Source: Thomasclavelia sp. (GTDB taxonomy: Bacteria; Bacillota_I; Bacilli_A; Erysipelotrichales; Coprobacillaceae). From it: a stretch of DNA of 35,669 nt. The stretch spans positions 1-35,669 of the forward strand of contig NZ_JAGHEW010000016.1 in assembly GCF_017889095.1 (NCBI RefSeq), read 5' to 3'. The notes beneath the pieces were generated by a model. That model was not told where the DNA came from, did not search any database, and saw only the letters and a program-made list of their open reading frames with translations. Made by a program: the position numbers and the translations under genes. This document shows positions 1 through 35,669 of the stretch, one piece after another; position 1 is the first letter of the stretch, and each line of letters starts with the position of its first letter.

Positions 1-1128
1 ATATTATTTCCAGTTACGATGGAATTTGTTTTTACAAAATTTACGCCGATTATTCCAATTCATCAGGCAATTCCATTAATTTTATTATTTGTGGCAATGC
101 TATCTAGTGAATTTTTATATTTAAATTTTACTGATGAAATAGAATATGGCAGTTTAGATATCATGTTAATTAGTCCAATCGCAAAATCAAAAATATTTTT
201 TCTCAAAAGTTTTTGTCCATTAATGATCACTATTTTTATTGTCTTAATATCAGCGATTGTTCATGATGGTTTTGTTTATGCTTTTAATATCATAAGTATT
301 GAAATTTTCAATTACTCTAATTTATTGATGATGTTAGTTGCTATAATTTTTTCATTGTTTGGAGAATGGCTTTGTTTATTACTAATCAGTGAATATAATA
401 ACAATAATCATACTATTGCTATGATCATTACTTATGTAATTGTAATTGGTTTATTTTATCTTCAAAATCATCTGCATTTATTTTGGTTTACGATGATTGT
501 TTTGGTTAGTATATGTGGATATTATGCAATTATCTTAAAATTTTTAAAATTAAAAGATAAAAATAGTGTGAATAAATTATATTTAAAAAATTGTTTTGCA
601 AATAAGAAAATATCATTTTTTAAAGCTGAGTTTTTAAGAATATTATGTGAACTAAGAAAGATAAGATATTTATATTTAAAAACAGCGATTCTTTTTATAA
701 TGCCAATTTTGTATTTATCAAAATTTCCTAATAATTTATGGGGATTATGGATGGTATTATTTATAATTATTTCTATCTTTATTAATAAAATTGTATTTTC
801 AGCTTACTTTAGTGATATTTCAAATAAAATTTATATTGTTCACTATGTAGCTGATCAAAAAAGCAAACGATATTTTAATGTAAATATACTATTATTAGGT
901 TTAATACTGACAGCAATAATTATTTTAGATTTAAAACTTGGACAATTATTGTTGAGTATTGTTATTACATCTAAACTATATTTTCTACTTGTTGTTAGTG
1001 TTTTGGTGAATTTGTTAATTTGTTTACTGTCATTGAATTTAATTAATAACAGTAAAGATTATAAGATCATAAATTTTATTTACTCAATAATATCATTTTT
1101 GATTCATTACATCATTTTTATATATTAA
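1..1128 (+). CDS. ABC-2-like multi-pass membrane permease, 5'-partial
   Basis: The reading frame is open to the left edge of the window (codons before the ATG at 19 are all sense), so the gene probably begins outside. At least 369 residues are seen. The protein is strongly hydrophobic with roughly ten membrane segments separated by short Lys-rich loops. An early EIEYGSLDIMLISPI stretch resembles the cytoplasmic loop of ABC-2 type permeases of the kind that export lipids, antibiotics or peptides with a separate ATPase. The ATPase would be expected upstream, out of view. No substrate can be named. Base composition is extremely AT-rich, as in the following 2 kb. No clear terminator follows. Family assignment rests on topology and a weak motif only. 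Confidence 0.55.
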   Translation: MLFPVTMEFVFTKFTPIIPIHQAIPLILLFVAMLSSEFLYLNFTDEIEYGSLDIMLISPIAKSKIFFLKSFCPLMITIFIVLISAIVHDGFVYAFNIISIEIFNYSNLLMMLVAIIFSLFGEWLCLLLISEYNNNNHTIAMIITYVIVIGLFYLQNHLHLFWFTMIVLVSICGYYAIILKFLKLKDKNSVNKLYLKNCFANKKISFFKAEFLRILCELRKIRYLYLKTAILFIMPILYLSKFPNNLWGLWMVLFIIISIFINKIVFSAYFSDISNKIYIVHYVADQKSKRYFNVNILLLGLILTAIIILDLKLGQLLLSIVITSKLYFLLVVSVLVNLLICLLSLNLINNSKDYKIINFIYSIISFLIHYIIFIY

Positions 1129-1537
1129 CTAAAAGTAGTATTTAATAGCTATTAATAATTTCATAATAACGCTTTGTAAAAGAACAGATAACTGTAGTGG
1201 TTATGACTATTCTTTTTGGAAACAGTTGACTATCGGTATTGGTTTACTAATTATCGAAAGTCTTTTTTATTTTGATGATAATGTTTTTTGACATCAATAT
1301 ATATATAGTTTTATTTTAGAATATGATATGATTTGAGTGAATAAATGTAGATAATATATTATTGAAAATTGATACAATTTAAAAGTTATATTTGCCAAAA
1401 TACAACAAATTATATGATTCTATTTATTAGTATAGTCATATACTTGACAAACAGGAGTACTATTTCATAAATGAAAAAGAAAGATGGGATTGATATGTGT
1501 GTATTTAATGAGTTAAGAAAAAAGTATAATTATTTTA
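1129..1537. other. Gene-poor AT-rich stretch, no convincing gene
   Basis: 409 bases between the permease and the broken metalloprotease gene. A plus-strand frame without a start codon is open for about 50 codons (roughly 1140-1291) and could be a decayed gene end, but this is weak. A 26-codon ORF starts at the ATG at 1471 and runs slightly into the metalloprotease gene. A TTGACA hexamer lies near 1443 and may be a -35 box for the following gene, with no good -10. No tRNA, hairpin terminator or long repeat was seen. Confidence 0.4.
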
Positions 1538-2065
1538 ATGACATTTTATGATCTGGATAGAATTGAAAACATTGCTATAGAAGTTAGAGAAATGTTTGAT
1601 TTAAAAGAGATTCCAACTCAAATTGCTAATATAATTGATCGAGTAGGAATAAAAATATTCAGCCTTGAAATGCCCGATAATTTATCTGGAAGAATTGGGA
1701 TAAAAAAAGAGTTTGAAGAAATATTTGGTAGTAAAAAGATATTGTAAATCAATTCAAAAGATAATCGGGGACATCAACGTTTTACAATGGCTCATGAATT
1801 AGGACATTATATTTTTGATTATGATGGTTATAATGATTACGCAGATGCTTATAGTTTAGAAGAAGAAAATATAAAAGCACCTGGAGAAAAACGTGTTAAT
1901 AGATTTGCAGCAGCACTATTAATGCCACGAAATAATTTTATTGATAAATATAAGGCGCGTAAAATTTTAGGGATAGATGATATTGAAATTTGTAAATCTT
2001 TGGCAAAAGAATTTGATGTTTCAGAAACTGCTGTTTCCAAAAGAATAGTTGAATTAGATTTATAA
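1538..2065 (+). pseudogene. ImmA/IrrE-family metallo-endopeptidase, interrupted by an in-frame TAA
   Basis: Two track ORFs (1538-1747 and 1787-2065) are in the same frame and separated only by one TAA at 1745-1747. The 39 bases after the stop still encode family-like sequence (INSKDNRGHQRFT) leading into the zinc-binding HELGH motif (MAHELGHYIFD). A second acidic stretch (EKRVNRFAAALLMP) with the family's usual N-R-F-A-A-x-L-L-M-P signature follows, and then a helix-turn-helix-like end. Intact family members cleave repressors of mobile elements or stress regulators and are often paired with an XRE repressor, which is not seen here. The first fragment lacks the zinc site. The second could only be made from an internal start, and its ATG at 1787 has no good ribosome site. 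A simple reading is TAT or another sense codon changed to TAA. Confidence 0.75.
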
Positions 2066-2070
2066 TAAAT

Positions 2071-2235
2071 ATGTGTAAGAATAATATTGATAGAACCAAT
2101 AATATATTTCAGGATATAATTAAATCTACACAATATCAAAATGATTTTAAAGAAATTAATCCTATAAAATATGATAAGAAGTATCGAAATGTTCGAAATA
2201 ATTTATTTGATATTAATGACATAGATAATTTTTAG
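2071..2235 (+). CDS. Small hypothetical protein, 54 residues
   Basis: An ORF of 54 codons (begins MCKNNIDRTNN, ends DINDIDNF) lies five bases after the metalloprotease stop and ends four bases before a strong terminator, so it fits as the last gene of that short transcript. It is hydrophilic and rich in Asn, Asp and Lys, with no membrane segment and no motif I recognise. It has only a weak upstream ribosome site. It is below the length cut-off of the ORF track. In such an AT-rich area an ORF of this size could be chance; the position between a gene end and a terminator is the main argument for it. Confidence 0.35.
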   Translation: MCKNNIDRTNNIFQDIIKSTQYQNDFKEINPIKYDKKYRNVRNNLFDINDIDNF

Positions 2236-2238
2236 TGC

Positions 2239-2267
2239 AAAAGACTATCAGTGTGATAGTCTTTTTG
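2239..2267. terminator. Bidirectional intrinsic terminator
   Basis: A 12-bp perfect stem (AAAAGACTATCA / TGATAGTCTTTT) with a GTG loop, A-run on the left and T-run on the right. It lies between the end of the metalloprotease cassette on plus and the stop of the LytTR gene on minus, and can serve both. Confidence 0.85.
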
Positions 2268-2268
2268 C

Positions 2269-2889
2269 TTAAACAATTTTATAAATGTTTACTGATTTGG
2301 AATATTTTCTACCAATTGGTATTTTAATATTATTAATTGTAAAAAGATAATTACTTTTGATCATTGATATTTTATCAAGATTTACGATGAAAGATTTATG
2401 ACATTGAAGATAACCTTGGCCTAAGATCTTTTTGATCTTTTTTAAAGGACATCTTAATGTATAATCAGCTATCAATGTATGAATCACAAGATAATTTCTA
2501 AATGATTCAATATAAATGATATTTTCTTTTTTGATCAAGTAGGTTATTTTACCGTTTTTAAAATAAATCGTATTTAGATTTTCTAATATCTTAGTTTTAT
2601 TTTCAATGATTATTTGATCTAGTTCTTGATAAAGATCAATGTATTTAACATAGTAATCAATCAAATCATGATAGATTAAATCACTATTAGTTACATTAAT
2701 TAAAATAAATCTTTTAGGGTTAGCTTTAAGTTTTTTGATATTTGAATGATCATCAAAAATGATTAAATCATAGCTTTGCTGCTTATCTAAAGTAGTTGAA
2801 ATACAGATTTGGTGATTTAACTTTTTTTCTAGCTGTTTAAAAAATGATAAATTAACTTCAAGATTTAATAACCATAATATTTTAATCAT
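2269..2889 (-). CDS. LytTR-domain DNA-binding regulator
   Basis: The C-terminal half (about residues 105-206) matches a LytTR DNA-binding domain: a KKENIIYIESFRNYLVIHT segment, then CHKSFIVNLDKI, typical of AgrA/LytR-type regulators. The N-terminal ~100 residues look like a reduced receiver domain: the usual paired acidic residues after the first strand are absent, although a YDLIIFDD stretch is present. Phosphorylation control is therefore doubtful. The track start at 2898 is a GTG. I prefer the ATG at 2889, which has AGGTG six bases upstream. It overlaps the end of the upstream membrane-protein gene by 8 bases, so the two are translationally coupled and probably act together. The target is unknown. 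Confidence 0.75.
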   Translation of the reverse strand: MIKILWLLNLEVNLSFFKQLEKKLNHQICISTTLDKQQSYDLIIFDDHSNIKKLKANPKRFILINVTNSDLIYHDLIDYYVKYIDLYQELDQIIIENKTKILENLNTIYFKNGKITYLIKKENIIYIESFRNYLVIHTLIADYTLRCPLKKIKKILGQGYLQCHKSFIVNLDKISMIKSNYLFTINNIKIPIGRKYSKSVNIYKIV

Positions 2890-3472
2890 TGAAATCACCT
2901 GCTTCTAATTTTTTTAAATGATCATATAAAGAAATTTTGTTCTCTTTCAAAGTAGCGATAATTTGATAATTATCAATAATTTTAATTTGTTCTTTTTCTA
3001 GTAAACTAATTCCTTCTAGATATTTATCTTTATTAGCTGGTAATAATGAATCAAAGATTATTTCATCACCAGAATTAAGATGAATCTTAAATAATACTAG
3101 ATAGCCTTCATTGTATAAATATGGTGTAGCTGTTTTTTTGTAGCTAATAGAAATATTAGCTATACTTGAATAATTAATTATTTGCATTCCTTTTTTAAAT
3201 AATAAATAATACCATTTATCAATTATTCCATTTGGTTCAACGATTACAATAGCTTTATCAGTTAAATACCATTTAGGAGTAAAAACTAATGGAACTGAAA
3301 TAAAAATGAAATAAGCTAATCCTAGTAAAATAATAATTATTTCATTAATAAAATTAAAATAAATAAGAAAAAGTTTGATACTAAGTAAATAAAAGCTAAA
3401 GTAAATCATGATCAAGATAATCTTACCAACTATAGAATGATTATCTTTTTTTAATTTATATCGATATTTCAT
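2882..3472 (-). CDS. Uncharacterised membrane protein, 196 residues
   Basis: Two closely spaced hydrophobic segments (about residues 15-37 and 43-62) are followed by a soluble C-terminal part of about 130 residues. The soluble part has alternating beta-type segments, such as WYLTDKAIVIVEPNGIID and YLVLFKIHLNSGDEIIFDSLL, reminiscent of bacterial PH-like domains. I do not recognise a named family. The gene is first in a two-gene minus-strand operon with the LytTR regulator, overlapping it by 8 bases. Membrane protein plus LytTR regulator pairs often have the membrane protein modulating the regulator; whether that holds here is inference. It begins at an ATG with a GGTGG-type ribosome site. Confidence 0.65.
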   Translation of the reverse strand: MKYRYKLKKDNHSIVGKIILIMIYFSFYLLSIKLFLIYFNFINEIIIILLGLAYFIFISVPLVFTPKWYLTDKAIVIVEPNGIIDKWYYLLFKKGMQIINYSSIANISISYKKTATPYLYNEGYLVLFKIHLNSGDEIIFDSLLPANKDKYLEGISLLEKEQIKIIDNYQIIATLKENKISLYDHLKKLEAGDFND

Positions 3473-3561
3473 TTAAACCACCTTCTTTACCCTTATTATA
3501 TCTTGTATTTAATAATTTAACTATTAGGCTGGGACAAACGACAGTTTTAAGTGACGAAAAT

Positions 3562-3591
3562 GACAAATATTGTCGATTAAAATGTTATAAT
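3562..3591 (+). promoter_or_regulatory. Promoter with palindromic operator for the two-component operon
   Basis: A -10 box TATAAT (3586-3591) is preceded by TG one base before it (extended -10). The palindrome GACAA-ATA-TTGTC (3562-3574) covers the -35 position. It could bind the operon's own response regulator or another repressor. The TSS would be near 3598, about 45 bases before the start codon. Confidence 0.5.
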
Positions 3592-3644
3592 TTACATAAG
3601 ATATCCACAAGTTGTTTTTATAATATAAATAGAAGGTGATCATG

Positions 3645-4322
3645 ATGTATAAGATCTTGTTGATTGAAGATGATTTTGATATTAAAAATATCATTACGAC
3701 TTATTTTCAAAAAAGAGAAATAACGGTAGTAGCAGCTAGTGATGGTTATCGTGGTTTACAGCTTTTAAATGATGAAATTGATTTAGTATTATTAGATATT
3801 ATGATGCCAGGAATTGATGGTTATGAAGTATGTAAACAAATTAGACAGAACTTACAATGTCCAATTGTTTTTATTAGTGCTTTAAGTGAAGAGGAAAATC
3901 AGTTAAAGGCTTTTGAATATGGCGGTGATGATTATATTACTAAACCATTTATTTTATCGATTTTATACGCTAAATGTTTAGCGATTTGTAAACGACAAAA
4001 TGGTCTTGAAAGGGAAATCAAAGTATTTCATCATTTAAAGATCGATTATTTAAACTATCAGGTTTTTATTGATGATATGCAATTAAAATTAACCCATAAA
4101 GAATATTTGTTGTTGGAGTTTTTAACCAAAAACCCATATCGGGTTTTAGAAAGAGAACAAATATTAAATGCTATTTGGGGTTATGATTATTTTGGCGATA
4201 CTAGAGCAGTAGATACTTATATTAAAAGAATTCGTAAGAAATTAGGTAAGTATAGTTTTTATATTCAAACAGTATTTAAGATTGGTTATTTGTTTAAGGA
4301 TAGTGATGAATGTGAAAAGTAA
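3645..4322 (+). CDS. OmpR/PhoB-family response regulator
   Basis: A receiver domain (residues 1-115) has the acidic pair at E8-D9-D10, phospho-acceptor D51 in VLLDIMMPG, a conserved Ser/Thr position (ISALSEE) and the Lys of TKPF. It is followed by a winged-helix DNA-binding domain (about 130-225) with LTHKEYLLLEFL and TYIKRIRKKLG. VanR-like in layout and length. The track start at 3636 is a GTG inside the ribosome binding site. The ATG at 3645 with AAGGTG six bases upstream is the better start, giving 225 residues. The next gene, its likely kinase, overlaps by 17 bases, so the pair is translationally coupled. The signal and targets cannot be read from the sequence. Confidence 0.93.
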   Translation: MYKILLIEDDFDIKNIITTYFQKREITVVAASDGYRGLQLLNDEIDLVLLDIMMPGIDGYEVCKQIRQNLQCPIVFISALSEEENQLKAFEYGGDDYITKPFILSILYAKCLAICKRQNGLEREIKVFHHLKIDYLNYQVFIDDMQLKLTHKEYLLLEFLTKNPYRVLEREQILNAIWGYDYFGDTRAVDTYIKRIRKKLGKYSFYIQTVFKIGYLFKDSDECEK

Positions 4323-6018
4323 AATTAGTATCAAGATATTTTTACTATTAATGGTATCTTTTTTAGTTATTTTAGCGGTTTCGACAAAAATAAATCTCCA
4401 AAATCAAATCAATTTACAAAAAAATAATCATTTAAATACTGTGTTTAATCATAATCAATTTGATGAGCTGAAAGAAAAAATTAATTATGATAGTCAACCT
4501 ACCTATCAAGAGGTAATTACGCAAATTGAAAAGCTTGATCAAATTGGTGATAACAACTTTTATCAATGTATCATTGATAAAAATAACCAAATAATAAAAT
4601 GGTATAGTAAAAGCCCATATCAAGATAATTATCTTTGTCTTGATGAAAAATATTATTCTTTAGATAAACTGTCATTAAAACAGAGAACTAGTTTACGTGG
4701 TTATTTAATCAAACAGCAACAAGACATCCAATATTCAATTCCGGGAATGGTTGAAATTGAATATAGTGAAAATGAAAATGAGTTAGTTTATTTAAAATGG
4801 GATGATAATAGTTATGGTAAAAAACAAGGTAATTTAAAAAATGCCAAGATGGTTAGTGATTATTGTATTGATGGTCTAAAAATGATTCAGAGTAATTATG
4901 ATTATAATGTATTTTTAAATGATTTAAATGATGTAAAGACGGTTATTAAAAATATCAACAGTTATGGTCAAGAAATTATGTGGCTCCAGTCAAGTAATGA
5001 GATGGATTATTATATTAGTATGTTACGCTTAACTAATCTAGAAGATCAAGCTCTTTATGCTTTGATGATTTCCGTTGAAAAACAAGATACAATCACTAGT
5101 TATATTACTGACGCTTATTTAGATGATAATTTAGGATTATATTTAGTTGCTTTTATTATTGTTGTTTTTATTTCGATGTTATCAGCATTTTCAATTAGTA
5201 AACCAATTAAAAAAATCGAACAGGCAGCATTAAAAATTAAAGATAATTATTTTGATGTGCCATTAGAGATTAATCGTCATGATGAAATTGGCAGTTTAGC
5301 AAACAGTATTAATGCCATGGCTAAACAGCTTAAAGAAACTGTTGAGCAGTTAAATCAAGAAATTAAACAAGTAAAAAAATTAGAAAATTTACGGACAAAT
5401 TTCATTAATCAGTTTACTCATGAAATGAAAACTCCAATCAGTATTGTAAGTGGATATAGTGAATTAATTAGTGAAACTGAAAATGAACAAGATAAATTAA
5501 AATATCTAAATATCATTAATCGGGAAATTCAAAGAATTAATCAGTTAGTGGAATCGATGTTATCTCTTTCAAGGTTAGAAGCTAAAAAAGTACAACTAAA
5601 TATCCAAACATGGAATTTAGAAGATAGCGTAAGAGAAATTATTGATGAATATGATGTTTTATTTATGAAAAAAGACATTACCGTAAGTCTGGAAATAAAA
5701 GATGTAATGATCAAGGCAGATAAAAAATTAATTGAAACGGTAATTCATAATTTTTTATCTAATGCTTTAAAACATACAGAGGCAAAGGGTAAAATAATTA
5801 TTTATCTTGATCATGGTCTTGCAGTTTATAATAGCGGTTCTTTGATTCCAGAGGAACAAATTAATGATATTTGGTATAGTTTTGTAACTCATGACTATCA
5901 AGGCAGTGGTCTAGGTTTAGCAATTTGCAAGTCGATCTTAGAATTACATCATTTTGATTATGGCGTAAAAAACTGCCAAGATGGGGTTAAGTTTTATTTT
6001 AAGACGAAAAATAAATAA
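4306..6018 (+). CDS. Membrane sensor histidine kinase
   Basis: From the ATG at 4306 (AAGGA five bases upstream; the track start at 4282 is an unsupported TTG) the protein has 570 residues. Order: a first membrane helix near residues 8-26; an extracellular region of about 240 residues without a recognised sensor fold; a second helix (LGLYLVAFIIVVFISML); a HAMP linker; a HisKA domain with phospho-acceptor H372 in FTHEMKTPIS; and an HATPase domain with N-box NFLSNALKHT and glycine box GSGLGLAICKS. It autophosphorylates and passes phosphate to the adjacent regulator. The final ATPase part is compact, as in VanS/LiaS-like cell-envelope sensors. No transporter or other target gene is next to it except the GH1 gene, which has its own ribosome site. 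Confidence 0.93.
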   Translation: MNVKSKISIKIFLLLMVSFLVILAVSTKINLQNQINLQKNNHLNTVFNHNQFDELKEKINYDSQPTYQEVITQIEKLDQIGDNNFYQCIIDKNNQIIKWYSKSPYQDNYLCLDEKYYSLDKLSLKQRTSLRGYLIKQQQDIQYSIPGMVEIEYSENENELVYLKWDDNSYGKKQGNLKNAKMVSDYCIDGLKMIQSNYDYNVFLNDLNDVKTVIKNINSYGQEIMWLQSSNEMDYYISMLRLTNLEDQALYALMISVEKQDTITSYITDAYLDDNLGLYLVAFIIVVFISMLSAFSISKPIKKIEQAALKIKDNYFDVPLEINRHDEIGSLANSINAMAKQLKETVEQLNQEIKQVKKLENLRTNFINQFTHEMKTPISIVSGYSELISETENEQDKLKYLNIINREIQRINQLVESMLSLSRLEAKKVQLNIQTWNLEDSVREIIDEYDVLFMKKDITVSLEIKDVMIKADKKLIETVIHNFLSNALKHTEAKGKIIIYLDHGLAVYNSGSLIPEEQINDIWYSFVTHDYQGSGLGLAICKSILELHHFDYGVKNCQDGVKFYFKTKNK

Positions 6019-6093
6019 AAAAAACTGTACTCCTTTAAAATACTCTAGTAAAATATAAATAAGAGAGATTATATGAAAATGGAGGTAATTTAA

Positions 6094-7561
<1,468 letters not shown>

Positions 7562-7563
<2 letters not shown>

Positions 7564-7590
7564 AACGCAGGTTATTCCTGCGTTTTGCTT
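7562..7590 (+). terminator. Intrinsic terminator after the GH1 gene
   Basis: A 10-bp perfect stem (AAAACGCAGG / CCTGCGTTTT) with a 5-base loop, then a T-rich tail. It starts inside the stop codon. Confidence 0.9.
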
Positions 7591-7696
7591 TTGTTATGCT
7601 TTTTAACTATGGTAGAAATAAAAAATAAGTATTAGACAGAATCTAAAAATCGGATTATGATAGTGGTGTCAATAAGGAAAAGAAAGAAGTGATATT

Positions 7697-8572
7697 ATGA
7701 AAATAGAAAATCAAACTTTTGATCAAGAACGCGCTTTATATGGAATTCATGATAGTGAAGTGATAAATTGTACTTTTGCTGGTGAAGCAGATGGTGAATC
7801 ACCATTTAAGGAAACGCATGATATTGTCGTTGATAATTGTTATTTAGAATTAAGATATCCTTTCTGGCATGTAAATCACGCTAGTATCTTAAATGTTGAA
7901 ATGACAGAATTATGTCGTGCTGCTTTATGGTATGATAATGATATTACAATTGAAAATAGTTTATTACATGGAATCAAAGCAGTTAGAGAGTGTCAAAATA
8001 TTACAATTAAAAATTGTGATCTTATTTCACCGGAATTTGGCTGGATGTCTAGTAATTTAAAAATTGAAAATAGTAGTTTAACAGGTGAATATCCGTTTTT
8101 AAATAGCAAACAGATTGAACTTGATCATTTTAAATTAAATGGTAAATATTCATTCCAGTATGTAGAAAATATGGTAATTAAAGATTCATATTTAGATACT
8201 AAAGATGCTTTTTGGCATAGTAAAAATGTAACAGTATATGATAGTGTTTTAAAAGGTGAATATTTAGCCTGGTATAGTGAAAATTTAAAATTAGTGCGTT
8301 GTAAGATCATTGGCACACAGCCATTATGTTATGCTAAAGGATTGGTTTTAGAAGATTGTGAAATGATCGATACTGATTTAAGCTTTGAAAAAAGTGAAGT
8401 TAAGGCTAATATTAAAGGGAATATTGTTAGTGTAAAAAATCCTGATAGTGGTTATATTTATGCTGACAGTATTGGTGAAATTGTATTAGATCAAAAAACT
8501 AAATGCAAAATTCAAACTAATTCATATGTAAATTACAATAATGATTGTAAAAATTGTTGTACTTGTAATTAA
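7697..8572 (+). CDS. DUF3737-family parallel beta-helix-like protein
   Basis: 291 residues. It opens with QTFDQERALYGIHDSEVINCTFAGEADGESPFKE, which I recognise as the start of the DUF3737 family. Inside are repeated units of about 18-22 residues (for example IVVDNCYLELRYPFWH, LKIENSSLTGEYPFLN, VTVYDSVLKGEYLAWY) that would form turns of a right-handed beta-helix, with aromatic residues at fixed positions. There is no signal peptide, so it is probably cytoplasmic. The tail is unusual: Cys-rich, ending CKNCCTCN. The biochemical function of the family is not known to me. A promoter-like TTAGAC-18-TATGAT lies upstream. A LysR gene follows in the same direction after a terminator. Confidence 0.8.
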   Translation: MKIENQTFDQERALYGIHDSEVINCTFAGEADGESPFKETHDIVVDNCYLELRYPFWHVNHASILNVEMTELCRAALWYDNDITIENSLLHGIKAVRECQNITIKNCDLISPEFGWMSSNLKIENSSLTGEYPFLNSKQIELDHFKLNGKYSFQYVENMVIKDSYLDTKDAFWHSKNVTVYDSVLKGEYLAWYSENLKLVRCKIIGTQPLCYAKGLVLEDCEMIDTDLSFEKSEVKANIKGNIVSVKNPDSGYIYADSIGEIVLDQKTKCKIQTNSYVNYNNDCKNCCTCN

Positions 8573-8598
8573 GATGGAACGTTGCTCCATCTTTTTTT
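8571..8598 (+). terminator. Intrinsic terminator after the DUF3737 gene
   Basis: An 8-bp stem (AAGATGGA / TCCATCTT) with a 7-base loop followed by a run of seven T. It overlaps the stop codon. Confidence 0.85.
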
Positions 8599-8643
8599 GT
8601 AGTAAAATAAATGTTAAAATTAAAGAATAAGCGAGGTGATTTG

Positions 8644-9531
8644 ATGGAAATTAGAGTGTTGAAATATTTTTTAGCGGTAGCTAGAGAAGGGAATATTACT
8701 AAAGCAGCCGAGATTTTACATATTACCCAGCCAACTTTAAGTCGCCAGTTAATGCAGCTTGAAGATGAATTGGGAGCCGCTTTATTTATTCGCGGCAAAC
8801 GAAAAATTGTTTTAACCGATACGGGAATGTTGCTTAGAAGAAGGGCGGAAGAAATTGTATCATTATCGCAAAAAACAGAATTAGAAATCAGTAATCAGGA
8901 AAATCAGGTAGCGGGAGAAATTGTTATTGCCTGTGGTTTAATTGAAGCAGCGATTACCATGGGAAAATATATCAAAAAATTTAAAGAAAATTATCCTGAT
9001 GTGAAATTTACGTTACAAAATGGTAATAGTAGTCATATCATTGAAGCAATTGATAATGGTTTGGTCGATATTGGTTTTGTGATTGAACCGATTGATTTAG
9101 AAAAATTAAATTTTTTAAAAATGAATAAATTGGAAACATGGGGCTTATTAATGAAAAAAGATTCCTTGCTGGCAAGCAAAGAATATATCACTGTCGAAGA
9201 TTTACTAGATATTCCTTTGATTAATACTGCACGGATTGAAACTCAAAATCAGCTAAAAAAATGGATTGGCAGTGATTATGATAAACTGAATTTTGTTGCT
9301 ACTTCGGAATTAACGACTACAGCTTCTATTTTAGTTGATAATGATATTGGTTATGCTCTGGTAATTGAAGGGGCAACTAATATATCAGTTAATCAAAATT
9401 TATGTTTTCGTCCATTTTATCCTAAAATGACAACTACGGCATTAGTTGTTTGGAAAAAATATCAGTCATTAAGTTATGCAGTATCAAAATTTATTGATTT
9501 TGTTGCTCGTGAGATTAAGGAAAAAAGATAA
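8644..9531 (+). CDS. LysR-family transcriptional regulator
   Basis: From the ATG at 8644 (AGGTG five bases upstream) the protein has 295 residues, the usual LysR length. The track start at 8611 adds 11 residues not typical of the family and lies in the spacer. The N-terminal HTH is clear: LKYFLAVAREGNITKAAEILHITQPTLSRQL. The rest is a two-lobe effector-binding domain (GEIVIACGL... and a VDIGFVIEP segment). The ligand is unknown. In this neighbourhood it may control the DUF3737 gene or its own transcription. There is no divergent partner, the usual arrangement for LysR targets, so the regulon cannot be inferred from position. Confidence 0.92.
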   Translation: MEIRVLKYFLAVAREGNITKAAEILHITQPTLSRQLMQLEDELGAALFIRGKRKIVLTDTGMLLRRRAEEIVSLSQKTELEISNQENQVAGEIVIACGLIEAAITMGKYIKKFKENYPDVKFTLQNGNSSHIIEAIDNGLVDIGFVIEPIDLEKLNFLKMNKLETWGLLMKKDSLLASKEYITVEDLLDIPLINTARIETQNQLKKWIGSDYDKLNFVATSELTTTASILVDNDIGYALVIEGATNISVNQNLCFRPFYPKMTTTALVVWKKYQSLSYAVSKFIDFVAREIKEKR

Positions 9532-9854
9532 ATAGACTTTGAATTTATCCAAATTTTTGACTTATTTTCTTGTGGATTGCAAATTATGATGATAAAAAGG
9601 CAATAATTTTTAAATAATTAATAAAATTTTTTTTACTTTTTGAATATTTATGTTAGAATAGTGGACGTGTCCTGCTCTAATTTAAAAATTAAAAGTGGTT
9701 TGACCAAGAGAGTGTTAAGTAGTTTTTTTGGTAATTTATTAATTATAAATCAAAAGATAACTAAGACAGGATTTGAAAGCGTTAACATTTTTTTAATGAA
9801 AAGCTAATCTTATTATGATATAATGATTCTATCTTAGATAAGGGGGAGTGACAC
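9532..9854 (+). promoter_or_regulatory. Intergenic control region upstream of glgB
   Basis: 323 bases with no gene. It holds a first promoter-like pair (TTTACT 9632-9637, 16-base spacer, TAGAAT 9654-9659), then about 110 bases of unexplained sequence with short internal stems. After this come a perfect cre site (9774-9787) and a second -10 box TATAAT (9819-9824) with a poor -35. The ribosome site AAGGGGGAG precedes the glgB ATG. Two promoters may feed the operon, or the first may make a separate small RNA. Confidence 0.55.
9774..9787 (+). promoter_or_regulatory. CcpA cre site upstream of glgB
   Basis: TGAAAGCGTTAACA matches the cre consensus TGWAANCGNTNWCA at every position. Its centre is about 50 bases upstream of the start expected from the TATAAT at 9819-9824. 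Known CcpA-activated promoters carry cre sites upstream of the -35, so activation by good carbon supply is possible. With the upstream promoter (9654) the same site would act as a roadblock. Confidence 0.75.
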
Positions 9855-11717
9855 ATGCTCGATGATTTTTTGATTCACGTATTTCATAAAGGAAATACCT
9901 TAGAAGCGTACAAAGTATTTGGTGCTCATTTAGAGACTAATAACCATAAAAGGGGTGTCCGCTTCACCGTTTATGCACCTAATGCACGAAGTGTGCAGGT
10001 CATAGGTGATTTTAATGATTGGGATGGAAGCAATCATTATATGGAAAGATACACCGATGGCGGTATTTGGACATTATTTATTCCTGGGGTTAAAGAAAAA
10101 GCTTTATATAAATATCGGATTGAAACCCAAAACTTTGCAACTGTAGACCGTGCTGATCCTTATGCTTTTTATAGTGAGCTAAGACCAGGAACAGCTTCAC
10201 GAGTTTACAATATTGAAAATTTCCGCTGGTCGGATAAACGCTGGCTTAATGCCAGAACGAAGAATTTCGATAAGCCAATGAATATATATGAGGCTAATAT
10301 CGGTTCTTGGAAAATGAAAAAAGATTTTACTGATGAAGAAGATGGTGAATTTTATACTTATGAAGAAATGATTGATTTGCTCATTCCTTATTTAGTAGAA
10401 AATCACTATACTCATTTAGAACTAATGCCACTAACCGAATTCCCATTTGATGGATCTTGGGGTTATCAGGCTACTGGTTATTTTAGTGTAACTAGTCGTT
10501 ATGGAGAACCTAAAGGATTAATGAAATTTATCAATGCCTGCCATAAAGCGGGAATTGGTGTAATCATGGATTTTGTTCCTGCTCATTTTGTTAAAGATGG
10601 ACATGGATTATATCAGTTTGATGGTGGTTTTGTCTATGACTATCCTGATATCAATCGTCGCTATACAGAATGGGATAGTGCTTACTTTGATGTTGGTCGT
10701 GAAGAAGTACGCAGCTTTTTAATGAGTAGCGTGGGCTTTTTTGCGGAATATTTCCATGTTGATGGAATTCGTTTTGATGCCGTAAGTAATTTGATTTACT
10801 GGAAAGGTAATAAAGAAGCTGGCTTAAATGATGGGGCGGTAGAATTTATGCGCCGCATGAATAATCATATGAAAGGTTATCATCCAGGGGTTATGCTGAT
10901 TGCTGAAGATTCAAGTGATTTTAACGGTGTAACCAAGGCACCTGAAGTTGGTGGTTTAGGATTTGATTATAAATGGGATCTTGGCTGGATGAATGATACT
11001 TTGAAATATATGAAACTTGATCCGGTTTATCGTCAAAGTGATCATAATTTGATAACTTTTTCAATGGCATATTTTTATAGCGAAAACTTTATTTTGCCAT
11101 TCTCTCATGATGAAGTAGTTCATAGTAAAGGAACTATCGTTGATAAGATCTGGGGTACTCATGAACAAAAATTTGCACAATTGAAAACATTGTATGTGTA
11201 TATGATGATTCATCCAGGTAAAAAATTAAACTTCATGGGTAATGAATTAGGTGAATATAAAGAATGGGATGAAAAAGTAGCTTTAGGATGGAATATTTTA
11301 AAATATCCAATTCATGATTCATTCCATCGCTTTATGATCAAATTAAATGAAATTTATAAAGATCATTTATGTATGTATGAACAAGATTATGGTATGAATG
11401 GTTTTGAATGGCTAGTAGTTGATGATCGAGCTCAAAGCGTCTTTGCGATTGAAAGAAAAGGCACTGATGGCAGCTCATTGATTGCTGTAATGAACTTTAC
11501 TGCCAATAAACATGAAGGTTATATGATTCCAGTTAATAAACCGGGAACATATAAAGAAATTATTAATAGTGATACCGATATTTATACTGGAAGCAATTTC
11601 ACTAATAAACGAGCTATTAGAGCTAAAAAAGGTCAAACTTTAAATAAAGAATATTATATACCAGTTAATATTGCTCCTTTTGGCAGCATGATATTTGAAT
11701 ACAAAGCACCAAAATAA
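9855..11717 (+). CDS. glgB: 1,4-alpha-glucan branching enzyme
   Basis: GlgB (620 residues) cuts an alpha-1,4 chain and re-attaches it by an alpha-1,6 bond, forming glycogen branches. An N-terminal CBM48 domain (about residues 25-120, with VQVIGDFNDWDG and YKYRIET) precedes a GH13 barrel. Catalytic residues are visible: nucleophile D308 (IRFDAVSN), acid/base E351 (LIAEDSS) and transition-state D419 (FSHDEVVHSKG). The C-terminal beta domain ends FGSMIFEYKAP. Length is normal for bacterial GlgB without the long N1 extension. A good ribosome site and a cre-bearing control region lie upstream. glgP follows 28 bases downstream in the same transcript. The glycogen synthase genes glgC/D/A are not in the window. 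Confidence 0.97.
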   Translation: MLDDFLIHVFHKGNTLEAYKVFGAHLETNNHKRGVRFTVYAPNARSVQVIGDFNDWDGSNHYMERYTDGGIWTLFIPGVKEKALYKYRIETQNFATVDRADPYAFYSELRPGTASRVYNIENFRWSDKRWLNARTKNFDKPMNIYEANIGSWKMKKDFTDEEDGEFYTYEEMIDLLIPYLVENHYTHLELMPLTEFPFDGSWGYQATGYFSVTSRYGEPKGLMKFINACHKAGIGVIMDFVPAHFVKDGHGLYQFDGGFVYDYPDINRRYTEWDSAYFDVGREEVRSFLMSSVGFFAEYFHVDGIRFDAVSNLIYWKGNKEAGLNDGAVEFMRRMNNHMKGYHPGVMLIAEDSSDFNGVTKAPEVGGLGFDYKWDLGWMNDTLKYMKLDPVYRQSDHNLITFSMAYFYSENFILPFSHDEVVHSKGTIVDKIWGTHEQKFAQLKTLYVYMMIHPGKKLNFMGNELGEYKEWDEKVALGWNILKYPIHDSFHRFMIKLNEIYKDHLCMYEQDYGMNGFEWLVVDDRAQSVFAIERKGTDGSSLIAVMNFTANKHEGYMIPVNKPGTYKEIINSDTDIYTGSNFTNKRAIRAKKGQTLNKEYYIPVNIAPFGSMIFEYKAPK

Positions 11718-11745
11718 AACTGGTAATTATTAAAGAGGAGATAAT

Positions 11746-14142
11746 ATGTTTAAAAACAAAGAAGAATTTAAATTTGAGTTTTCACGTAGAATTATTGAAT
11801 CATATGGACGAACAGTTGAAGAAAGTCATATTACTGAACGTTTCTTAGTTTTAGAAACAATGGTTCGTGACTATGCTTCAGTTAACTGGGCAACTAGTAA
11901 AGCTATGATTCGTAACAATTGTCAAAAACAAATGCATTATTTTTCAATGGAATTTTTAATGGGGCGTCTTTTAGTAAACAACATGATGAATCTTGGTATT
12001 TATCAAATTGCTAAAGAGGGATTAGCAGAATATGGAATTAATATTCATGATCTAGAAGAATTAGAAACGGATGCCGGATTAGGTAATGGTGGTTTAGGTC
12101 GTTTAGCTGCCTGCTTTATGGATTCTTTAGCATCATTAAAATATCCTGGTCATGGTCATACAATTCGTTATGAATATGGTTTATTTAAACAAAAAATTGA
12201 AAATGGATACCAAATCGAATTACCTGATCAATGGATGCAAACTGGATTTAACTGGGAAGTTAGAAAACCAAAACATCGCGTTCCAGTTAAATTCTTTGGA
12301 AAAATTGTCTTTAACGAAAGAACTGGAAAATATGAACACGTTGATGCTGAAGAAGTATTTGCCGTTCCTTATGATGTACCAATCGTAGGTAATGATACTG
12401 CAACAACTAATACATTACGTTTATGGTCAGCTGAAGCTAGTGATAACATTCCAGCTAATCAAAACTTTAGACAATATGTTCAAAATGTTCGTGATATTTG
12501 CCAAATGCTTTATCCAGATGATTCAACACCAGCTGGAAAAACATTAAGATTAAAACAAGAATATTTCTTTACTTGTGCTGGTTTAGCATCAATTGTTAAA
12601 GCTCATTTAAGACAATATCCAAGTTTAAGTAATTTCCATGAAAAAATTGTTATTCAATTAAATGATACTCATCCAGTTTTGGCAATTCCAGAATTAATGA
12701 GAATTTTAATTGATGAACATAACTTTGAATGGGATGATGCTTGGGATATTACAACACAAACATTTGCTTATACAAACCATACGATCTTAGCTGAAGCTAT
12801 GGAAACTTGGCCAATTGATTTAATGAAATCATTATTGCCACGTATTTATCAAATCATTGAAGAAATTCATCGTCGTTTTATCGGTTACGCTAAAATGGTT
12901 AGTGATCATGATGAAGAATTAGTAAATCGAGTAATGATTTTACGTGATGGTACTGTATATATGGCAAGACTTGCAATCGTGGGAAGCTTTAGTGTTAATG
13001 GGGTAGCTAAATTACACTCTGATATTTTAGCACAACGTGAATTGAAAGATTTTGCTTTATTATATCCAAATAAATTCAACAATAAAACAAATGGGGTAAC
13101 GCATCGTCGCTGGTTAGCATACTGTAATCCTGAATTATCAGCTTTAATTAGTGAATATATCGGTGATGACTGGATCAAACATCCTGAAAAATTAGAAGAT
13201 TTAATGGATCATGTTGATGATAAAACTTTACAAAAACGTTTCATGAAAGTAAAACGTCAAAGAAAACAAATCTTAGCTGATTACATTAAAGAACATAATG
13301 GTATTGAAGTTGATGTTGATAGTATCTTTGATATTCAAGTAAAACGTCTTCATGCCTATAAACGTCAATTATTAAATGTATTACACATCATTGATTTATA
13401 CTTTAGAATGAAAGATAATCCTGATTATCGCATTGAACCAAGAACATTTATTTTTGGTGCTAAGGCAGCCAGTGGATATTATTTTGCAAAGAAAATTATT
13501 AAATTAATTAATAGTGTTGGTGATGTTGTTAATAACGATCCTGAAACTAATGAATACTTAAAAGTAGTATTCTTAGAAAACTATGGAGTAACGCTTGCAG
13601 AAAAAATCATGCCAGCTGCTGATGTTTCTGAACAAATTTCAACTGCTGGTAAAGAAGCTAGTGGTACTGGTAATATGAAATTCATGATGAACGGGGCAAT
13701 TACTTTAGGTACTTTAGATGGTGCTAACGTTGAAATTGCGCAATTAGTCGGTGATGAAAACTGCGTTATCTTCGGTTTAAAAGATGATGAAGTTAAAGAA
13801 TTACGTAATAGCGGTACTTATAATGCTTGGGATTATTATAATAATAATCCAAGAATTAGAAGAGTTATCGATAGTTTAATGGATGGAACATTTATTGAAA
13901 ACCGTGAAGAATTCAGAGTTATTTTTGAAGAATTAATGAACAAAAATGATGAATACTTTGTTTTCGCTGATTATGAAGCATATTGCCAAACACAAAGAAG
14001 AATTCGTAAGTTACGTCAAGATCCAAGCTGCTGGGCTAGAGCATGCTTAGTTAACATTGCTAAAAGCGGCTTCTTCTCATCAGACCGTACAATCCAACAA
14101 TATGTTGATGATATTTGGCACTTAGAAAAACTTAAATTCTAA
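11746..14142 (+). CDS. glgP: Glycogen/starch (maltodextrin) phosphorylase
   Basis: GT35 phosphorylase, 798 residues, that uses phosphate to release glucose-1-phosphate from the non-reducing ends of alpha-glucans. Visible marks are the N-terminal HYFSMEFLMGRLL, the glycine-rich ETDAGLGNGGLGRLAACF, and the PLP-binding motif EASGTGNMKFMMNG with K645 as the Schiff-base lysine. It is followed by LGTLDGANVEI. The gene is co-transcribed with glgB (28-base gap, AGAGGAG ribosome site), pairing branching and mobilisation of glycogen in one operon. A terminator follows. Whether it prefers glycogen or maltodextrin cannot be read from sequence alone. Confidence 0.97.
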   Translation: MFKNKEEFKFEFSRRIIESYGRTVEESHITERFLVLETMVRDYASVNWATSKAMIRNNCQKQMHYFSMEFLMGRLLVNNMMNLGIYQIAKEGLAEYGINIHDLEELETDAGLGNGGLGRLAACFMDSLASLKYPGHGHTIRYEYGLFKQKIENGYQIELPDQWMQTGFNWEVRKPKHRVPVKFFGKIVFNERTGKYEHVDAEEVFAVPYDVPIVGNDTATTNTLRLWSAEASDNIPANQNFRQYVQNVRDICQMLYPDDSTPAGKTLRLKQEYFFTCAGLASIVKAHLRQYPSLSNFHEKIVIQLNDTHPVLAIPELMRILIDEHNFEWDDAWDITTQTFAYTNHTILAEAMETWPIDLMKSLLPRIYQIIEEIHRRFIGYAKMVSDHDEELVNRVMILRDGTVYMARLAIVGSFSVNGVAKLHSDILAQRELKDFALLYPNKFNNKTNGVTHRRWLAYCNPELSALISEYIGDDWIKHPEKLEDLMDHVDDKTLQKRFMKVKRQRKQILADYIKEHNGIEVDVDSIFDIQVKRLHAYKRQLLNVLHIIDLYFRMKDNPDYRIEPRTFIFGAKAASGYYFAKKIIKLINSVGDVVNNDPETNEYLKVVFLENYGVTLAEKIMPAADVSEQISTAGKEASGTGNMKFMMNGAITLGTLDGANVEIAQLVGDENCVIFGLKDDEVKELRNSGTYNAWDYYNNNPRIRRVIDSLMDGTFIENREEFRVIFEELMNKNDEYFVFADYEAYCQTQRRIRKLRQDPSCWARACLVNIAKSGFFSSDRTIQQYVDDIWHLEKLKF

Positions 14143-14154
14143 ATATCTTACTTG

Positions 14155-14190
14155 TAAAGAAGAAATCTTTAATAGGTTTCTTCTTTATTT
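14155..14190 (+). terminator. Intrinsic terminator after glgP
   Basis: An 11-bp stem (TAAAGAAGAAA / TTTCTTCTTTA) with an 11-base loop, then TTTT. It separates glgBP from the HAD gene, which has its own TATAAT box at 14194-14199. Confidence 0.75.
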
Positions 14191-14237
14191 TGGTATAATA
14201 CTTATAAAATAAACAGAAAGGAGAATATAAAGTATTT

Positions 14238-15017
14238 TTGCTTTATAATAATAACGCTATGAATAAAGCATTTGCAAGTGATATTGATGGAACTTTGTTT
14301 TTTCCAAAGTTGATTCCACCAGTTAAAGAAAGTGATCTTGAAGCTATTAAAAAATATCAAAACAGTAATTTTTTATTTGGACTTTGCAGTGGCCGTCCTT
14401 ATTGTGGGGTAGTTAATGAATTTGATGATCAAATCAAACCTGATTTTTATATTATTTCTAGTGGAGCATTGATCTTAGATAAAAATAAACAAGTAATTTA
14501 TGAACGTAAAATCATTTTTAAATATATTCAGGAAATATATGAAGAATATTGCAATCAGGCAATAGTCATTGTCCAAACTGCAAATCCTAATGGTGTTTAT
14601 AAATCACAAAAAGAATTCGAAAATGAACATAATGTAATAATTATTAAAGATATTAAGCAGTTAAAAGATGAAAAGATTTATGGGATATCATTAGTATTTA
14701 AAGATGATCAAACAGCTTATGAAAAGAATTGCTTAATTAATAAAAAATATTCTCAATTAATAGGATTTCAAAATACAAATTCAATTGATATTGTCATGAA
14801 AGAATGTTCAAAAGGAAATGCTTTAAAAATAATTCAAAAAGAATACCAAATTTTAAAAATGGCGGGAATTGGTGATTCTTATAATGATCTGTCGATGCTG
14901 GAAAATGTCGATGTTTCATTTACTTTTAATGATGCACCACAAGAATTAAAGGATAAAACAGATTATTGGGTAAATAGTGTTAGTGAAGCTTTAAAAATAT
15001 TTGCATTAGTGGAATAA
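14238..15017 (+). CDS. Cof-type HAD-IIB hydrolase (sugar-phosphate phosphatase-like)
   Basis: HAD motif I is DIDGT at the N-terminus. Motif IV is GIGDSYNDLSML near the C-terminus, with a Cof/YidA-type cap domain between. The family dephosphorylates sugar phosphates, flavin or PLP precursors; the substrate here is not known, though its place between glgP and pulA suggests sugar phosphates. The start is uncertain. The core fold begins at the ATG at 14259 (MNKAFASDIDGT), but no ribosome site precedes it. The track start, TTG at 14238, lies 14 bases after AAAGGAG, which is longer than usual. Only the AAAGGAG supports the TTG. Length (252-259 residues) is normal either way. Confidence 0.85.
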   Translation: MLYNNNAMNKAFASDIDGTLFFPKLIPPVKESDLEAIKKYQNSNFLFGLCSGRPYCGVVNEFDDQIKPDFYIISSGALILDKNKQVIYERKIIFKYIQEIYEEYCNQAIVIVQTANPNGVYKSQKEFENEHNVIIIKDIKQLKDEKIYGISLVFKDDQTAYEKNCLINKKYSQLIGFQNTNSIDIVMKECSKGNALKIIQKEYQILKMAGIGDSYNDLSMLENVDVSFTFNDAPQELKDKTDYWVNSVSEALKIFALVE

Positions 15018-15141
15018 AAATTAAAAATATTGTTTAAAACAAGTTTGGTGACAGGTATTATCTTAGATAATTATTTCGTTTAAAAAAGTTATTTATGATT
15101 ATTTATATTATATTAAGATAATATTAAAAAATACTAAAATA

Positions 15142-15186
15142 ACGTCATTTTACGTCATTGCCTTATTGCAAATGATAAGATATAAT
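15142..15186 (+). promoter_or_regulatory. pulA promoter with tandem ACGTCATT repeat
   Basis: A good sigma-A promoter: TTGCCT (15158-15163), 17-base spacer, TATAAT (15181-15186). Two exact copies of ACGTCATT (15142-15149 and 15152-15159), ten bases apart, run into the -35 box. One helical turn between copies suggests a regulator binding one face of the DNA. Confidence 0.65.
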
Positions 15187-15212
15187 GTTGTCGAGGTAAG
15201 AGGGTGAATATC

Positions 15213-17297
15213 ATGGAAAATAGTGCAATTAGAATGATCGCTAAAATGGTTTTAGCAAACAAAATAGAAGTATTACTTGTAAGACAATATTATGGAGGGA
15301 ATTCGGATAAGTTTTATTTGCGGAATGTTAGAACTGGTGAACTCCAAGAAATCAAAATTTCCGGTAAATATGAAGAAGAAGTATATATGCATTATTTTTT
15401 TGATGATGTCAAAATTGATTTTTCACAAGTCTATCAGGTAGTTGATGCTTACGGCTTAACAGAAACTTTACAATATACCCAGCTAGTTAATGATCCTGAG
15501 TTTATGAAAGCAAATTATTATGGTGGCGATGATTTGGGTAGTCGTTATTATCCTGATTATACTAGTTTTAAAGTATGGGCACCAACAGCTTTGCAAGTTA
15601 AAGTTTTAATCAATAAAGATCATGAAACATTAAGTCATGAAATGAAACGAACGGAAAAGGGTGTTTTTAGCTTACTTTTACCAGGTGACTATGATAATTG
15701 TGAATATTTGTATCAAGTAAGACATCATGATAGTTTTATTAATGCTTTAGATCCGTATGCATATAGTTCTTCAGCTAATGGAAGAGCGAGTATTATCATT
15801 GATTTGAATAAATGTAATCTTGATTTAAATCGTAGTTATTTAAAACCGTTAAAACAAAAAACGGATGCTATAATTTATGAACTTAGTGTTCGTGATTTTA
15901 CTATGTATGAAAATTGTAAAAGCAATTATAAGGGGAAATTTTTTGGGGTAAGTGAAGTCGGTTTGATTACTAAGCATAATAATAGTGCCGGTTTAGATTA
16001 TTTAAGTGAACTAGGAATTACGCATGTACAATTATTGCCGATTTTTGATTTTGCGACAGTTGATGAAAATAATCCAGAATTATTATATAATTGGGGCTAT
16101 GATCCAGCACAGTATAATGTGCCTGAAGGAAGCTATTGTTTAGATCCTAATGATGGTTATAGTCGGGTTTTAGAGTGTAAAAAAATGATTTCTAAATTAC
16201 ATCGTCGTGGTTTAAGAGTAATCATGGATGTAGTTTATAATCATATGTATGATGTTAATGCTAGTGCTTTTGAGCGCATTGTACCAGGTTATTATTTCCG
16301 TAAAAACATGGATGGGACTTTATCAAACGGTTCTTGGTGTGGTAATGATCTTGATAGCTGTAAAATGATGGTTCGTAAATATATTATTGATATGTCAAGA
16401 CGGTGGCAAAGTTTTTATGGTATTGATGGTTATCGTTTTGATTTAATGGGAATCATTGATATTGAAACAATTAATACTGTTTATCAGATTTGCCATGAGT
16501 ACGATTCATCTTTTATGGTTTATGGTGAAGGCTGGAATATGCCTACTAATTTACCAGATGATAAAAAAGCGATGCAGTATAATCATTACAAAATGCCTAA
16601 TATTAGTTTCTTTAATGATGAATTTAGAGAAGTTATCAAAGGGGGCAGCAGTGATGGTGTCTTGGTTAATAAAGGTTTTGTTACTGGTAATTTGTATGAA
16701 ACTGAACGAGCTCGTAATTGTATTTTAGGCTGCAATCGTTATACTACGCCGGATCAATCAATCAATTATGTTGAATGCCATGATAATGCGACTGTTTTTG
16801 ATAAATTATATATCTCTAATGTTGAAGAAGGTTTAAACGGAATTTTAAATCGCCAAAAGAATTTAACGATCGTCACCTTGCTGTCACAAGGGATTCCGTT
16901 CATTCATGCTGGACAGGAATTTTATCGGACTAAAGGGGGAATTGGTAATAGTTACAATTCACCTGATAATATTAACTGTATTAATTGGGATTTTCGAGAT
17001 ATTTATAAAGATGATATTAATGATATTAAAAAAATCATTAAATTACGTAAAGAAAATAAATGTTTCCGTTATGCAACGGTTAAAGAAATTGAAGAAAACG
17101 TTAAGGTTGAAAATATCGACTTTAAAATGTTAAAATATACCCTAAAACAAGATGAAGGGAAATATCGTGAATTTGTAATCTATATTAATCCATCTAGTTT
17201 TACTTTCGATTATAGTGAAACTGATTATCAGTTGCTTTATGGATTGATTACAAATAAACAAATAGGAGCTAAAACAGTTGTTATTTTAGCTAAATAA
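15213..17297 (+). CDS. pulA: Type I pullulanase
   Basis: GH13 debranching enzyme, 694 residues from the ATG at 15213 (GAGGG six to nine bases upstream; the track start is a GTG in the ribosome site). It cleaves alpha-1,6 bonds in pullulan, glycogen and limit dextrins. The YNWGYDPAQYNVPEGSY motif is diagnostic of type I pullulanase. Catalytic residues are D410 (YRFDLMG), E439 (YGEGWNMP) and D524 (ECHDNAT). An N-terminal CBM48-like part contains YTSFKVWAPTALQVKVL. There is no signal peptide, so it is intracellular and works on glycogen or imported dextrins. It has its own promoter and is followed closely by pth (13 bases), so it may be co-transcribed with pth-mfd. Confidence 0.95.
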   Translation: MENSAIRMIAKMVLANKIEVLLVRQYYGGNSDKFYLRNVRTGELQEIKISGKYEEEVYMHYFFDDVKIDFSQVYQVVDAYGLTETLQYTQLVNDPEFMKANYYGGDDLGSRYYPDYTSFKVWAPTALQVKVLINKDHETLSHEMKRTEKGVFSLLLPGDYDNCEYLYQVRHHDSFINALDPYAYSSSANGRASIIIDLNKCNLDLNRSYLKPLKQKTDAIIYELSVRDFTMYENCKSNYKGKFFGVSEVGLITKHNNSAGLDYLSELGITHVQLLPIFDFATVDENNPELLYNWGYDPAQYNVPEGSYCLDPNDGYSRVLECKKMISKLHRRGLRVIMDVVYNHMYDVNASAFERIVPGYYFRKNMDGTLSNGSWCGNDLDSCKMMVRKYIIDMSRRWQSFYGIDGYRFDLMGIIDIETINTVYQICHEYDSSFMVYGEGWNMPTNLPDDKKAMQYNHYKMPNISFFNDEFREVIKGGSSDGVLVNKGFVTGNLYETERARNCILGCNRYTTPDQSINYVECHDNATVFDKLYISNVEEGLNGILNRQKNLTIVTLLSQGIPFIHAGQEFYRTKGGIGNSYNSPDNINCINWDFRDIYKDDINDIKKIIKLRKENKCFRYATVKEIEENVKVENIDFKMLKYTLKQDEGKYREFVIYINPSSFTFDYSETDYQLLYGLITNKQIGAKTVVILAK

Positions 17298-17310
17298 AGG
17301 AGATTTAAAA

Positions 17311-17865
17311 TTGAAATTAATTGTAGGTTTAGGAAATCCAGGTAAAGAATATGCTTTAACACGCCATAATTGTGGATTTATGGTTATTGATGCTTTGGCC
17401 GATAAGTTTAATGTTAGTGTTGAACAAAAGAAATTTAAAAGCTTATATGTTAAGTTTAAATATCAAGGTGAAGATATCATTTTATTAAAGCCACAAACTT
17501 TTATGAATTTATCTGGTGAAGCAGTAATTGCAGCGATGAACTTTTTTAAGATCGACATTGATGATGTATTAGTAATTTATGATGATCTAGATATGCCAGT
17601 AGGTAAATTACGACTACGCAAAAGTGGTAGTGCTGGTGGTCATAATGGAATCAAAAATATTATTGCCCATTTATCATCAAATAATTTTAAACGAATTAGA
17701 GTTGGAATCGATCGTCATCCCTATATACCAGTAGTCGATTATGTTTTATCAAAGTTTACTAAAGAAGAATCATCTATGATCAATCAGGGGATTGAAAATG
17801 CTCGTGATGCAGTATTAGATTATTTAGACCATGATTTTGATTATGCGATGAATCGTTATAATTAG
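17311..17865 (+). CDS. pth: Peptidyl-tRNA hydrolase
   Basis: Pth (184 residues) frees tRNA from peptidyl-tRNA dropped by the ribosome. Conserved features are GLGNPGKEYALTRHNCGF with the catalytic His in RHN, the LLKPQTFMNLSGEAV segment, YDDLDMPVGKLRLR with the catalytic Asp, and SAGGHNGIKNI. It starts at TTG (17311), supported by AAGGAG nine bases upstream and by the universal MKLIVGLGNPG beginning, so a rare start codon may keep its level low. mfd follows after eight bases. The pth-mfd order is common in Firmicutes. Confidence 0.97.
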   Translation: MKLIVGLGNPGKEYALTRHNCGFMVIDALADKFNVSVEQKKFKSLYVKFKYQGEDIILLKPQTFMNLSGEAVIAAMNFFKIDIDDVLVIYDDLDMPVGKLRLRKSGSAGGHNGIKNIIAHLSSNNFKRIRVGIDRHPYIPVVDYVLSKFTKEESSMINQGIENARDAVLDYLDHDFDYAMNRYN

Positions 17866-17873
17866 AGGAAAGT

Positions 17874-20800
17874 ATGAAAAAGATAGATGAAATATTAAAG
17901 AATAATCCAGCTTTTAAAGCTGTTTTAAAAGGACAAGGAAATATCGTCGTTAATGATGTTAACGATGAGGCACTATTAATAACTAGTGCCTTTTTGCATT
18001 TACAAAAAAATATTGTTGTTATTAAGGCAAATCAGTATGAAGCTAATCTATTATATCAGCAGTTAGCTTTGATCAATGAAGAAGATAGTTTATATTTTCC
18101 GGTTGATGAATCTTATCGGATTGAAGCTTTAGCTTCTTCACCAGAATTATTAGGACAACGAATCGATGCTTTATATCGCCTTACTTTAAATAAACCGAAG
18201 ATCTTGATTACCCATGGTCAGGCTTTGGTTCGTTATTTACCTAAAAAACAATTATTTTTAAATAACTGTTTAGAGTTGAAAGTAGGACAGCAGTTAGATA
18301 TTTATCAGTTGCAAAAACAATTAATCCAGGCTGGATATCAACATACGATGCGAGTTGATCAGCCGTTTTATTATTCTAAACGTGGTGGCGTAATTGATGT
18401 TTTTTCAATTCAAAATGAAAATCCGGTTCGAATCGAATTCTTTGATGATGAAATCGACAGTATTCGCTACTATGATCAAAATAGTCAAAGAACGATTGAA
18501 GCAGTCAGCCAGGTAACTATTATCCCTGCTAGTGATATTTTATATGATGATAATGAGGTTGTAGCGGTATTAAGCAAGATCAATGATTTACGTGATCAAC
18601 AGTATGAAGAACTTGATGAAATCTATCAAGATGACTATTTAAGTAAAGTTGCTGTTGATCAGGAAAGTCTACGTAATCATGACACTAGTTTTAATATGTA
18701 TAGCTATTTTAATTTATTTAAACAAACGGCTAGTTTATTAGATTATCTTGATGATCCATTGATCATTCAGGTAAATCGTCCAGAAATTGAAATTGCTTAT
18801 AAACATTATTTAGAAGAAAACTTTTATTATTATCAAGAATTAAGCAGTATGGGTAAAAGTGTTAAAGGATTGAATTTATTTAGTGATCTTTATAAAATAA
18901 TTGATCAGCCAGCCGTTTATTTTAATCCATTCACTAAAACTGATCAGGATATTTTCTTTAATGCCCGGTTAGTTATGCTTGATAATAATGATGAAAAGAT
19001 GTTAATTCATCAAATTCGTGATTATTTAAAAACCGCTAAAGTTTTATTAGCTTTAGATGATGAACACCAGGTCAAACTGATGTGTGATTTATTTGATCGC
19101 CATGAAATGTTATATACTTTAGTTGGGATCAAGGATGATTTATATCCGGGATTAAATATAGGTATTTATCGTTTAAATGCGGGAATTGAATTAGTTGATG
19201 AAAAACTAGTAATCATTAGTGCTAATGAGTTATTTAAAACACGTAATTTAAATAAACCAAAATATTTAAAGTATAAAAATGCTAAAGTTATTAAAGATTA
19301 TCAAGAGTTAAATGTCGGTGACTATGTTGTACATGATAATCATGGAATTGGACAATATCTGGGAATTAAGACCTTAGAAGTCCAAGGTTTTCATAAAGAT
19401 TATTTATATGTTGCTTATGCTGGTAACGATACTTTATATATCCCTGTTGAACAGTTTAAGATGATCCGTAAATATTCCGGAGTTGAAGGAAAAGTTCCAA
19501 AACTTAATAAACTTGGAACATCAAACTGGCAAAAAGCTAAGGCTAAAGCTAGAAATAAAGTTGATGATATTGCTGAAAGATTAATTGAAATCTATGCGGC
19601 AAGAATTAATCAGCCTGGTTTTGCTTTTCCGCCTGATGATAAGCTGCAATTAGATTTTGAAAATGATTTTGGTTACGAATTAACACCCGATCAGGCTCGT
19701 TCAGTAGCTGAAATTAAAGCGGATATGGAAAAACCACAGCCAATGGATCGTTTATTATGTGGCGATGTTGGTTTTGGAAAAACGGAAGTAGCTTTACGAG
19801 CTGCCTTTAAAGCCATTGAAGCCAATAAGCAGGTTGCTTTTTTATGTCCAACAACTATTTTATCCATGCAACATTATAAAACGATGGAAGAAAGGTTTAA
19901 AAACTTCCCTATTAATATTGCTTTATTGAATCGTTTTACTACCACTAAAGCTAAAAAGCAAATCTTAGCTGATTTAAAAGAAGGAAAGATTGATTTATTA
20001 GTTGGAACTCATCGAATCTTGTCTAAAGATGTTGTTTTTAAAGATATTGGATTATTATGTATTGATTAAGAACAACGTTTTTTAGTTCGTCAAAAAGAAA
20101 AACTCAAAGAATATCGAAAAACAATCGATGTTTTAACTTTAAGTGCTACCCCAATTCCAAGAACATTACAAATGTCATTAATGGGAATTAGGGGATTATC
20201 GCAAATTGAAACTCCGCCTAAAAACCGTCAGCCGGTGCAAACTTATGTAGTTGGTAAAAACAATGTGTTAATTAAACAAATCATTGAACGTGAATTAGCT
20301 CGTGATGGTCAAGTTTTCTATTTATATAACCAAACTAATCAAATTGCCAATGTGGCTTATAATATTTCTTTAAATGTGCCTAACGCTAAAGTAGCGATTG
20401 GTCATGGGCAAATGGATAAAAATGAACTCGAAGATGTGATGATGCGTTTTGTCAACAAGGAATTTAATGTTTTAGTATGTACAACAATTATTGAAACTGG
20501 AATTGACATTCCTAACGCCAATACAATTATTGTTGAAAATGCCGATCGTTTTGGGTTAAGTCAGTTATACCAGATCAAAGGTCGAGTAGGCCGCAGTAGT
20601 CGTGGGGCTTATGCATATTTATTATATAATCCTTCAAAAATTTTAAATGAAGAAGCCAGCAAACGCCTTAAAGCAATTAAAGAGTTTACCGAATTAGGTA
20701 GTGGTTATAAAATTGCTATGCGTGATCTAGCAATTCGTGGTGCTGGTGATATTTTAGGAGGAACCCAGTCAGGCTTTATCGACACTATTGGTTTTGAAAT

Positions 20801-21305
20801 GTATATGAAGATCTTACAAGATGCCATTGATGAAAAAATGGGTAAAGTAACTAATGAAAAAGAAATTAAAGCTGTTAATGTCAAAGTTGACGGTTATATT
20901 CCTCATGATTATGTTTCTAGTGACATTGAAAAATTAGAATTATATCAGCGTTTAGATCAGGTTACTTCAATTAATGCAATTGATCATTTAAAATCAGAAT
21001 TTATTGATTATTATGGAAAATTACCAGATGAAGTAGCTATGTTGATTGAAAAGCGAAAGTTAGATATTTTAGCTGCTAGTTCAATTGTTGATGACATTAG
21101 TGAAGTCAAAGATAAAATTGAAGTTACTTTTACTAAACAATATAGCCAGGAGTTAAAAGGAGAACAGTTATTTGAATTAGTTAATCGCTTATTTACCCGC
21201 CCAGGATTTAAACAGTCTGGAGGTCAAATCAAGCTGATTTTACCAAAATCTGATCAATGGTTAGAAAGAATTAATCAGTTGATCACAACTTTAAATGAGG
21301 CGTAA
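17874..21305 (+). pseudogene. mfd: Transcription-repair coupling factor, interrupted by an in-frame TAA in the DEEQ box
   Basis: Mfd removes RNA polymerase stalled at DNA lesions and recruits UvrA. The track splits it into 17874-20069 and 20172-21305, but both lie in one frame, and the 102 bases between encode perfect Mfd sequence (EQRFLVRQKEKL..., LTLSATPIPRT). A single TAA at 20067-20069 (codon 732) replaces the first Glu of DEEQ, the Walker B catalytic position (LLCID-stop-EQRF). The N-terminal product keeps the UvrB-like region, the RNAP-interacting region (GDYVVHDNHGIGQYLGI) and Walker A (GDVGFGKTE), but lacks helicase motifs III-VI and the C-terminal TRCF domain. The ATG at 20172 has no good ribosome site. 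GAA to TAA is a one-base change; sequencing error or strain variation is possible. Confidence 0.9.
17968..17995 (+). other. Terminator-like hairpin inside the 5' end of mfd
   Basis: An 8-bp perfect stem (AGGCACTA / TAGTGCCT) with an 8-base loop and a run of five T, about 95 bases into the mfd reading frame. It has every feature of an intrinsic terminator on the sense strand, yet sits within codons for DEALLITSAFLHL. Confidence 0.6.
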
Positions 21306-21315
21306 GCCTCTTTTT
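21297..21315 (+). terminator. Intrinsic terminator after mfd
   Basis: A 5-bp GC-rich stem (GAGGC / GCCTC) whose loop holds the mfd stop codon, followed by five T. The last codons of mfd form the left arm. Confidence 0.75.
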
Positions 21316-21334
21316 GTTTGCTTTCCTAACAAAA

Positions 21335-21379
21335 AATGAACATTGTTCATTGATTTTCTTTAGTTAATTATTTTATAAT
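21335..21379 (+). promoter_or_regulatory. Promoter and palindromic operator of the TetR gene
   Basis: A 17-bp palindrome AATGAACATTGTTCATT (21335-21351) touches a -35 box TTGATT (21350-21355). The -10 TATAAT (21374-21379) follows after 18 bases. A near-identical palindrome lies before the downstream methyltransferase gene, so this is very likely the TetR protein's own operator. Confidence 0.8.
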
Positions 21380-21395
21380 GATTAAAGAGGTGGCT

Positions 21396-21956
21396 ATGAT
21401 GAATAAAAATGAACTTAGAAAACAAGAGATTATGGAAACGGCAATGGAATTATTTAAAGAAAAGGGCTATAAACAAACATCAATGCGCGATATCGCTAAA
21501 AAAATGAATGTTTCTTTGGGATTGTGTTATCGCTATTTTGATTCTAAGCAGATTATTTTTAATAGTGCAATAGATATATATATACAAAAATGCTGCGAAG
21601 ATTTTTTAAAGATTTTAAATGATGATAAGCTGCTACTTAAAGAAAAAATTGATTATCTATATTCAAGTATAGTTGATGATCATGATAAATTTGTTTATCA
21701 TAATTTCTTTCATCAAATTGAAAATCAGGCGTTTCATCAAGAACTATCAATAAAACTTTGTCAGTTTATTTATCCTCATCTTTTAAAAACCGTTAAACAG
21801 GCTATTGATCAAGAAAATTTGAAAATTGAAGATCCGGAAATTTTAGTAAGTTTTATTGTTTATGGGCATTTAGATATTTTATCTTGTCATGATGTAAATC
21901 ATCATCAAGCTGCATCAAGATTAAAAGAATATGTTTATAAATTAATTGATCTATAA
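21396..21956 (+). CDS. TetR/AcrR-family transcriptional repressor
   Basis: An N-terminal TetR HTH (EIMETAMELFKEKGYKQTSMRDIAKKMNVSLGLCYRYFDSK) is followed by an all-helical ligand and dimer domain; 186 residues from the ATG at 21396. The track start at 21378 overlaps the -10 box and cannot be used by this promoter. AGAGG precedes 21396 by five bases (the ATG at 21399 is also possible). Operators with the same half-site TGAAC lie before this gene and before the methyltransferase, so it likely represses both itself and the two genes downstream. The inducer is unknown. Confidence 0.93.
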   Translation: MMNKNELRKQEIMETAMELFKEKGYKQTSMRDIAKKMNVSLGLCYRYFDSKQIIFNSAIDIYIQKCCEDFLKILNDDKLLLKEKIDYLYSSIVDDHDKFVYHNFFHQIENQAFHQELSIKLCQFIYPHLLKTVKQAIDQENLKIEDPEILVSFIVYGHLDILSCHDVNHHQAASRLKEYVYKLIDL

Positions 21957-21976
21957 ATCCCTGAAAGCAGGGATTT
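21955..21976 (+). terminator. Hairpin between TetR and methyltransferase genes
   Basis: A 9-bp perfect stem (AAATCCCTG / CAGGGATTT) with a 4-base loop, but no T-run follows. It may be a weak or factor-assisted terminator, allowing some read-through into the methyltransferase gene. Confidence 0.5.
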
Positions 21977-21990
21977 AAATATATTAAAAA

Positions 21991-22007
21991 AATGAACAAT
22001 GTTCATT
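21991..22007 (+). promoter_or_regulatory. Second TetR-type operator, before the methyltransferase gene
   Basis: AATGAACAATGTTCATT differs from the operator at 21335-21351 only in the central base; it is its exact reverse complement. It lies just downstream of a TATATT -10-like box (21980-21985), over the expected transcription start and just ahead of the GGAGG ribosome site, a position that would block initiation. Confidence 0.8.
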
Positions 22008-22020
22008 TACGGAGGCAAGT

Positions 22021-22632
22021 ATGAATAAAAAGGAACAAACATTAAAAACATTTAATCGACAGGCAAAAGTTTATGATCATAGTATGTTTAGTAAACACGC
22101 TAAAAAATTATATCCTAAAATATTGGATACCGTTATTAAAACTGATAGTTTGGAAATACTAGATTTAGGCTGTGGTACTGGTGAATTAATGAAACTATTA
22201 TTAGAGAATAATGATCGCTATCAGCTTACGGGAATTGATCTGTCTTCGAAGATGATTGAAATAGCTAATGAAAAGTTAGCCAATCGAGTTAAATTAGTTA
22301 TTGGTGATAGTGAAAATTTACCCTTTGATGATAATAGCTTTGATTTAGTTTATTGTAATGATTCGTTTCATCATTATGTAGAAGTAGAGCAGGTTATCAA
22401 AGAAATTAGCCGGGTTTTAAAAAAAGATGGTTATTTGATCATTGGTGATCTTTATCAAACAGCGCTTATTAGAAAGATATTTAATTTTTTATTACGATTT
22501 AATAATGAAGGCGATGTTCATGTTTATAGTAAAAAAGAAATGATTAGTTTATTAAGACCGCATTTTAAGCAAATTGAATTTGAAAGAATAGGACATGATG
22601 GGTTTATGGTTAAAGGAGTAGTAATTAAATAA
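22021..22632 (+). CDS. Class I SAM-dependent methyltransferase
   Basis: 203 residues with the Rossmann SAM-binding motif I LEILDLGCGTGELM, an acidic motif II (LTGIDLSSKMIEIA), GDSENLPFDDNSFDLVYCND and a late DGYLIIGDLYQ strand: the Methyltransf_11 / UbiE-like arrangement. It has no DNA- or rRNA-specific domain, so a small molecule or lipid is the likelier acceptor; the substrate is unknown. The gene has an ideal GGAGG ribosome site. A TetR operator over its start region suggests expression only when the TetR ligand is present, as in resistance or detoxification modules. The next gene overlaps its stop codon by one base. Confidence 0.9.
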   Translation: MNKKEQTLKTFNRQAKVYDHSMFSKHAKKLYPKILDTVIKTDSLEILDLGCGTGELMKLLLENNDRYQLTGIDLSSKMIEIANEKLANRVKLVIGDSENLPFDDNSFDLVYCNDSFHHYVEVEQVIKEISRVLKKDGYLIIGDLYQTALIRKIFNFLLRFNNEGDVHVYSKKEMISLLRPHFKQIEFERIGHDGFMVKGVVIK

Positions 22633-22985
22633 TGAAAGATTATACCAGACGAAAATATTTGCGTACGATATACCAGTTGGCACTGTCAAAAAAAGAAGTT
22701 AGACAAATTGATCTAGCCTTAACTTTAGGCTATGCTCGTTCAAGTGTTTCCTTAGCAGTTAAATATTTGCATCAGCAGGGATTGATTAATATTGATGGGA
22801 AGAATTTATCTTTAACAATGCAAGGCAAGCAGGAAGCTAAGTTAAGTTATCAGCAGTATTTAAAAACGTTGGCATTTGTTTTAAAACTAGGCTATGATAA
22901 CTATCAGGCAAATGAATATGTAAGAATAATGGAAGAGTACTTTGATTATGATTTTATTAATTCATTAATAGAAAAACAAGAATAA
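22632..22985 (+). CDS. Short DtxR/MntR-like winged-helix protein
   Basis: 117 residues. The N-terminal half is a winged helix of the iron/manganese-repressor type (YLRTIYQLALSKKEVRQIDLALTLGYARSSVSLAVKYLHQQGLI, then LTMQGKQEA). The C-terminal part (ANEYVRIMEEYFDYDFINSLI) resembles the DtxR-family dimerisation helix, but the metal-binding Cys/His/Glu pattern is poorly kept, so it may not sense metal. The start codon overlaps the methyltransferase stop (TAATG), so the two are translationally coupled and under the same TetR control. A MarR-like reading is the alternative. The target is unknown. Confidence 0.75.
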   Translation: MKDYTRRKYLRTIYQLALSKKEVRQIDLALTLGYARSSVSLAVKYLHQQGLINIDGKNLSLTMQGKQEAKLSYQQYLKTLAFVLKLGYDNYQANEYVRIMEEYFDYDFINSLIEKQE

Positions 22986-23007
22986 ACGAGTTTTTCGTTT
23001 ATTCTTG
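22977..23007. terminator. Bidirectional terminator shared by two convergent genes
   Basis: A 13-bp perfect stem (CAAGAATAAACGA / TCGTTTATTCTTG) with a GTTTT loop. The left arm includes the stop codon of the DtxR-like gene and the right arm includes the last codons of the dUTPase-like gene on minus. Confidence 0.75.
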
Positions 23008-23457
23008 AGCATAATTATTAACAATCGTTTCAAAATCTAAACCAATTTTAAATCCTAGAGTAAAATAATCATCAATACAGTTTTGGAATGCTTCAAAATT
23101 ATAACAATCATTAATTTTTAAAGCACTATGATAAACTTTGATTAATTGATTACTAATAGTAGTCGGATCATTGATTTCCTGATAGTTTTTAACATTATCA
23201 ACATGTAATTCAAAACCAATCGACATTAACATGTGTAATCCAGAAATATAACATTCCAGTAAATCTTTATTGTCAGTTGAAGAATTATCCCAAAAGCTAA
23301 AAATATGGGCTTCTTCACCAACTTTACCTAATTCACAAAGAAATGCTAGAACTTTAGCTTCCACTTTATCTTTGTTTAAAACAGCATGATCAGGATTACT
23401 AGCAAGTTTTAATTCATTGGTTACATGCTGGTGATATATTTTATTAATTTCATTCAT
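22999..23457 (-). CDS. dUTPase_2 / MazG-like all-alpha protein, possibly without its metal ligands
   Basis: 152 residues. The middle (AFLCELGKVGEEAHIFSFWDN... LLECYISGLHMLMSIGFEL) lines up with dimeric dUTP diphosphatases, whose usual form is close to LLVELGELANExxxFKFW and EEYVDGLHFLLSLG. In that remembered alignment several Mg-binding acids are changed: E to K in the first motif, and E and D to C and S in the second. The protein may therefore be inactive or have a changed role. It has a good AGAGGTG ribosome site and its own transcript, and converges on the DtxR-like gene. The family call is fairly sure; the loss of activity is inference needing an alignment. Confidence 0.7.
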   Translation of the reverse strand: MNEINKIYHQHVTNELKLASNPDHAVLNKDKVEAKVLAFLCELGKVGEEAHIFSFWDNSSTDNKDLLECYISGLHMLMSIGFELHVDNVKNYQEINDPTTISNQLIKVYHSALKINDCYNFEAFQNCIDDYFTLGFKIGLDFETIVNNYAQE

Positions 23458-23511
23458 TAATTTTCACCTCTTACTAGTATTATACTCCTTTTTATGTCCT
23501 TTTCATTAATT

Positions 23512-24105
23512 TTATTCAATATAATCATCACGAAGATGAACTTTAGTATATTGATTATTAGTGAGATCCTGGATGATATCTAAAAAAGTAATATTTTTTA
23601 AATAACATTCATAACTTACCTGATCTAAATATTCTTTATTGATGCATTCAATTTGATGAACTTTTAATAAATGTTCAAATTTTTTAGTATATGAATAACC
23701 AATGGTTATTTTATATAGGGGTACTAAATGTTTTTCAACAATATCAGCAACTTTTAAAGCATCGGCGACACTTTGGCGATAAGCTCGCGTTAAACCGCCA
23801 GCTCCTAATTTAATTCCCCCAAAATAGCGAGTAACAATAGCAATGATATTAGATAACTCATTTTTTTCTAATACATCTAACATCGGCACTCCCGCTGTTT
23901 TGCTTGGTTCACCATCATCATAAGCTCTTTTAGCATTATTTACGATATAAGCAACGCAGTTATGAGTAGCATCATGATAAATTTGTTTATATTCATTAAT
24001 AATTTGATCAACCTGACTTTCATCGTTACAAGGTATCAAAGTACAAATAAATTCTGATTTTTTGATTACCAGACGATTAACGGTTATTTTACGTACTGAT
24101 TTCAT
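23512..24105 (-). CDS. YigZ/IMPACT-family protein
   Basis: 197 residues. UPF0029 signature sequences are present: THNCVAYIV, YDDGEPSKTAGVPMLDVL and VTRYFGGIKLGAGGLTRAY in the N-terminal IMPACT domain, followed by the smaller ferredoxin-like C-terminal domain (YKITIGYSYTKKFEHLL). The family occurs in most bacteria; eukaryotic IMPACT acts on translation control, but the bacterial role is not settled. It lies just upstream of the dUTPase-like gene on the same strand (54 bases) and is divergent from degV. The start is supported by a GAGGG ribosome site. The usual Gly in DDGEPSGTAG is Lys here. Confidence 0.92.
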   Translation of the reverse strand: MKSVRKITVNRLVIKKSEFICTLIPCNDESQVDQIINEYKQIYHDATHNCVAYIVNNAKRAYDDGEPSKTAGVPMLDVLEKNELSNIIAIVTRYFGGIKLGAGGLTRAYRQSVADALKVADIVEKHLVPLYKITIGYSYTKKFEHLLKVHQIECINKEYLDQVSYECYLKNITFLDIIQDLTNNQYTKVHLRDDYIE

Positions 24106-24199
24106 CTAATCCCTCATTTCTTTATTATCATAACATATTACTGGTAAAAAGTTGATAAATTTGGTATATTAGAAGCATAATTTATAGGAGGCAATGACT

Positions 24200-25081
24200 A
24201 TGAAAAAAATAGCTGTTTTAGCAGATAGTGGATGTCAATTTCCAATTGGTTCATTAGAAGACCAGGGAATCTATATTGTCCCATTGACAGTTACAATGGG
24301 TGAACAAACATATCTTGATTTACAGGAAATTAGTGCTGAAGAGGTTTTTAGACGAATGGAAAGAACTGGAGAGATGGTATTAACTTCACAACCATCAACA
24401 GGTTCGATTCAAGGAGCAGTTCACAAAATCAAAGAAGCCGGTTATGACCATATTATTGCATTACCGATTGCAACGGGATTATCATCAACTTTAAACGGGA
24501 TGAAATTGGCTTGTGATATGGTTAAAATTCCTGTTACTTTAATTGATACGAAAGCAACGGCTAGTAATCAGCGCTATTTAATTAGAGTCGCTAAAAAATT
24601 AATTGATGATGGTAAAAGTGTTGAGGAAATAGAAAAAATCTTAACTTCTTTAGTTGAAGATTCTGGAACGTTGATCATGGTACCTAACTTAGATCATTTA
24701 AAAAAAGGTGGTCGAATCACTCCCGCAGTAGCAATTTTAGGGAATTTATTAAAAATTGTGCCAGTAATGAAACTAAATTATAAACTAGGTGGCAAGATTG
24801 ATACTTTTGATAAAGTAAGAACGATTAAAAAAGCTAATTTACGAATCATTGATCATTTGGTTAATGACTGTCATGTAAATAATAAAGACTATATTATTGC
24901 CATTGAACATGTTTTGGTTGATGAATTAGCTAACCAGATGAAACAAGAGTTGATCAAACGAATCGGTGAATGTTATATTACTGTAAGAGAATTACCGGCA
25001 GTTGTTGGAGCTCATATGGGTGTTGGCGGTGTTGGCTATCAATTTATTCGAAAATATGAGGGCTTATCATGGAACGAATAA
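24200..25081 (+). CDS. DegV-family fatty-acid-binding protein
   Basis: 293 residues from the ATG at 24200, eight bases after AGGAGG; the track's ATG at 24194 is only two bases from it. The N-terminal [12 protein letters not shown], the [13 protein letters not shown] segment and the [10 protein letters not shown] motif are typical of DegV proteins, which bind a fatty acid (as FakB does for the FakA kinase) and hand it over for phosphorylation. There is no fakA in the window, so its role in exogenous fatty acid use is by family only. Its last 13 bases overlap the start of luxS, so the two are translationally coupled. Confidence 0.93.
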
Positions 25082-25514
25082 CTAGTTTTTGTGTCGACCA
25101 TACCAAATTAACACCAGGTGTTTATGTTTCTCGTGTCGATGATAATTTAACGACTTTCGATCTTCGAATGACGACGCCTAACCTGGAGCCAGCTTTAAAA
25201 CCTGAAGCAGCACATACAATTGAACATATTGGGGCAACTTTACTTCGTATGGTGTATATAAAGATAAAATTATCTATTTTGGTCCCATGGGCTGTATGAC
25301 GGGATTTTATTTAATTACTAAAGATTTATCATTAGAATTTGTAATTGAGTTAGTTAAAGATACTTTTAAGCAAATTGCCATTTGGGATGGAGAAATTCCT
25401 GGTGCTTTTAAAGAAGAGTGCGGTAATTATACTTACATGGATCTAACAGGGGCAAAAAAAGCTGCCCAGCATTATTTAAACGCTAAATGGCAGCATCAAT
25501 ATCATTATTTATAA
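25069..25514 (+). pseudogene. luxS: S-ribosylhomocysteine lyase, frameshifted
   Basis: LuxS cleaves S-ribosylhomocysteine to homocysteine and the precursor of autoinducer 2. The first part ([22 protein letters not shown], then the metal-binding HTIEH) is read from 25069. The second ([10 protein letters not shown], with a catalytic Cys, and EECGNYTYMDL) is in another frame. Around 25246-25250 the sequence reads CGTATGGT where CGT AAT GGT would keep one frame ([13 protein letters not shown]), so one A is missing from an AA pair. Restored length would be 148 residues, normal for LuxS. The truncated product keeps HTIEH but loses the later Cys residues and would be inactive. A one-base assembly error would look the same. 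Confidence 0.9.
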
Positions 25515-25539
25515 CTGTAAGCAATGCTTGCAGTTTTTT
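25513..25539 (+). terminator. Intrinsic terminator after luxS
   Basis: A 10-bp stem (AACTGTAAGC / GCTTGCAGTT, one G-T pair) with a short loop and a run of T. It starts in the stop codon and lies against the end of the convergent ClC gene. Confidence 0.85.
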
Positions 25540-27091
25540 ATTCTTGATTAATCAAAGCACTAATTTGATCATAAATCATACTTTCTTGATTTTTATCACA
25601 CATGACAATAATACTATCACCGCTTTTTAAATAAGTTTGACCACGCGGGATAAACTCATTACCATCACGCTGTAAAGAAACAATTAAACATTGTGGTGGC
25701 CAATTAATTTCTTTTAAGCAATGGTTTTGCAAAGGACTATTGTTTACAATCATAAAATCAAGCAATACCTTTTCGCCAACGCCTTTAGGAATTGGAAAAT
25801 TGCGTTTTTTAATTAAGTTTTCTAGTAAACTTTCATAAATCGGTTTGGCTTTTAAAAGATCAGCAACAATATAACTTACAATCGTTACTAATGTTAGTGA
25901 TAGTAAATGGTTTAATGAACCCGTCATTTCAAAAATTAAAATAATTCCTGTTACTGGAGCTCTTACAATTGCCGTAAAATAACCAGCCATCGCTAATAAA
26001 ACAAAGTTGTTGATGTAACTGGCATCTAAGCCTAAATATAAATGTGCTAAATTACCAAATAATCCGCCAATTAAACAGCCAATTACTAATAATGGAAAGA
26101 AAATTCCACCCGGTGCTCCTGAACCAAAACTGATTTGAGCAAACAAAAATTTACCAATTAAAAAGATAATAATTAAACTAACACTTAATTTACCTTCAGT
26201 TAATAAATCAACTAAAGTATCCCCGTTACCAATTAATTCTGGTACTGTAAATCCCAAAATTCCCGCTAACATAAACGGTATTAACAGCTGTTTAAAAGTT
26301 GATAGATTAAATCGTTGATATAATCCTTGAATAAATAATAAAGATTTATTGTAGAAAGCCCCTAAGATTCCTAAAACAACTCCTAAAATAAGCAGCATCC
26401 AATAATATTGGGTAGGTAATACGGCTTGAATATTAAAGGAAAATACTGGCTCCATTCCTAAAATCTGAGTCATTAGATAATCAGCGGTAATTGATGAAGT
26501 CATAACGGCAATTAATAATGGTGCTGAAAAGTGCTTATGAATTTCTTCTAAGGCAAACATAACACCAGCTAAAGGAGCATGGAAAGCAGCCGCTAATCCG
26601 GCACTGGCACCACAGGTTAATAAATAACGTTCTTCGGTTTTACTGCGCTTTAAAATTCGTCCCACTCCTTTTCCACTCATGGCTCCTAACTGGATTGATG
26701 GACCTTCGCGACCTAAAGCTAGTCCCGCTAGACTTGATAGAAAACCACCGACAAATTTACATAGTAATACCCGATACCAGTTAGCATCAATCTTACCACT
26801 TAATTCCCCTTCAAGCTGTGGGATACCACTGCCAGAAATTAATGGCTCCAGATTTAATAGTTTAGAAACAATTTTAGCGATAATCACTAAAACAACAAAC
26901 CAGATAGCAACTAAGATAATTGAGTTTTTACAAAACGCTAAAATATCTAATAATAACGAAGCGCTTTTAGATAAAGCAATTCGATAGGCAATAACGATTC
27001 CCCCGGCTACAATTCCAGCCAATAACCCCTCAAATAATAAAATTAATTTAAATTGTTTTGAATCTAATAATTTTGTTAAAGTCTTTTTCAT
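25538..27091 (-). CDS. ClC-family chloride/proton exchanger with C-terminal TrkA-C (RCK) domain
   Basis: 517 residues from the ATG at 27091 (GGGGA five bases upstream; the track's ATG at 27103 lacks a site). The membrane part has the ClC signatures GSGIPQLEG (Ser gate), GREGPSIQLG (external Glu gate), FALEEIHKHF (internal proton Glu) and GAPGGIFFPLL. Keeping both glutamates points to an H+/Cl- antiporter rather than a channel. About residues 435-517 form a TrkA-C-type regulatory domain (LIVSLQRDGNEFIPRGQTYLKSGDSIIVMCD), which may bind a nucleotide or other ligand. Likely roles are acid resistance or charge balance. It is divergent from the MarR gene, with 106 bases between the start codons. 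Confidence 0.93.
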   Translation of the reverse strand: MKKTLTKLLDSKQFKLILLFEGLLAGIVAGGIVIAYRIALSKSASLLLDILAFCKNSIILVAIWFVVLVIIAKIVSKLLNLEPLISGSGIPQLEGELSGKIDANWYRVLLCKFVGGFLSSLAGLALGREGPSIQLGAMSGKGVGRILKRSKTEERYLLTCGASAGLAAAFHAPLAGVMFALEEIHKHFSAPLLIAVMTSSITADYLMTQILGMEPVFSFNIQAVLPTQYYWMLLILGVVLGILGAFYNKSLLFIQGLYQRFNLSTFKQLLIPFMLAGILGFTVPELIGNGDTLVDLLTEGKLSVSLIIIFLIGKFLFAQISFGSGAPGGIFFPLLVIGCLIGGLFGNLAHLYLGLDASYINNFVLLAMAGYFTAIVRAPVTGIILIFEMTGSLNHLLSLTLVTIVSYIVADLLKAKPIYESLLENLIKKRNFPIPKGVGEKVLLDFMIVNNSPLQNHCLKEINWPPQCLIVSLQRDGNEFIPRGQTYLKSGDSIIVMCDKNQESMIYDQISALINQE

Positions 27092-27197
27092 AAAATTCCC
27101 CATTTCAAAAACATTATAAATCGAAATATGGCGATTAGTAAAGAATGTTTTATTTTAATTATGACAAAAATAAGGTACAATTATAGTGGTGATAGAA

Positions 27198-27653
27198 ATG
27201 GCAAAACGATTAGATGCAATTGAAACTGTTGTTGAAGTATTTAACGAAGCAATGGCAGTTCAAGAAATATATTTAAGGAAAAGTAAATTTAAAGAATTAT
27301 CAATGAGTGAAACACATGTTTTAGATGCGGTTGATAAAGTTAAGATTCCTTCAATGAGCAATGTGGCCAAAGAATTGCATATAACTTTAGGAACTTTAAC
27401 GACTGCTGTAAAAAAGATCATTGAAAAAGGTTTTTTAATCAAAAAACGTTCTTCAGAAGATCAGCGCGTATTTTTATTAGAATTAACAGATAAGGGCAAA
27501 GAAGCATTAGTGATTCATGAACAGTTTCATCATGAATTAGCGAAGATCTATAAAGCTTCAATTCCTGATGAACAAATAGATTGGGTCTTTACAACTTTAA
27601 AAAAGATCAAAAAAGATCTGGAAAAATTTAAACAAGAATTAGAAAAGAAATAA
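27198..27653 (+). CDS. MarR-family transcriptional regulator
   Basis: 151 residues from the ATG at 27198; the track start is a GTG inside the GGTGA ribosome site. A winged helix is clear: VDKVKIPSMSNVAKELHITLGTLTTAVKKIIEKGFLIKKRSSEDQRVFLLELTDKGKEAL, including the Asp-Gln-Arg wing of MarR proteins. It shares a short divergent intergenic region with the ClC gene. There, AATCG-8-CGATT (27119-27123 / 27132-27136) could be an operator, so it may control itself and the ClC transporter; that is inference. It is monocistronic and ended by a strong terminator. Confidence 0.9.
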   Translation: MAKRLDAIETVVEVFNEAMAVQEIYLRKSKFKELSMSETHVLDAVDKVKIPSMSNVAKELHITLGTLTTAVKKIIEKGFLIKKRSSEDQRVFLLELTDKGKEALVIHEQFHHELAKIYKASIPDEQIDWVFTTLKKIKKDLEKFKQELEKK

Positions 27654-27678
27654 AACCAGGCGGGGCCTGGTTTTCATT
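27652..27678 (+). terminator. Intrinsic terminator between convergent marR and comFC
   Basis: A 10-bp perfect stem (AAAACCAGGC / GCCTGGTTTT) with a GGG loop, starting in the MarR stop codon. The A-run on the left lets it work for both strands. Confidence 0.88.
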
Positions 27679-27694
27679 ATGTTTATAAATATCA

Positions 27695-28357
27695 TTAGTG
27701 GAAAAAACGAGTTCGTGTGTGATATTTTGAAGTAATCAAATGATCAATTTGATTACTGGCCATAACCACGATAGCAAGCGATCTGGGGTGAAAAGAAGCA
27801 ATTAAATTTGCACAAGTCATGATCGTATTACCCGAGGTAATAACGTCATCAAAAATAATTACATCTTGATTAAATAAGCGTTTGCCATCTTTGATCTTGA
27901 TAACATCCTTAACTAATTTACGGTTAGTTTGACTAGTTTGTTTATAATTACTAGTTTTATATAAACCAGTAAATATATTATTACTAAAACTAGTAACGAT
28001 CATTTCATTAGGATTAAAACCACGTCGTAAATTGTCCTGGTCACTGCTAGGAACCGTGACAATTATATGACGCCGATATTTGGTTTTAAAATGATAAAAA
28101 GGATTTAAGAAAGCATCTTTTAAAGCGTAGTCATCTTGACCTTTATATTGAAATAATAGTTGTTTAAAAAAGTCGTTGTAGTAATATAAAATAGTCAAAG
28201 GATAACCGTTAAATAGATGAGTCTGATTATAAATTTCAAATTGGTTAAGGCAGTTAAAACATAATGTACTATGGTGACAAAAATGATAGAAACTAGGTGT
28301 TTTAGCGATTTCTTCAAAACAAATTAAGCATTGTCTTGTTTTAGAGTTTGAATGCAT
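27695..28357 (-). CDS. comFC: ComFC-like phosphoribosyltransferase-fold competence protein
   Basis: 220 residues. The N-terminus has a zinc ribbon (CLICFEE ... CFNCLNQF). The C-terminal half has the type I PRTase PRPP-binding motif VIIFDDVITSGNTI and an upstream TVPSSDQDNLRRGFNPNEMI typical of ComF. In naturally competent bacteria ComFC works with ComFA in bringing single-stranded DNA into the cytosol. The gene overlaps the end of comFA by 34 bases, so the pair is tightly coupled. Whether this organism is competent cannot be told here; other com genes are outside the window. Confidence 0.9.
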   Translation of the reverse strand: MHSNSKTRQCLICFEEIAKTPSFYHFCHHSTLCFNCLNQFEIYNQTHLFNGYPLTILYYYNDFFKQLLFQYKGQDDYALKDAFLNPFYHFKTKYRRHIIVTVPSSDQDNLRRGFNPNEMIVTSFSNNIFTGLYKTSNYKQTSQTNRKLVKDVIKIKDGKRLFNQDVIIFDDVITSGNTIMTCANLIASFHPRSLAIVVMASNQIDHLITSKYHTRTRFFH

Positions 28358-29427
28358 CGTTTAATCGCTTTAGTTTTATAAGGGGTAAAAATACTAATCG
28401 TGCCACTAGGATGATTGATCTTTCTACCCACACGACCGCAAATTTGAATCAAAGTATCCCGATTAAAAATCCGATTATTTCCATATAATATAATTACTTG
28501 AACATTATCAATAGTAATCCCTCTTTCTAGAATCGTAGTTGTAATAATCGCATCAAGCTTGCCTTGTTTTAAAGCAGTTAAAGTTAAATCAATATTAGTA
28601 CTTTGAGAACTGCAGTCTTGGCATTTAATTTTGGCTAAACGCATGATCTTAGTGACCTTTTTAGTTAAAAGAATGCTAGGAACAAAAACAATCGTTGGTT
28701 TTCCTTGGCGATGATGGGATTTAATTTTGAGCATTGTGATTAAATAGCTAAGCCAAGTTGGCGTTAGATAACATTTAGGAATGTCTAATAAATAACCATG
28801 ATAGCGTTTTGTCATTAACAAATCAGGCTGATTAGTTAAAGTTGCCGACATATAGATATAGTTACCTTTAATACTATTTTCTAATATGCCTTGCAAAACA
28901 TCGTTATTGGCATAAGGGAAGGCATCTAGTTCATCTAAGATCAATAAATCAAAAGTTTGATGATAACGATATAACTGATGGGTCGTACAAATAATAAACT
29001 GCCCATTAGTTTTGTTACAATGACCACCATAAACACTAGTGATTTCAATGTTTTGAAACTGGCTTTCAATACGTTTAGCTAGCTCAACGACAAGTTCTTT
29101 TCTGGGTGTCGTAAAACAGACACAGTGACCTTGATTTAAAGCATATTTGATCACTTCATAAGTTATTTCTGTCTTACCGGCACCACAGACGGCTTTTAAA
29201 CTAGTATTTAGGTGTTGTTGATAACGCAGTAATAATTGTTTCGAAATTTCTAGTTGTAATGACGTTAGCTGGTAGTCTAAGTGATAATCAATTTTTTTAA
29301 TAGGCTGGTTAAATTGATTCTGGACTACTACTTTCTTACCAATTTTAATACATTTACGACAGTATGTTATTTGCTTAAAAGTATAGAAATATTGAGGATC
29401 TTGATTCTTACATCTAGGACAAATCAT
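28324..29427 (-). CDS. comFA: ComFA-like DNA helicase for transformation
   Basis: 367 residues, somewhat shorter than B. subtilis ComFA. An N-terminal four-Cys zinc finger (CPRCKNQ ... CRKCIK) is followed by a superfamily 2 helicase core: Walker A AVCGAGKTE, Walker B LLILDELDAF, motif III MSATLT, then a second RecA domain with TTTILERGITI and QICGRVGRK. ComFA drives uptake of transforming single-stranded DNA. It is the first gene of the minus-strand comFA-comFC operon, with a GGTGGGTGAT ribosome site. The zinc finger plus DELD/ERG motifs separate it from PriA-type helicases. Confidence 0.92.
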   Translation of the reverse strand: MICPRCKNQDPQYFYTFKQITYCRKCIKIGKKVVVQNQFNQPIKKIDYHLDYQLTSLQLEISKQLLLRYQQHLNTSLKAVCGAGKTEITYEVIKYALNQGHCVCFTTPRKELVVELAKRIESQFQNIEITSVYGGHCNKTNGQFIICTTHQLYRYHQTFDLLILDELDAFPYANNDVLQGILENSIKGNYIYMSATLTNQPDLLMTKRYHGYLLDIPKCYLTPTWLSYLITMLKIKSHHRQGKPTIVFVPSILLTKKVTKIMRLAKIKCQDCSSQSTNIDLTLTALKQGKLDAIITTTILERGITIDNVQVIILYGNNRIFNRDTLIQICGRVGRKINHPSGTISIFTPYKTKAIKRCIQTLKQDNA

Positions 29428-29581
29428 CTTATATCACCCACCTATATTGTACCGCAAAATAAGGGGATTTTGGTCTCAAATTGGTGATAAATTTTTCTCA
29501 TGATTGTCTTAAAAAAGTTTCGCTAAATAAAAATAAAAAAAACTTGATTTAAACAATCTTTTCTTTATTTTGATAAAAATG

Positions 29582-29664
29582 TCGACAAAAATTAACAGGG
29601 TTTTTATTAATATTTTTTTTGTCGATTGAAATTGTTTTATCTTTTAATTCTTTAGTCATATACT
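29582..29664 (+). promoter_or_regulatory. Cold-shock gene upstream region with long inverted repeat
   Basis: TCGACAAAAA (29582-29591) and TTTTTGTCGA (29616-29625) form a perfect 10-bp inverted repeat with a 24-base gap. A -10-like TATACT lies at 29659-29664 with no good -35. The repeat lies upstream of the expected start, so it would act as DNA rather than as leader RNA unless a further upstream promoter is used. Confidence 0.4.
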
Positions 29665-29696
29665 AGAAATGACCAAAGGATGAAGGGGTGAATTAA

Positions 29697-29894
29697 ATGC
29701 AAGGAAAAGTAAAATGGTTTAATGCGGAAAAAGGTTTTGGATTTATTGATCGTGGTGATGGCAAAGACGTGTTTGTTCATTATAGCCAGATCTTACAAGA
29801 TGGTTACAAAACTTTAAATGAAGGTGAATTAGTTGAATTTGAACTGTATCAAAGTAAACGAGGGATGCAAGCGAAACATGTAGTTAAAATTTAG
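29697..29894 (+). CDS. csp: Cold-shock-domain RNA chaperone
   Basis: 65 residues, full CSD length. RNP1 is KGFGFI and RNP2 is DVFVHY, on a [17 protein letters not shown] start typical of CspA/CspB proteins that bind single-stranded RNA or DNA and melt RNA structure. A strong AAGGGGTG ribosome site precedes it. It is a single-gene transcript with a strong terminator. CspA-D members cannot be told apart from one sequence. Confidence 0.96.
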
Positions 29895-29904
29895 ATATGA
29901 TAAT

Positions 29905-29936
29905 AAAGCCAATATCGTAATTAATATTGGCTTTTA
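29905..29936 (+). terminator. Intrinsic terminator after csp
   Basis: An 11-bp perfect stem (AAAGCCAATAT / ATATTGGCTTT) with an 8-base loop and T tail. Confidence 0.88.
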
Positions 29937-30084
29937 TTAATATTTTTTAAGATTGTCTTAAGATAAAATTTACTTCTTATTTAGAAATAAAAATGCACTA
30001 GGGTACTTAGTTCACTTAGGGGTTTAAATTAATAACTTTAAATGTTATAATACGATAGACAAATAGTAAGGAGTGTTGTAATGC

Positions 30085-32718
30085 ATGGCAAGTAGAAAAG
30101 AACAAATTCGTAAAGAATTAAAAAAGAAACAAGAAAAAGCCGGATTAAATCCTGATGCGGTAAAAAATATTGTCGATTTGAATGATCAAGTCGGTGAAGA
30201 TATAAAAGTAGAAGATTTTCAAGGTGTTTATAGCGGTGAAGTAATTCCTTTTAATACAACTCCCCATTCAACTAAAAAAAGTTTAGTTGGAAAAATAAAA
30301 GGAATCTTTGATGATGAAAGAAAACAGTTAAAGAAATTAGATAAGATGGCTGATGAAATTATGAGCTTAGAGTCTAAATATCAGGCTATGAGTGATGAAG
30401 AATTAGCTAATCAAACTAATATTTTCAAAGATGCTTTAGCTGATGGGAAGACTTTGGATGATATTTTAATTGATGCCTATGCAACGGTGCGGGAAGCCGC
30501 TTATCGTAAATTAGGTTTAAAAGCGTTTAAAGTTCAGCTTATGGGTGCCATTACTTTACATGATGGTGATATTGCGGAAATGAAAACTGGTGAAGGGAAA
30601 ACTTTAACATCAATTTTCCCAGTTTATTTAAATGCCTTAAATGGTAATGGGGTTCATGTTGTTACTGTCAATGATTACTTAGCTGGTCGTGATGCTACAA
30701 ACAATGGTTTAGTTTATAATTTTTTAGGACTTACTGTCGGGTTAAATAAACGTGAATTGACACCAGCTCAAAAACAGGCAGCTCATGGCTGTGATATTAC
30801 GTATACGACTAATGCGGAATTAGGATTTGATTATTTACGTGATAACATGGTTACGCGTTTAGAAGATAAAGTATTAGTTAAAGGATTAAATTTTGCTTTA
30901 GTCGATGAGGTAGACTCAATTTTAATTGATGAATCAAGAACACCATTAATTATTTCTGGTGGTCGTAAAAATACTGCTGCTTTATATTTACAAGCGGATA
31001 AATTTGTTAAGTCATTAAAAGCTGATGTTGACTATGAAGTTGATATTGAAAGTAAAACTGTTGCTTTAACAGCTAGCGGGATTGCTAAAGCAGAAAAAGG
31101 ATTTAAGTTAAATAACTTATATGATCCACAACATACATCGTTAGTTCATCGTATTAATCAAGCTTTAAAAGCTAATTATGTAATGACTCGTGATGTTGAA
31201 TATATGATTGCAACTGAAGACGGCAGTCGTGATATTAATAACGCTAAAATTATGATCATCGATCAGTTTACGGGTCGGGTTATGCCAGGAAGAGCGTATT
31301 CAGATGGTTTACATCAAGCCATTGAAGCTAAAGAAGGAGTTCCAATTAAAGAAGAAACGGAAACTCGAGCTACAATTACGTACCAAAATTTCTTTAGATT
31401 ATTTAATAAATTAGCGGGGATGACAGGTACTGCCAAAACGGAAGAAGAAGAATTTAGATTAATTTATAACATGCGTGTAATTGAAATTCCGACAAACCGT
31501 CCAGTTATCCGTGATGATCGCAATGATAAGATCTATTCAACTAAAGTTAATAAATATAAAGCATTATGCGATGAAGTAGTAGCTCGTAATTCTTATGGAC
31601 AGCCAATTCTAATTGGTACTGTATCGGTAGAAACTTCAGAAGTATTATCAAAGATGTTGAATCGTCGAAAAATTAGACATAATGTTTTAAATGCTAAAAA
31701 CCATGCCAAAGAAGCTGAAATTATTGAAAAAGCTGGACAACGCGGAGCTGTTACAATTGCTACCAACATGGCTGGTCGTGGTACCGACATTAAATTAGGT
31801 GAAGGTGTCGCTGAAATTGGCGGGTTGGCCGTAATCGGTTCTGAACGTCATGAATCACGTCGTATTGACAATCAGTTAAGAGGTCGTTCAGGTCGTCAGG
31901 GAGATCCAGGATATTCAGTCTTCTACGTTTCTTTTGAAGATGAATTGATGGAACGTTTTGCTGGGGCAAGATTAAGTTCTTTTAAGGATTATTTAGAAGA
32001 TGATCAGGCAATTGAAAATAAAATGGTTACTAAAGCTATTGAAAGTGCGCAAAAACGAGTTGAAGGACAAAACTTTGATGCTCGTAAACATATTTTGGAA
32101 TACGATGATGTAATGCGTCAACAGCGTGAAATCATGTATAAAGAACGTGATGACATTATGTCAGAAGCTAGTTTAGATGAAATTATTAAAGGAATGTTCA
32201 ATCAGGCCATTGAAATGACAGTCCGTCAATATACTAAACATGATGGTAAAGTAGAAACAGTTGATGTTGCTGGTGTGGTTGAATTTGTTGCTAAAAATTA
32301 TATGTTATTAGTTGAAGTAAATGCTAATAATTGTGAGTCGTTAGAACATGACCCTAAAAAATTAATTGAAACATTAACAGATTTAGTTTTCAATCAATAC
32401 ATTAGTCGCTTTAATAAAGATTTACCGCCAGAAAAGAAATTACAGTATGAAAGAAGCATTCTTTTAGGTGTAATTGATTATACTTGGATCAACCATATTG
32501 ATGCCATGACTAAGTTACGTAATGGTATCTATTTAAGAGCTTATGCCCAAAAAGATCCTTTAGCTGAATATACTGAAGAAGCATTCTATATGTTTGAACA
32601 GATGACTAGCAGTATCGCTGATACTATTTCTCGAAATATCGTGCATATGGGTGTTCGTCCTGGTAGTGAAGCTGAACAAAAAATTCCTCATTTAAAAATG
32701 GAATTAACATTTAAGTAA
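30085..32718 (+). CDS. secA: Preprotein translocase ATPase SecA, with N-terminal extension
   Basis: SecA (877 residues) drives proteins through SecYEG. Walker A MKTGEGKT has its Lys at K172, the DEVD box is FALVDEVDSILIDESRTPL, the TGTAKTEEEEF and NMAGRGTDIKLGEGV motifs are intact, and the helical scaffold follows. In E. coli the Walker Lys is K108, so about 65 extra residues precede the usual start. They are hydrophilic, charged (MASRKEQIRKELKKKQEK...), with no signal peptide or membrane segment. No start codon exists near the usual beginning in this frame, so the extension is real if 30085 is used (GGAG ten bases upstream). The protein ends KMELTFK without the CxCxS zinc motif. The promoter has an extended -10 TGTTATAAT. 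prfB overlaps its stop. Confidence 0.96.
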   Translation: MASRKEQIRKELKKKQEKAGLNPDAVKNIVDLNDQVGEDIKVEDFQGVYSGEVIPFNTTPHSTKKSLVGKIKGIFDDERKQLKKLDKMADEIMSLESKYQAMSDEELANQTNIFKDALADGKTLDDILIDAYATVREAAYRKLGLKAFKVQLMGAITLHDGDIAEMKTGEGKTLTSIFPVYLNALNGNGVHVVTVNDYLAGRDATNNGLVYNFLGLTVGLNKRELTPAQKQAAHGCDITYTTNAELGFDYLRDNMVTRLEDKVLVKGLNFALVDEVDSILIDESRTPLIISGGRKNTAALYLQADKFVKSLKADVDYEVDIESKTVALTASGIAKAEKGFKLNNLYDPQHTSLVHRINQALKANYVMTRDVEYMIATEDGSRDINNAKIMIIDQFTGRVMPGRAYSDGLHQAIEAKEGVPIKEETETRATITYQNFFRLFNKLAGMTGTAKTEEEEFRLIYNMRVIEIPTNRPVIRDDRNDKIYSTKVNKYKALCDEVVARNSYGQPILIGTVSVETSEVLSKMLNRRKIRHNVLNAKNHAKEAEIIEKAGQRGAVTIATNMAGRGTDIKLGEGVAEIGGLAVIGSERHESRRIDNQLRGRSGRQGDPGYSVFYVSFEDELMERFAGARLSSFKDYLEDDQAIENKMVTKAIESAQKRVEGQNFDARKHILEYDDVMRQQREIMYKERDDIMSEASLDEIIKGMFNQAIEMTVRQYTKHDGKVETVDVAGVVEFVAKNYMLLVEVNANNCESLEHDPKKLIETLTDLVFNQYISRFNKDLPPEKKLQYERSILLGVIDYTWINHIDAMTKLRNGIYLRAYAQKDPLAEYTEEAFYMFEQMTSSIADTISRNIVHMGVRPGSEAEQKIPHLKMELTFK

Positions 32719-33815
32719 TGGAATTATATGAAATTAAAAATGGGCTTAATAAAGCCCATTTATTAATAAGTGAGTTTTATCAGTCAATCGATATTGAAGC
32801 TTATCGCCGTGAGATTGAAGGACTTACTGTAATTACGTTGCAAGAGGGATTTTGGGATGATGCTAATAAGGCTAAAGGAATTTATGATAAATTAAATCGG
32901 ATGAAAAAAACGGTTGATCAATATGATTTATTAAAGCAAAAAGAAGATGAATTAAATGAAACTTATGAATTAGTAAAAAATACTGATGATAAGGAATTTA
33001 TGGAAATCTTAGAAAGTGATTATTTAACTTTCGCAAAAGATTTAGATGAATTTGAAAAGATGATGTTATTATCAAATGAACATGATAATTTAAATGCTAT
33101 CATGGAAATTCATCCTGGCGCTGGGGGAACTGAAAGTCAGGATTGGGCGGATATGTTATTTAGAATGTATCAGCGTTATAGTGCAAATAAAGGCTGGAAG
33201 GTTGAAGTGCTTGATTATTTGGATGGTGATGTTGCCGGGATTAAATCGGTAACGATGTTAATTAAAGGTGAAAATGCTTATGGGCATTTAAAAGCGGAAA
33301 AAGGAGTTCATCGTTTAGTTAGATTATCACCATTTGATTCAGCTAAACGAAGACATACATCATTTGCATCGGTAGATGTAATGCCAGAATTTAATGATGA
33401 AATAGAAATCGAAATTGCTAGCAGTGATCTTAGAATTGACACTTATCGATCTAGCGGGGCTGGAGGACAGCACATTAATAAAACTGATTCAGCGGTGCGC
33501 ATCACTCATATACCGACTGGTACGGTCGTGACTTGTCAAAGTCAAAGAAGTCAGATTCAAAACCGGGAACAGGCAATGATCATGCTTAAAAGCAAGCTGT
33601 ATCAATTAATGCTGGAAAAACAGGCAAGTAAATTGCAAGAATTAAAGGGGGAACAAAAAGAAATAGCCTGGGGTAGTCAAATTAGATCGTACGTGTTACA
33701 CCCATATTCATTAGTTAAAGATAATCGTAGTAACTTTGAATCTAATAATCCCAAAGCTGTTTTAGATGGGGATCTTGATGATTTTATCTATGCCTATTTA
33801 AAAGCGGTATTATAA
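32718..33815 (+). CDS. prfB: Peptide chain release factor 2, no programmed frameshift
   Basis: RF2 (365 residues) reads UGA and UAA stops. The stop-codon recognition motif SPF (VRLSPFDS) and the catalytic GGQ (residues 249-251) are present. The start codon overlaps the secA stop (TAATG). In most bacteria prfB has an in-frame UGA near codon 25 and needs a +1 frameshift. Here the frame is continuous through that region (LLISEFYQSIDIEAY) from an ATG, so the usual self-regulation is absent. A perfect 10-bp hairpin sits in codons 7-15 instead. The order secA-prfB is standard in Firmicutes. Confidence 0.97.
   Translation: MELYEIKNGLNKAHLLISEFYQSIDIEAYRREIEGLTVITLQEGFWDDANKAKGIYDKLNRMKKTVDQYDLLKQKEDELNETYELVKNTDDKEFMEILESDYLTFAKDLDEFEKMMLLSNEHDNLNAIMEIHPGAGGTESQDWADMLFRMYQRYSANKGWKVEVLDYLDGDVAGIKSVTMLIKGENAYGHLKAEKGVHRLVRLSPFDSAKRRHTSFASVDVMPEFNDEIEIEIASSDLRIDTYRSSGAGGQHINKTDSAVRITHIPTGTVVTCQSQRSQIQNREQAMIMLKSKLYQLMLEKQASKLQELKGEQKEIAWGSQIRSYVLHPYSLVKDNRSNFESNNPKAVLDGDLDDFIYAYLKAVL
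32738..32761 (+). other. Hairpin within the first codons of prfB
   Basis: AAATGGGCTT / AAGCCCATTT forms a perfect 10-bp stem with an AATA loop, 20 bases after the prfB start codon and 22 bases after the secA stop. It is terminator-like but lacks a full T-run (ATTTATTAATAAG follows). Confidence 0.75.
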
Positions 33816-33825
33816 GGAGGCTGTA

Positions 33826-34683
33826 ATGAAAAAAATATTAAATCAAACAATTGCAATAATTATTGGTAATTTTATTTTAGCGTTAGGTATTTGTGCTTTT
33901 ATTACACCAGCGGGCTTAATTACTGGTGGTGCTTCGGGAATTGGGATTGCCATTAAAGCTATAACCGGTCTTAATCTTTCTTATACAGTTTATGCGATTA
34001 ATATAATTATGTTTATTGTGGGGTATTTTTACTTAGGTAAAAAGTTTGCTTATGGAACATTATTAAGTACACTCATTTATCCAACATTTTTAGCAATCTT
34101 AGAAGGCTATGAGCCGCTTAGTCATATTACTAACGATATTTTATTATCATCATTATATGCTGGTTTATGTATTGGTATTGGCAGTGGACTAGTTTTTCGA
34201 GTTGGTGGCAGTACTGGGGGAATGGATATTCCACCTATGGTCTTAAATAAAAAAACGGGAATGTCATTAGCCTGGCTGATCAATATTTTTGATTGTTTAG
34301 TTTTGCTTATCCAGGTAATTGTTTGTCCAATTACCATTGAAGCAATCTTATATGGTGTTGCAGTTGTAATTGTAACAACAATCGTAATTGATCAAATGAT
34401 GATGCTTGGAGAAACGAAAGTTCAGGTAACCGTAATTTCGCCTAAATGGAAAGAGATTCGACAGATTGTTTTTGAAAATATTAATCGTGGCTGCACTTTA
34501 TTAAATATTACGACAGGTTATCAACAAAAAAACCAATATGCGGTAATGGCAGTAGTTTCTAAACGGGAATTGCATTTATTAAATGAAATGATCTTAGAAA
34601 TTGATCCAACTGCTTTTATCATCAGTAATATTACTCATAGTGTCAAAGGACGTGGATTTACTTTACCTTCGATTGATTTATAA
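33826..34683 (+). CDS. YitT-family membrane protein (DUF161 plus DUF2179)
   Basis: 285 residues. Five to six membrane helices (for example IAIIIGNFILALGICAFITPAGLITGG and ILLSSLYAGLCIGIGSGLVFRVGGSTGGMD) are followed by a soluble C-terminal DUF2179 domain (KVQVTVISPKWKEIRQIVFENINRGCTLLN, then VVSKRELHLLNEMILEIDPTAFI). The family is widespread in Firmicutes with no firmly known function; the soluble domain is PII/ferredoxin-like and may bind a ligand. AAGGAGG precedes the ATG, 10 bases after prfB, so it belongs to the secA-prfB transcript. Confidence 0.9.
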   Translation: MKKILNQTIAIIIGNFILALGICAFITPAGLITGGASGIGIAIKAITGLNLSYTVYAINIIMFIVGYFYLGKKFAYGTLLSTLIYPTFLAILEGYEPLSHITNDILLSSLYAGLCIGIGSGLVFRVGGSTGGMDIPPMVLNKKTGMSLAWLINIFDCLVLLIQVIVCPITIEAILYGVAVVIVTTIVIDQMMMLGETKVQVTVISPKWKEIRQIVFENINRGCTLLNITTGYQQKNQYAVMAVVSKRELHLLNEMILEIDPTAFIISNITHSVKGRGFTLPSIDL

Positions 34684-34685
34684 TT

Positions 34686-34710
34686 AGTGTTGATTAATAT
34701 CAGCACTTTT
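34686..34710 (+). terminator. Intrinsic terminator after the YitT gene
   Basis: A 9-bp stem (AGTGTTGAT / ATCAGCACT, one G-T pair) with a TAAT loop and TTTT. Confidence 0.75.
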
Positions 34711-34761
34711 AAAATTTTAAAAGTAAGAAAATTGTAGTAAAAGAAAGATAATTAGTAGCAG

Positions 34762-34804
34762 ATTAACTAAATAAAAAAGCAAATGATTTTATTATTTAGT
34801 TAAT
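34762..34804. repeat. 13-bp inverted repeat in an intergenic region
   Basis: ATTAACTAAATAA (34762-34774) and TTATTTAGTTAAT (34792-34804) are perfect inverted copies with a 17-base gap, in the 240 bases between the YitT gene and the zinc-ribbon gene. The sequence is all A/T except one C-G pair, so the RNA stem is weak. A TATAAT-like box follows near 34834. No gene is seen here. Confidence 0.5.
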
Positions 34805-34890
34805 TATCAATAAAAGATATTCCAGCCTATTTATATAATAAAAAGCTGCATATAAATATAAAAGTGCTGTTTTAAATGAGTAGACAAAAT

Positions 34891-34917
34891 AAAAAGAAAT
34901 CGTGCTGATTTCTTTTT
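34891..34917. terminator. Bidirectional terminator for the zinc-ribbon gene
   Basis: An 11-bp perfect stem (AAAAAGAAATC / GATTTCTTTTT) with a 5-base loop. It lies just past the stop of the minus-strand zinc-ribbon gene. Confidence 0.8.
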
Positions 34918-34925
34918 AGGGTTGA

Positions 34926-35129
34926 TTATTTATCTTGATTTTTTAAATCAATATAAAAATCAACATGGCCACAATTAGGGCAATAGCAGCTTTTTAGTTC
35001 ATAATTAGTCTTTTTTAAATCATCATTTTTAATGATTAATTCAAGATAACTCATGCTGGAAATGCCACTATCCTTAATAAAACAATTTGTTTTCAATTCA
35101 CTTTGGCACATTGGACATATTCTTTTCAT
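34926..35129 (-). CDS. Small zinc-ribbon protein, 67 residues
   Basis: The ORF track gives 99 residues, but the clear start is the ATG at 35129 with AGAGGTGA just upstream. The longer N-terminus is not needed. Two Cys pairs (RICPMCQSEL and CYCPNCGHVDF) make one zinc ribbon around a helical middle (SYLELIIKNDDLKKTN). It is cytosolic and resembles small zinc-ribbon proteins of Firmicutes annotated as nucleic-acid-binding; I know no tested function. It is a single-gene transcript divergent from ftsE. Confidence 0.75.
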   Translation of the reverse strand: MKRICPMCQSELKTNCFIKDSGISSMSYLELIIKNDDLKKTNYELKSCYCPNCGHVDFYIDLKNQDK

Positions 35130-35307
35130 ATTGTCACCTCTTTTCTTTATTGTAACAAAAATTAAGTGATAATGACAGTATTTATGCCCATATTTGTCAA
35201 AGTGTGCTATAATAACGTAGAGCAAAAAGGCTTAATGAAAATTGAATAGATGAAAACTGAATATATATTTAAGATAATGGAAAGGAGCAAGTCTAAACGG
35301 CAAAAAT

Positions 35308-35669
35308 ATGATAAAGCTTACAAATGTTACAAAAATTTATAAAACTGGTGTACGAGCCTTAAATGATGTTAATTTAACGATTGATCCTGGTGAATTTGTT
35401 TATGTTATCGGGACAACAGGATCAGGTAAATCTACTTTTATTAAGTTGTTATATCGAGAAGAAAAAGTTACTTCTGGTAGAGTTGAAGTAGCTGGGCAAG
35501 ATGTTTCTAAATTAAAAAATCGCAAAGTTCCTTATTTTCGTCGCAATATTGGAGTAGTTTTTCAAAACTTTAGATTGTTGCCTAAAAAAACAGTTTTTGA
35601 AAATGTTGCTTTTGCCTTAGAAGTAATAGATACACCTAGAGCTGAAATTCGTCAGCGGGTACGGGCAAC
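35308..35669 (+). CDS. ftsE: Cell-division ABC transporter ATPase FtsE, 3'-partial
   Basis: The frame from the ATG at 35308 runs off the window end, which is why the ORF track misses it. It reads MIKLTNVTKIYKTGVRALND, then the Walker A GTTGSGKST, FIKLLYREE, and the Q-loop VVFQNFRLLP with the FtsE-typical LLPKKTVFENVAFALE. FtsE with FtsX controls peptidoglycan hydrolases during division or elongation; ftsX would follow outside. The ribosome site is unclear: AAAGGAG lies 20 bases before the ATG, farther than normal, and no nearer in-frame start exists. An extended -10 (TGCTATAAT) near 35207-35215 is a likely promoter. Confidence 0.92.
   Translation, partial: MIKLTNVTKIYKTGVRALNDVNLTIDPGEFVYVIGTTGSGKSTFIKLLYREEKVTSGRVEVAGQDVSKLKNRKVPYFRRNIGVVFQNFRLLPKKTVFENVAFALEVIDTPRAEIRQRVRA

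Follow-up and report, generated by a model that had tools for sequence, protein, structure and literature searches.

A tetR operon with two candidate operators

We found that a small group of genes from Thomasclavelia sp. is best explained as a three-gene, locally acting, self-regulating TetR operon with two operators, and we put the probability of this reading at roughly 85%. Two observations argue for such a switch: palindromes are kept at both places in five operons, and the operator covaries with the recognition helix of the repressor. Unless another locus is named, coordinates refer to the analyzed stretch of 35,669 nucleotides (the window).

All three genes lie on the forward strand. The first (21396-21956) encodes a TetR-family repressor of 186 amino acids (PF00440, E = 1.1e-14), and the second (22021-22632) encodes a class I SAM-dependent methyltransferase of 203 amino acids (Methyltransf_11, PF08241, E = 6.7e-30). 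The third (22632-22985) encodes a DtxR-fold winged-helix protein of 117 amino acids (PF01325, E = 6e-8). Its coupling to the methyltransferase gene by TAATG, as described earlier, is real and lies at 22630-22634.

The upstream neighbor of the operon is mfd (17874-21305), which is closed by a hairpin that resembles an intrinsic terminator (21297-21318, forward strand; stem GAGGC..GCCTC, then TTTTTG). This is the sole terminator-like site in 21200-22100. Downstream, on the opposite strand, are genes for a dUTPase_2-family protein and a YigZ-family protein. Two neighboring genes are interrupted. mfd has an in-frame TAA at 20067-20069, where relatives have GAA, within the helicase DEEQ motif (D*EQRFLV vs. 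DEEQRFGV); either the gene is truly damaged or the assembly, which has 410 contigs, is wrong at this point. Also, luxS (25069-25514) is split by a frameshift near 25250 and is intact in three loci from relatives (L047-L049).

The preliminary description of this DNA reported the same 17-bp palindrome on opposite strands before tetR and before the methyltransferase gene, and we found both copies there. Operator 1, AATGAACATTGTTCATT, is at 21335-21351, and operator 2, AATGAACAATGTTCATT, is at 21991-22007. They differ only at the central base and are thus one sequence read from opposite strands. Operator 2 is a perfect palindrome over 19 bp (21990-22008). We consider both to be candidate TetR sites because of their sequence, their count in the genome, and their conservation.

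The core of the palindrome, TGAACAWTGTTCA, occurs exactly twice in the genome (3,193,849 bp). The two copies are 656 bp apart, one on each side of tetR, and the reversed control pattern does not occur. From base composition, we would expect 0.24 copies per genome of the core and 0.004 copies of the 17-mer. The preliminary description had proposed a genome scan and had named many unrelated copies as the outcome that would count against it; the core is absent from the rest of the 3.19 Mb. When we looked for a wider regulon in this genome, the four remaining TGAACNNNGTTCA sites all fell within coding genes, which points to a local regulon. A literature search with the letters of the palindrome gave a single match, to an unrelated paper.

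Operator 1 is at the predicted promoter of tetR, a sigma-A-type promoter at 21350-21379 (forward strand) with TTGATT at 21350-21355, a spacer of 18 nucleotides, and TATAAT at 21374-21379. The overlap with the -35 box that had been proposed is confirmed, and it amounts to 2 bp of the -35-like TTGATT. A promoter of the form TTGxxx and TATAAT lies 3' of operator 1 at corresponding places in all five orthologous loci. Near this site, the five loci agree in the palindrome, in the adjacent TTG of the -35 box, and in TATAAT, and the rest of the non-coding sequence is mostly divergent. By sequence and by conservation, then, a palindromic candidate operator is present at TetR's own promoter.

The TetR protein itself is unexceptional. 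Its N-terminal helix-turn-helix (TetR_N) matches PF00440 with 54.3 bits (the cut-off is 24). The structure model (pLDDT 86.6) is all-helical, with nine helices and a C-terminal ligand/dimer domain, and the best 50 matches in a fold search of the PDB were all TetR-family structures, so the modeled fold is normal for the family. These matches did not indicate a ligand: QacR, LuxR/HapR, GusR, RolR, and FadR are mixed together at 13-22% identity. Against the NCBIfam equivalogs, the protein scored far below every cut-off, and a literature search for Thomasclavelia with TetR found nothing on point.

Conservation of the operon and both operators

To find orthologs of TetR, we searched the proteins of 60 relatives and found four, which are about 44-59% identical to the protein from the window. 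They are from Thomasclavelia saccharogumia DSM 17460, an uncultured Thomasclavelia, another genome of the same genus (G006), and Candidatus Stoquefichus massiliensis AP9. In each of these genomes, the tetR, methyltransferase, and winged-helix genes are in the same order, and all three are orthologous by protein alignment. The operon is therefore found in five genomes, four from Thomasclavelia and one from Ca. Stoquefichus massiliensis. In Ca. Stoquefichus, the flanking genes are different, which suggests that the three genes move together or are retained together. Beyond the Coprobacillaceae, 316 genomes from the order added one distant TetR and 392 genomes from across the phylum added none. 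A further scan of the contigs of genomes added only TetR relatives with other neighbors.

Each of the five operons has the palindrome at both places; in G006, the second copy is TGAACATCGTTCA, with one core base changed. This sequence conservation supports the earlier proposal of a single repressor that acts at two operators and controls its own gene, with a second regulator nested in the operon. It also bears on whether the palindromes might be due to chance or might be RNA hairpins that are unlinked to TetR. A perfect palindrome can fold in mRNA, and the window does contain other perfect palindromes of comparable length, but this one is confined, in this genome, to the locus, recurs at both positions in all five operons, and varies with the recognition helix among relatives (see below). 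We consider this explanation to be extremely improbable.

The two operators are 656, 659, 661, 672, or 696 bp apart in the five operons. A near-identical pair of operators at a similar distance in every operon could also mean that TetR, bound to both, loops the DNA in between for tighter repression, with operator 2 as an auxiliary site as in the lac operon. However, the spacings share no helical phase, and operator 2 is tight against a ribosome-binding site, which a loop does not require. Also, a TetR-family repressor normally works as one dimer and does not bridge two sites. This makes looping very unlikely in our view.

Across the genomes of the 60 relatives (including the window's own), the exact core occurs at 22 sites, of which 14 are at the edges of tetR-family genes and 8 fall within other coding genes (dnaJ and glmU, for example). 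Every copy outside the main reading frames adjoins a tetR-family gene, although this association is partly selected, as several unrelated TetRs were found via the palindrome itself. Some of the tetR genes at these sites are unrelated to the one in the window, and in two loci (L051 and L053), tetR is flanked by a site on each side.

Two other loci encode an unrelated TetR with two tandem TGAAC-N3-GTTCA sites upstream, 25-26 bp apart (L034, 1476-1513; L043, 1475-1513). One site is between the -35 and -10 boxes and the other is just before the ribosome-binding site. A TetR of this type has an FMN-reductase-like neighbor in locus L055.

The operator changes with the recognition helix

More informative are three distant relatives of TetR that were found by protein sequence only (in loci L066, L067, and L168), which have glutamine instead of leucine just before the glycine of the recognition helix. 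The palindrome upstream of these genes is TGAAT..ATTCA in place of TGAAC..GTTCA. The residue in question is Leu41 of the TetR from the window. All seven proteins with leucine have TGAAC sites (the seven include the five orthologs, and two of them were found through the site), all three with glutamine have TGAAT sites, and twelve others have neither. These sequences suggest a possible specificity rule, in which leucine or glutamine before the recognition-helix glycine would set the preference for TGAAC or TGAAT half-sites. The rule would be a simple one. The two palindromes themselves provide a clean operator assignment, open to direct testing, for a TetR family of gut Coprobacillaceae that is uncharacterised.

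One of the three loci (L066) repeats the layout of the window: TGAAT..ATTCA is found at 1359-1375 and at 2034-2050, before tetR and before the next gene, with a hairpin in between. This locus is from a metagenome-assembled genome labelled Oscillospiraceae, its TetR is a distant relative, and its cargo is a ketopantoate-reductase-like gene.

How operator 2 might act

The preliminary description placed the second palindrome over the start region of the methyltransferase gene. It ends 13 nucleotides before the ATG at 22021, directly 5' of the Shine-Dalgarno sequence GGAGG (22011-22015), and does not cover the start codon. Between tetR and operator 2, at the stop codon of tetR, is a hairpin that had been overlooked: AAATCCCTG-AAAG-CAGGGATTT (21955-21976, forward strand), which is not followed by a T run. 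A comparable hairpin is found at this position in all five operons and in L066. Besides the palindrome, this hairpin and the ribosome-binding site are what is conserved around operator 2.

The palindrome of operator 2 could form a hairpin in the mRNA as well, and a role at the RNA level is possible. Its conservation follows the DNA operator sequence, with almost no compensating changes, and a search of 20800-23600 against Rfam found no RNA family.

From the sequences, positions, uniqueness, and conservation of the palindromes, and from the change of operator with recognition helix, we infer binding, repression, release by a ligand, and a roadblock at operator 2. A TetR dimer would bind the 17-bp palindrome at both places. 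At operator 1, it would compete with RNA polymerase and so repress the entire operon, including its own gene. At operator 2, which lies between the stop codon of tetR and the ribosome-binding site of the methyltransferase gene, it would stop or slow any polymerase that had escaped from operator 1. In the repressed state, there would be a trickle of tetR mRNA, and the methyltransferase and winged-helix genes would be off. A small ligand in the C-terminal domain of TetR would release both sites. The winged-helix protein, which would be made last, may feed back at a repeat beside operator 1.

Operator 2 probably blocks read-through rather than initiation. The alternative is an internal promoter under its control, from which the methyltransferase and winged-helix genes would be transcribed as the second of two independently regulated units. 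TATATT at 21980-21985, just 5' of operator 2, could be the -10 box of a poor promoter, and a hairpin does precede operator 2. The gap of 64 bp between tetR and the methyltransferase gene also exceeds the 35 bp that were used to call co-transcription in a survey of Streptomyces (PMC3511530). Nevertheless, we found no plus-strand promoter match before operator 2 and no -10 or -35 element there that is conserved across the five operons. We favor the roadblock for these two reasons, and we think that an internal promoter is unlikely.

A second inverted repeat beside operator 1

Directly 5' of operator 1 is another inverted repeat, TTGTTTGCTTTCCTAACAA (21314-21332), which the preliminary description did not mention. 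The winged-helix protein encoded in the operon is a candidate to bind it. The consensus of the repeat in relatives is TTGTTAG-N5-CTAACAA, and all five operons have it at the same position, even where the upstream gene differs. The distance to operator 1, from center to center, is 20-21 bp, or two helical turns. The core, GTTAG-N5-CTAAC, is exact in three of the operons (those of the uncultured Thomasclavelia, G006, and Ca. Stoquefichus); the copies from the window and from T. saccharogumia each have one mismatch.

The third gene had been described as encoding a DtxR-like regulator. As far as the fold is concerned, this holds: the protein matches PF01325 with 33.2 bits (the cut-off is 26), and its sequence matches the structures of MntR, SloR, and DtxR, with MntR (2h09, E = 6.4e-10) as the best solved relative. 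The metal ligands of DtxR (M10, C102, E105, and H106 in the established numbering) are where the likeness breaks down. In an alignment with paralogs, the position of Met10 is lysine in all five operon proteins, the position of Cys102 is variable, and the position of His106 is never histidine. In contrast, the metal-dependent paralogs from the same bacterial family retain (E)M...ACRxEH. Since the metal ligands are lost from all five operon proteins, we do not expect the winged-helix protein to sense metals as DtxR does. The preliminary description did not mention this loss.

Several of the metal-dependent DtxR paralogs in the Coprobacillaceae have AGTTAG-N6-CTAACT upstream of their own gene. 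This sequence is found in 40 of 43 Coprobacillaceae genomes and, in most of them, is more common than the reversed control. Copies lie before feoA, dtxR, a gene for a predicted binding lipoprotein of the iron-siderophore type, and a flavodoxin gene (the gene names are from inspection of the sequences). Because it lies before dtxR and feoA, GTTAG appears to be a DtxR-type half-site in these bacteria. The whole sequence looks like the iron box of the short DtxR-type regulators of the Coprobacillaceae (loci L172, L175, L182, L183, and L192), and a related sequence is the IdeR consensus of actinobacteria, TTAGGTTAGSCTAACCTAA (PMC8464063).

In the simplest reading, the winged-helix protein might be a metal-blind derivative of an iron-type DtxR that binds TTGTTAG-N5-CTAACAA, so that the products of the first and last genes jointly control one promoter. 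This would add to the TetR mechanism and would not replace TetR. The fixed position of the repeat in five of five operons, 20-21 bp from operator 1, fits with this idea, as do the half-site shared with the boxes of the metal-dependent paralogs and the consistent loss of metal ligands. On the other hand, the spacer of the repeat is 5 bp instead of the 6 bp in the family's iron box, the recognition helix differs (ARSSVSL vs. SKPSVSR), and the window's own repeat has a core mismatch. As a site for a genome-wide regulon, TGTTAG-N5-CTAACA failed: it is not enriched in the genome, where it has 10 sites and its reversed control has 16. The repeat would also fit the TnrA/GlnR-type pattern, TGTNA-N7-TNACA, and the sample is just five sequences. 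Given the changed spacer and helix, the mismatch, and the lack of enrichment across the genome, we rate binding by the winged-helix protein at somewhat short of an even bet.

Taken as a whole, the promoter might be served by two unrelated regulators, encoded at opposite ends of the operon, on adjacent sites. One would be TetR, which would sense a ligand and act at operator 1, with operator 2 as a roadblock within the operon; the other, two helical turns upstream, would be a metal-blind protein derived from DtxR. This combined picture is speculative, and we lean against it. If it is true, then a metal-blind DtxR was recruited as a built-in feedback factor, and a metalloregulator was re-used after the loss of its metal site.

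The methyltransferase and the ligand

The methyltransferase matches PF08241 over residues 47-141 (104 bits), and its SAM-binding motif, LDLGCGT, is invariant in the five orthologs. Among the 25 NCBIfam models listed for it, none reached its curated cut-off. The best score was for BioC (88.6 bits vs. a cut-off of 184.95), and UbiE, ArsM, and others were also below theirs. Searches of NCBIfam, Pfam, and the sequences in the PDB gave generic class I matches and did not indicate a specific function. The structure model is poor (pLDDT 51).

The preliminary description also suggested that the operon responds to, and modifies, a toxic compound. We did not find direct support for this: the methyltransferase does not fit any functionally defined family, and the distant TetR relatives are next to unrelated genes. 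Next to TetR relatives of the window's type are genes for a MATE transporter or for a ketopantoate-reductase-like enzyme, and such varied cargo fails to single out one kind of ligand. A toxic compound that is both the ligand of TetR and the substrate of the methyltransferase is only one possibility.

Comparison with known systems

The closest sequences of solved structure to the methyltransferase are LahSB (6uak) and YcgJ (1xxl), in the Methyltransf_11/UbiE/BioC group. It shares the SAM-binding core (LDLGCGTG) and a match to the whole domain with this group. Unlike the named members, it is a 203-residue protein that falls under the curated cut-off of every NCBIfam model listed.

Like the local autoregulators of the TetR/AcrR family (TetR, QacR, AcrR, and FadR), the repressor has a TetR_N helix-turn-helix, an all-helical C-terminal domain, a short palindromic candidate operator at its own promoter, and predicted control of adjacent genes. 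Unlike them, its target is downstream in the same direction rather than divergent, a second operator lies between the genes, and there is no known equivalog.

A roadblock is a known mode of action for GbsR of Bacillus subtilis (PMC7396694), and autoregulation by LacI at O3 is reported as another case of a roadblock operator (PMC3711431). As in these two systems, operator 2 lies 3' of the predicted transcription start and could stop an elongating polymerase. The difference is that the proposed roadblock operator here separates the gene for the repressor from its target within one operon.

With the DtxR, IdeR, and MntR repressors, the winged-helix protein shares its fold and a nearby inverted repeat with the GTTAG half-site of the family's iron boxes. 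It differs in that it does not have the conserved metal ligands, is nested in a TetR operon, and has a changed specificity helix. Overall, the module is an ordinary TetR design that is well conserved in relatives, and the possible second control site, for the product of the operon's last gene, is its less ordinary part.
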